Origin: Acidimicrobiaceae bacterium
Lineage (GTDB): Bacteria; Actinomycetota; Acidimicrobiia; Acidimicrobiales; Aldehydirespiratoraceae
Assembly (NCBI GenBank): GCA_028819005.1
Contig: JAPPMP010000021.1
Coordinates: forward strand, 42,125-83,482
Direction: 5' to 3'
DNA: 41,358 bases
Part shown: positions 1-41,358 of the stretch, piece by piece
How the letters are laid out: every line of letters begins with the position of its first letter
Numbering within the stretch: position 1 is the first letter of the stretch
The notes under the pieces: model-generated
Told to the model about the DNA's origin: nothing
Databases searched by the model: none
The model's input: only the letters and a program-made list of their open reading frames with translations
Made by a program: the position numbers and the translations under genes

Positions 1-1674
1 TCGACCGACGACGACTTGACCACCGGCGACCCGACGAACGACCGGGGCTCGGACGTCTCGCACCAGAACGGGTCCGGCGGCCTCTGGTGGCAGGGAGCGC
101 TGGCAGGCGCCGCCGCCGGCGGGGTCGCACTGATGTTCGGGCAACTCGTTGAAGCGCTGAGCGAGACCATTCCAGGACTCGTCCTGGGCATGGGTGAGTG
201 GATTCTCGACATCACCCCCGGGTGGGCAGCCGAGGAGAGCATCGAGAATCTCGGATCAACGGGGAAAGCATCTCTGCTGCCCGGCGTCACCATCGCTGCC
301 CTGCTGGCCGCCGCCGCTCTGGGAAACGCCTCACTTCGGATCTCTCGAAGGATCGGGGTCATCGGTTTCGCTGCCTTCGGCATCCTGGGAGGCTTCACCA
401 CCGCACGCAATCCGAGTTCACCGGCGTTGCAAAGTTGGTTCTGGTCGCTCGTCGCCGCCGCTCTGGGCATCGCCATCCTCCTGTTCCTGCTGAACCGACT
501 CAAGCGCCCGGAGACAGGCCGACAGCCGGCGGGACTTCTAGCGGATCCCCTCGATCCCCCCACGAGTCGGCGAGCGTTCCTGGGCTGGTCCGCCGGCGCC
601 GGAGCGGTCGCGGTAGGCGGGTTCGCCCTTTCGCGAGCCATAACCCCCAAATCGGCCGCAGAGACTGCGCGCGAGAGCATCACGTTCAGCGACGTCACGA
701 CCACGACGAGTGCCACCACAGCTCCGAGCAGTACCGCCGCCCCGGCCCCAACGCAAGCAACCGTCACAACCGAGGCGATCACCGACATCGACGGAATCTC
801 GTCCTATATCACCCCCAACGACTCGTTCTACATAATCGACACAGCCCTCTCGCCTCCTCATCTCGCCCCCGAGGACTGGTCGCTCGAGATCAAAGGCATG
901 GTCGACAACCCCTACACCCTCACTTGGGACGAATTGATCGCGATGCCCTTGGAGGAACACGAACTGACCCTTTCGTGTGTATCCAACCCGGTGGGCGGAC
1001 CGCTTGTCGGCAACGCCCAATGGCTGGGCGTTCCCCTCACGACGCTGCTGGAGCGAGCTCGAGTGCAACCCGGCGCCGATCAGTTCGTGGGCAAATCAGT
1101 CGACGATTGGACCGCCGGATTCCCGACGGATCGCCTCTATGACGGTCGAACCGCTCTGTTGGCCGTGGGCATGAACGGCGAACCGCTGCCGATCTCGCAC
1201 GGTTTTCCCGCCAGGCTCATCGTTGCGGGCATCTACGGCTACGTTTCGGCTGTCAAGTGGGTCACCGAGATTGAACTGACCCGTTGGGATGATTTCGACG
1301 GCTATTGGATCGACAAGGGTTGGGCGAAACTCGGTCCGATGAAGACGATGTCCCGTATCGACGTCCCCCGCGACGGTTCGTCGGTTCCGGAGGGCGAGAC
1401 CATCCTGGCGGGTGTGGCGTGGTCACCTCCCCGCGGCATCCACGCTGTTGAGGTTTCTGTCGATGACGGCCCCTGGTGGCAGTGCGATCTGGCCTTGCCA
1501 GGCAATGACGAAACCTGGGCTCAATGGCGAACCACTTGGGACGCGACCCCTGGACGGCACCAGATCAAGGTTCGAGCGGTGGACGGCACGGAGGTGGTCC
1601 AGCCGAGAGGACCGAAGTCGGTCGCCCCCGACGGTGCGGAGGGTTGGCACCAGGTCACCGTCAGGGTCGCATAA
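1..1674 (+). CDS. Membrane-anchored, Tat-type molybdopterin-dependent oxidoreductase (sulfite oxidase/YedY family), 5'-partial
   Basis: The frame is open to the left edge, so the true start may lie outside; a TTG at 16 is the first possible start inside. The first ~165 residues hold several hydrophobic segments. Near residue 184 there is a twin-arginine motif (SRRAFLG) followed by a hydrophobic stretch, then a Thr/Ser/Ala/Pro-rich linker. This suggests that the C-terminal enzyme domain is carried across the membrane by Tat. The catalytic domain matches the sulfite-oxidase-type molybdopterin-binding fold: the CVSNPVGG motif near residue 320 supplies the expected cysteine ligand of molybdenum, with the WLGVPL motif just after. 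The last ~100 residues fit the Mo-cofactor oxidoreductase dimerisation domain. The substrate cannot be told from sequence. The stop codon lies inside a 17-bp tandem repeat. Confidence 0.85.
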   Translation, partial: STDDDLTTGDPTNDRGSDVSHQNGSGGLWWQGALAGAAAGGVALMFGQLVEALSETIPGLVLGMGEWILDITPGWAAEESIENLGSTGKASLLPGVTIAALLAAAALGNASLRISRRIGVIGFAAFGILGGFTTARNPSSPALQSWFWSLVAAALGIAILLFLLNRLKRPETGRQPAGLLADPLDPPTSRRAFLGWSAGAGAVAVGGFALSRAITPKSAAETARESITFSDVTTTTSATTAPSSTAAPAPTQATVTTEAITDIDGISSYITPNDSFYIIDTALSPPHLAPEDWSLEIKGMVDNPYTLTWDELIAMPLEEHELTLSCVSNPVGGPLVGNAQWLGVPLTTLLERARVQPGADQFVGKSVDDWTAGFPTDRLYDGRTALLAVGMNGEPLPISHGFPARLIVAGIYGYVSAVKWVTEIELTRWDDFDGYWIDKGWAKLGPMKTMSRIDVPRDGSSVPEGETILAGVAWSPPRGIHAVEVSVDDGPWWQCDLALPGNDETWAQWRTTWDATPGRHQIKVRAVDGTEVVQPRGPKSVAPDGAEGWHQVTVRVA

Positions 1675-1753
1675 CCGTCCGAGTCGCATAACCGTCAGGG
1701 TCGCATAACCGTCACAGCCGTTCGACCGTCACAGCCAATCAACCGTCACGACC
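1660..1753 (+). repeat. 17-bp tandem repeat spanning the stop codon of the oxidoreductase gene
   Basis: Five 17-bp units start at 1660, 1677, 1694, 1711 and 1728, followed by a 9-bp partial unit at 1745. Each begins GTC and ends ACC. Units 1 and 3 are identical, unit 2 differs at few sites, and units 4-5 have diverged. The TAA stop of the gene (1672-1674) lies in unit 1, and units 2-3 repeat TAA. Because 17 is not a multiple of three, these stops fall in all three frames. Confidence 0.85.
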
Positions 1754-1854
1754 ATATAGTGTGCGGGCGCAGGCGTACCCACCGCACAACGTGGCCGACT
1801 CGGTGCCGCCCGAGAAGTCACAACCATATAGTGTGCGGGCGCAGGCGTACCCAC
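1745..1854 (+). repeat. 38-bp direct repeat pair, 72 bp apart
   Basis: 1745-1782 and 1817-1854 match over 38 bp with one mismatch (g/a at the sixth base). The 32-bp cores 1751-1782 and 1823-1854 are identical. The pair lies between the 17-bp tandem array and the phosphoribosyltransferase gene and fills most of the intergenic gap. No palindrome, transposase or attachment-site context is seen. Confidence 0.85.
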
Positions 1855-1882
1855 TGCTCGGGCGAACCACGGAGGACCCTCG

Positions 1883-2425
1883 ATGATCAACGAAGTCGAA
1901 CAGGCGAAGCCGCAGGTCGAGGTTCTCGATTGGACGAATTACGGGCGCGGCGCGCGGGAACTGGCGATTCAGGTCGCCGACGACGGCTACCGGCCGGAGA
2001 TGATTCTTGCCATCGCCCGGGGCGGCCTCTTCGTGGCCAGTTCGCTCGGCTACGCCCTTTCCATCAAGAACATCTATGTCATGAACTGCGAGTACTACAC
2101 CGGCGTCGACGAACGTCTGCCGGTTCCGGTGGTGCTTCCTCCCTACGTCGACCTCGTCGACATGGAGGAGGTCAAGGTTCTCATCGCGGACGATGTGGCC
2201 GACACAGGCCACACGTTGAAGCTCGTTTACGACTACTGCAAAGAACGCGTCGCTGAGGTGCGGGCCGCCGTGCTGTACGAAAAGTCGCATTCGCTGGTCA
2301 AATGCGATTACGTCTGGAAGCGCACCGACCAATGGATCAACTTCCCGTGGTCGACCGAAAAGCCTGTTGTGAGTCCCGAAGACGCTCGCCACCGCGTCCT
2401 CGACGCCGAAGAGACGCTGGGCTAG
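1883..2425 (+). CDS. Phosphoribosyltransferase (PRTase family)
   Basis: A 180-residue type I PRTase-fold protein. The PRPP-binding signature is the VLIADDVADTGHT segment at about residues 100-112, with the two adjacent acidic residues typical of the family. Such enzymes transfer a phosphoribosyl group from PRPP to, or recover it from, a nucleobase. The closest general type is the xanthine/hypoxanthine-guanine group, but the base is not identifiable here; some members are regulatory. The ATG at 1883 is preceded by a clear GGAGG at 1871-1875, which fixes the start. The gene stands alone, with the next gene converging from the right after 8 bp. Confidence 0.8.
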   Translation: MINEVEQAKPQVEVLDWTNYGRGARELAIQVADDGYRPEMILAIARGGLFVASSLGYALSIKNIYVMNCEYYTGVDERLPVPVVLPPYVDLVDMEEVKVLIADDVADTGHTLKLVYDYCKERVAEVRAAVLYEKSHSLVKCDYVWKRTDQWINFPWSTEKPVVSPEDARHRVLDAEETLG

Positions 2426-2433
2426 AAGCCGAG

Positions 2434-3444
2434 CTAACCGGACTGTTTGGCGCGGCTGGGGGAGACGCGAGGCCCTTCGTTGGGTTGTTTGGGGTAGACG
2501 GGCGGCCAGGGCGCATCCATCAGCCCTGAGGCCCAATCCCTTTTGTGCCACTCCAGCAAGGCGTCCAACGACTGATGCTGATCGTCGATGGTCGCCCATG
2601 GATCCCCTCGTTGCTTGACTAGAGCGGGGACCGTGGCGATGGTCAAGCCCTCCGGATCAATGGTGGACACCTCCTCCCAGGTGATCGGCGTCGACACTTG
2701 CGCGCCGACCCGCGGCCGCGCCTGGTAGGCCCCGAAGACCGTCTTGTGGGGGGCATTCTGGTTGAAGTCGAAGAAGACCCGTTCTCCTCGCTGTTCCTTC
2801 CACCATTCGCAGGTGATCAACTCGGGGCATCGCCGTTGCATCTCCCGAGCCAGGGCGACCGCGGCGTAACGCACCGCGTAGCCGTCCCAACGCGGTTGCA
2901 GCCGGATCCAGATGTGCAGGCCCTTGCTGCCCGACGTCTTGGGGAAGGCGACGATGCCCAGTTCGTCGAGCACGGACTTCACTTCGAGTGCAGCCTCACG
3001 GACATCGTCGAAGCCAGTGCCCGGCGAGGGGTCGAGATCGATGCGCATCTCATCGGCGTAAGCCGGTCGGTCCACGCGGTTGGGCCATGCGTGGAAACCC
3101 AGGCATCCCATGTTGACGCCCCATGCGATGTGGGCGAGATCCGCGGCGATCAGGGCATTGGAGGTGGTGCCGTTGGGTGTGCTCACGACTGTCGTCTGCA
3201 GCCAGTCGGGAGCTGTGGCGGGCACGCGTTTCTGGAAGAACGACTTGCCGCGTGCGCCGTTCGGGTAGCGCTCCATCATCAGCGGACGCCCCCCGATCGC
3301 CCGCATGACAGGTTCTTTGAGCGCCAGGTAGTACTCGACGAGATCCAGCTTCGTCTCGCCACGCTTGGGAAAGAACACTTTGTCCGCGTTGGTGACGCGA
3401 ACCTCGACGCCGTCGATGTCGAGCACACTCGCGGCGCCGGCCAT
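2434..3444 (-). CDS. ligD: LigD-type DNA polymerase/primase (PolDom) of non-homologous end joining, stand-alone
   Basis: A 336-residue protein matching the polymerase domain of bacterial LigD, an archaeo-eukaryotic-primase-type fold that adds ribo- or deoxynucleotides during end joining by Ku and LigD. The catalytic pair is in the RIDLDPSPG motif near residues 135-138, and the third metal ligand is in FFDFNQNAPHKT near residue 225. The KTSGSKGLHIW motif near residue 170 is the family's nucleotide-binding signature. There is no ligase or phosphoesterase domain, and neither Ku nor a ligase gene is in the window, so partners must be elsewhere. It starts 12 bp after the stop of the membrane-protein gene at 3457-3909, suggesting co-transcription. 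Confidence 0.88.
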   Translation of the reverse strand: MAGAASVLDIDGVEVRVTNADKVFFPKRGETKLDLVEYYLALKEPVMRAIGGRPLMMERYPNGARGKSFFQKRVPATAPDWLQTTVVSTPNGTTSNALIAADLAHIAWGVNMGCLGFHAWPNRVDRPAYADEMRIDLDPSPGTGFDDVREAALEVKSVLDELGIVAFPKTSGSKGLHIWIRLQPRWDGYAVRYAAVALAREMQRRCPELITCEWWKEQRGERVFFDFNQNAPHKTVFGAYQARPRVGAQVSTPITWEEVSTIDPEGLTIATVPALVKQRGDPWATIDDQHQSLDALLEWHKRDWASGLMDAPWPPVYPKQPNEGPRVSPSRAKQSG

Positions 3445-3456
3445 CGCGCTTGGCGG

Positions 3457-3909
3457 CTAGGCGCCCGGTTTGAAGATCATCAGATAGAGCGAGAGCAGGA
3501 ACAGCAAAGAAATGATCAAACTGCCGGTCTCGGCCTTGCGGGCATCGGGTTCATCGCCGTCGGCCATCGCCTTCTCGGCCGGGATCACCATGGCGTGCAG
3601 GGCGCCGTTCATCGCCAGCCAGGCGATGACCGAGGCTGCCAGCCACCCGTCGCTCAGCTGGTACACCTTGTCGGACAGTCCCGCCACGCCGAAGCCGAGC
3701 AGGCCGCCGACGATCAGCGAACTGCCGTAGATCCGCATCGAGCGCTTTGCTATCCCCGTGTACAGAGTTCTTCGCACCGAGTACTCCCCGTTCGTGTCAC
3801 GAGCCAGGAACGGGTGGACGAACGTGGGCGACAACGCCACGGCGATTGCCGCGATGTGCAGGAACAACAGAATGTTGTATCCAGTGCTGCCAACTTGAGC
3901 AAGAATCAT
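3457..3909 (-). CDS. Small integral membrane protein (DUF2269-like)
   Basis: A 150-residue protein with four predicted transmembrane helices: roughly residues 10-30, 60-78, 86-106 and 126-147. A charged cytoplasmic loop with the segment PAEKAMADGDEPDARK lies before the last helix. The layout resembles the DUF2269 family of predicted membrane proteins, for which no biochemical role is established. It is the first gene of a two-gene leftward unit with the LigD polymerase gene. A TACAGT box ends 7 nt before the ATG, as expected for a leaderless mRNA. A link to end joining is suggested only by position. Confidence 0.65.
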   Translation of the reverse strand: MILAQVGSTGYNILLFLHIAAIAVALSPTFVHPFLARDTNGEYSVRRTLYTGIAKRSMRIYGSSLIVGGLLGFGVAGLSDKVYQLSDGWLAASVIAWLAMNGALHAMVIPAEKAMADGDEPDARKAETGSLIISLLFLLSLYLMIFKPGA

Positions 3910-3916
3910 GGAACGA

Positions 3917-3922
3917 ACTGTA
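3917..3922 (-). promoter_or_regulatory. -10 box of a leaderless promoter for the membrane-protein/ligD unit
   Basis: Read on the minus strand, TACAGT matches the actinobacterial TANNNT -10 consensus and is followed by 7 nt and then the ATG at 3909, so transcription should begin at or next to the start codon. No convincing -35 box is seen, and there is no Shine-Dalgarno sequence. Confidence 0.5.
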
Positions 3923-4050
3923 ACAAACCCGCTTCGGGATCAGACCGGTGGGGATTCAGCCGACAGCACGATGCTCGCGCCGGGCGCAAGCCGAAGCCTC
4001 GGGACTCATATCTGCTTGATCTTTGGGCCGCCTGGCTAACCCGATCCTTG

Positions 4051-4056
4051 TAGACT
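4051..4056 (+). promoter_or_regulatory. -10 box of a leaderless promoter for ilvD
   Basis: TAGACT is followed by 6 nt and the ATG at 4063. No ribosome-binding site precedes the ATG. The divergent leaderless gene starts at 3909, so both promoters share a 153-bp intergenic region. Confidence 0.5.
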
Positions 4057-4062
4057 CCCGCC

Positions 4063-5916
4063 ATGGTCGAATACCGCTCGCGCACATCCACTCAGGGACG
4101 CAACATGGCCGGGGCTCGAGCTCTATGGCGTGCCACCGGCATGAAAGACGATGACTTCGACAAGCCGATCATCGCCATCGCCAACTCGTTCACCCAGTTC
4201 GTTCCCGGCCACGTCCACCTCAAGGACCTCGGTCAACTCGTCGCACGCGAGATCGAAGAAGCCGGCGGCGTCGCCAAGGAGTTCAACACGATCGCCGTCG
4301 ACGACGGCATTGCGATGGGCCACGACGGGATGCTCTACAGTCTCCCGAGCCGGGACCTGATCTCCGACTCGATCGAATACATGGTCAACGCACACTGTGC
4401 CGATGCGCTCGTCTGCATCAGCAACTGCGACAAGATCACCCCCGGGATGCTGAACGCCACCATGAGGCTCAACATTCCTACAGTTTTCGTGAGCGGCGGG
4501 CCGATGGAGGCCGGCAAGACCAAGCTCGCGGGGGTCAGCGTCAAACTCGACCTGATCGACCCGATGATCAAGGCCGGGGACACGTCGGTCTCAGATGAAG
4601 ACCTGCTTCAGATGGAGCGCTCTGCCTGTCCCACCTGCGGCTCGTGCTCCGGAATGTTCACCGCCAACTCGATGAACTGCCTGACCGAGGCCCTCGGGCT
4701 CGCTCTGCCTGGAAACGGCACGGTGTTGGCCACCCACGCCGACCGCAGACAACTCTTCTTGGAGGCAGGCCGGCGAATCGTCGACATGGCCAAGCGCCGC
4801 TACGACAAGGACGACGAGTCGGTGCTGCCGCGCTCGATCTGCTCCAAGACGGCCTTCGAGAACGCCATGACCCTCGACATTGCGATGGGTGGGTCGACCA
4901 ACACCGTGCTGCACATCCTCGCGGCGGCTCAAGAAGGCGGCGTCGATTTCACGATGGCCGATATCGACAGACTCAGCCGCAAGTCCCCCAACATCTGCAA
5001 AGTCGCTCCCAGCACCGACGAGTACCATGTCGAAGACGTGCACCGGGCGGGCGGGATCATGGGGATTCTCGGCGAACTCGACCGCGGCGGGTTGATCGAT
5101 ACGAGCTTGCCGACGATCCACAGCGAGACCCTGGGCGCGGCACTCGAGGTGTGGGACGTGATGCGCAACCCGTCGGCCGAGGTGATCGAGTTCTACCGTG
5201 CCGGGCCGGCAGGAATACCCACACAGGTTGCGTTCAGCCAAGCCGAGCGCTGGCCGACCCTCGACCTCGACCGCGCCAACGGCTGCATCCGCACAGTGGC
5301 TGAACCCTACAGCCGTGAAGGCGGGCTCGCGGTGCTGTTCGGGAACATCGCCGAACGCGGCTGCATTGTGAAGACCGCGGGGGTCGACGAGTCGATCTTC
5401 AAGTTCAGCGGACCGGCCGTGGTTTTCGAAAGCCAGGAGTCCGCATGCGAGGGGATCCTCGATGAGTCGGTGATCAAGGCCGGCGATGTCGTCATCGTCA
5501 GATATGAGGGACCCAAGGGCGGACCGGGGATGCAGGAGATGCTCTATCCCACCTCCTACATAAAGAGCCGCGGCTTGGGCAAGGAGTGCGCACTGGTCAC
5601 TGACGGCCGGTTCTCGGGGGGAACGTCGGGTCTGTCAATCGGGCACGCGTCCCCAGAAGGCGCCGAAGGCGGCGCTATCGCGCTCATCGAAACCGGCGAC
5701 ATGATCGACGTCGACATCCCCGACCGCTCCGTGAACCTGCGAATCAGCGACGCCGAACTGGCCGAGAGGCGCCGCGCCATGGAGGCCAAGGGCGCCGACG
5801 CGTGGCGACCGTCGAAACGGCGACGCACGGTCTCTGCGGCCCTTCGGGCCTACGCCGCGATGACCACGTCGGCAGACCGGGGCGCAGTGCGCGACGTCAG
5901 CCAAATCTCGGGTTGA
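4063..5916 (+). CDS. ilvD: Dihydroxy-acid dehydratase
   Basis: A 617-residue IlvD/Edd-family protein, at the long end of the usual 560-615. It dehydrates 2,3-dihydroxy-3-methyl acids to 2-oxo acids, the third common step of valine and isoleucine synthesis, using a cytoplasmic Fe-S cluster and Mg2+. Cysteines in [10 protein letters not shown] (~residue 123) and [11 protein letters not shown] (~190) fit the cluster-binding positions. [19 protein letters not shown] near residue 515 is the second family signature. It could in principle act on sugar acids, as Edd does, but the motif spacing and the start [16 protein letters not shown] favour IlvD. No other branched-chain amino-acid gene is next to it; a TetR regulator follows after 22 bp. 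Confidence 0.93.
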
Positions 5917-5938
5917 CGAACTCCGAGCTTCTCACAAG

Positions 5939-6484
5939 ATGACTGAACCGACACCGACCGTCCGTGGGCCCGATGCGGTCCGTCGCAGTCTCATCGACGC
6001 GGCCAAGGCGCTTTCGAGCGTGCGTTCGCCACGCCAGGTCTCGGGACGTGAACTGGCACAGCACGCAGGGGTGAACTATGGACTGATTCACTACTACTTC
6101 GGGACCAAGGACAACGTCTTCGCTCAAGCAGTGATCGAAGCGACCGAAACGATGGCCGAACGCTGGGACGAGGGCGGCATCCTGCCGGTCAACACCAGCG
6201 AAGAGGCCGCGAGCTATCGGACTTTCGCCAAACTCGAAGTCGACGAGTCCCGCTCACCGGTCTCCGACCTCGTTGCGCGCATCGTCGCCGGGCAAGCCCA
6301 GGCCAGCGGACGTTCCCAGAACGACGAGGAGCTGCTGGCAGAGGTCGCGATCGCCACGGCTCTGCAGTTCGGCTGGGGCGCCTTTGAAGATGAGATCGTT
6401 GCCGCGCTCGAAGAGTTCGGCGCTGAACTCCATACGCTTCGTGCCCGTGTCGCCGAGATGTCGACGCGGCTCAAAGCCGACTAG
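5939..6484 (+). CDS. TetR-family transcriptional regulator
   Basis: A 181-residue protein with an N-terminal TetR-type helix-turn-helix at about residues 15-60. The recognition region reads VNYGLIHYYFGTKDNVFAQAV, close to the family consensus ending in YYHF.xK. The C-terminal part is helical and should bind a ligand and dimerise. Its TAG stop overlaps the GTG start of the MFS transporter by one base, so the two are translationally coupled. The simplest reading is a regulator of the exporter it is made with. The inducer cannot be told. Confidence 0.85.
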   Translation: MTEPTPTVRGPDAVRRSLIDAAKALSSVRSPRQVSGRELAQHAGVNYGLIHYYFGTKDNVFAQAVIEATETMAERWDEGGILPVNTSEEAASYRTFAKLEVDESRSPVSDLVARIVAGQAQASGRSQNDEELLAEVAIATALQFGWGAFEDEIVAALEEFGAELHTLRARVAEMSTRLKAD

Positions 6485-7758
6485 TGGCGCGTACGTTGTC
6501 GGACCCTGAAGTCTCGGGGCGTGTTGCCCGCAGCGAACGCCAGGTCATTGTCTTTCTGGCGTTTCTCAGCATCATTCTGGCTTTCGGCGTCGATGCGATG
6601 CTGCCTGCCTTCGACAGAATCAGCGGACAGTTCGACCTGAGATCCGGTTCGGGTGAAGTCTCGCTGGTGATCACCTGGTATCTGCTGGGGATGGCCGCGG
6701 GGCAGATGTTCTGGGGTTTGCTGTCGGACCGCTATGGGCGCCGCGCAATCCTGATAGCGGGTCTGGCGCTGTACGGGGCCGGCGCGCTCGGCTCCGGATT
6801 CGCTCAGAGTATGAACGGACTGCTGGCGATGAGGTTCGTCTGGGGGCTCGGCGCAGCGTCTCCCAGCGCCGCCCGGCTGGCGATCACCCGTGACCTTTAT
6901 TCCGGCGATCAGATGGCCCGGGTGATCTCGTTCGTTATGGCGGTGTTCCTGTTGGGCCCCGCGATCGCGCCCGCTGTCGGTGAGGGGATCCTCCTGGTCG
7001 GAGATTGGCGGCTGGTCTGCTTCGCCGCCGCTCCGTTGGCGGCAGTCGCCGTTTGGTGGACCATACGCTTCGGCGAAACGCTGCCCCGATCAGACCGGCG
7101 CCCGATCGACCTGCGGGCCACAGGCCGCGGCGTGTACGCGGTGTGCCGGACCCGTGTCACGATCGGCTACATGTTGGCGTCGATGTTCACGTTCGGAGCA
7201 TTTTTTGTCTATCTGGGGAGCAGCGCTCCGATCATTGACGAGATCTACGGGCTCGACCAGTATTTCGCGCTCATTTTCGGCGCTTCTGCCCTGTTTCTGG
7301 CTGTTGCGGTATGGACCAGCGAACGGTTCACCCGGCAGCATGGCGCCGATCGCACCTCGATGACTGCCCTGGGGGCGATGCTGGCGACCTCGGCGGTGTT
7401 CACGGTGCTGGCGCTTGGCGCCGAGGGTGTGCCGTCGTTCTGGGTGTGGTTCGCGTCAACCGCTCTGCTCGGCGCCTTCACCACCGTGTTCACCCCGAGC
7501 GCGAGCGCGATCGCCATGGAACCGATGCAGCGGATCGCTGGAGTCGCTTCAGGGCTGTACGGGGTCATCACCATCGGCGGGGGCTCGATTCTGGCGAACT
7601 TCATTGATCGCCGAATCGACGACACGGTAACCCCCATGGCTGTGGGCAATATCGCCTACACGGTGGTCGCTGTGGGCTTGGTGCTGTGGGCCCGCGGCGG
7701 CTCCCGCGCAACCGTCGATCCCGATGCCCGGGCGAGCAGGGGTGGAAATAGTGCGTGA
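6484..7758 (+). CDS. MFS drug-efflux-type transporter (Bcr/CflA-like)
   Basis: A 424-residue protein with about 12 hydrophobic segments. The conserved MFS motif A between helices 2 and 3 reads GLLSDRYGRRAIL at about residues 77-90. The sequence around it (LPAFDRISGQF, SLVITWYLLGMAAGQ) resembles the Bcr/CflA multidrug proton-antiporter group of the inner membrane. The GTG start at 6484 overlaps the tetR stop. The C-terminal 11 codons lie in a 24-bp segment that recurs after the stop, so the tail (DARASRGGNSA) may be a recent replacement. The substrate is unknown. Confidence 0.85.
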   Translation: MARTLSDPEVSGRVARSERQVIVFLAFLSIILAFGVDAMLPAFDRISGQFDLRSGSGEVSLVITWYLLGMAAGQMFWGLLSDRYGRRAILIAGLALYGAGALGSGFAQSMNGLLAMRFVWGLGAASPSAARLAITRDLYSGDQMARVISFVMAVFLLGPAIAPAVGEGILLVGDWRLVCFAAAPLAAVAVWWTIRFGETLPRSDRRPIDLRATGRGVYAVCRTRVTIGYMLASMFTFGAFFVYLGSSAPIIDEIYGLDQYFALIFGASALFLAVAVWTSERFTRQHGADRTSMTALGAMLATSAVFTVLALGAEGVPSFWVWFASTALLGAFTTVFTPSASAIAMEPMQRIAGVASGLYGVITIGGGSILANFIDRRIDDTVTPMAVGNIAYTVVAVGLVLWARGGSRATVDPDARASRGGNSA

Positions 7759-7810
7759 CGGAGGGTTGACGGGTGGACTATCCGACGCCCGGGCGAGCAG
7801 GGGTGGAAAT
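7721..7810 (+). repeat. 29-bp direct repeat pair at the 3' end of the MFS gene, 61 bp apart
   Basis: 7721-7749 and 7782-7810 match over 29 bp with one mismatch; the 24-bp cores 7726-7749 and 7787-7810 are identical. The first copy encodes the last codons of the transporter, ending 6 bp before its TGA stop. The second ends 2 bp before the stop codon of the convergent glcF gene. The repeat therefore fills the gap between two convergent genes. Confidence 0.85.
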
Positions 7811-7812
7811 CC

Positions 7813-8991
7813 CTAGCGCGCTCGCAGTGCTTCGGCGACCAGTTCCATCGGGTGGCGGACTGTGAGGCCCGCGGCCACAAGATGCATGGAGCATCCGGGG
7901 TTGGCGCTCACCACAACGTCAGCACGCGATCGGCTGATCGCTCCGGTCTTGCGGTCGCGGACGTCGAGGGCCAGCTGCCGGTGGACAAGCGAGTACGCTC
8001 CGCCGGCACCGCAGCACATCCCCTCATCATCGAGTTCCACAATCTCAGAGACGAACGGTTCGAGGACCCTGCGGACAGCCATGTGCGACCCCTGCACGTG
8101 TCGGAGATGGCAGGGATCCTGGATCGCTACCCGACCCGCGATCGCCGGTGCTGGAGGATTCGCGTCGATCTCATCCATGTGGTCGACCAGCCATTCGTGA
8201 ACGTCGAACACACGCGCCGAGAAGGCCCTGGCCTCGTCGCTGTCGAGCAGGCGTCCGTAGTCCTTCAACGCAGCTCCGCAGCCGGCGGAGTTCACGAGAA
8301 TCGCGTTGTCACCCTCGAGCGCCGACATCGCTCGGGCGGCCAGCCTGCGGGCGTCGTCTCCGAGACCTGCATGGGTGTGCAGCGCCCCGCAGCAAGGCGC
8401 CGCGTCGCCGCTCGGGCGCACCGTCGTGCCGGTCGCCTCGATCACCTGCTGGGTTGCGACGTGAATGTCGCGCTGCCAAGCGTCCATGACGCAGCCGGTG
8501 AACAGCCACACGTCGTCGCCGGTTGCCCGCAGCGCCCTGCGGCGGACCGGTAGGCGCTGGGGCAGTCCGAGGCGTTGCGACGGTACGAGACGCAGACGTT
8601 GTGCAACTGCGAGGCAGCTCGAACCTGCGCGCAGCAACCTTGGTCTCGGAAGCGCGCGCAAGCCCAGCTTCAGCCACCACGGGGCCTTGCCGCGTGTCTT
8701 CTCGACCACCCCTTTGGCGACCTCCAGAAGATGCCCGAAGGGAACATCGCCGGGGCAGGCGGTCTCACACGCTCGGCATTGAATGCACGAATCGAACGCT
8801 TCGACGATCTCGTCGCTGAGCGGAGCGATGCCTTCATCCACGACCTGCATGAGGGCTATGCGCCCCCTCGGCGAGTGGGTGTCGGCGCCGGTCACACGAT
8901 ACGTGGGGCAATGGGGAAGGCACAGTCCGCACGCCACGCAGCTGTCGAGTTCAGCCTGGTCGAGTCCCAAGAGCCCGAGGGATCCGCTCAT
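7813..8991 (-). CDS. glcF: Glycolate oxidase iron-sulfur subunit
   Basis: A 392-residue protein with two [4Fe-4S] ferredoxin-type motifs at the N-terminus: CVACGLCLPHCP near residue 18 and CIQCRACETACP near residue 70. The middle and C-terminal parts carry two cysteine-rich CCG-type domains, with CCGALHTHAG and CCGAGGAYSL. In GlcDEF, electrons from glycolate (or a related 2-hydroxy acid) pass from the flavin subunits through this subunit to the respiratory chain at the membrane. Its ATG overlaps the glcE stop by 4 bp (ATGA), and it is the last gene of the operon. Confidence 0.9.
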   Translation of the reverse strand: MSGSLGLLGLDQAELDSCVACGLCLPHCPTYRVTGADTHSPRGRIALMQVVDEGIAPLSDEIVEAFDSCIQCRACETACPGDVPFGHLLEVAKGVVEKTRGKAPWWLKLGLRALPRPRLLRAGSSCLAVAQRLRLVPSQRLGLPQRLPVRRRALRATGDDVWLFTGCVMDAWQRDIHVATQQVIEATGTTVRPSGDAAPCCGALHTHAGLGDDARRLAARAMSALEGDNAILVNSAGCGAALKDYGRLLDSDEARAFSARVFDVHEWLVDHMDEIDANPPAPAIAGRVAIQDPCHLRHVQGSHMAVRRVLEPFVSEIVELDDEGMCCGAGGAYSLVHRQLALDVRDRKTGAISRSRADVVVSANPGCSMHLVAAGLTVRHPMELVAEALRAR

Positions 8992-9926
8992 AGCCGCTCC
9001 ACGGATCGACCCGGATTGAAACGCCGATCAGGATCGAAAAGGTCGCGCACTCGGCGATTGAGGGCCGCCACACCTGCTGGGACCGGCAGCGGATCGGGGT
9101 CCGGGCGCTCGCAATGCACGACGCCCACACCGATCTCGGCCATGAAGCGTCCAGTCTCGTTCGGGAGGCGGTGCAGATCCTTGGGACGACGCGACCAGCG
9201 AAACGGCGGCAAATCCGGCGGCGGGACTTCACACGATGCGGGCAGTCGGACGAGATCGTCCTCAACGTCGACGTGGTGCCCGCAGAGTCGAGCCCACACA
9301 ACTGATCCGTCCCACAAGACGGCCGTTGCCGTCTTCGCCGTGTTGAGCACTGCCTCGGGTTCTGCGTCGTCGAGTCGTGCCCATTGCTCGTGCTCGGGTT
9401 TCGGGCGAGTACGCAGGATCGCATCGCCGATGCACCCCAACGTGCCCAACGAGCCGACCAGAACGCGGCACATGTCGAAACCGGTCACATTCTTGACTGT
9501 GGGACCTCCCGCGGTCACGAGTTGTCCGTCGGCAGCCACATAGTGCAACTGGAGCACGGCGTCGCGGATGTGGCCGTCGCCCAGCCTGGTGACCGGCGAC
9601 CGACCGACCGCGATCGTTCCGCCGACTGTCGAATCAGGCGATCCGCCTGGCACGGACCCGTCGGGCAGAGCAGTGCGCTGACCGTGTTCGGCGAGGACGG
9701 CGTGGAGTTCGGCGACTGTGGTGCCCGCACGCACGCACACAGTCATCTCCTCGGGTCGATACTCGACGATGCCGGTCGGTGCTCGCACCTCGCGGCTGTC
9801 GCTGTGGGGGGCGCCCCCCACATGCCATCGGGTGCCTCCACCACGGACCATGACCGGTCCGGTGGAGCCGATCTCAGCGGCAAACGCCAGCAGTGCGGCG
9901 TCATCGATCACCGGCGGGGCGATCAT
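8988..9926 (-). CDS. glcE: Glycolate oxidase FAD-binding subunit
   Basis: A ~312-residue FAD-linked oxidase of the PCMH/VAO fold, shorter than GlcD, as GlcE usually is (~350). The FAD-binding region includes MVRGGGTRWHVGG at ~30, GGSPDSTVGG at ~100 and a GGPTVKNVTGFDM segment near residue 140. I chose the ATG at 9926 because it forms an ATGA overlap with the glcD stop, the same arrangement as glcE/glcF; a GTG two codons upstream (9932) is the alternative. It functions with GlcD and GlcF in oxidation of glycolate or similar 2-hydroxy acids. Confidence 0.88.
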   Translation of the reverse strand: MIAPPVIDDAALLAFAAEIGSTGPVMVRGGGTRWHVGGAPHSDSREVRAPTGIVEYRPEEMTVCVRAGTTVAELHAVLAEHGQRTALPDGSVPGGSPDSTVGGTIAVGRSPVTRLGDGHIRDAVLQLHYVAADGQLVTAGGPTVKNVTGFDMCRVLVGSLGTLGCIGDAILRTRPKPEHEQWARLDDAEPEAVLNTAKTATAVLWDGSVVWARLCGHHVDVEDDLVRLPASCEVPPPDLPPFRWSRRPKDLHRLPNETGRFMAEIGVGVVHCERPDPDPLPVPAGVAALNRRVRDLFDPDRRFNPGRSVERL

Positions 9927-11428
9927 CCCCACACTCCGTCGGCTTTGGACGCGGACAGCGAGGCGATGTCCGCACAGCTGTGGGCAGACGGAAGGACCTT
10001 GCCCTGGTTCAAGCGGCAGTGCGGGTCGAACGAACGACGCAGCAACGCCTGCGCCTCGAGATCCGCTCTCGTGAACTGGTATTCCATGAAATCCCGCTTC
10101 TCGACGCCGATGCCATGCTCACCGGACAGGACGCCGCCCACTGCCAGCGACACTTCGAGGATCTCCCGTCCGGCGGCGGCCACGCGTTCGTTGACGCCCG
10201 GCTCGCGTGAGTCGTAGGCCATCAGCGGATGCAGGTTGCCGTCGCCCGCGTGGAAGACGTTGACCGCGGTGAGGTCGTGGCGGTCGACGATTTCGTAGAC
10301 CGCCTCGAGTACTTCGACGAGCTTGGAACGGGGCACCACGGTGTCGTGGAGGTAGTAGTCGGGGGCCACCCGCGCCACAGCCCCGAAGGCACTCTTGCGC
10401 CCCTTCCAGAGCAGCGCACGCTCCTGTTCGTCAGCTGCCACCCGCACGGTCCCGCCATTCGCGCGACCGATCTCGGCGACCTTGGCGGTGTCGGCCTCGA
10501 CTCCTCGTCGCAGACCGTCTAACTCGATCAACAGCACTGCTGCGGCCTCGCGGGGATAGCCGGCGTGTACAAAGTCCTCGACTGCGGCGACACAGCGCTT
10601 GTCCATCATCTCGACGGCAGCGGGGACCAAACCTGATGCGATCACCGCTCCCACGGTGGCCGCTGCATCAGCCACCTTGTCGAAAGCCAGCAGAAGCGTT
10701 TTGACGCTCTCCGGATTGGGCGTCAGACGGACCGCGATCTTGGTGGCGATGCCGAACATCCCCTCCGAGCCGACGAAGGCGCCGCGCAGGTCATATCCGA
10801 AAGGCTCAGCGTCGAGCCCTCCGAGCACAACCGCTTCGCCAGTCGACAGAACCACCTCCACAGCCAGAACATGTGCGCTGGTCACGCCATATGCAAGACA
10901 GTGGGGACCACCGGAATTGTTGGCGACGTTGCCGCCTATCGTGCAGACCTGCTGCGATGAGGGGTCCGGCGCGAAGTGCAGGCCCAGAGGCGTCACCTGT
11001 CTGGTCAGGTCAAGGTTGATCACGCCCGGCTGCACCCAGGCGGTGCGATCCTCCACATCAACCTCGAGAACACGATTCATGCGCGTCGTGGAGACGACGA
11101 TCGGATCGCCGAGCGGAGCGGCCCCGCCGCTGAGGCCGGACCCGGCGCCTCGCGCAAGGACTGCCCGGTCAAATCTGGCGGCGACACCCATGATCGCTTG
11201 CACATGCTCGGTGGAGTCCGGAAAGCAGACCGGTCCCGCGGCGCCGTCGCTGAACATCGAGGCGTCGGCGCTGGCGAGATGTCGAGTTGCCCCGTCAGCA
11301 CGGACCCGGTCGGCGCCAAGCGCACGGGTCAGTTCAGCAACACACGGATCGTCGTGGGCTTGACCGGCTCGGTCGGCCCGAGTGCTTCTACTGAGCTTCA
11401 TTCGAGGATCTTTGCTTGAACACCACAC
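9923..11428 (-). CDS. glcD: Glycolate oxidase subunit, FAD-linked oxidase
   Basis: A ~500-residue flavoprotein, the expected size for GlcD. The N-terminal FAD-binding domain contains ARGAGSGLSGGAAP near residue 95 and GGNVANNSGGPH near residue 165. The C-terminal FAD-oxidase domain ends in VFHAGDGNLHP and SGEHGIGVEKR, which match the conserved histidine-rich active-site region of GlcD and D-lactate dehydrogenases. It is the first gene of glcDEF. The first possible start is a GTG at 11428; an ATG at 11401 (MKLSRS) is as plausible, since neither has a good ribosome-binding site. Oxidation of D-lactate or another 2-hydroxy acid remains possible. Confidence 0.9.
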   Translation of the reverse strand: MWCSSKDPRMKLSRSTRADRAGQAHDDPCVAELTRALGADRVRADGATRHLASADASMFSDGAAGPVCFPDSTEHVQAIMGVAARFDRAVLARGAGSGLSGGAAPLGDPIVVSTTRMNRVLEVDVEDRTAWVQPGVINLDLTRQVTPLGLHFAPDPSSQQVCTIGGNVANNSGGPHCLAYGVTSAHVLAVEVVLSTGEAVVLGGLDAEPFGYDLRGAFVGSEGMFGIATKIAVRLTPNPESVKTLLLAFDKVADAAATVGAVIASGLVPAAVEMMDKRCVAAVEDFVHAGYPREAAAVLLIELDGLRRGVEADTAKVAEIGRANGGTVRVAADEQERALLWKGRKSAFGAVARVAPDYYLHDTVVPRSKLVEVLEAVYEIVDRHDLTAVNVFHAGDGNLHPLMAYDSREPGVNERVAAAGREILEVSLAVGGVLSGEHGIGVEKRDFMEYQFTRADLEAQALLRRSFDPHCRLNQGKVLPSAHSCADIASLSASKADGVWG

Positions 11429-11475
11429 TCACACCGTAGCCAAGCAGTGCAGCCGAGTCGCCCCCGCATTGCATC

Positions 11476-12393
11476 TCAGGTCGAAGCCGCGATGCGCATT
11501 GCACGTTCGAGAATCTGCTGGTCCCCGAGGCGGTGGCGCAGTCGGTTCTCAAGGCCGGCTATCGGGTACAGGTTCTGCGGGGCACGCGTGTCCTTGTGCG
11601 GCTCGCTGGCGTAGCGCTGCAGCGTCGCGGTCACGCCGTCGGCCCTGCTGATTGCTTCGGATGCGGCGCCGGAACCGGCGAGTTCGCAGCGGACAATGCC
11701 CGCGTGCGGACTGCTCTTTGGTCCTGGCAAACGCAGGTACCAGGACCAGCGTGTGAAGCCTCGCCCGCCGATCAAGAACACGGGCGTTCTCTGACCCGCT
11801 TTTAGTTTCTGCAGAACCGCCTGCTGAGACTCGGGCAGATACTGAACGTGCTGGGTCTTCACGAAGCCGACCCCGTTGGGGTTCATGCGACCGCGTAGAG
11901 GACCGTCGAACACAACCAGGTCTGCGTCGTGGTCGTTCCCGAACTGGGTCTCCAGGCGGGTCATCTGTTCGTGGATCCCGTTGTAGACGTCGTCGGGTGC
12001 GTCGCTTGCGCAAGGAACGAACTCGTATGTGCCGTGACTGGTGGCGATCGGTCCTGCGGCCTCGGAGGGCGACGCGTAGACCCCTCTCATCACGGCAACA
12101 TCAACCACATGTGCTTCGCTTCGGGTGCACCGGACCGCACCCGCGGCGACCGACGCGCAAACACCCGCACGGACCAGTTCACCATCGCTGATCCAGATTC
12201 GGACGTCGATTCGCCGTACCCCGTCAACGAACACGACACATTCGGGCAGCTGGGCCGACGGCGGGGTTATCGGGGTCCAGTCTGCTGCTTCGACCTCGGC
12301 TTCGACATCGACCGTGTCCGTCGATTCCTCCAACCGCTCCAAGTCGAGCCCGATCCCGTATTCCGGCGCCCATGTCTCAACACTGAACTTCAC
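11476..12393 (-). CDS. nurA: NurA-like DNA repair nuclease
   Basis: A 305-residue protein. I assign it to NurA by layout and neighbours rather than strong overall similarity. An acidic residue in VFVDGVRRIDVRIW (~55-65), a second in DLVVFDGPLRGR (~157-168) and the GFVKTQH segment (~175) follow the order of conserved NurA positions: first Asp, DGPL, then a lysine-containing motif. NurA is a 5'-3' nuclease that works with the HerA ATPase on DNA ends opened by Mre11-Rad50. All three partners are encoded to the right on the same strand. The GTG start at 12393 has an AGGAGG 7 nt upstream. It is divergent from the methyltransferase gene. Confidence in the exact family is moderate. Confidence 0.68.
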   Translation of the reverse strand: MKFSVETWAPEYGIGLDLERLEESTDTVDVEAEVEAADWTPITPPSAQLPECVVFVDGVRRIDVRIWISDGELVRAGVCASVAAGAVRCTRSEAHVVDVAVMRGVYASPSEAAGPIATSHGTYEFVPCASDAPDDVYNGIHEQMTRLETQFGNDHDADLVVFDGPLRGRMNPNGVGFVKTQHVQYLPESQQAVLQKLKAGQRTPVFLIGGRGFTRWSWYLRLPGPKSSPHAGIVRCELAGSGAASEAISRADGVTATLQRYASEPHKDTRAPQNLYPIAGLENRLRHRLGDQQILERAMRIAAST

Positions 12394-12441
12394 AGGGCGC
12401 CCTCCTCGCCGATGCGGTCAAGCCCCGAGACCACCGGTTGT

Positions 12442-12447
12442 TACGAT
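12442..12447 (+). promoter_or_regulatory. Probable -10 box for the methyltransferase gene
   Basis: TACGAT is followed by 8 nt and the ATG at 12456. There is no Shine-Dalgarno sequence, which fits a leaderless transcript. It lies in the 62-bp divergent region shared with nurA, whose start by contrast has a strong AGGAGG. Confidence 0.4.
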
Positions 12448-12455
12448 CGTGGGCT

Positions 12456-13394
12456 ATGGAGCCTAACTTCGTCAACCGGACGATCTGGACTGGCGACAAT
12501 CTCGACATCCTGCGTGGGCTCAACAGCGAGTGTGTGGATCTGGTCTACGCGGATCCTCCCTTCAACTCCAACCGGAACTATCTTGCTCCGCCCGACAGCC
12601 CCGCGGCCGGCGCAGGCTTCAAAGACGTCTGGACTCCTTCTGATCTCGACGCATCATGGGCGGATGATCTTGCTGAGTCGGATCCGACTGTCGTCCACCT
12701 GCTGTCGGGCGCTGGAATGACGCACTCCGCGGGGATGCAGTCGTATCTGACAATGATGGCGGTACGGCTGCTGGAGATGCGACGTGTCTTGGCGCCCACG
12801 GGCAGCGTCTATCTGCATTGCGACCCGACTGCCAGCCACTATTTGAAGCAGTTGATGGACGCACTTTTCGGGCGTGAACAGTTCCGCAACGAGATCGTCT
12901 GGTGTTATTCGTCCGGTGGTGCGAGCAAGAGGCACTTCGCCCGCAAGCACGACGTGCTGCTGCTCTATGGACGGAGTCGTGACCATGTCCACAACGTGAT
13001 CCGCGTGCCATATGCAACCCAGGACGTCGACGGACGATCCGGGTTTCACCCCGAAGGGAAGATGCTCCAAGACTGGTGGGCGGACATCGGCATCATCTCG
13101 ACGACTGGATCGGAGCGATCCGGCTATCCGACACAGAAACCGCTGAAGCTCCTGCAGCGGATCATCACCGCGAGCAGCAACGAGAACGATGTCGTGCTGG
13201 ATCCGTTCGCGGGTTGTGCGACCGCCTGTGTCGCCGCAGAGAAACTAAACCGGCAATGGGTCGGCATAGACCTGTCGCCAAAGTCAGCAGAACTCGTCAA
13301 CGAACGATTCCGTGGCGAGTTCGGAGACTCGTTTCGTCACGATTGCATCACCACACGCACCGACATCCCCCAGCGCACAGAGGTCCGGCTCTGA
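12456..13394 (+). CDS. Site-specific DNA methyltransferase (beta class, N6-adenine or N4-cytosine)
   Basis: A 312-residue SAM-dependent methylase. The catalytic motif IV DPPFNSN is near residue 33 and the SAM-binding motif I VLDPFAGCATACVAAE near residue 246. The order IV then I defines the beta class, which includes type III Mod and many orphan or phage methylases. The YPTQKP motif near residue 228 is typical. No restriction subunit follows; a 126-bp decayed frame lies just downstream on the other strand. The gene is opposite to, and placed between, nurA and sbcC, so it looks inserted into a herA-sbcD-sbcC-nurA unit. It may protect host DNA from the nearby McrBC or other nucleases, or be a solitary methylase. 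Confidence 0.85.
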   Translation: MEPNFVNRTIWTGDNLDILRGLNSECVDLVYADPPFNSNRNYLAPPDSPAAGAGFKDVWTPSDLDASWADDLAESDPTVVHLLSGAGMTHSAGMQSYLTMMAVRLLEMRRVLAPTGSVYLHCDPTASHYLKQLMDALFGREQFRNEIVWCYSSGGASKRHFARKHDVLLLYGRSRDHVHNVIRVPYATQDVDGRSGFHPEGKMLQDWWADIGIISTTGSERSGYPTQKPLKLLQRIITASSNENDVVLDPFAGCATACVAAEKLNRQWVGIDLSPKSAELVNERFRGEFGDSFRHDCITTRTDIPQRTEVRL

Positions 13395-13397
13395 ACG

Positions 13398-13523
13398 CTA
13401 TTCGAACAGGACTTCGAGATCTGACTTGTCGTAGCCGAAAGTCGCAAGGAACAACTCAGAGACACGGCTGCGACTATACCAGCCAGCCCCGACACCTTTC
13501 GTCCGCACCGATTTCGCACGAGT
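13398..13523 (-). pseudogene. Short open stretch, possible C-terminal remnant of an unknown gene
   Basis: Between the methyltransferase stop and sbcC, one minus-strand frame is open for 41 codons. It has a protein-like composition ending in SELFLATFGYDKSDLEVLFE and then TAG. It has no start codon and is closed upstream by TGA at 13524-13526. The position beside an unpaired methyltransferase makes a decayed partner gene conceivable, but I recognise no family. The rest of the 13395-13620 gap shows nothing else. Confidence 0.25.
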
Positions 13524-13620
13524 TCAGTACTGGATTCCCCGCAGGAGCGCAACGATAGAGCTACTTGTCAGGACTGTCTACCCGCCCTTGGATCTGGCGA
13601 TTCCCGGCCTTGACAGTCGC

Positions 13621-16464
13621 TTACACCGTCACCCGGGTGACCGTGGAGGTTGTGGGGGATTTGACGACCTCGAAACGGATGGGCATGCGTTCAGCGAGTT
13701 CGCGGATGTGGGTGACGATGGCGACCATCCGGCCCGAGGCGCCGAGTTCTTCGATAGCGGCAGCCGTCACATCGAGAGTCTCTGGGTCAAGAGTGCCGAA
13801 TCCTTCGTCGAGGAACAGCGAGTCCAGGCCCGGAGCGCCCTCGGGGGCCATCTCCGCGTGGCTGTCGCTGAGCGCCAGGGCCAAGGCGAGGCTGGCCAGG
13901 AATGTCTCTCCACCGGAGAGGGTTTTCGCTGCGCGAATCTGGTCGGCGTTGTGGTGGTCGCAGATATCGAACTCGGCGCCGTCCGCGTCGAACGAATACT
14001 GCCCGTTGGACAACTGAAGCAGCCGCTCGCCGGCACGAGTCATCAGATCGCCGATGGCATCCTCCAGCAGCCATTTCTCGAATCTGTCGGTGCGGAGCAG
14101 TCGGCCCAGTTCGCTCGCCACGCGTTCTTCTGTGCGCAGACCTTCAACTCGGGTCTCCAAGTCCGCCATTTTCAGGCGCTGGTCGCTGGCGCGCTGATGG
14201 TCGCCCTTCGCCCGTTCCGCCGCGGTCGCCATTTCGGTTCGCCAGCGCTTCGGGTCATCGCCGGGGTCGAAGTGGGGTGTGCATACCGCTCGGGCCGTTT
14301 CGGCGTGTTGGGTCAATTGGGTCTCGGCCGTTGTGACCTGATCGTTGGCCTTGTCGAGTTCACCGGGGAGTGCAGCCGCTAGTTCTGCTGCCCAGGCGAC
14401 CAGTGCCCGCCAATCCTCAATCAACGACGCTTCGGGGGTCGGGGGTTTCAGAGCGGCGAAACCGTCGCGGGTTTTGGCGAACTCCTGGCGGGCCTGTAGT
14501 TCGGCTTCGGTGAGTTCTTCGCGGACTTTGACCGCTGTTTGTTCAGCCTCTTGGGCCTCTGTCTCCGCGTTTCGAGCTTCTTGGCAGGTCTCAGCGAGTT
14601 GTTCAGCCCGAGCGATGTCGGCGTGGAGAGCCTCCTCGTCGGGTTCGTCGGCAAGTCGTTCAGCCAGTTGATCGCGTTCGGAACGAATGGCGTCGCGCTG
14701 AGTGGTCGTGCGTGTCAGGTGAACCTGCGCTTCTTGCTCGGCTCTGAGAGCCTTCTTCGTTTCATCCCCGTCACGCAGGTCGGTTTCTGCTTGTCGGGTT
14801 GCGTCCAATTTCGCTTGAGTTGCGGTCACTGCTTCTGCGTAGTCGTCGGCCAGCGCCGTGAGACGGTCGAGTTCTGTGTCGTCGGGGGCATCGGCGAGCG
14901 CTTCGAACAGTTCGGCACACCGTTTTGCTGCTGATTCGACCGCGGCTTCGGCATTGGCGAGAGCCGTGCGGGCCTTGTCAAGAACCTCTTCGTGCTCGCG
15001 CTTGAGAGTCTCTGCTTCGGCATGCACACGCTGGAATTCGACCAGTTCGGCGTCTAGGTCGTGATCAGGGAGTTCGTGTACTGGTTGACGGCACACCGGG
15101 CATGGTTCGCCTTCGGCCAACTGGGCGACCAAGCCCTCGGCTTGCTTGATAGCTCGGGCCTGGTCGAGACGTTCTCCGACTCTGTGAAGGTCGCCTCGAG
15201 CCTGTTCAAACGCATCTCGCGCCTCGGCCTCGTGCTCCTGTTCGGTCGTCAGCGTCTCATTGGCCGTTTCCAACCGCTCGTTCAGACGGGTCAGCTCTGA
15301 TCGTTGTTCACGCCAGCGGCCGAGTTTCGCTGAGTCGGGTCCCTCGTCGGCGGCTTTCTGGGCAGCGTCCGCATCGGCGCCTGCTTCAGTGACTGCCGCT
15401 TTTGCGAGTTCCAGACGATTCCTGATCTCGTCGGCCCGTTCCGCGGCCTCACGATGGCGCGTCTCTGCGATATCGCATTCTTCGTCGAGTTTCGCGAGTT
15501 TCTGCGTCAAGTCCGCCAAATCTCCCTGCTGCCCGAGCAACAAGCGACAGGCCTCCATATTCGGGCCTTCTTTTTCTGCCTGTTCTGCCCCGCGGGCTTT
15601 TCTCGCGGCCTCAGCACGGGCTGACGCCGCTGACGCGGCGGCGTGCTGCGCCTGCTTCAGGTCGTCACCCAACTTCTCCACCGGTTCGGGGACAGTCACG
15701 CCGGTCGCGGCAAGCAGCAGGACCCCCAATCCTTCAGCTTCCTCACAGGCGGCAACAACAGCTTCGTTGCGTTGATCGAGTTCGTTCAACAGACCGTCCA
15801 ACTCCGTCTGAGCCTCGGTCACCGCCCCGAGCGCCTCAGCCAATACTGCGAGCTGTTCCTCGCTGGGCACTTCGGCTGCGAGCTGCGGTTCAAGTTCCTC
15901 CAACCTGACGCGAGCGGTCTTGGCTCGTTGCCGGGCCTGTACGCCCATTCGTTCGTATATGCCCAGGTCGAGCAGCTGGCGCAGGAGATCCTGGCGGTCT
16001 TTGGGCTTGTCATGCAGGAAGGCAGCAAAACGGCCCTGGGGAAGGACCACGGTCTTGGTGAAACGGTCGAAGTCGAGCCCAAGTATCTGCTCGACGGCTT
16101 GTTCCATCTCGCCGGCTCTGCCTGCCAGGACCTCGTCGCCGTGCTCCAGCCGTGCTTCCTTGGTGGTGGCGCCGTTGTCGGTGCGCCGCGCCACTCGCAC
16201 AGCGGTGTACCGCTCGGAGTCCACTTCAAACTCGAACAGCACCCGAGCCTCAGAGACCATCTGGTTGATGGCGGGGGCCACGGCACGGCGATCGTCGTAG
16301 CGGGTTACCACCCCGAACAAAGCGAAGGTGATGCCGTCGATGATCGTGGACTTGCCAGAACCCGTGGCGCCAACGAAAGCCGCCAGTTCCACGTCTCCGA
16401 AGTCCACGACCGTCTCTTCGCGGAACGCTCCGAAGCCCTTCATCTCCAAGCGCAAGGGCCTCAC
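13621..16464 (-). CDS. sbcC: SbcC/Rad50-type SMC-like ATPase of the SbcCD exonuclease
   Basis: A 947-residue protein. The N-terminal Walker A is FVGATGSGKSTIIDG (~28-42). Long Ala/Glu/Arg-rich coiled coils of ~300 residues flank a zinc-hook CPVC motif near residue 456. The C-terminal ABC signature is LSGGETFLAS (~846) and Walker B is LFLDEGFGTLD (~883). It partners with SbcD (Mre11) to open and trim DNA ends and hairpins. Its start overlaps the sbcD stop by 4 bp. It is somewhat shorter than E. coli SbcC (1048). It is probably the last gene of herA-sbcD-sbcC as it now stands. Confidence 0.93.
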   Translation of the reverse strand: MRPLRLEMKGFGAFREETVVDFGDVELAAFVGATGSGKSTIIDGITFALFGVVTRYDDRRAVAPAINQMVSEARVLFEFEVDSERYTAVRVARRTDNGATTKEARLEHGDEVLAGRAGEMEQAVEQILGLDFDRFTKTVVLPQGRFAAFLHDKPKDRQDLLRQLLDLGIYERMGVQARQRAKTARVRLEELEPQLAAEVPSEEQLAVLAEALGAVTEAQTELDGLLNELDQRNEAVVAACEEAEGLGVLLLAATGVTVPEPVEKLGDDLKQAQHAAASAASARAEAARKARGAEQAEKEGPNMEACRLLLGQQGDLADLTQKLAKLDEECDIAETRHREAAERADEIRNRLELAKAAVTEAGADADAAQKAADEGPDSAKLGRWREQRSELTRLNERLETANETLTTEQEHEAEARDAFEQARGDLHRVGERLDQARAIKQAEGLVAQLAEGEPCPVCRQPVHELPDHDLDAELVEFQRVHAEAETLKREHEEVLDKARTALANAEAAVESAAKRCAELFEALADAPDDTELDRLTALADDYAEAVTATQAKLDATRQAETDLRDGDETKKALRAEQEAQVHLTRTTTQRDAIRSERDQLAERLADEPDEEALHADIARAEQLAETCQEARNAETEAQEAEQTAVKVREELTEAELQARQEFAKTRDGFAALKPPTPEASLIEDWRALVAWAAELAAALPGELDKANDQVTTAETQLTQHAETARAVCTPHFDPGDDPKRWRTEMATAAERAKGDHQRASDQRLKMADLETRVEGLRTEERVASELGRLLRTDRFEKWLLEDAIGDLMTRAGERLLQLSNGQYSFDADGAEFDICDHHNADQIRAAKTLSGGETFLASLALALALSDSHAEMAPEGAPGLDSLFLDEGFGTLDPETLDVTAAAIEELGASGRMVAIVTHIRELAERMPIRFEVVKSPTTSTVTRVTV

Positions 16465-17648
16465 GGCACCGACTCCTGCACCGATTCGCGCACCGTCTCC
16501 AGTTCAGCCTCGAGCAACTCGGCGAACATGGCGCTGACCAGGGGATCTTCGATATTCCTCTCGACGAGGAACTCTGCGAACAACTCAGTCGGCGCACGTC
16601 CCCTGCGGCTCTGCCTCGACTTGCGTTGCAAGGCGGGCGCGTCCATGCGGACGTCCACCACTCGTTCACCGAGAAGGTCCCGCACTTCGTCGGCCAGACC
16701 CGCGCGGCGCGGTTCGTCCACCATCACCCGCAGCCAGGCTTCATTGTCGACCGTTCCATCTTCGAGTAGAGCAGTCAACTCGGCCATGGTGCCTCGCAGG
16801 GTCCTCAGCGCCCGTCCTGCGTTCAGCAGCAGGGGCGTGACCGCGGGCGGAATCCCCGGCTCGATCTCAACCAGGTTGACTTGTTTCGCCTGGTCTTCTT
16901 CTCCGAAATCGAGTTGTAGAGGCGACCCGCAATAGTGGATCGGGGCCGCTCCCGCGATCTTCTGAGGGCGATGCACATGCCCGAGTGCCACATAGCCCGC
17001 CTCCACCGGGAACGACTGAGCGCTGATCGCATAGTCGTCGATGAAATGAGCTGTTCGTTCCCCGCCTCCGAGCTGTCCGCCGTAGACGAAGGCGTGTGCC
17101 GCCAGGATGTTGACCGTGTCGGCGCCGAAGCCGGCCGTCAGTGCCTCGATCAGCAGACGCATCCGTTCTGCGTAGGCCTGGGTGTTCTCGTATGTGGCGG
17201 CCTCCATCAGGTCCTTGGCCCGGACCACGCCGCGTTGGGAGACGAACGGCAGCATCGCCAACCGCACCTCCTCGCCGGCCCGCATCGAGAGCCGGACAAC
17301 CCCGCCGTCGTCGGGGCGGGTGGGCTCGGTCACGAGATGTATCCGCCCCAGTGCTTCGAACACGGGGGCTACTGCGTGCAGGCGGCGAGCGTTGTCGTGG
17401 TTGCCGGAGATCACCGCCACATGTGCCCCAGTATCGAGCAGTCGCAACAGGGTCCGATAGACGAGCGATTCAGCTTCCGCTGAAGGACTCGCCGTCTCGA
17501 ACAAGTCGCCCGCCACGATCACCAGGTCGACCGAGTGCTCTCCGGTGAGCGACACGATCTCGTCGAACACCGCCGAATGCTCAGGCGCTCGACTGTGGCC
17601 GCGGATGGTCTTTCCCACGTGCCAGTCGCTGGTGTGGAGCAGTTTCAT
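16461..17648 (-). CDS. sbcD: SbcD/Mre11-type nuclease of the SbcCD complex
   Basis: A ~395-residue calcineurin-like phosphoesterase. The metal-binding motifs appear in order: HTSDWHVGK near residue 5, VAGDLFE near 49, ISGNHDNARRL near 82, AAHAFVYGG near 182 and ALGHVHRPQ near 220. It is the manganese-dependent nuclease that acts with SbcC on double-strand ends. I chose the ATG at 17648 (MKLLHTSDWH) because the purine-rich GGAGGCAGGAAGA lies just before it; an upstream start five codons earlier is less likely. It follows herA by 31 bp and overlaps sbcC by 4 bp. Confidence 0.93.
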   Translation of the reverse strand: MKLLHTSDWHVGKTIRGHSRAPEHSAVFDEIVSLTGEHSVDLVIVAGDLFETASPSAEAESLVYRTLLRLLDTGAHVAVISGNHDNARRLHAVAPVFEALGRIHLVTEPTRPDDGGVVRLSMRAGEEVRLAMLPFVSQRGVVRAKDLMEAATYENTQAYAERMRLLIEALTAGFGADTVNILAAHAFVYGGQLGGGERTAHFIDDYAISAQSFPVEAGYVALGHVHRPQKIAGAAPIHYCGSPLQLDFGEEDQAKQVNLVEIEPGIPPAVTPLLLNAGRALRTLRGTMAELTALLEDGTVDNEAWLRVMVDEPRRAGLADEVRDLLGERVVDVRMDAPALQRKSRQSRRGRAPTELFAEFLVERNIEDPLVSAMFAELLEAELETVRESVQESVP

Positions 17649-17679
17649 TCTTCCTGCCTCCACTTGCCTCGTTCAGCGA

Positions 17680-19497
17680 TCACGAAAGGCCTTCGAACGG
17701 ATCGGCTGGTTGGTTCGATTGCCGGCCTGCGGGCGCCTGTGACAGGTCTGCTTCGGCGGAGCGGGTGGCCCAAGCCGGGAACGGGAACTCCACCAGCAGC
17801 GGAACCGGGAGCCGCGGCTGGGCCACGAACATCGATCCGGGTTTGAGGATCGTGGCCCGTTGGCGCTGCACCGCGGGCAGGAACCCGTACTGCTCGCGCC
17901 CCGCCTCGCCGCTGTCGAGCCGGCCCACCACGCGCACAGCGCTGTTGGCCACGACCCGGCGCTCGACCTCGCTGGCGGTCTGTTGCGCTCCGATCAGGAT
18001 GATTCCCAGGCTGCGACCCCGTTCGGCCACGTCCAGCAGAATCTCCTTGATGGGGCTGCTGTTGTCGCGCGGGGCGTACTTGTTGAGCTCGTCCAAAACG
18101 ATGAACTGCAACGGTTCAGATGTGCCGCTGCGTTCCTTGTCTTCGAAGGCCTGACGCAGCACCACTCCGACTACGAAGCGTTTGGCCCGGTCATGCAGCA
18201 GGTGGATGTCGATGACCGTCAACTGCTGGGAGTCGAGATCGATCGAGTGTGCGGGCGCATCGTCGAAGTCGGCGCGGATGAGATGCTCGACATGGCGAAC
18301 TGAGGCGTTCAGGCGTCTAATGAAGGCGTTGATGGTGCCGCTGCCGATGGCACGGCCCGACCAGCGCGGGTCCACCGGCTGATCCGGGTCGTCGGGGATG
18401 AGTATCGACTCGATCACCTCCGCCAACTGACGGAAGGTCCGTATCGTCTTGCGTTCGATTTGCACCGTTCCGGCCGAGGTGTCGGAGTCGTGGGCGCACT
18501 GCGCCAACCGTTCGGTGACCGACTGCACGACGATGGTGTAGTGCTGTCGTTCGTCTTCGGCGTCGGCGAACAGGAACGGCAGCAGACGCCGGCTGCAGAA
18601 GTCGGCGATTGTCCAGAAATATGGGCGCACCCCGGTAGTTCGAGCCCCAGTGGCGGGTGTGGCGTTGGGGTCGCCTTGCCGGGGCGGGGCTAGGACGCCG
18701 ACCGAGCGGAACGGCGCGGCTTGCAGCCCGAGCGCTCCGTAGCGGGCGCGTTGAGCTTCATCGAGGCGGGTGTTGAGGTGGTCCAAGAACAGCAGGTCCT
18801 CGCCTTTGACATTGAATATCAGGCCTTTGGTGTGCGCGGCTGCGGCGCCGAGAACCCCGGAGTTGAACAACGAATACAAAAGGAACGTCGCGTAGCTGGT
18901 CTTGGTGGCGACGCCGGAGATCCCGCTGATGTTGATGTGCGCGCCTTTGGTGCCGTCGATGAAGTCGAGATCGAGGCAGATCGGATCTTCGTCGCGGCTC
19001 AGCCCGGCGGGCAATCGGCGTTCGACCTCGTCAAAATCGAGCGCTGCGTCCCGTTCAGCGTCGACCGCCCGCCGCACCTCAGTTCCTGGAAGCGGCGGAA
19101 CGAACGTCTCGGGCACTACGCGGGTCACCTGCACCAGAGCTGCCTCCGTCACCTCCGCCGGCAGGATTCCGTCCGAAATCAAGAACACGTCGCTGTCGAA
19201 GCGAGCGCCCTCGTGTCGGGCTCGAACCTGGCTGACGATTCCGTACAGCTTTATCTTGTCGCCGTTCGGCAACTCGCGGTCGATGGCGACGACATCGTCG
19301 AGCTGCAGGTGATGTTCGGGGGCCAGTGCTACCCAGAACTCCAGTGGCGTAGCATCATCGGTGCCGAGCACACGTCCCAGGCCGTTCACGGCCACGACTC
19401 TACAACCGAGCGACGCGCACGCGTATCCGAGTGCCGGCTCAGACGTCCGGGTGCATGTGAATTCATACGGACTCAGCGTGCCGGGAAGAACTTTCAT
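17680..19497 (-). CDS. herA: HerA-like hexameric DNA-translocating ATPase
   Basis: A ~605-residue protein. An N-terminal ~150-residue beta-rich region, like the HAS-barrel of HerA, precedes a FtsK/HerA-type ATPase. Walker B is FIVLDELNKYAP (~464), and the following ILIGAQQTASEVER segment fits sensor and arginine-finger regions. The P-loop position reads GISGVATKTS (~190), where HerA normally has GMTGSGKT, so both canonical glycines are displaced. HerA works with NurA in end resection, and sbcD and sbcC follow directly. The start at 19497 (MKVLPGTL) is preferred to a GTG at 19512. The start codon lies inside an AT-rich segment shared with the small coiled-coil gene that diverges from it. Confidence 0.85.
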   Translation of the reverse strand: MKVLPGTLSPYEFTCTRTSEPALGYACASLGCRVVAVNGLGRVLGTDDATPLEFWVALAPEHHLQLDDVVAIDRELPNGDKIKLYGIVSQVRARHEGARFDSDVFLISDGILPAEVTEAALVQVTRVVPETFVPPLPGTEVRRAVDAERDAALDFDEVERRLPAGLSRDEDPICLDLDFIDGTKGAHINISGISGVATKTSYATFLLYSLFNSGVLGAAAAHTKGLIFNVKGEDLLFLDHLNTRLDEAQRARYGALGLQAAPFRSVGVLAPPRQGDPNATPATGARTTGVRPYFWTIADFCSRRLLPFLFADAEDERQHYTIVVQSVTERLAQCAHDSDTSAGTVQIERKTIRTFRQLAEVIESILIPDDPDQPVDPRWSGRAIGSGTINAFIRRLNASVRHVEHLIRADFDDAPAHSIDLDSQQLTVIDIHLLHDRAKRFVVGVVLRQAFEDKERSGTSEPLQFIVLDELNKYAPRDNSSPIKEILLDVAERGRSLGIILIGAQQTASEVERRVVANSAVRVVGRLDSGEAGREQYGFLPAVQRQRATILKPGSMFVAQPRLPVPLLVEFPFPAWATRSAEADLSQAPAGRQSNQPADPFEGLS

Positions 19498-19506
19498 TAT
19501 TTTCCA

Positions 19507-19536
19507 TTGCACATTGATCTTGAACTGGATTAGGGT
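19507..19536 (+). promoter_or_regulatory. Promoter of the first small coiled-coil gene (conserved element, copy 1)
   Basis: TTGCAC at 19507-19512, an 18-bp spacer, and TAGGGT at 19531-19536, followed by 6 nt and ATG at 19543, predict a leaderless mRNA. About 55 bp around it, from TTTCATTA to ATGGA, align closely with the region before the third copy (38893-38949). Confidence 0.6.
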
Positions 19537-19542
19537 TCAGAC

Positions 19543-19845
19543 ATGGAAGCGGACGCCATCGTGTAACTCGTCACCATCGTGGTGACAGCCATGGGAATCG
19601 TCTGGCACCAACAACACAGCACCAACCAACTCCGGACGGAGTTCCGCGAAGACAACCGGCAACTCCGCGAAGACTTCAATACCGCGAACCGCGAACTCCG
19701 CGAAGACTTCAAAGTGCTGCGCGACGACCACGACAAGCTCCGCGACGCCGTCGCCCAGAACGGGCAGCGACTCGCCCGCATCGAGGGACACTTGGGCATC
19801 GGCATTCCTTCCACCGACGACCCAAGCGACCCCGTACCGGAGTAG
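19543..19845 (+). pseudogene. Small membrane-anchored coiled-coil protein, copy 1, with a premature stop
   Basis: From the ATG at 19543 the frame is the same as copy 2 (19855-20142), but codon 8 is TAA (19564-19566) where copy 2 has CAA, a single C-to-T change. After the stop the frame runs on for 94 codons. The C-terminal part is well conserved: a WHQQ motif, a heptad-like Arg/Glu/Asp-rich coiled coil with repeated LRED blocks, then LARIEGHLGIG and an acidic tail. A GTG at 19579 or an ATG at 19591 could restart translation without the N-terminal half of the membrane helix. I therefore call it a probable pseudogene or a shortened form. Function is unknown. Confidence 0.6.
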
Positions 19846-19854
19846 ATCGACGCC

Positions 19855-20142
19855 ATGGAAGCGGACACGATCGTGCAACTCGTCACCGTCGTGGTGGCAG
19901 CCATGGGAATCATCTGGCACCAACAACGCGGCACCACTCAACTCCGTTCAGAATTTCGCGAAGGCATGGGATCGCTGCGCAAAGAGTTCAACGACGGGTT
20001 CAAGTCGCTTCGCGAGGACCATGACAAACTCCGCGACGCCGTCACGCAGAACGGCCAGCGACTTGCCCGTATCGAAGGACACCTGGGCATCGGCATTCCT
20101 CCCACCGACGGCCCGAGTGACCCGGAGCCGCGGCCCGGTTGA
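19855..20142 (+). CDS. Small membrane-anchored coiled-coil protein, copy 2 (unknown family)
   Basis: A 95-residue protein: one N-terminal transmembrane helix (about residues 5-21, VQLVTVVVAAMGIIW), then WHQQ, a charged coiled coil (~25-70), LARIEGHLGIGIPPTDG and a short Pro/acidic tail. It starts 9 bp after copy 1 and is about 80% identical to it, so the pair is a tandem duplication. A third relative is at 38945-39175. I do not recognise a named family; short one-helix coiled-coil proteins of this kind are known among phage holin-associated and toxin-related proteins, but nothing here shows such a role. Its position between herA and mcrC, and of copy 3 next to a helicase fusion, suggests a link with DNA-processing genes. 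Confidence 0.7.
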   Translation: MEADTIVQLVTVVVAAMGIIWHQQRGTTQLRSEFREGMGSLRKEFNDGFKSLREDHDKLRDAVTQNGQRLARIEGHLGIGIPPTDGPSDPEPRPG

Positions 20143-20180
20143 TCTCGGAGGGCGGCTGCTTCGACGGTGGTGGTTTCGGG

Positions 20181-21536
20181 CTAGGTCGAGTAGCCGACGA
20201 GATGGTCGGCGAGGGCTGTGATCTGATCTCGTATGCTTTGCGGGCTGCCGGACAAGTCGATGCCTACGGCATGGAGTCGTGTCCCCACGTTCCTGACTTC
20301 GATGCTGGACTTTGCCAGGCGCGCGGGCGAGGAGTCGGAACGGTCCGCTGCATCGCCGTCGCCCGTTTCGTTGGCATCGACACAGTAGATCAGCGTGCCG
20401 CAACGGTGGTCGAGTGCCGTCGTGTAAGCCAATAACTGATAGTAGTCGGCATGGGTCGCCCAGATTCCTGAGCCGGCATCCTCCGCCGCGGCGGACTCGT
20501 AAGCTTCGCGGAGTTTGTACTTGATGTCGGCGACCCCGACGCTTGTACCGTCCCGGCTGAGCAGCAGATCCGGTTTGATCCTCACGTTTCCATCTGTGTC
20601 CAGCGTGCTGGACTTCTGCCCCTCAACCTCCAGACGACCGCTCAGTTCCTGTCGCAGACGTTCTGTGACAAACCTCTCGAAGAGTTTGTTCATGTCCAGC
20701 ATGAACGCCGAGGCCGTTGTGTCACCGTGCTGGTCCTGCAGCGTGAGGTTGGCCAGGATCAGGCGGGCAAGATGCATCGCATGCAGGTAGTGGTCGTTGA
20801 GCCGAGTGAAGGTGATGCGTTCTAGATCGTCCGCGTCGGTCGGCACGTCGGCCACGTCTTCCAAGGCAACTAGCAGACGCATGATTCGACGTCGGTCTAC
20901 GGGCTTCACCCCGGCGACCCGTATCGCTCGTCGCATCGCCGCCTTGAGATAGCGGTTCTCGGCAACGTCGGCCGTGAAGTCGTCATAGGAGCAGGCCATC
21001 GGAACCAGGAGTCCACCCCTGCGGAACTGGCGCGTGAAGTCGAGCCGCCCGCGCAACGCCAGCAGGTCTTCTTCTTCGTGACGGTACGAGTGGTAGTGCC
21101 CTCGGGCCAGCGTCGTTTCTGCCCTGCGCGCGAAGAACGAGATCAACTCCGATAACAGATCGTCGGTCTCTGCGTAGTCGATCGCCCCCGGCTGCCGGGC
21201 TTCTTCTGGCAGACCGACTTCCAGCAGCAGAAACAGGTTCTCCAGGTTGATCTTGGGCCTCACCATGACCCGCAGCCCGTCTATCGTGAACCCCCCGACG
21301 AACTGCTTCGCGGTGATTTTCCAATACCCGGCTCCAGAATCGGGCTGCACCGACAACCAGGGCAGGTCCCTGAGCCGTCGCGCCAGTGATTCGCTCAGCT
21401 CGATCCGCCGCGTCTCCCACTCCACCAGTGTGACCGGCTCCAATTCGACCGGCGGATCATCGACCCGCGGCTCATCGACCGCGGGCATCCGGTGAGCGAT
21501 CTCCGACTCCTCAAGCACACTCGCGACAACCGACAT
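20181..21536 (-). CDS. mcrC: McrC-type nuclease subunit of a McrBC restriction system
   Basis: A 451-residue McrC-family protein. The N-terminal ~190 residues carry the family's beta-rich domain, with a segment around GYWKITAKQFVGGF. The C-terminal PD-(D/E)xK nuclease core is seen as an Asp in KPDLLL (~322) and the DIKYK motif (~340). McrC cuts DNA when stimulated by the McrB GTPase ring after McrB binds modified DNA. Its start lies 12 bp after the mcrB stop, so the two form an operon in the usual order, mcrB first. Confidence 0.9.
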   Translation of the reverse strand: MSVVASVLEESEIAHRMPAVDEPRVDDPPVELEPVTLVEWETRRIELSESLARRLRDLPWLSVQPDSGAGYWKITAKQFVGGFTIDGLRVMVRPKINLENLFLLLEVGLPEEARQPGAIDYAETDDLLSELISFFARRAETTLARGHYHSYRHEEEDLLALRGRLDFTRQFRRGGLLVPMACSYDDFTADVAENRYLKAAMRRAIRVAGVKPVDRRRIMRLLVALEDVADVPTDADDLERITFTRLNDHYLHAMHLARLILANLTLQDQHGDTTASAFMLDMNKLFERFVTERLRQELSGRLEVEGQKSSTLDTDGNVRIKPDLLLSRDGTSVGVADIKYKLREAYESAAAEDAGSGIWATHADYYQLLAYTTALDHRCGTLIYCVDANETGDGDAADRSDSSPARLAKSSIEVRNVGTRLHAVGIDLSGSPQSIRDQITALADHLVGYST

Positions 21537-21548
21537 CTCGTCGTGTCT

Positions 21549-23960
21549 CTACTCGCCGCCCGCTGTTGACTCACCGCCGTCTGGACCCAGCGACTCGATC
21601 TGTTCAAACGTTCTCGTCGGTTTTGAATCTTCGGTCAGGTCGGCTTCGCGCGCGGTCTCACCACGACCGTGTCGCCCTAGCACAGCGTCTAGGCGGAATT
21701 GCTTGATCTTGTCGGTCCGGCCGAAGAGTTGGTCCTCGATGAAGGGTTCAATGTTGTATTCCCAGACGCGCTCGAAGCCTCCCTCGTTGAGGCCGGGCTT
21801 CATGAAATGGCTTGGCCCCAGCTGCAGGTGATCCCCGCCAAGCTCTCTTTCGAGTTCGCTATTGACTGCGGATACCAGGGCAGGTACCCAAGCTTGGTCG
21901 GGCGCGTTTTTGTAGGTCCACTTTCGCAGCAGGCTCGCTGTCGGTTCTCGCTCGGGGAAGAAGGGCACGAAATGGAACCGCCTGCGCATGGCCGCGTCGA
22001 TGAGCGCGATCGAGCGGTCGGCGGTGTTCATCGTGCCGATGAACCAGATGTTCTTCGGCAGTTTGAAGCTGTCGTCGGGTCTGTGCATCACCGCTATCGA
22101 CTTGTCCCGGTATTCGAGCAGGTAGAGCAGCTCGCCGAGCACTCTGGGAAGGTTTGCCCGGTTGATCTCGTCGATCACCATGACGTGCTGATCGGGATGG
22201 TCCGCCGCATGTTCAGCCAGCCTCGCAAGCGGTCCCGGCGTCAGTTCGTAGGTCATCTGATTGTCGTCGTCGGTGACCGGGCGGTAGCCCTCGAAGAAGT
22301 CCTCATAGGAGTACGCCGGATGGAACTGCACCAGGCTCCGCGTCTCGTCCTCGGGCGCCAACGCTTCGGCCAGAGTCTGCGCCAGGTAGGTCTTGCCGGT
22401 CCCAGGCGGACCATAGAGGATGATCTGCCCCTTGTCTTTGAGCAGACCAACGAGTTCCTCGAGATACTCCCACTTGCAGTACAGCCTCTCCGCGGCATCT
22501 GCCAAACGGTCTTCCATCTCAAGCTCGTCAACACTCGGCGGGTCTTGCTTGACGCTGGGATTGCGGTCACCGGGATCGATACCGTGCTCCGCCAGATATT
22601 GGATCCGATACGGTGCGTCACGCTTACGCAATCCGTATATGGTCTGCGGGCCGTTCAACATGGAGTTCAAATCCGCCGCAAGGACTTCTCTAGAAATGCC
22701 AGTCTGGAGCCACTCAACTGCTCTGCGTCGGCTCAACCCGTCCCCGAACGAAGGGTCGTGCTCGTAGGGGCCCTGAACGCGCCCAATCGCAACTCGCCGA
22801 GAGTCGAGTTCAGGTCGCTTCTGCGGCATGACGACAAAGTCGTCAACCTGCATTTCTCTGCCAAACCTCCAGATCTGGTCTCGTGCACTAGTCCCCCAAT
22901 GGGTAAGGCCTAACTCGTTCATGAGTTCGCCGAGTTCTTGACGGCTAGCAAACATCTCGAGATCCATGGTCAAGTCCAGATCCCATCCGAGAGTGATTAC
23001 GCTGTGGTTGAGATTGTGCCGTTCCATCTCACCGTTTGGGCCCGCACGCACAAGCCAGGTTCTCGGCGCTTCGGCCCGCGACTGCCGGTACTCGCACCAC
23101 TGCCCGATTATCGAGGAATGGCTATTCCTCAGTGATTCTTCAAGAACATCCTGATCGTACAGATGCCGTTCAACCAGGGCCGGGTCCAGCACCTCAGGGT
23201 TCTTGTCGTGCTTCAACGCGTGCTCAATCCAGCGGTGAACAACAGTTCCGATGCTGTTGATTGAGCCCGGCGAACGTCCACGGGAGCGCAAGTGTTCGAG
23301 GTATTCTTCCAAGCGTTCTCCCCAAAGCTCGGTTTCGTCATCCTGGAGTGACTCGAGGTACTCGCACCATCGACGGATGTGGCCAAGGTAGCCCTTGAGG
23401 GAGTCCTCGGACAGATCCGGACCCTGCTCAAGCAGATTATGTCTCGCTTGAGTTTGGTCAAATTCTCCAGGATCGGCGCTCCGCGCTAATGCTTGGCTGA
23501 TCCAGCGCCGGAGAATGAACCTCTTGGTATTGATCGTGGGTTCTTCATAGCCCTGATCGCGCAGTTGCTCGAAGTACTCCTCCAAGCGCTCTTCCCAATA
23601 CTCGCTTTCGTCATTGTGTTGGTGTCGCCGGTTCGGACTCTCAGGCGCGTGCCATTGGCCTGATCTCGTATCCTGGGTCTGCCAATGCTCACACCAGCGT
23701 CTGATGTGGCCTGTATAGGACCGGAGTGAGCCCTCCGCAAGGTTTGGATTTCGGTCATCCAGTTGATGATCCACTCGAGCTTGGTCGAACGTTGCGGGAT
23801 CCGTACCCCGAGACAACGTATAGCCGATCCAGTCTTTGAGAACCGAACTAGTCTCATCAATCAGGCTGTTCGAAAGACCGCGATCTCCCAAACCGTTCAG
23901 ATATTCCTCTAGACGTTTCTGCCAAAGCTGAGTTTGATCGGGGTTGCTGGAAACGCTCAT
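21549..23960 (-). CDS. mcrB: McrB-type AAA+ GTPase with three integrase-SAM-like N-terminal repeats and a PUA/EVE-like reader domain
   Basis: A ~803-residue protein. Three ~85-residue repeats (about residues 12-97, 120-207, 211-297) share the pattern W..(R/C)LEEY..L, RWI..AL, FD, S.R.Y.GHIRRWCE. This resembles the SAM-like core-binding domain of tyrosine recombinases. A ~160-residue domain follows (WLVRAG, VDDFVVMPQK, AIGRVQGPY), which looks like a PUA/EVE-type modified-base reader. The C-terminal McrB motor has GPPGTGKTY (~515), VMVIDEINRANLP (~592) and WFIGTMNTADRS (~642). I chose the ATG at 23960 because GCGAGGAC lies ~10 nt upstream; an ATG at 23990 would add ten residues. The repeats should bind DNA and probably define the target, which is inference. 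Confidence 0.88.
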   Translation of the reverse strand: MSVSSNPDQTQLWQKRLEEYLNGLGDRGLSNSLIDETSSVLKDWIGYTLSRGTDPATFDQARVDHQLDDRNPNLAEGSLRSYTGHIRRWCEHWQTQDTRSGQWHAPESPNRRHQHNDESEYWEERLEEYFEQLRDQGYEEPTINTKRFILRRWISQALARSADPGEFDQTQARHNLLEQGPDLSEDSLKGYLGHIRRWCEYLESLQDDETELWGERLEEYLEHLRSRGRSPGSINSIGTVVHRWIEHALKHDKNPEVLDPALVERHLYDQDVLEESLRNSHSSIIGQWCEYRQSRAEAPRTWLVRAGPNGEMERHNLNHSVITLGWDLDLTMDLEMFASRQELGELMNELGLTHWGTSARDQIWRFGREMQVDDFVVMPQKRPELDSRRVAIGRVQGPYEHDPSFGDGLSRRRAVEWLQTGISREVLAADLNSMLNGPQTIYGLRKRDAPYRIQYLAEHGIDPGDRNPSVKQDPPSVDELEMEDRLADAAERLYCKWEYLEELVGLLKDKGQIILYGPPGTGKTYLAQTLAEALAPEDETRSLVQFHPAYSYEDFFEGYRPVTDDDNQMTYELTPGPLARLAEHAADHPDQHVMVIDEINRANLPRVLGELLYLLEYRDKSIAVMHRPDDSFKLPKNIWFIGTMNTADRSIALIDAAMRRRFHFVPFFPEREPTASLLRKWTYKNAPDQAWVPALVSAVNSELERELGGDHLQLGPSHFMKPGLNEGGFERVWEYNIEPFIEDQLFGRTDKIKQFRLDAVLGRHGRGETAREADLTEDSKPTRTFEQIESLGPDGGESTAGGE

Positions 23961-24098
23961 GGGCGGGAGTCCTCGCTGTTGGGTTGTCATTGAACAAGCC
24001 GATTGATAGCTCAGATGAGAGTAGCTGGGCGAACCTTTGGGAGTGAGAACTGGGCGCGGGGTCCTGTTTGCTGAGTTCAGGGCCCGACTTTCGGACTG

Positions 24099-24818
24099 TC
24101 AGTTCTTGTACCGCCTCCGCACGCGAAAGACCCGGCGAGGTGGCGGGCGCTGTGAGGGGCGCGGAGCGGAGTGTCGCGGACCATCGGTGCTGTCCGGCCG
24201 ACCTGACTGCCGCCACTTGCACCACCCTCGGATATGGGACGTATAGCTCCTGCGAGAATTCTCCGAGAGATCCAAAGGACCCACGAACGTCTCGAACAGA
24301 TCCTCATCGAACACCTCCGGGCTCCGCCCGGCCCACAACGCATAATCGATCCAACGCGACACAATGCTCTTGGTATCCGAGACCGTCCCCGGGGCACGGT
24401 TCGCTGCGCGCAACGCCGCCAAATACTCCTCAAGACACTGCCGCCAAACCTCATGAACATCGCCACTGTCAGGACTCACACGGTCGCCGACCGGTCGTCG
24501 GTGCCCACTTCTCGCCACGCGCCCGCGAGGGCTGCGGACCTCACCACCTGACTGCCGCCACTTGCACCACCTTCGGATATGGGATGTATAGCTCCTGCGA
24601 GAATTCTCCGAGAGATCCAAAGGACCCACGAACGTCTCGAACAGATCCTCATCGAACACCTCCGGGCTCCGCCCGGCCCACAACGCATAATCGATCCAAC
24701 GCGACACAATGCTCTTGGTATCCGAGACCGTCCCCGGGGCACGGTTCGCTGCGAGCAACGCCGCCAAATACTCCTCAAGACACTGCCGCCAAACCTCACG
24801 GCACGCCTGACCTGCCAT
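24099..24818 (-). CDS. Orphan reading frame with two near-identical integrase-SAM-like modules (decaying or spare McrB specificity repeats)
   Basis: 239 codons. Two ~84-residue modules (about residues 9-92 and 124-207) differ at only two residues. They are clearly homologous to the three McrB repeats: LEEYLAAL, SRWIDYALW, EVFDEDLFE, RRSYTSHIR, WCKWRQS. The ~30 residues between and after them are Arg/Pro/Gly-rich and look like out-of-frame sequence, as if linkers had been frameshifted. A TAGACA lies 6 nt before the ATG at 24818, suggesting a leaderless start. It ends 108-138 bp before mcrB on the same strand. No catalytic or ATPase domain is present. It may be a real DNA-binding protein, a remnant of a longer McrB N-terminus, or a donor of modules. 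Confidence 0.55.
   Translation of the reverse strand: MAGQACREVWRQCLEEYLAALLAANRAPGTVSDTKSIVSRWIDYALWAGRSPEVFDEDLFETFVGPLDLSENSRRSYTSHIRRWCKWRQSGGEVRSPRGRVARSGHRRPVGDRVSPDSGDVHEVWRQCLEEYLAALRAANRAPGTVSDTKSIVSRWIDYALWAGRSPEVFDEDLFETFVGPLDLSENSRRSYTSHIRGWCKWRQSGRPDSTDGPRHSAPRPSQRPPPRRVFRVRRRYKN
24201..24798. repeat. 253-bp direct duplication of one McrB-type module
   Basis: 24201-24453 and 24546-24798 align without gaps at an offset of 345 bp, with only three mismatches that I find (about 99% identity). Each copy encodes one complete module on the minus strand. The 92 bp between them do not match the flanks. The near identity means the duplication is recent, whereas the three repeats inside mcrB have diverged. 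Confidence 0.9.
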
Positions 24819-24836
24819 ACACAGTGTCTACCACAG

Positions 24837-24849
24837 GGACTGTCAGTCC
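24837..24849. promoter_or_regulatory. 13-bp interrupted palindrome in a divergent promoter region
   Basis: GGACT-GTC-AGTCC is a 5-bp inverted repeat with a 3-bp centre. It lies between the divergent starts at 24818 (orphan module gene) and 24888 (AIM24-like gene), where a repressor could control both. Such a short palindrome can occur by chance. Confidence 0.25.
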
Positions 24850-24874
24850 TCTACCAATTCGCCGTGGCGGCAGA

Positions 24875-24880
24875 TAGGGT
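24875..24880 (+). promoter_or_regulatory. -10 box of a leaderless promoter for the AIM24-like gene
   Basis: TAGGGT is followed by 7 nt and the ATG at 24888, without a Shine-Dalgarno sequence. This also fixes the start: the frame is open for another 103 codons upstream, but that part is antisense to the module gene. Confidence 0.5.
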
Positions 24881-24887
24881 GACGGCC

Positions 24888-25571
24888 ATGCAGGTAGATA
24901 TTCGTCACGCTCCCAGTTTTGCCGTCGCCAGGTGCACGCTCGGGGGTGGTGAGCAGGTCAAAGTCGAGGCTGGCGCCATGTCGGCCCATTCTTCAGGGAT
25001 GTCGCTCGAGGCCAAGGTGGAAGGCGGCATGCTCAAGGGGCTCAAGCGCAGTGTGTTGGGCGGTGAGTCGCTGTTCGTTTCCACCTACACCGCCCCGGCA
25101 GCGGGCGGCTGGGTGGATGTGGCCGCCAAGCTGCCCGGCGATCTCCGGGTGATCGAACTCGACGGTTCCCAAGCGTGGATTATCGAGCGAGGCAATTGGC
25201 TGGCCTCTGACGCCTCGGTGGTGATGGACACCAAGTGGGGTGGATTCAAGTCGATGTTCGGCGGTGAAGGAGGGTTCATGGCCCACGCCGAGGGCACCGG
25301 CAGCTTGTTAGTTGCCTCCTATGGAGCGATCGACGTGATCTCGCTTGCTGCCGGCGAAACAGTGGTGGTGGACACCAGCCACATGCTGGCATTTCCCGAC
25401 ACCGTCAGCTACGAGTTGCGCCGGGCCGTGGAAGGCCGCTCGATCCAGTCGATGAAGTCGGGCGAAGGTTTCGTATTCCACTTCAGCGGCCCTGGGGACA
25501 TCCTGACCCAGACCCGCAACCAAGCACAGCTCATCGCTTGGATCAACACCGAGATCGGCTCTCGCGAATAG
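24888..25571 (+). CDS. AIM24/TIGR00266-family protein
   Basis: A 227-residue all-beta protein. It shows the features of the AIM24 family, bacterial relatives of a mitochondrial biogenesis factor: VKVEAGAMSAHS near residue 25, GLKRSVLGGESLF near residue 53, and FMAHAEGTG plus LASYGAIDVISL near residues 128-145. Its biochemical role in bacteria is not established. The start at 24888 was chosen from the leaderless -10 box and because the family sequence begins there. The last 11 codons and the TAG stop are part of a 35-bp direct repeat, the second copy of which lies in the gap before vapC. Confidence 0.8.
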   Translation: MQVDIRHAPSFAVARCTLGGGEQVKVEAGAMSAHSSGMSLEAKVEGGMLKGLKRSVLGGESLFVSTYTAPAAGGWVDVAAKLPGDLRVIELDGSQAWIIERGNWLASDASVVMDTKWGGFKSMFGGEGGFMAHAEGTGSLLVASYGAIDVISLAAGETVVVDTSHMLAFPDTVSYELRRAVEGRSIQSMKSGEGFVFHFSGPGDILTQTRNQAQLIAWINTEIGSRE

Positions 25572-25638
25572 CGGGGCCCGGCAAAACGACGTTCATGCTG
25601 ACCTGGATCAACACCGAGATCGGCTCTCGCGAATAGCG
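25539..25638 (+). repeat. 35-bp perfect direct repeat including the stop codon, 65 bp apart
   Basis: 25539-25573 and 25604-25638 are identical over 35 bp. The first copy contains the last codons and TAG stop of the AIM24-like gene. The second lies after it, before the convergent vapC gene. It is the same arrangement as at the MFS 3' end. Confidence 0.9.
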
Positions 25639-25664
25639 ACAAGCATGGATAGGTGCCGGGGAGA

Positions 25665-26072
25665 CTAGCTGTCGAGGACCGGAGGGGTGATCACGGGGCA
25701 GCGGGTTCCGCCGGCTTTGCTCAGCTTGCGGTCGAGGGTCAGCAGCGGGTAGTCGAACGCTTCGGCCAATGCCACATACCAGGCGTCGTAGCTGGTCAAA
25801 TTGGCACGCAATTCCCACACCCGATCAGAGAACGGAGCGAACGGGCAGAGCTCGATGTCCAACCGGAGCAGGTCGCGTTGCGCTGCTTTGGTTTCCATTG
25901 GCGACACCTGGCCAGAGAGCTCAAGGCGACGAAGAATGTTGGTGGCTTCGACCAGAGCCAGTTCTGGCGCAGTCAATGGACCCTCCGAGGCAACTGATTC
26001 TGCCCATCGGCCTTCAGGACTCGCGTCGACCAAGGCCGCCACAAGCACCGAGGCGTCCACGACAGCGTTCAC
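25665..26072 (-). CDS. vapC: VapC-type PIN-domain toxin ribonuclease
   Basis: A 135-residue PIN-domain protein. The four acidic active-site positions are in place: Asp6 (VVDASVL), Glu42 (LVEATNIL), Asp96 (SYDAWYVALAE) and Asp114 (LTLDRKL). VapC toxins are Mg2+-dependent RNases that cut tRNA or rRNA and are held inactive by VapB. The GTG start at 26072 overlaps the antitoxin stop by 4 bp, with the antitoxin gene first, as usual. The active site appears intact. Confidence 0.9.
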   Translation of the reverse strand: MNAVVDASVLVAALVDASPEGRWAESVASEGPLTAPELALVEATNILRRLELSGQVSPMETKAAQRDLLRLDIELCPFAPFSDRVWELRANLTSYDAWYVALAEAFDYPLLTLDRKLSKAGGTRCPVITPPVLDS

Positions 26073-26305
26073 ACTCGGTCCGCATCGCGTGCCGCAAGGA
26101 TCTCCGAAGACGAGACCCGAGTTCCTGCGGCTTCTTTGCGGTGTCGAACCTCTTCGAACAAGTTCTCCAGGGAGGGCTTCGCAGCGATGCGTTCCAGTTC
26201 ACCGCTGAGGAACTCCTGCATGGATTGTCGCTTCATGGCGGCTTTTGCGGCCAGTGCGTCACGGACTTCCTCGCGCACGCCTCGAATGGTGATCTGTACC
26301 GACAT
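26069..26305 (-). CDS. vapB: VapB/FitA-like ribbon-helix-helix antitoxin
   Basis: A 78-residue protein. The first ~45 residues form a ribbon-helix-helix DNA-binding domain: VQITIRGV strand, then VRDALAAKAAMKRQSMQEFLSGEL helices. This resembles FitA-type antitoxins. The C-terminal tail, with ENLFEEVRHRKEAAG, should wrap around the VapC active site. It presumably represses its own operon, and a palindrome lies on the start codon. Confidence 0.85.
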   Translation of the reverse strand: MSVQITIRGVREEVRDALAAKAAMKRQSMQEFLSGELERIAAKPSLENLFEEVRHRKEAAGTRVSSSEILAARDADRV

Positions 26306-26317
26306 GCATGCATTATG
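26304..26317 (-). promoter_or_regulatory. vapBC promoter -10 and possible operator palindrome
   Basis: On the minus strand CATAAT (26317-26312) ends 6 nt before the vapB ATG, fitting a leaderless promoter. The 10-bp perfect palindrome ATGCATGCAT (26304-26313) covers the gap and the first bases of the gene, a plausible site for autoregulation by VapB. The remaining sequence to 26595 (about 280 bp) shows no gene or structure I can support. Confidence 0.4.
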
Positions 26318-26595
26318 CCATCAATACAGTCACAAGATCCACGAGGAGGGCTGGACTGTCCATCAAGACCGAAAACCCACAAATACCATCTCAAACCACC
26401 CATCGACATTCCGATGCCGGCACGAACCCAGGCCACCAACGCGGCACCGGGATTTGAATCGAGCGGGGCTGGCTGGAGAGCGAACCGCGACACCAGGCAC
26501 CGAAACGAGCAAGGCTGTCTAGAAGCCGCCCAAAGAAACGAAACGCAGCCCAGAGGCGGGAAGCAACCCGGAGGGCGACTGGGAAGAATGGCCGG

Positions 26596-27735
26596 TTAGA
26601 GGGTGACTACCTCGGTGGCGACCAGGTCGGGGTCGGACTCGGGGAGCAGGTAGCGCCAGAAGATGGAACCCCGCTGGTGAGAGTCGGTATCGAGCCAGTT
26701 GGGATGGCCGGGATCTTCGGCGCACACCCAGATCTCGAAACTGCCGTCGTCGTTGTAGCTGATCTGCTCGGCATTGAGCGACGAGTTCCGGTTGCGATAT
26801 TCCAGCGTCTGCATGTGGGCGTTCCAGAGCATCACGTTCACGAAAGGCCCCCGCGGAAGCGTGCCGCGCATAACCAGGGCTTGACCAGGTTCGAGCTCCC
26901 AACGGGTCATGGCGTAATGGATGTCGGCCGCCCCGGGCACAGGCAATCCCGAATCGCGGAAGCTGAACGGAGCGGGGAGCTCGTTGGGAGCATCGGACAC
27001 GAACGGCACGCCCGAACCACCGCCGAAGGAACCCTGCCCGACAGTCACCTGACGCAGAAAGGCGATTCCCTCGTGCATTCGTTCGGCGATGAAGTCATCG
27101 CTCAGCGGCGGCGGGGGCGAGTCCGCATCGAGGCATTCGATATCGATGTCCACATGGACCTGACTGTCGTTCTGTGCCGACAACGGCAACTGGAAATAGC
27201 CTCGCACGACTACGACGATCGTGTCGGGTTCCAGCTTCAGCCAGTCCCCGCCCTCGGCATCGGCCTCCTCGGCGCTGAGGGTCAGGCTGTAAGCACCGTC
27301 CTCGGCAACGGTCAAGTCGCGGTCGTTGACGTCGCCCCGAAGCGGTCCGGCCATACCGCCGTCCTCAGCGGCTGCGTGCAGCGTGAACGACGTGTAGCAC
27401 TCCTTCTGAATGCGTCCGCTCACACGGTATTTTCTGGAACCGTCGATACGCGCATAGTGATAAATGGCATCGGGGTTGTCGCCCTGGAGTTTGCGCCCTG
27501 GATCGACGATTCCAACAAATCGCGGGTGTTCGGGCTGCGCCTCCCAGTACAGCTCCGACATGGCGGAGAGCATCTGCCCCACATAGCGGAACGCCTCGAC
27601 CTGCTCGAGCGGCTCCACCCATCGGGCAGAGTCGAGAACGTAGCCGTCACGGATCTCGGCGAGTGCTGAGATCAGATCGTCGAGCGCAGCAGTGGCCTGG
27701 GGTGTGGGATTGTCGGTCATCCGCGTGTTTGTCAT
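26596..27735 (-). CDS. DUF1214-domain protein
   Basis: A 379-residue protein of the DUF1214 type, common in actinobacteria and often near lipid or steroid catabolic genes. The N-terminal ~100 residues are helical. Beta-rich regions follow, including SRKYRVSGRI (~100), and the DUF1214 region lies at the C-terminus around ALVMRGTLPRGPFVNVMLWNAHMQ (~285-308). It ends with a typical SIFWRYLLPE motif. The function is not known. The ATG at 27735 is divergent from the DUF35 gene with only 19 bp between the start codons; an ATG five codons further in (27720) is possible. Confidence 0.72.
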   Translation of the reverse strand: MTNTRMTDNPTPQATAALDDLISALAEIRDGYVLDSARWVEPLEQVEAFRYVGQMLSAMSELYWEAQPEHPRFVGIVDPGRKLQGDNPDAIYHYARIDGSRKYRVSGRIQKECYTSFTLHAAAEDGGMAGPLRGDVNDRDLTVAEDGAYSLTLSAEEADAEGGDWLKLEPDTIVVVVRGYFQLPLSAQNDSQVHVDIDIECLDADSPPPPLSDDFIAERMHEGIAFLRQVTVGQGSFGGGSGVPFVSDAPNELPAPFSFRDSGLPVPGAADIHYAMTRWELEPGQALVMRGTLPRGPFVNVMLWNAHMQTLEYRNRNSSLNAEQISYNDDGSFEIWVCAEDPGHPNWLDTDSHQRGSIFWRYLLPESDPDLVATEVVTL

Positions 27736-27741
27736 GAGCGG

Positions 27742-27748
27742 ATAATGT
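27742..27748. promoter_or_regulatory. Overlapping divergent -10 boxes between DUF1214 and DUF35 genes
   Basis: The plus strand reads TAATGT at 27743-27748, 6 nt before the GTG at 27755. The minus strand reads CATTAT at 27747-27742, 6 nt before the ATG at 27735. Both would give leaderless mRNAs from almost the same DNA, so polymerase should be able to serve only one direction at a time. No clear -35 box is seen on either side. Confidence 0.35.
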
Positions 27749-27754
27749 CACGCC

Positions 27755-28387
27755 GTGGCCGATTCCACCCAAGCCGAACGCAACGAGTCCTCCCAGAGCG
27801 ATATGAGCGACGCAGAACTCCTTGAGCTGTTCGCCGGGCATGGCCTGTACCGCGACAACGCCGCTCAATTCCGCGGCAGACTCGCCGGTCAGTTGTTGAT
27901 CAATCGCTGCTCGGACTGCGGCCGCTATCACCAGCCGCCGCGACCGATGTGCCCAAGTTGCTGGTCCTTCGACGTGGAGCCGACACCGGTCAGCGGCCGG
28001 GGCACGATTCACCTCCTGATGCACCTCCATACCGGTCCACCGGCTGACGGCGTCGACTACGAAACCGGCGGTCATCCCGTGGCAGTCGTGGAACTCGAAG
28101 AACAAGATCACCTGCGTATCACCGGGACGATTCACGGATTCGACGACCTTGATTCCGACGGGCCGGGCATCGGCGACGCGGTCGAACTCGAATACCTGTA
28201 TAGAGCGGGAACGCCGATCGTGTCTTTCCGGCCCAGTTCACACGAACCGAGCCGGCCGAACGAACCGAGCCGGCCGAACCAACAGAACCGGCCGAACCAA
28301 CAGAACCGGCCAGACCAGAAGAGCCAACCGGGCCAGCAGAACCGGCCAGACCAGCAGAGCCAACCGGGCCAACGGGGCCGACGCTGA
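27755..28387 (+). CDS. DUF35 zinc-ribbon/OB-fold acyl-CoA-associated protein (ChsH2-like domain)
   Basis: A 210-residue protein. A rubredoxin-like zinc ribbon CSDCGRYHQPPRPMCPSC lies at about residues 52-69, followed by an OB-fold. This is the DUF35 architecture found in partners of non-catalytic-cysteine thiolases. In mycobacteria the DUF35 domain of ChsH2 forms the aldolase with Ltp2 in steroid side-chain breakdown. The next gene is an Ltp2-like thiolase whose ATG overlaps this TGA, so a complex between the two products is likely. The last ~48 residues are an added tail of hexapeptide repeats rich in Gln, Asn, Arg and Pro, encoded by an 18-bp tandem array; this is not part of the family. 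Confidence 0.82.
   Translation: MADSTQAERNESSQSDMSDAELLELFAGHGLYRDNAAQFRGRLAGQLLINRCSDCGRYHQPPRPMCPSCWSFDVEPTPVSGRGTIHLLMHLHTGPPADGVDYETGGHPVAVVELEEQDHLRITGTIHGFDDLDSDGPGIGDAVELEYLYRAGTPIVSFRPSSHEPSRPNEPSRPNQQNRPNQQNRPDQKSQPGQQNRPDQQSQPGQRGRR
28244..28387 (+). repeat. 18-bp tandem array, eight units, ending exactly at the DUF35 stop codon
   Basis: Units start at 28244, 28262, 28280, 28298, 28316, 28334, 28352 and 28370. Units 1 and 2 are identical, and units 4-7 alternate between two types (28316/28352 and 28298/28334 pairs). The last unit contains the TGA (28385-28387). The array encodes hexapeptides such as EPSRPN and QQNRPD. It therefore lengthens the protein by about 48 residues. Confidence 0.88.
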
Positions 28388-29550
28388 TGGCCAGATCGCC
28401 GATGAAAGACCAGATCGCAATCGTCGGGATCGGCTCGACCGGTTTCAGCAGGGGCGACCGGTCACCGTTGGATCTTGCTTTGGAGGCGTCCACAAAGGCA
28501 ATCCGCGACGCAGGGCTCACCGCCGCTGACATCGACGGCGTCGTCGCCACATCTGAAGCCGGGGCCGCCGGCGCGCCGTTTCTGGTTTCCTCGCTGGGGC
28601 TTGCTGAGGTGTCGCACCACAGCCGCCCTGCCCCGTTGATCATGTTCTCCCTGCTCGACGCAGCCCAGGCGGTGTTCGCAGGCGCAGCAGATCATGTGCT
28701 GATCGTCACGCCGGTGATGATGTCGTCGTGGAACTCGCGGCGAGCCGCTGCCGATCCCTGGCGACGCGGCGCCCGCAGCACCATCCGCCCCATTCCCGAA
28801 GATGCCGCAAACGCCAATGCATACGCCGCCTGGGCGGGCCGGTACATGCACGAGTTCGGAGCTTCCAAGGATCCGTTCGCACGAATCGCGATCAATTCGC
28901 GGAGCAACGCAGCAGCCAACGAGCTAGCCGCTATGCGCAAACCCCTGTCGTTCGACGAGTACCGCGCCGGTCGCATGATCCGCACGCCGCTGAACATGTT
29001 CGACATGGACTATCCCGCCGACGGGGCGGACGCTTTCGTCGTGACCACCGCGCAACGCGCCAAACAGCTCCCACAACCGCCCGTGCTCATCCACGCGGCG
29101 ACGACAGGGGTGGTCGGCGAGAACACCGAAGACCAACTGCCCAGCCTGAGACGCCACGGCCAGCATGTTGTGGTCGACCATCTCAAGGCGAGGTCGGACA
29201 TATGGCTCGACGACGTCGACGTGTTCTTCCCCTACGACGGATTCACGATCATCGCTTTGAGCTGGCTCGAGAACTGCGGATTCTGTGAAATGGGCGGCGC
29301 CGAAGGCTACTTGGCCGAGCACTGGAACGAGGAGCGCCAACGAATCGAGATAGACGGTCGAATCGCCGTCAACACCCACGGCGGATCATTGTCCGAAGGA
29401 GCCACGCGGGGAACGGGCCATCTGCGCGAGGCGGTCGCGCAGTTGCGCGGCCAAGCCGGTGCTCGCCAGGTCGAAAGCGCCGAGGTCGCACTGGTGACCC
29501 CCGGGGGTTTCTTCTTCAACTCCCAAGGCGCGATTCTGAGATCGGCCTGA
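28387..29550 (+). CDS. Ltp2-like thiolase-fold lipid-transfer/aldolase protein
   Basis: A 387-residue thiolase-superfamily protein of the SCP-x/lipid-transfer type (IAIVGIGSTGFSRG at the N-terminus; TPVMMSSW near residue 115; VNTHGGSLSEGATRGTGH near residue 325). The usual N-terminal nucleophilic cysteine of degradative thiolases is not evident, as in Ltp2, which acts as a retro-aldolase with a DUF35 partner. The DUF35 gene directly upstream overlaps it (TGATG), supporting such a complex. Substrate is probably a branched or steroid-derived acyl-CoA; this is inference. Confidence 0.82.
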   Translation: MARSPMKDQIAIVGIGSTGFSRGDRSPLDLALEASTKAIRDAGLTAADIDGVVATSEAGAAGAPFLVSSLGLAEVSHHSRPAPLIMFSLLDAAQAVFAGAADHVLIVTPVMMSSWNSRRAAADPWRRGARSTIRPIPEDAANANAYAAWAGRYMHEFGASKDPFARIAINSRSNAAANELAAMRKPLSFDEYRAGRMIRTPLNMFDMDYPADGADAFVVTTAQRAKQLPQPPVLIHAATTGVVGENTEDQLPSLRRHGQHVVVDHLKARSDIWLDDVDVFFPYDGFTIIALSWLENCGFCEMGGAEGYLAEHWNEERQRIEIDGRIAVNTHGGSLSEGATRGTGHLREAVAQLRGQAGARQVESAEVALVTPGGFFFNSQGAILRSA

Positions 29551-29586
29551 AATCGATCCTAAAATCAGCAGCCCGAGGAGGGCGCC

Positions 29587-30903
29587 GTGAAAGCATCAGA
29601 CATGATCCTCATAAGCGTCGACGATCACATCTGCGAACCGGCCGACATGTTCGACGCCCATGTGCCCGCCGCGTACAAGGACCGGGCGCCGCGGGTCGAA
29701 ACAGACGAGAACGGCCATCAGCAGTGGTGGTACGGCGAGGCCATGGGACGCAATCTGGGATTGAATGCGGTGGCGGGCAAGCCGCCTTCAATGTTCAACA
29801 TCAACCCCAGCCGCTACGACGAGATGCGCCCCGGATGTTACGACGTCGACGAGCGTGTCCGAGACATGTCTGCGGGGGGTCAACTCGCCGGGCTCAACTT
29901 CCCGAACTGGACCGGGTTCGCCGGCCAGGTGCTGAGCGAGGGCCCGGATCGCGACGTCAATCTGATCATGATCCAGGCCTACAACGATTGGCATGTCGAC
30001 GAGTGGTGCGGAGCCCACCCCGACCGATTCATCCCCTGCGGGATGGTGCCGCTGTGGGACGCCGACCTGGCCGCGGCAGAGGTCCGCCGGTTGGCGGCCA
30101 AAGGAGTGCGGGCGATCACCTTCTCGGAGAACCCGGCGGCTCTGGGCGTGCCGTCGATGCACTCAGGTTTCTGGGACCCGCTGTTCTCCGCGTGCAACGA
30201 CGAGGGCGTAGTGATCTGCTGCCACATCGGATCGTCGTCGAAGGGGATGAACACGTCGTTCGACGCGCCCCCGGGCGTGCCGATCACCTTGTCGCCGCTC
30301 AGCACGATGTACACCATGGGCGACCTGCTGTGGGCCGACCTCTGGCATCGCTTCCCAGATTTGAAGTTCGCTTTGAGCGAGGGCGACATCGGCTGGATTC
30401 CCTACCTGCTGCAGCGCGCAGACCATGTTCAACGCCGCCATCAGGGCTGGACAGGCCACGAGTTCCCCGAAGGCATGTCGTTGGCCAGCGACGTTTTCCG
30501 CCGTCACATGCTGTGCTGCTTCATCGAAGATCCGGTCGGGGTGGCGCTCATCGACCAGTTCAACATCGATCATGTTTGCTGGGAGTCGGACTTCCCCCAC
30601 AGCGACAGTTCGTGGCCCAACGCCCCGGAGAGCCTCGAGTCGTGCTTCGTCGGGGTCAGCGACGAGATCGTCAACAAGATCACCCACCTCAACGCCATGG
30701 AACAGTTCGGCTTCGACCCGTTCTCGGCACGGCCACGAGAACAATGCACCGCGGGGGCACTGCGAACTGAAGCCTCCGACGTCGACACGGTGACTCATCT
30801 GGGCCATGAGCCCGACGAGACCGATCTGGCGTATTGGCAAAAGCTCACGACCCGAGGCCTGAAACCGCCGAAGCCGCAGCAACCCGTGCCCTCCAAATCC
30901 TGA
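29587..30903 (+). CDS. Amidohydrolase-superfamily metal-dependent hydrolase (amidohydrolase 2 type)
   Basis: A 438-residue TIM-barrel hydrolase. The metal-binding VDDHICEP motif is near residue 12. CCHIGSSSKG (~216) and CWESDFPHSDSSW (~328) supply the later His and Asp ligands. This PF04909 group includes decarboxylases and C-C or C-N hydrolases and is common in actinobacterial lipid, aromatic and steroid clusters. The GTG start at 29587 has GAGGAG about 6 nt upstream. It follows the thiolase gene by 36 bp, suggesting one operon of DUF35-thiolase-amidohydrolase. The exact substrate is unknown. Confidence 0.83.
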   Translation: MKASDMILISVDDHICEPADMFDAHVPAAYKDRAPRVETDENGHQQWWYGEAMGRNLGLNAVAGKPPSMFNINPSRYDEMRPGCYDVDERVRDMSAGGQLAGLNFPNWTGFAGQVLSEGPDRDVNLIMIQAYNDWHVDEWCGAHPDRFIPCGMVPLWDADLAAAEVRRLAAKGVRAITFSENPAALGVPSMHSGFWDPLFSACNDEGVVICCHIGSSSKGMNTSFDAPPGVPITLSPLSTMYTMGDLLWADLWHRFPDLKFALSEGDIGWIPYLLQRADHVQRRHQGWTGHEFPEGMSLASDVFRRHMLCCFIEDPVGVALIDQFNIDHVCWESDFPHSDSSWPNAPESLESCFVGVSDEIVNKITHLNAMEQFGFDPFSARPREQCTAGALRTEASDVDTVTHLGHEPDETDLAYWQKLTTRGLKPPKPQQPVPSKS

Positions 30904-30936
30904 TTTGCCGCCCCGGAGCAGCTCGGGCGCGGCGGT

Positions 30937-31971
30937 CTAGCCGCTGAGCAGGCCGCCGGCGAGTTGATCGGCGTAGTCGTCGCCGTCGCCGAAGGCCAGG
31001 TCATGCACCCAAGCCCGCTTCAAGTAGAGGTGAGCGTCGACTTCCCAGGTGTAACCCATCCCGCCGTGGACCTGAACCGAGTCTTTGCCGCAGGCCGCGG
31101 CAGCGCCGGAGGCGAGGACTTTGGCCACCGCGACTGAGCGAACAGGATCGTCGACTCCCTTGCCGTCGACGGTCACGCCCGCTGCGTAGACAGCGGCCCG
31201 CAAGACCTCAACCCGCGTGATCATGTCGGCACAACGATGCTTCACGGCCTGAAAGGCGCCGATGGGCTTGCCGAACTGCTCGCGTTGTTTGGCGTATTCG
31301 ACAGCCAGGTCTGTGGCCCCTGCTGCGATGCCGAGCTGCAACGCGGACGTGAGCAGCGCACCGTACTGCCTCCAAATGAACGCTGTCGCGCGATCAGCGA
31401 TCCTGCGGCCTTGGGGCAACTCGGAGACGACCGCAACGGGAGTGAGCGGATCCAACGGGTGGGCAGCCTCGGTGGCGTTCACCGCCTTCAGCCAGTCGGA
31501 GTCGATCCACCACAGCCCTTCGTCGTCGCTGATCACCAACCCGTCGATCCACCCCTCGAACTCCACAAAACAAGGCCCGTCGCAGCGCTGGAGGGTCCCG
31601 ACCACAATGCTGCCCGAAGCGGCGCCTTCGCCGATCTCTGCCGAGTCCAACCCGCTGGTCTCAACGACAGCCGTGTCGGCCAGACCCACAAGCGCGGCGG
31701 TCAGGGTTGTGGCTGCCAACGGGCCGGGCACCAGGGCACGGCCAAGCTGCTCGAACACGACCACCGCTTCGGCCCAGCCCATGCCCAGGCCACCGTCGGG
31801 TTCGGGCCGGGTCAACGAGAACACTCCGGTTTCTGCGAGCTCTGTCCAACGCCCGCGGTCAAGGCCTTCGGTCGCCATGGAACGGACCGTTTCAATGTCG
31901 AAACGGCCTGCACACAGGGCCGCCACGCTTTCGGCGAGTGCCTCCTGGTCTTCGCTCAGCTCAAAGTCCAT
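30937..31971 (-). CDS. Acyl-CoA dehydrogenase (shorter, FadE-like subunit)
   Basis: A 344-residue acyl-CoA dehydrogenase, shorter than the usual 380-400. It starts with MDFELSEDQEALAESV and ends with the QVHGGMGYTWEVDAHLYLKR region typical of the C-terminal domain. The central beta domain is compact, and the catalytic glutamate region is not clear. This resembles the non-catalytic or half-site subunit of heteromeric FadE pairs that act on steroid side chains. The preceding gene at 32056-33246 encodes a full-length paralogue, so an alpha-beta enzyme is plausible. Their 84-bp gap is filled by a tandem array of stop-codon units. Confidence 0.85.
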   Translation of the reverse strand: MDFELSEDQEALAESVAALCAGRFDIETVRSMATEGLDRGRWTELAETGVFSLTRPEPDGGLGMGWAEAVVVFEQLGRALVPGPLAATTLTAALVGLADTAVVETSGLDSAEIGEGAASGSIVVGTLQRCDGPCFVEFEGWIDGLVISDDEGLWWIDSDWLKAVNATEAAHPLDPLTPVAVVSELPQGRRIADRATAFIWRQYGALLTSALQLGIAAGATDLAVEYAKQREQFGKPIGAFQAVKHRCADMITRVEVLRAAVYAAGVTVDGKGVDDPVRSVAVAKVLASGAAAACGKDSVQVHGGMGYTWEVDAHLYLKRAWVHDLAFGDGDDYADQLAGGLLSG

Positions 31972-31977
31972 TGCGTT

Positions 31978-32058
31978 CTGCTGTCTCGGTCATCGCTGCT
32001 GGCTCGGTCACTGCTTCCTCGATCATCACTGCTGGCTCAGTCACTGCCGGCTCAGTCA
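31978..32058 (-). repeat. 15/18-bp tandem array starting at the stop codon of the upstream acyl-CoA dehydrogenase gene
   Basis: Read on the minus strand, five units begin with TGA at 32058, 32043, 32028, 32010 and 31992, with lengths 15, 15, 18, 18 and 15. The first TGA is the actual stop codon. All unit lengths are multiples of three, so the same frame meets a TGA in every unit. The array ends 6 bp before the ATG of the next gene and so fills the whole gap. Confidence 0.85.
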
Positions 32059-33246
32059 CCGATCCTTGGGGAGGCCCAGCAAACGTTCGCCCACGATGTT
32101 GCGCTGTATCTCCGAAGTCCCCGCGGCAATGGTCAGCGTCAACGCGTAGAGCCTCTCCCCCACATGGTCGAGTTCGCTCAGATCGAGTGTGTCACCAATG
32201 GCGAGACCGACACGGCCGAGGATCTGCTCTGCCAGGTCGGACATGCGCTTTCGAGTGTCGGCGTAAGCAAGCTTGAAAACCGAGCCCCCGGGTCCGACCA
32301 TGCCGGTGCGTTGAGCCTGGCTCACATTGCGCTTGGTCAGGGACCACAAGGCGTCCAGCTCGGCTTCGAGACGGCCCAGTCGACGCCGAATCTCCGCGTC
32401 ATCCGCGGCGCGTGCCGCACCTCTGGTCACCTTCTGGGCAATCTTTGCGAGGTCCGCCAACAGCCGTTGGGAGGCGATGATCTCGCTGATGAAGGCAGTG
32501 CCGCGCTCGAAGGCGAAGGTCACCATGGTCACCCGCCAGCCATCGTTGTGGTCGCCGACTCGATTGACCTTGGGAATTCGGACTTCGTCCAGGAACATCT
32601 CTGCGAACTCGCCGGTGCCGAGGGCGGTCACTATCGGGCGTATCTCAATGCCTGGAAGGTCCATTGGCATTATCAACCAGGTGATCCCCCGATGTTTGGG
32701 CACATCAGGATCGGTGCGCACCAGCAGTTCGCAGTAGTCGGCCACCTGCGCGAAGGAAGTCCAGATTTTCTGGCCGGTCACCACATAGTGGTCTCCGTCG
32801 TCGAGTGCTCTTGTGGTGAGAGAAGCAAGATCCGAGCCTGAGCCTGGTTCGGAGAAACCCTGGCACCAGACATGATCGCCGCGCAGGATCGGGGCCAGGT
32901 GGGTGCGCTGCTGTTCCGGCGTGGCCTCGGCTATCAGGGTTGGCCCGGCGTGCAGCTGCCCCACGAAGTTCACGCCCACATAAGGCGCCCCCGCTCTTTC
33001 CGTCTCTTCAAGGAAGATCAGGTGTTCGGTCGGTGTGGAGCCCCGCCCCCCGAACTCAAAGGGCCAATGGATCCCCGCGTAGCCCGCCTCGTGCAGGATC
33101 CGCTGCCATTGGGTGTCGTAAGCCCTGCGAGCGTCGAGATCCGTGTGGTCTGCTGGAGGCGGGCCGACATCGGGCAGAACACTGTGGAGCCACGCCCGCA
33201 GTTCGTCGCGAAACGCTTCTTCGGCTTCGGTGTAGCAAAGATCCAT
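32056..33246 (-). CDS. Acyl-CoA dehydrogenase (full-length, FadE-like)
   Basis: A 396-residue enzyme with the complete family layout. It has an N-terminal helical domain with HWPFEFGGRGS (~57). The beta domain includes WCQGFSEPGSGSDLASL (~127) and TGQKIWTSFAQVADY (~157). The C-terminal helical domain ends with AGTSEIQRNIVGERLLGLP. It oxidises an acyl-CoA to the trans-2-enoyl-CoA and passes electrons to an electron-transfer flavoprotein. FadE28/FadE29-type pairs in steroid degradation have a similar two-gene layout, but the substrate here is unproven. Its stop codon starts the tandem repeat array described separately. Confidence 0.9.
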   Translation of the reverse strand: MDLCYTEAEEAFRDELRAWLHSVLPDVGPPPADHTDLDARRAYDTQWQRILHEAGYAGIHWPFEFGGRGSTPTEHLIFLEETERAGAPYVGVNFVGQLHAGPTLIAEATPEQQRTHLAPILRGDHVWCQGFSEPGSGSDLASLTTRALDDGDHYVVTGQKIWTSFAQVADYCELLVRTDPDVPKHRGITWLIMPMDLPGIEIRPIVTALGTGEFAEMFLDEVRIPKVNRVGDHNDGWRVTMVTFAFERGTAFISEIIASQRLLADLAKIAQKVTRGAARAADDAEIRRRLGRLEAELDALWSLTKRNVSQAQRTGMVGPGGSVFKLAYADTRKRMSDLAEQILGRVGLAIGDTLDLSELDHVGERLYALTLTIAAGTSEIQRNIVGERLLGLPKDR

Positions 33247-33586
33247 GAGCCCACGACTCTATTTGCTTGCGCTGCTGTGCCCCACTTCGGACGTGGCCGC
33301 GCTGTCGGCCGTCCGCGGACAGCGGGCCGATGAACCTTCAACGGAGACGTGTTCTCGATTGTCTCTTCGCGGGCCGTTCTTTTTCAGCCGGGATCTCATG
33401 GCCGACACGGCGCGGCCCGCCCGCGCCGAGCGGCCGATGAGCGCAGCGAACAAGGGCGGGGTGGAGCGCAGCGAACAAGGAGCGGGGAACAACGGGCTGC
33501 AACTCGAAGGCCTGCCTGTTTGCACGCGCTCCAAGTGAAGAAATTATGCGGTTTGCGTACACAAAACGCGGCGCTGAGAATAGAGC
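33247..33586. other. 340-bp intergenic region with a GC hairpin and a short direct repeat
   Basis: No gene is evident. It contains a perfect 8-bp stem with a 5-nt loop at 33408-33428 (CGGCGCGG/CCGCGCCG, no T-tract) and a 17-bp direct repeat, GAGCGCAGCGAACAAGG, at 33439-33455 and 33464-33480. The promoter of the large helicase gene lies at its right end. The region separates the divergent acyl-CoA dehydrogenase and helicase genes. Confidence 0.55.
33553..33581 (+). promoter_or_regulatory. Possible promoter of the exonuclease-RecQ-UvrD gene
   Basis: TTGCGT at 33553-33558, a 17-bp spacer and GAGAAT at 33576-33581, with 5 nt to the GTG at 33587. The -10 box is imperfect. No Shine-Dalgarno sequence is present, so the mRNA may have little or no leader. 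Confidence 0.35.
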
Positions 33587-36500
33587 GTGATCAACTCGAA
33601 GGGCGACGACAACTCAGCGGGGGAAACTGAACCGGTCATCCGACACGAGCAGGCCGCCGACGCCGGCGCGCTGAGACGGTGCATTTCGATAGATCTGGAG
33701 ATCACCAAGAAAACCGGCAGAATACACGCCTTCGCTGGAGTGCGGCCCGACACCGGCGAAAGCGCGACGTTCCCGAACCAAGGCCGCACCTTTCGACAAG
33801 CGCTCCGAGATCTGGAAGAACTCACCACAGGCGCAGAGTTCGTGCTCGGGCACAACCTGATCAAATTCGACCTGCCCCGGCTGCAAGAAACCGACCACGC
33901 ACTGAGCCTGCTGCAACTGCCAGTCGTGGACACTCTGTGGCTCAACCCGCTGGCCTTCCCACGCCACCCGTACCACCGCCTCGTCAAGCACTACAAGGAC
34001 GGAAACCTCCAACGCGAGCAGCGCAACGATCCCGAACTGGACGCGCGGCTCGCTCTCAAGGTGTTCGCAGAACAGCAGCAACAACTGCTTCAAACCACTT
34101 CGAGCCTGCTCACCGCCTGGCACTGGCTCAGCACCTGCAGCGGCGAGCCCGGCTTCGAACTGTTCTTCAGCACCTTGCGCGGTTCACCACGTCCGAGCAT
34201 CGCCGAGGCGCGTGAAGCGATCCGGTCGAGCCTGACCGGACGATCATGCGACCAACAACTCCGCGCCACGACGGCCGACGCGGCAGAATACGGCTGGGCG
34301 CTCGCCTACGCGCTCGCATGGCTGTCGGCGTCGGGAGGCAACTCGGTCATGCCCCCCTGGGTACGCCACCAGTTCCCCGCAGCCGCGCGGCTGCTCAGGC
34401 GTCTACGCGACGAGGCCTGCGGCCACGGGACCTGCAACTGGTGCCGCGAACACCACAACGCCACCCAGCAACTGAAACGGTGGTTCGGGTTCGAGAAATT
34501 CCGCGACGAGCCCACAGACCCGGCTACAGGAAAACCGATGCAGCAGGTGATCGTCGAGGCCGCGATGCAGAACTCAGACGTGATGGCAATACTCCCGACG
34601 GGGACCGGAAAGTCGCTGTGCTACCAGATACCCGCCTTGTCGCGCTACGACAAGACAGGCGCCCTGACCGTGGTGATCTCGCCACTCGTCGCACTCATGG
34701 CCGACCAGGTAGCAGGGTTGGAACAGCATGGAATCTCGTGTTGTGCGACGGTCAACGGGACCCTGTCGATGCCCGAGCGCACAGAAGCTCTCGCCAAAGT
34801 CAGGCTCGGCGACGCCGCGATCTTGTTGATCTCCCCTGAACAACTCCGCAGCGTGGGAGTGCGCAACGCGATCGCGCAGCGAGAAATCGGCCTATGGGTA
34901 CTCGACGAAGCCCACTGCCTGTCAAAATGGGGACACGACTTCCGCCCCGACTACCGCTACGTCGGGCGCTTCATCCGCGAGAAGGCCGAGCACAGCCGAA
35001 TACCACCAGTGCTGTGCCTGACCGCAACCGCCAAACCAGAGGTCAAAGAAGATCTCTGCGAGTACTTCCAGCAGCACCTCGACGCAGACCTGGTCGTATT
35101 CGACGGCGGCAGCCGCCGCACCAACCTCGACTTCACCGTGCTGCAGACAACCGAAGTCGGGAAGTTCCACGACATCCTCGCCCAGTTCAACCAGCACCTG
35201 CCCCAAGACACGCCCGGCGGGGCCATCGTGTATTGCGCCACACAACGCAGAACCGAGGAAGTCGCCGCATTCCTCCGAGACCAGAGGATCGACGCAGGCC
35301 ACTTCCATGCAGGTTTGCAACCCGAGGAGAAAAGAAACGTCCAGCAGGGCTTCATCCGAGGCGACCTGCAGGCCATAGCCGCAACCAATGCCTTCGGCAT
35401 GGGCATCGACAAACCCGACGTGCGGCTCGTCGTCCACGCCGACATTCCCTCCTCGCTCGAGAACTACCTCCAAGAAGCCGGGCGCGCCGGCCGGGACCAG
35501 CAACAAGCGCACTGCATCCTGCTCTACACCGACGCAGATGTGGACCGTCAGTTCGGGATGTCGGCCCGCTCCAGGCTCAGCCGACGCGAGATACACGGCG
35601 TGCTGCGGGCGCTGCGCTCACTCGACCGCCGCAACCGCCGCCACGGCCATCACCGCGAAGGCGAAGCGGTCATCGCCACCTCCGGCGAGATCCTCGAAGA
35701 ACCCCAAGCCGACGACTTCACACGCGACACGACCACCGACGACACCAGGGTGCGAACAGCGGTGGCATGGCTCGAAGAAGCGGATCTGCTGACCCGCGAA
35801 GAGAACCATGTCCGGGTCTTCCCCTCGTCGCTGCAAGTCGGCTCCGTCGCCGAAATGCAGGCCAAACTTCAAGCCCAGCCGATCAGCGACAGCTACCGAG
35901 ACGCGTTGACAGCCATGGCCAGGACGCTGCTGCACGCCGACCCGGACGACGGCATCACCACCGACACGCTGATGGAGGTGTCGGGTCTGAGCCCTGAGCA
36001 GGTACGGACCGCGCTGCACGACTTCGAACGCTTCGGCATCGCCCGCAACGAAACCGCCCTCACCGCCTTCGTCCACGCCGGCGTCCGCCGCACATCAAAG
36101 CAAAGGTTCGAGGAGGCAGCAAACATCGAAACAAACCTGATCGAGCTGATGCAGGAACTGGCCCCCAACATGGGCGTCGGCGACAAAGCACCACTGGATT
36201 TGCGCATCGCATCGCAACGCCTCAAAGACGCCGGGATCAAAAACGTCCGCCCCGAACATGTGACCCGCACACTGCAAGGCATCGCCCAAGACGGACGCGG
36301 CGACCAAGGCGCCGGCACGCACAGCGCCCCGGGCAGCCTCTCTATGCGCAAACACAGCCCAGAGAGCGTCCTGGTGGGCCTCAACCGCGACTGGGGCCCG
36401 CTCACCCAGATGGCAGAGAGGCGCCGGCAAGGAGCCCTGCTGCTACTGGACCACCTGCTGGCCAAGCTCGAGCCGGGTCATAGAGGCAACGACCTGCTCG

Positions 36501-38857
36501 TCAAGACTACGCTGGGGGAACTACTGGGAGTCATCGAGGCCGACCTCGTTCTGTGCGCCCAAACCAAAGACCCGCAGAAACTGATGGAACGAGCCCTGCT
36601 CTGGCTGCACGAACAAGGAGTGGTCAGACTCAACCGAGGCCTCACAGTGTTCCGCCCCGCGATGACCATCGCCCTGAGACCCGAAACACGCGGCTTCAGA
36701 CAGACAGACTTCAAAGACCTCCAAGACCACTACGAGCGATCCGTGCGACAAATCCACGTGATGGCCGAATTCGCCGAGAAGGGCCGAAGGGCCATCGCCG
36801 AAGCGCTGCGCCTGTCCATCGACTACTTCAACCTCGGCGAGGACGAGTTCATGCGGCGCTGGTTGCCGGAACGCCGCTTCGAGCTCAAACGCGAGACAAC
36901 GCCCGAATCGTGGCACAAGATCGTAGAAAGCCTCGACAACCCCACACAGCGCACACTCGTGGCCGACGACCGCGAAGCCGTCAACGTACTGGTGCTCGCG
37001 GGACCGGGATCAGGAAAAACCAGGGTTCTCGTACATCGCATCGCCTACCTGGTACGCGCCCGCCGTCAAAACCCCAGGACCATCCTGGCGCTGGCATACA
37101 ACCGGCACGCCGCAGCCGAAATACGCCGCAGGCTCGCTGACCTGATCGGCGACGACGCACGGGGAGTGATGGTGCTCACCTGCCACAGTCTCGCGATGAG
37201 GCTCGTCGGAGCAAGCTTCTCAGGCCAGACGGACCTGTACGGCGATGAACTCGATTCGCTGCTTGCAGACGTCATGGAACAAGCCGTCAACCTCCTGCAA
37301 GGGAACGAACTCGATGGAAGTGAACCCGAAACCGCCGAAACCGATCAAGCCGATCAAGCCGCGCACAGCGATCGGGCTGAAGAAGCAAGGGCACGTCTGC
37401 TGGCAGGATTCCGCTGGATACTCGTCGACGAGTACCAAGACATCGCCCAGCAAGAATACAAGCTGATAACGGCGCTGGCCGGCCAAGCAATCTCAGACGC
37501 AGACGCCCGACCCAGCCTCTTCGGAGTCGGCGACGACGACCAGAACATCTACGCCTTCAACGGGTCATCGGTGGAGTTCATCCGCAACTTCGAGCGGGAC
37601 TACAAAGCCAGAACGACCTGTCTGACCGACAACTACCGCTCCAGCCGACACATCATCGACGCAGCGAACACCATCATCGCGTCGGCCCGAGACCGGATGA
37701 AGACCCACCACGCAATCCACATAGACCACAAACGAGAGCACGACCCGCCCGGAGGACCGTGGGAGGCGCTCGACCCGATCGCGCGCGGCAGGGTGCAAAT
37801 ACTGCCTTCGTCCGACGACGAGAATTCACAGGCTCAAACTGCGATCGCCGAACTCAAACGGCTGTCAGATCTCGTGCCGGACTGGGACTGGTCGCGCTGT
37901 GCGGTGATCGCCAACCAATGGCGCCACCTCGACCCCGTTCGCAGCATCTGCCAACACGAGCAAATCCCTGTGCAGACAGCCAACGAACGCGACGTGAATG
38001 TCTGGCGCCTGCGTGAAACCCAAGCCCTGGTCCGCGAGGCCCAGCGCCTCGGCCCCGGCCTGATCAACACCCGCGACCTCAAGGAATGGATCAGCCGCCA
38101 GCGCCCCAGTCCATGGTTCGAACTGCTCGAAGAAGCCCTCGAAGAACACCAGATCGAAACCAACGCCAAGGACGTGCCGGCGGCCTCTTTCGTCGAATGG
38201 CTGGCGGAATGGCGCCGCGACGCGCGCCGCAGCCAACGCGGACTGCTCCTGCTGACAGCGCACCGTGCCAAAGGTCTGGAGTTCGACCATGTGGTGCTGC
38301 TCGACGGAGACTGGGACCGGCACAGCGGACGCGAAGACCCCGACGCGCCACGCCGCCTCTACTACGTGGCAATGACCCGAGCCCGACAAACGCTCGCACT
38401 GCTATGCCGCGGCGGACGCCATCCATTCCTCAAGATATTGCACGACAAACCATCAGTCCTACAACGCGAACACGTCACGCTGGCACGCCCGGGACCGGAA
38501 CTAGCTCGCCGTTACCGCCAACTCGCCCTAAACGAAGTGTTCCTCAGCTTCGCGGGCCGAAAACCACCCGACGACCGCCTGCACAGAGCCATCGCCGCGT
38601 TGTCGCCGGGGGACACTCTGCAAGCAAGGCAGAACGCGGGCAAGTGGGAACTGCTAGACGGCACCGGGCTGAAGGTGGGGGTTCTCGCCGGCCGCTTCGA
38701 GCCTCCCGACAAAATGGTTTGCACCGGTGCGACCGTCGCAGCCATCGCTACTTGGGGGAAGGACCGCTCCGACCCCGAATACCTCGATCTTGTCCGCTGC
38801 GACAAATGGGAGGTCGTCCTCCCCGAACTCGTCTTCGAACCCACACCGAGGAGCTAG
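33587..38857 (+). CDS. Giant fusion: DEDD 3'-5' exonuclease, RecQ helicase, UvrD/Rep-type helicase
   Basis: 1756 residues in one uninterrupted frame. The first ~170 residues resemble a DEDD exonuclease: ISIDLEI (~31), GHNLIKFDLPRL (~88) and DPELDARLAL (~148). RecQ follows: LPTGTGKSLCYQIP (~335), LDEAHCLSKWGHDFRPDY (~438), FGMGIDKPDVR (~603) and LQEAGRAGRDQQ (~625), then winged-helix-like sequence. An SF1A helicase occupies the C-terminus: LAGPGSGKTRVLVHR (~1134), LVDEYQDI (~1279), GVGDDDQNIYAFNGSS (~1311), LLTAHRAKGLEFDHVVLLDGD (~1556) and YYVAMTRARQTL (~1590). All helicase motifs look intact. An exonuclease joined to RecQ recalls WRN; the extra UvrD half would add the opposite or cooperating translocation activity. 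It probably acts in recombination repair or phage defence, with no gene context to decide. Confidence 0.87.
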   Translation: MINSKGDDNSAGETEPVIRHEQAADAGALRRCISIDLEITKKTGRIHAFAGVRPDTGESATFPNQGRTFRQALRDLEELTTGAEFVLGHNLIKFDLPRLQETDHALSLLQLPVVDTLWLNPLAFPRHPYHRLVKHYKDGNLQREQRNDPELDARLALKVFAEQQQQLLQTTSSLLTAWHWLSTCSGEPGFELFFSTLRGSPRPSIAEAREAIRSSLTGRSCDQQLRATTADAAEYGWALAYALAWLSASGGNSVMPPWVRHQFPAAARLLRRLRDEACGHGTCNWCREHHNATQQLKRWFGFEKFRDEPTDPATGKPMQQVIVEAAMQNSDVMAILPTGTGKSLCYQIPALSRYDKTGALTVVISPLVALMADQVAGLEQHGISCCATVNGTLSMPERTEALAKVRLGDAAILLISPEQLRSVGVRNAIAQREIGLWVLDEAHCLSKWGHDFRPDYRYVGRFIREKAEHSRIPPVLCLTATAKPEVKEDLCEYFQQHLDADLVVFDGGSRRTNLDFTVLQTTEVGKFHDILAQFNQHLPQDTPGGAIVYCATQRRTEEVAAFLRDQRIDAGHFHAGLQPEEKRNVQQGFIRGDLQAIAATNAFGMGIDKPDVRLVVHADIPSSLENYLQEAGRAGRDQQQAHCILLYTDADVDRQFGMSARSRLSRREIHGVLRALRSLDRRNRRHGHHREGEAVIATSGEILEEPQADDFTRDTTTDDTRVRTAVAWLEEADLLTREENHVRVFPSSLQVGSVAEMQAKLQAQPISDSYRDALTAMARTLLHADPDDGITTDTLMEVSGLSPEQVRTALHDFERFGIARNETALTAFVHAGVRRTSKQRFEEAANIETNLIELMQELAPNMGVGDKAPLDLRIASQRLKDAGIKNVRPEHVTRTLQGIAQDGRGDQGAGTHSAPGSLSMRKHSPESVLVGLNRDWGPLTQMAERRRQGALLLLDHLLAKLEPGHRGNDLLVKTTLGELLGVIEADLVLCAQTKDPQKLMERALLWLHEQGVVRLNRGLTVFRPAMTIALRPETRGFRQTDFKDLQDHYERSVRQIHVMAEFAEKGRRAIAEALRLSIDYFNLGEDEFMRRWLPERRFELKRETTPESWHKIVESLDNPTQRTLVADDREAVNVLVLAGPGSGKTRVLVHRIAYLVRARRQNPRTILALAYNRHAAAEIRRRLADLIGDDARGVMVLTCHSLAMRLVGASFSGQTDLYGDELDSLLADVMEQAVNLLQGNELDGSEPETAETDQADQAAHSDRAEEARARLLAGFRWILVDEYQDIAQQEYKLITALAGQAISDADARPSLFGVGDDDQNIYAFNGSSVEFIRNFERDYKARTTCLTDNYRSSRHIIDAANTIIASARDRMKTHHAIHIDHKREHDPPGGPWEALDPIARGRVQILPSSDDENSQAQTAIAELKRLSDLVPDWDWSRCAVIANQWRHLDPVRSICQHEQIPVQTANERDVNVWRLRETQALVREAQRLGPGLINTRDLKEWISRQRPSPWFELLEEALEEHQIETNAKDVPAASFVEWLAEWRRDARRSQRGLLLLTAHRAKGLEFDHVVLLDGDWDRHSGREDPDAPRRLYYVAMTRARQTLALLCRGGRHPFLKILHDKPSVLQREHVTLARPGPELARRYRQLALNEVFLSFAGRKPPDDRLHRAIAALSPGDTLQARQNAGKWELLDGTGLKVGVLAGRFEPPDKMVCTGATVAAIATWGKDRSDPEYLDLVRCDKWEVVLPELVFEPTPRS

Positions 38858-38908
38858 TCCCCGCCGAAGCACCACTCCCAAACTCCAAAGATATTTCATT
38901 AATTTATA

Positions 38909-38937
38909 TTGCTTATTGATCCGATAGCGGTTAAGGT
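38909..38937 (+). promoter_or_regulatory. Promoter of small coiled-coil copy 3 (conserved element, copy 2)
   Basis: TTGCTT at 38909-38914, a 17-bp spacer and TAAGGT at 38932-38937, then 7 nt and ATG at 38945, predict a leaderless mRNA. The sequence from TTTCATTA (38894) to ATGGA aligns with 19493-19547 before copy 1, although the genes to the left are unrelated. Confidence 0.6.
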
Positions 38938-38944
38938 CCAAAAC

Positions 38945-39175
38945 ATGGATGTAGAAGCCATCGCGCAACTCGTCACCTTTCTAGTGGCCGCCCTGGCAAT
39001 CATCTGGCACCAGCAGCACAACACAGACAAACTCCGCGAAGAACTGAACGACTCAAACCGCCAACTCCGCGAAGGCATCACCGAGAACGGACAGCGATTA
39101 GCGCGCATTGAAGGGTTCTTGGGCATAGGCATGCCCGCCGTTCCCGACGAGTCCGTCGACGCAGGACCCAAGTAG
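38945..39175 (+). CDS. Small membrane-anchored coiled-coil protein, copy 3 (unknown family)
   Basis: A 76-residue relative of the proteins at 19543-20142. It has an N-terminal hydrophobic helix (IAQLVTFLVAALAIIW), the same WHQQ motif, a shorter coiled coil (KLREELNDSNRQLREGI), then NGQRLARIEGFLGIGMP and an acidic tail. It is shorter than copy 2 because part of the coiled coil is missing. It lies 87 bp after the helicase fusion gene, with its own promoter element. Function is unknown; membrane attachment with a cytoplasmic coiled coil is the best structural guess. Confidence 0.7.
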   Translation: MDVEAIAQLVTFLVAALAIIWHQQHNTDKLREELNDSNRQLREGITENGQRLARIEGFLGIGMPAVPDESVDAGPK

Positions 39176-39241
39176 CAGACTCCGGCCACTCAACCAGGCC
39201 GAGCAACCACTCCCCGATGGGTGTGACACAGCACCGATGAC

Positions 39242-39247
39242 TACCCT
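39242..39247 (+). promoter_or_regulatory. Possible -10 box for the acyl-CoA ligase gene
   Basis: TACCCT lies 8 nt before the ATG at 39256, with no Shine-Dalgarno sequence. The -35 region is unclear. Confidence 0.35.
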
Positions 39248-39255
39248 CGGGGGCT

Positions 39256-40827
39256 ATGCATGACGCCGGTTGGGAGACGATCCCAGAGCTCATAGACGAC
39301 GCAGCCAATCGCTTCGGCGACCTTGAAGCAATGGTGGACGGCGACATTCGCTGGAACTTCCGCGAGTTCCGCACCGAGATCCACACCGCAGCGCGTGCCT
39401 TGATGGCCTCAGGGGTGAGCGCAGGCGACCGCGTGGCGTTGTGGGCACCGAATATATGGGAATGGGCCGTAGCCGCACTCGGTGTGCATGTCGCCGGCGG
39501 GGTCGTAGTACCGATCAACACTCGTTTCAAAGGCCGCGAAGCCGCCTATGTGCTTGAGAACTCGGGGGCCAGGATGCTGTTCTGTGTCACCGACTTCCTC
39601 GACACTGACTACGTTGCGCTGTTGCACCAAGCCGATGTCCCCGAGTCGTTGGCTGAGATCGTTGTGATGCGAGGAGACTGCCCAGTAAACACGACGAGTT
39701 TCGGTGATTTCATGGAACGCGCCGAAGCAGTCGGCGAAACCGAGCGGGCCGCCCGCAGCGACGCCATCGCCGGCGACGACCTCTGCCACATCATGTTCAC
39801 CTCCGGCACGACGGGCGACCCCAAAGGCGCAATGCTGATCCATTCGGCAGTCTGCCGGTCCTATCTGAGCTGGTCCCAGGTGATCGGGCTCGACCGCGAT
39901 CGTTACCTGATCATCAACCCTTTCTTTCATTCGTTCGGACTCAACGCGGGGATTCTGGCCTGCCTGATGACCGGGTCGACGATCATTCCCCACCCGGTTT
40001 TCGACGTGCCGTCGGTGATGAAACGCATACCCGAAGAGCGCATTTCGATGCTCCCGGGACCGCCTGCGATCTACCAGACAATCCTCAACGCCGAGGATCT
40101 CGACCAATGGGACATGTCGTCGCTGCGCCTCGCGGTGACTGGCGCCGCTGCGATCCCTGTCGAGATGATCGTCTCGATGCGCGAGCGGCTCGGTTTCGAG
40201 AAGATCGTGACCGGCTACGGCCTCACCGAGTCATCGGGGATCGCCACCATGTGCCGCCACGACGACGACCCGGCGATCATCGCCAACACCAGCGGCCGGG
40301 CGATCGACGACGTCGAAGTGCGAATCGTCGACGCGGCGGGCCTGGAGGCGCCCCGAGGCGAACCGGGCGAGATCGTCGTGCGCGGCTACAATGTGATGAA
40401 GGGCTATCTCAACGACCCGGCCAAGACCGCGGAGACGATCGACGCCGACGGTTGGCTGCACACCGGCGATATCGGGGTGATGGACGCCGACGGCAACATC
40501 GATATCACCGACCGCGTCAAGGACATGTTCATCAACGGTGGATTCAACGCCTACCCGGCCGAGATCGAGAACCTGATGATGAACCATCCCGGCGTCGGGC
40601 AGGTGGCCGTGGTCGGCGTGCCCCACGAGCGGTTGGGTGAGACCGGTTACGCCTTCGTGGTGCCTGCGGTCGGGACAGAGCCAGACGCCGACGCGCTGAT
40701 CGCCTGGTGTCGCCGCGAGATGGCCAACTACAAGGTCCCGCGCCACATCGAATACGTCGACTCGCTCCCCCTCAACGCCAGCGGCAAGGTTCTCAAATAC
40801 CAGCTCCGCGAGCGCGCCGTCCGGTAG
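39256..40827 (+). CDS. FadD3-like acyl-CoA synthetase (AMP-forming)
   Basis: A 523-residue ANL-superfamily ligase. The P-loop-like MFTSGTTGDPKGAM is near residue 178, GYGLTESSGIATMC near 320, and WLHTGDIGVMDADG near 400. The catalytic lysine in LNASGKVLKYQLRE is near residue 512. Overall it recalls FadD3, which activates the HIP intermediate of steroid rings (for example FFHSFGLNAGILACLMTG and LPGPPAIYQT). It makes an acyl-adenylate and then the CoA thioester. This fits with the DUF35, thiolase and acyl-CoA dehydrogenase genes to its left, although the large helicase gene lies between. A medium- or long-chain fatty acid substrate is the alternative. Confidence 0.85.
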   Translation: MHDAGWETIPELIDDAANRFGDLEAMVDGDIRWNFREFRTEIHTAARALMASGVSAGDRVALWAPNIWEWAVAALGVHVAGGVVVPINTRFKGREAAYVLENSGARMLFCVTDFLDTDYVALLHQADVPESLAEIVVMRGDCPVNTTSFGDFMERAEAVGETERAARSDAIAGDDLCHIMFTSGTTGDPKGAMLIHSAVCRSYLSWSQVIGLDRDRYLIINPFFHSFGLNAGILACLMTGSTIIPHPVFDVPSVMKRIPEERISMLPGPPAIYQTILNAEDLDQWDMSSLRLAVTGAAAIPVEMIVSMRERLGFEKIVTGYGLTESSGIATMCRHDDDPAIIANTSGRAIDDVEVRIVDAAGLEAPRGEPGEIVVRGYNVMKGYLNDPAKTAETIDADGWLHTGDIGVMDADGNIDITDRVKDMFINGGFNAYPAEIENLMMNHPGVGQVAVVGVPHERLGETGYAFVVPAVGTEPDADALIAWCRREMANYKVPRHIEYVDSLPLNASGKVLKYQLRERAVR

Positions 40828-40940
40828 CGCTGAACCGGCAGCTGGCTCCAGGGGCGGGGTCCGCTTGGTGTAGAGCTTTCTGAGGCGGGCTGGTGAGGAG
40901 GTCGAACAGATCCATGACTGCACGGTGTTGATTACGCCAG

Positions 40941-41088
40941 GGCAGCCGGCGGCGGCGCGTTCGGTCTGGCTCAGCTGCGTCTTGTGCCACAGCGCGTTGG
41001 CAGCCTCGGAGGCCACAAGGCGTGGTGCGTGCAGTTCTTCGCCGCCGACAGTTCCCGGCGCATTGGCCCCAGCCGCCGGCTCGACCAC
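40941..41088 (-). pseudogene. Remnant of a VapC-type PIN-domain gene
   Basis: One minus-strand frame contains a stretch typical of the middle of VapC toxins, EELHAPRLVASEAANALWHK (about residues 17-36 of the fragment), including the conserved Glu. The N-terminal part with the first active-site Asp is missing, and the sequence after about 40941 no longer resembles a PIN domain. No antitoxin gene is adjacent. It is a broken toxin gene at most. Confidence 0.4.
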
Positions 41089-41114
41089 GGGCCTGTGGCG
41101 GCGGGGGCTTGGGT

Positions 41115-41143
41115 TTGTGGGGCGCTGTTCCAGGTGGTATCGT
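41115..41143 (+). promoter_or_regulatory. Possible promoter for the gene entering the right edge
   Basis: TTGTGG at 41115-41120, a 17-bp spacer and TATCGT at 41138-41143. It would give a leader of about 35 nt before the ATG at 41187, which has GGAG at 41177-41180. Confidence 0.35.
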
Positions 41144-41186
41144 GGGCGCTGGTTAATTCGTCAGTACGCGTGGACTGGAGCGAGCA

Positions 41187-41358
41187 ATGGCAGGCATGGG
41201 CAGGACAGGCATGGGCGAGGTTTCCGCGGAGGCGGGTTCGGGCGCGGCTGCGGTGCGGTCGGTGCCGGTGTCTGCTGCGAACCCCCCCCCCCCCCCGGTT
41301 GGGGGGTTGTTGGGGGTTTGGGGGGGGGGGGGGGGGTTTTGTTGGTGGCAGCGGCGGG
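41187..41358 (+). CDS. Possible 5' end of an unidentified gene, cut by the window edge
   Basis: An ATG at 41187 with GGAG 6 nt upstream opens a frame to the right edge. The first ~30 codons encode a Gly/Ala/Ser/Val-rich sequence beginning MAGMGRTGMGEVSAEAG, with no recognised domain. From 41282 the translation depends on a run of 15 C and then long G runs, so the frame there cannot be trusted. Confidence 0.3.
   Translation, partial: MAGMGRTGMGEVSAEAGSGAAAVRSVPVSAANPPPPPVGGLLGVWGGGGGFCWWQRR
41282..41336. repeat. C and G homopolymer runs (likely contig-end artefact)
   Basis: Fifteen C at 41282-41296, six G at 41301-41306, five G at 41312-41316 and seventeen G at 41320-41336. Nothing similar occurs elsewhere in the window. 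Assembly or sequencing error at a contig end is the simplest reading. A true G-quadruplex-forming tract is the alternative. Confidence 0.7.

Follow-up and report, generated by a model that had tools for sequence, protein, structure and literature searches.

Layout of the locus

The window, a stretch of 41,358 nucleotides from an Acidimicrobiaceae contig (JAPPMP010000021.1), carries an orphan gene, mcrB and mcrC in this order on its minus strand (Table 1). The true start of mcrB is likely Met11 (position 23960), which has an AGGA upstream and is also where the gene of the relative G001 starts. A McrB-type AAA+ motor, an adjacent mcrC gene and a predicted modified-base reader place the locus among the type IV (McrBC) restriction systems. 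The same genome encodes a second McrBC that lacks modules and whose McrB shares 57% identity with the window McrB over aa 476-779.

Table 1. Positions of the McrBC locus features within the window
Feature	Position	Strand	Description
mcrB	21549-23990	-	813 aa: three core-binding-domain modules, YTH/EVE-like reader, AAA+ (McrB-type) motor
Module M1	23676-23942	-	McrB aa 17-105
Module M2	23343-23615	-	McrB aa 126-216
Module M3	23073-23342	-	McrB aa 217-306
YTH/EVE-like (PUA superfamily) modified-base reader, predicted	22578-23063	-	McrB about aa 310-471
McrB AAA+ motor	21666-22523	-	McrB aa 490-775; AAA_5, NCBIfam McrB
mcrC, nuclease partner	20181-21536	-	PF10117, 2.1e-56; starts 12 bp downstream of mcrB
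Orphan gene	24099-24818	-	239 aa: two core-binding modules with a basic linker and tail; lacks a motor
Orphan module O1	24540-24809	-	Orphan aa 4-93
Orphan module O2	24195-24464	-	Orphan aa 119-208
253-bp repeat, copy 1	24201-24453	.	3 mismatches with copy 2
253-bp repeat, copy 2	24546-24798	.	3 mismatches with copy 1

An earlier note on this DNA, made from the sequence alone, had placed the modules before a PUA/EVE-like reader and the McrB motor, and the profile and fold matches agree with that order. The PADLOC profile PDC-S02 matches McrB residues 311-488 (E 4.7e-32). The structures nearest to the reader region (aa 302-471), which is modelled with low confidence, are EVE proteins (MJECL36, PH1033) and many YTH domains, at Z 6.5-8.1; a PDB profile search with the reader by itself had no significant match. 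The motor contains AAA_5 at aa 523-672 (1.3e-22) and matches NCBIfam McrB (E 1.2e-35), below the equivalog cut-off. Its signature is GTMNTAD, of the NxxD type. The CoCoNuT branch of McrBC, which has an NxD signature motif in the GTPase (PMC11090510), was therefore rejected for this protein. EVE-McrB and YTH-McrB type IV systems, exemplified by the Thermococcus gammatolerans McrB cited within the EVE survey PMC7641849, likewise have a YTH/EVE-superfamily reader N-terminal to the McrB motor and McrC downstream; the family described here differs from them by its one to three additional recombinase core-binding domains and the upstream two-module gene.

The downstream SbcCD/HerA genes were considered as part of the system and rejected, as they look like ordinary SbcC/SbcD and persist, partly deleted, where McrBC is absent. 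Between herA and mcrC, the plus strand carries two paralogous small coiled-coil open reading frames (19579-19845 and 19855-20142), of which relatives have additional copies dispersed around McrBC. The 3' end of an AIM24 gene holds an exact 35-nt direct repeat (25539-25573 and 25604-25638, 65 bp apart). A PIN toxin gene with a FitA-like RHH antitoxin gene (25665-26305) adjoins the McrBC locus, and a PIN gene is present at the same site in G001.

Fold and homology of the modules

Each module comprises about 85 residues. M1-M3 are 39-43% identical to one another, O1 and O2 are 91% identical, and O1/O2 share 34-41% with M1-M3. Pfam family PF02899 (Phage_int_SAM_1) exceeds its curated cut-off of 22.3 in the McrB and orphan proteins, with 23.3 and 23.9 bits, and the catalytic domain Phage_integrase was not matched by Pfam in either protein. 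A whole tyrosine recombinase or integrase was rejected for both, because neither includes a catalytic domain.

An AlphaFold2 model of the module, built from an alignment of 25 modules, consists of four helices with a pLDDT of 93.4 and a pTM of 0.85. After re-alignment with VIA-align 2, the best 34 PDB rows all belong to core-binding domains of recombinases or to repressors with a recombinase fold, the latter including MrpR (Z 8.8) and SroF. The closest are Brujita Int (Z 10.9, 86 residues, rmsd 2.6) and XerD (Z 10.8, 81 residues, rmsd 2.1), followed by an integron integrase (IntI, Z 10.2) and XerA (Z 9.6), with Cre at Z 8.3 and lambda Int at Z 7.6; unrelated folds rank after the recombinases, at Z 6.3 and below. 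Z-scores can mislead with helical bundles and these values alone are no proof, but the fold assignment holds because sequence profile matches agree with them. The module profile matches 3nrw (0.0019) and 5vfz (Brujita Int, 0.012) in the PDB and, in genomes of the phylum, reaches XerC/D-type recombinases of about 300-380 aa that end in a RHSYATHLLESGADLR...YTHV motif. On the profile and model evidence, the module is a tyrosine-recombinase core-binding domain without the catalytic domain. The likeness of three divergent McrB modules to such domains, which the earlier note had noticed, is thereby borne out, and the structure prediction with fold search that it had proposed led to XerD, XerA, Cre and lambda Int. 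In a model of McrB aa 1-483, which has poor confidence outside the modules, M2 is predicted to run into M3 via one continuous helix (aa 195-236), and M1 sits on a flexible linker.

The modules thus share fold, sequence profile, size and four helices with the core-binding domains of XerC/D, Cre and lambda Int (PF02899), but differ from these recombinases in lacking the catalytic domain, in forming tandem arrays, in being more acidic and in the partial loss of the basic motif of helix 2. The phage repressors MrpR/YopR and SroF likewise keep the recombinase fold without recombination; they retain the whole fold and regulate phages, whereas the modules are the N-terminal domain alone, in a restriction system. 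MrpR still binds DNA, at a repeated element, with a recombinase fold that no longer recombines (PMC10516654).

The net charge is negative in most modules (-1 to -10 in those of the window), against an average of about +2 for Xer core-binding domains. Helix 2 keeps only part of the YRRDL-type basic motif of Xer, and the basic residues of the modules cluster on helices 2 and 4, which are the DNA-contacting helices in Cre and Xer. The acidic net charge and the incomplete helix 2 motif make protein binding a serious rival to DNA binding: single modules may bind DNA weakly, or may bind protein instead.

Number, position and spread of modules among relatives

Relatives were searched within Actinomycetota, and the named module loci come from Acidimicrobiia metagenome assemblies. 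The homologue search and module count that the earlier note had suggested yielded 16 module-bearing McrBs, all in Acidimicrobiia, with one to three modules each. An order-wide search matched 18 of 397 genomes, the weakest matches probably being ordinary recombinases. Modules occur N-terminally, between reader and motor, inside the motor or at the C terminus. Three precede the reader in the window and in the sister species G003, two in G343 and one in G001; a single module lies between reader and motor in G004 and in G002, where the reader is in a separate frame. L116 and L105 have two modules with other domains, and L099 has one module. L136 (5821-8637) has two N-terminal modules and one inside the AAA+ motor, where it separates the Walker A helix from the SLVQFHP strand, and six proteins (G009, L101, L102, L107, L118 and L159) have one module at the C terminus. 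A lone 320-aa protein (L024:8773-9735) has one module at its N terminus, and its C-terminal region is unrecognised.

A same-site comparison within the genus, anchored on flanking genes, found three McrB modules plus two orphan modules in the window and G003, an McrB with one module and no orphan gene in G001, and no McrBC in G005. Module number therefore varies at one site. The modules were unmatched in 50,697 phage records and 72,556 plasmids and were not found in IMG/VR scans of viral contigs; with no copy in the records searched, carriage of the modules by phages or plasmids was rejected.

The same module also occurs in a methylase/helicase system without McrB. At loci L060, L025, L224 and L225, it is fused directly to a RAMA modified-base reader in proteins of 227-465 aa, one instance comprising two RAMA-module units. 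Their genes are flanked by one for an Eco57I-type methylase and one for a PLD-SNF2 helicase that is related to DISARM DrmD, and the loci are possibly an undescribed DISARM/BREX-like system. Modules thus adjoin modified-base readers twice independently, YTH/EVE in McrB and RAMA in the methylase/SNF2-helicase system. At L223 a 100-aa module stands alone, next to genes for a PglX/Eco57I-like methylase and a PLD-SNF2 helicase.

The orphan gene and its repeat

Two upstream motorless modules on a nearly identical 253-bp duplication, as described in the earlier note, are indeed present, the inner 253 bp differing at 3 sites within a longer repeat (24188-24453 and 24533-24798) of 97% identity. The suggestion that O1 and O2 are very recent copies had to be abandoned, since the sister species G003 has the pair too; what appears young is an older pair that has been homogenised. 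An assembly artefact, considered in the same note as a source of the duplication, was rejected because the G003 pair has its own different sequence, and as G003 was assembled independently and shows the same 2+3 layout, this layout is neither chance nor an assembly error. The G003 copies contain an exact 171-bp tract inside otherwise diverged sequence. O1 and O2 are homogenised within each genome, which is concerted evolution, presumably by gene conversion. With a dN/dS of 0.26 between the window and G003, the orphan gene is under purifying selection. Its product is most likely a DNA-binding accessory or a regulator of the operon.

The orphan gene and mcrB stand in one reading frame, with a sole TGA followed by C between them in both the window and the sister species (24099-24101, spacer 23991-24098). 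The spacer amounts to 36 codons without a coding-like GC pattern, and the chance of it containing no stop is 0.3-0.4. Programmed readthrough of the orphan TGA was considered, and the codon pattern of the spacer gives it no support. A perfect palindrome, GGACTGACAGTCC (24837-24849), is unique in the genome and precedes the orphan start by 18 bp; a copy with one mismatch spans the stop codon of the orphan gene (24093-24105). The palindrome was rejected as an operator because it is absent upstream of the orphan gene of the sister species.

Mosaic divergence of mcrB

Between the window and G003, the flanking genes, McrC and the motor have dS values of 0.44-0.56. The corresponding values are 0.20 for M1, 0.04 for M2 and about 0.1 for the two together, against 1.03 for M3 (dN 0.41) and 1.19 for the orphan gene (dN 0.31). 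Synonymous differences number 12/130 in M1-M2, 70/197 in the motor and 32/58 in M3, a departure from the motor at P 5e-8 for M1-M2 and P 0.006 for M3. The modules therefore have separate histories and, because it is silent sites that differ, mcrB is a mosaic that selection alone does not account for. An overlapping reading frame was rejected as the cause of the low M1-M2 dS, as no other frame is fully open or better conserved. In a tree, every McrB module (M1, M2 and M3) groups with the module at the corresponding position in the sister species; since this includes M3, M3 may be a diverged allele at that position and not a foreign module.

The orphan and McrB modules share no tract, with an amino acid identity of 46% at most. 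The earlier idea that modules are gained, lost or exchanged consequently stands in part: number and position vary, also at the same site, and the mosaic mcrB and the apparent conversion between O1 and O2 speak for exchange, but transfer from the orphan gene to mcrB was not seen.

Interpretation and alternatives

McrBC systems vary in their specificity domains. The McrBC census reported insertions in the GTPase domain that are likely specificity domains (PMC11090510). The words integrase, recombinase and SAM-like are absent from the main text of that census and of the EVE survey (PMC7641849), and full-text searches of open-access articles found no paper joining McrB with core-binding domains. 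The McrBC of the window is a real and unusual variant of McrBC.

We consider it fairly probable that the locus encodes a reader-bearing type IV McrB with a DNA-gripping array of core-binding domains. The YTH/EVE-like reader would find the modified base, and the three non-catalytic domains would grip the DNA beside it; this would raise affinity and might bring some preference for sequence or shape. The AAA+ motor and McrC would then do the cutting. The upstream gene would supply a separate two-module protein as DNA-binding accessory or operon regulator. We infer DNA binding, avidity, the role of the orphan protein and phage defence from the architecture and its evolution. Within this McrB family the modules relocate, duplicate and diverge independently, so that their function is most probably to contact DNA or a partner that is itself evolving, and they probably serve McrBC as a changeable DNA grip.

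That partner could be a protein. The modules would then be protein-protein or oligomerisation domains that have lost DNA binding and that tether McrB hexamers, McrC or the orphan protein, or sense a phage protein. Their acidity and the eroded Xer motif fit such a role, positions inside a motor loop and at the C terminus suit docking or sensing, and the bundle also structurally resembles protein-binding MRG domains, less well than recombinases. That the modules accompany modified-base readers in each of two unrelated systems, and that helices 2 and 4 keep basic residues, argues against it, and we hold this explanation to be possible but doubtful. Unlikely, in our judgement, is an extension of the DNA-gripping reading in which the array is an evolvable target-recognition device: recombinase domains would be shuffled, inserted and diversified to retune McrBC targets, the orphan protein would act in trans as a specificity or licensing subunit, and gene conversion would keep the orphan pair homogeneous.

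The cassette-like variation raised in the earlier note goes further, with the orphan modules as a stock of sequence whose recombination into mcrB would switch target specificity, similarly to S-subunits or TAL repeats. Variable module number and position, the mosaic divergence of mcrB and the apparent O1/O2 conversion would be expected from it; the want of a shared tract between orphan and McrB modules and the pairing of M1, M2 and M3 by position speak against it, and neither sequence reading by the modules nor a TAL-like or S-subunit-like code is supported; we rate it very unlikely. The common reading frame with its single TGA-C in both species could also mean that an ancestral McrB had five modules and that the orphan gene is its detached 5' end, which would now be useless or be joined to mcrB from time to time by readthrough. 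Against this origin, which seems highly improbable to us, stand the separate mcrB start with its AGGA, the non-coding character of the spacer, where the lack of a stop is no rare event, and the purifying selection on the orphan gene.

A domain of a mobile-element enzyme has here become a mobile accessory in each of two different defence systems, where it adjoins a modified-base reader both times. Should the modules bind DNA, they would offer a tractable case of a restriction enzyme that alters its grip through the gain, loss or replacement of small domains, for which natural variants with 0, 1, 2 or 3 modules are available for comparison.

Follow-up and report, generated by a model that had tools for sequence, protein, structure and literature searches.

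Restriction systems of the McrBC class are type IV systems, bacterial defences against foreign DNA, which they destroy, and passages of two studies give DUF3578/ADAM, EVE, DCD and YTH as recognition domains of their canonical branch (PMC11090510, PMC7641849). Here we analyse a window, a stretch of 41,358 nucleotides from the genome of an Acidimicrobiaceae bacterium. It carries a locus that resembles McrBC, as those passages describe it, in having a McrB-type AAA+ gene followed by mcrC and variable small domains on the motor (PMC11090510, PMC7641849). The locus differs in its added domain, which is a tandem module resembling the core-binding domain of integrases and which also occurs outside McrB, in an ORF of its own. 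The words "integrase" and "recombinase" are both absent from the main text of PMC11090510 and of PMC7641849, and passages of PMC11090510, PMC7641849, PMC12707154 and PMC4619093 contain no integrase-like module in McrB. Titles, abstract openings and passages of the wider literature likewise yielded no integrase-like modules in McrB, which does not prove their absence.

The core-binding domain of tyrosine recombinases (XerD, XerA, the integron integrase and Cre) shares a four-helix fold, predicted in our case, and a Phage_int_SAM match with the module. Unlike these enzymes, the window ORF has no catalytic domain; the core-binding-like domain instead comes as tandem copies and is also joined to a restriction motor. 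Four proteins encoded elsewhere (L089, L090, L103 and L104) combine the same module with the restriction-tied RAMA domain (PF18755), whereas a Pfam search shows no RAMA in the window locus.

The nearest precedent for movement of a recognition domain is domain movement (DOMO), which PMC3077401 describes for the specificity genes of type I and IIG systems and their target recognition domains. As in DOMO, where recombination moves, drops or doubles a recognition domain within one gene, the module differs among related genes in where it sits and in how many copies it has. In DOMO the repeats flank the domain (PMC3077401), whereas in the type IV-like system of the window it is the module itself that is repeated. 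The exact match between the window copies ends at the module edges, and a repeat finder shows no common flanking repeat.

The McrBC locus and its repeated module

Three genes lie in a row on the minus strand, in the order two-module ORF, mcrB, mcrC. The mcrB gene (21549..23990) encodes three divergent modules, m1 (23676..23927), m2 (23349..23600) and m3 (23079..23327), the last strongly diverged from its counterpart in the sister locus described below. These are followed by a middle domain (22527..23060; PADLOC PDC-S02, E 4.7e-32), which may be EVE/PUA-like, and by the motor domain (21975..22424; AAA_5, E 1.3e-22; NCBIfam McrB, E 1.2e-35, a match that falls under that model's own cut-off). The adjacent mcrC (20181..21536) matches PF10117 at E 2.1e-56 and passes the cut-off. 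The translated McrB also contains the NxxD GTPase signature as MNTADRS, following the motif definition in a passage of PMC11090510. The locus thus has the McrB-type AAA+ motor, the adjacent PF10117 mcrC and the NxxD signature that mark McrBC systems.

The minus strand further carries, downstream of mcrC, a 610-aa ORF that matches no Pfam family, then SbcD and SbcC. By eye, the 610-aa ORF (17680-19512, between mcrC and sbcD) looks HerA-like, and it contains an unusual Walker A-like stretch, GISGVATKTS. The same genome has a second McrB-like frame at G000:C12:180246-181148. On the other side of the locus, about 1.8 kb (24801-26600) between a DUF1214-type gene and the two-module array hold a plus-strand gene and a PIN-domain toxin-like gene. 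This segment has no counterpart in the sister genome, in which the DUF1214-type gene is found near the array. An exact 35-nt direct repeat at 25539-25573 and 25604-25638 contains the end of the preceding plus-strand gene, from its final codons to its stop, and an 18-nt repeat array occupies 28224-28373.

The two-module ORF (24099..24818, minus strand) encodes a protein of 239 aa, P0001, with an ATG start and a TGA stop. Both modules, the linker and the tail lie in this single ORF (24818-24099), which has zero internal stops. The linker (24450..24548) is 99 nt long, in frame and Arg-rich, and the tail (24102..24203) is basic and Arg/Pro-rich. The in-frame TGA and a 108-nt spacer (23991..24101 together) separate the ORF from the mcrB frame, and the same arrangement is found in the sister locus. 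An 11-nt word, GGACTGTCAGT (plus strand), flanks the ORF at about 24094-24104 and 24838-24848; the outer copy, at about 24838-24848, sits in a 13-nt palindrome.

A 253-bp repeat within the locus, with three differences between copies and one whole module in each, had been proposed from the sequence, and we reproduced its coordinates and its mismatch count. Copy 1 (s1, the first module of the protein) spans 24546-24798, with the module in codons 24549-24794 of the minus strand. Copy 2 (s2, the second module) spans 24201-24453, with the module in codons 24204-24449. Each copy encodes one 82-residue module (246 nt). The copies mismatch at 3 of 253 positions (24227/24572, 24240/24585 and 24409/24754), and their perfect match breaks off immediately at either flank. 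The repeat finder reports a less perfect extension of 266 nt at 97%. The spacing is 345 nt, or 115 codons. The likeness of the two copies far exceeds chance, and the repeat is real and of ordinary size.

Both window proteins match Phage_int_SAM_1 above its cut-off of 22.3 bits (23.9 and 23.3 bits for the two whole proteins). The single module s1 reaches 14.5 bits against Phage_int_SAM, under the cut-off, and 7 of 13 single modules match Phage_int_SAM_1 at E up to 1, none of them necessarily above the cut-off. An AlphaFold2 model of module 2, built from 27 sequences, has four helices and a pLDDT of 97.4. The best VIA-align match of this model is XerD (Z 11.5, rmsd 1.9, 78 of 82 residues), although for helical bundles a Z below 13 may carry little weight. 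Among the 50 VIA-align matches listed, rows 1-32 are recombinases, integrases or phage regulators of recombinase fold, and the first clearly unrelated row comes at Z 6.2. Foldseek alone gives a phage integrase as the best match (E 0.17, probability 1.00). A model of the whole ORF, built from 2 sequences, was poor (pLDDT 52.7) and was therefore left out of the fold search.

In the phylum sample, profile A4 matches 6 of 396 genomes, namely the window's own genome and five others; the profile was built from loci that match it by construction and excludes G004, G978, G980 and the five recombinases. All five of the other matching proteins carry a Phage_integrase catalytic domain, and the window proteins have no match to that domain (PF00589). 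The module is thus predicted, from the structural model, to have the four-helix core-binding (N-terminal SAM-like) fold of tyrosine recombinases. Together, the recombinase-type fold and the profile matches make it a relative of the recombinase core-binding domain that lacks the catalytic part.

A sister locus and the probable homogenisation of the copies

A second species, G049, has a syntenic two-module ORF (L047:7090-7791) immediately ahead of its mcrB, and the protein is 62% identical to P0001. The frame of this ORF is unbroken and is the same as that of mcrB, with one TGA in between. The original prediction had named an unbroken frame in relatives, linkers included, as evidence against itself, and such a frame is what G049 contains. 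Its linker is 114 nt long, 15 nt longer than that of the window; its tail, including the stop, has 78 nt compared with 105 nt, a difference of 27 nt. Because both differences are multiples of three, the frame has been kept between the species.

We also compared the linkers and tails at the DNA level. In global alignment, 1 of 1000 shuffles and 4 of 1000 random genomic pairs score as high as the window and G049 linkers do against each other; in local alignment 110 of 1000 shuffles do, which is not significant. For the tails, which remain recognisably alike in DNA, the global score is reached by 0 of 1000 shuffles and 1 of 1000 random genomic pairs. Cross pairings of linker with tail give 163, 72, 482 and 41 of 1000. 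The shared layout is best explained if the two-module arrangement predates the split of the two species, for which the linker provides moderate rather than strong support.

The copies are alike within each species and unlike between them. Over 246 nt, the window copies differ at 3 positions and the G049 copies at 37, and copies from different species differ at 62-77 (69-75% DNA identity between species). In G049, 34 of the 37 differences fall within the first 72 nt and are followed by 171 identical nt, a run that none of 200000 permutations produced. Orthologous pairings are rejected in favour of grouping by species over the 246 sites (log-likelihood difference 75.7) and over the last 174 sites (67.7); over the first 72 sites the difference is just 5.0 and is not decisive. 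In this 5' stretch the window agrees with copy 2 of G049 and not with copy 1 at 21 sites, against 7 sites with the opposite pattern (p 0.013, although adjacent sites are not independent), as if both window copies derive from copy 2.

Since the G049 copies resemble each other and not those of the window, an older duplication, homogenised independently in each species, accounts for the pair better than recent copying within an array in decay. These comparisons read most naturally as the outcome of conversion, or of unequal exchange, inside each lineage. Module turnover by recombination, with gene conversion keeping the module DNA alike, had been one of two alternatives offered at the outset; the within-species grouping and the sharp edge of the G049 match support it.

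Divergence between the two species is uneven along the locus. Synonymous divergence is 0.8-2.1 in the array, 0.13-0.21 around m1, 0.03-0.11 around m2 and 1.1-1.2 in m3. Past m3 it is mostly 0.15-0.9, and it rises again at the mcrB C-terminus. This mosaic indicates that modules within one locus have different histories. In the array modules, nonsynonymous change is rarer than synonymous change (Fisher p 6e-6 for copies 2 and 1e-7 for copies 1), a significant deficit that indicates constraint at the protein level, though conversion within each lineage may blur this signal.

Codon usage and alternative origins of the pair

The copies might also have arisen from one ancestral module before mcrB that was duplicated separately in each lineage, without gene conversion. 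Such duplications would produce about the same within-species similarity, and they fit the window copies, which are alike across the entire module. A fresh duplication of the whole module would not leave the G049 copies different at 34 sites in the first 72 nt and identical over the next 171. Linkers, tails and frame are common to both species, and the 5' part of the window sides with G049 copy 2; taken together, these points make separate duplication improbable. We consider it highly unlikely that the second copy, or the likeness of the copies, was produced by short-read assembly. Close repeats can look more alike after short-read assembly than they are, both genomes are drafts (that of the window in 52 contigs), and the sister contig is a SPAdes-style node. 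Three differences nonetheless separate the window copies, the linker between them is unique, and the independent assembly of another species has the same two-module layout.

The other alternative offered at the outset was decay of a longer array with very recently duplicated modules, and the sequences between and after the copies had been described as frameshifted. This description does not hold for the reading frame, since one unbroken ORF carries both copies at a spacing of 115 codons, but the codon usage is odd. In the linker, codon usage favours the +1 frame over the ORF frame in both species (the +1 score is matched by 0 of 2000 shuffles in the window and 9 of 2000 in G049), so the unease about these sequences had a basis. 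A stop interrupts this +1 frame in the window species and G049 alike. In the tail, coding-like codon usage was looked for and none was seen. Coding on the opposite strand (24068-24877) was considered and rejected: the frame is open, yet every module match is on the minus strand.

The unbroken ORF and its sister ORF rule out a frameshifted reading frame and, with it, frameshift or decay as the main reading; the odd codon usage of linker and tail is the reason to keep decay as a rival. In that form, the ORF would be a decaying, broken and unexpressed piece of a once longer, five-module McrB arm, severed by the in-frame TGA. A single TGA does separate ORF and mcrB in one shared frame in both species, and in G049 the start regions of the small ORF and of mcrB are alike (80% over 51 nt). 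The search for a sigma-70-like promoter at the two-module ORF found none, and the ORF has no clear ribosome-binding site in the window. On the other hand, frame, stop and layout have been kept in two species despite synonymous divergence near 1. A comparison of synonymous and nonsynonymous differences across copies had been suggested as a check; the module dN/dS of about 0.2-0.27, together with the significant deficit of nonsynonymous change, speaks against decay, as does the unbroken frame in G049. We therefore regard the severed-arm explanation as unlikely and favour a pair of modules homogenised within each species.

Distribution of the module and its candidate role

Within the family, 11 of 51 genomes have a match to P0001; profile A2 matches 12 of 397 genomes in the order sample, and A4 matches 9 of 395 in the class sample. 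The place of the module in McrB frames varies. It is N-terminal in the window, G049, G046, G357, G309 and G229, lies between the middle domain and the motor in G047 and G048, and is C-terminal, with a shortened start, in G004, G007, G011, G013, G014 and G016. The fusions to RAMA occur in G205 (L089), G048 (L090), G980 (L103) and G978 (L104). These varied McrB positions and RAMA fusions indicate that the module moves among proteins related to restriction or to modified DNA. In L090, RAMA and the module are arranged as two alternating pairs. A 323-aa frame in G024 (L056:2776-3744) has the module at its start and a remainder of no recognised type.

The small ORF is present in two (G000, the window genome, and G049) of the five genomes, of the same or another genus, that have this McrB. 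It is absent beside the McrB of G046, G047 and G048 in the stretches scanned. The six-frame module scan covered the window, L022-L045 and L047-L062, and later loci were scanned separately. The plasmid collection gave no match, none of 27 pattern matches in viral contigs was confirmed, and P0001 was not found in named genome contigs.

The sequence comparisons establish the locus, its shared layout, the within-species likeness of the copies, the mosaic divergence and the varied module position. We think it rather probable that these tandem modules of the recombinase core-binding type, homogenised in each species, represent a shuffled, putative DNA-recognition module of type IV restriction. By analogy with recombinases, the module would grip DNA, and it may form part of the recognition arm of the McrBC enzyme. 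McrB would use three modules of different kinds, and the small protein could supply two modules of like specificity in trans, either as a McrB partner or as a DNA-binding adaptor. Within each species the copies have become nearly identical, most naturally through gene conversion or through unequal exchange limited to the module. Exchange of modules may shift the DNA that is recognised, as occurs with the target-recognition domains of other restriction enzymes. The window modules have a net charge of 0 and the G049 modules of -5 and -4, unlike the linkers and tails, which are basic; uncharged or acidic modules are at odds with a plain backbone-binding domain.

A more specific proposal, which we hold to be quite doubtful, is that McrBC of these Acidimicrobiaceae reads DNA sequence through a string of integrase core-binding modules, formed either by McrB together with the two-module protein or by read-through of the TGA to give a five-module McrB. 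The pair matched by conversion would then bind a repeated target, and exchange would change specificity between species. Read-through enters only into this most speculative reading because the coding score of the 108-nt spacer does not stand out from its shuffles, 526 of 2000 and 478 of 2000 of which score at least as high.

The fold, the locus, the shared frame and the homogenisation within species are the solid part of these results, and they amount to an informative variation on themes already known, not to a novel type of system. If the proposed recognition role is correct, the DNA-gripping half of recombinases would serve as an exchangeable recognition module of modification- or sequence-directed restriction. 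The comparison of the two species would then catch module homogenisation and swapping in a testable case of target change in type IV restriction.
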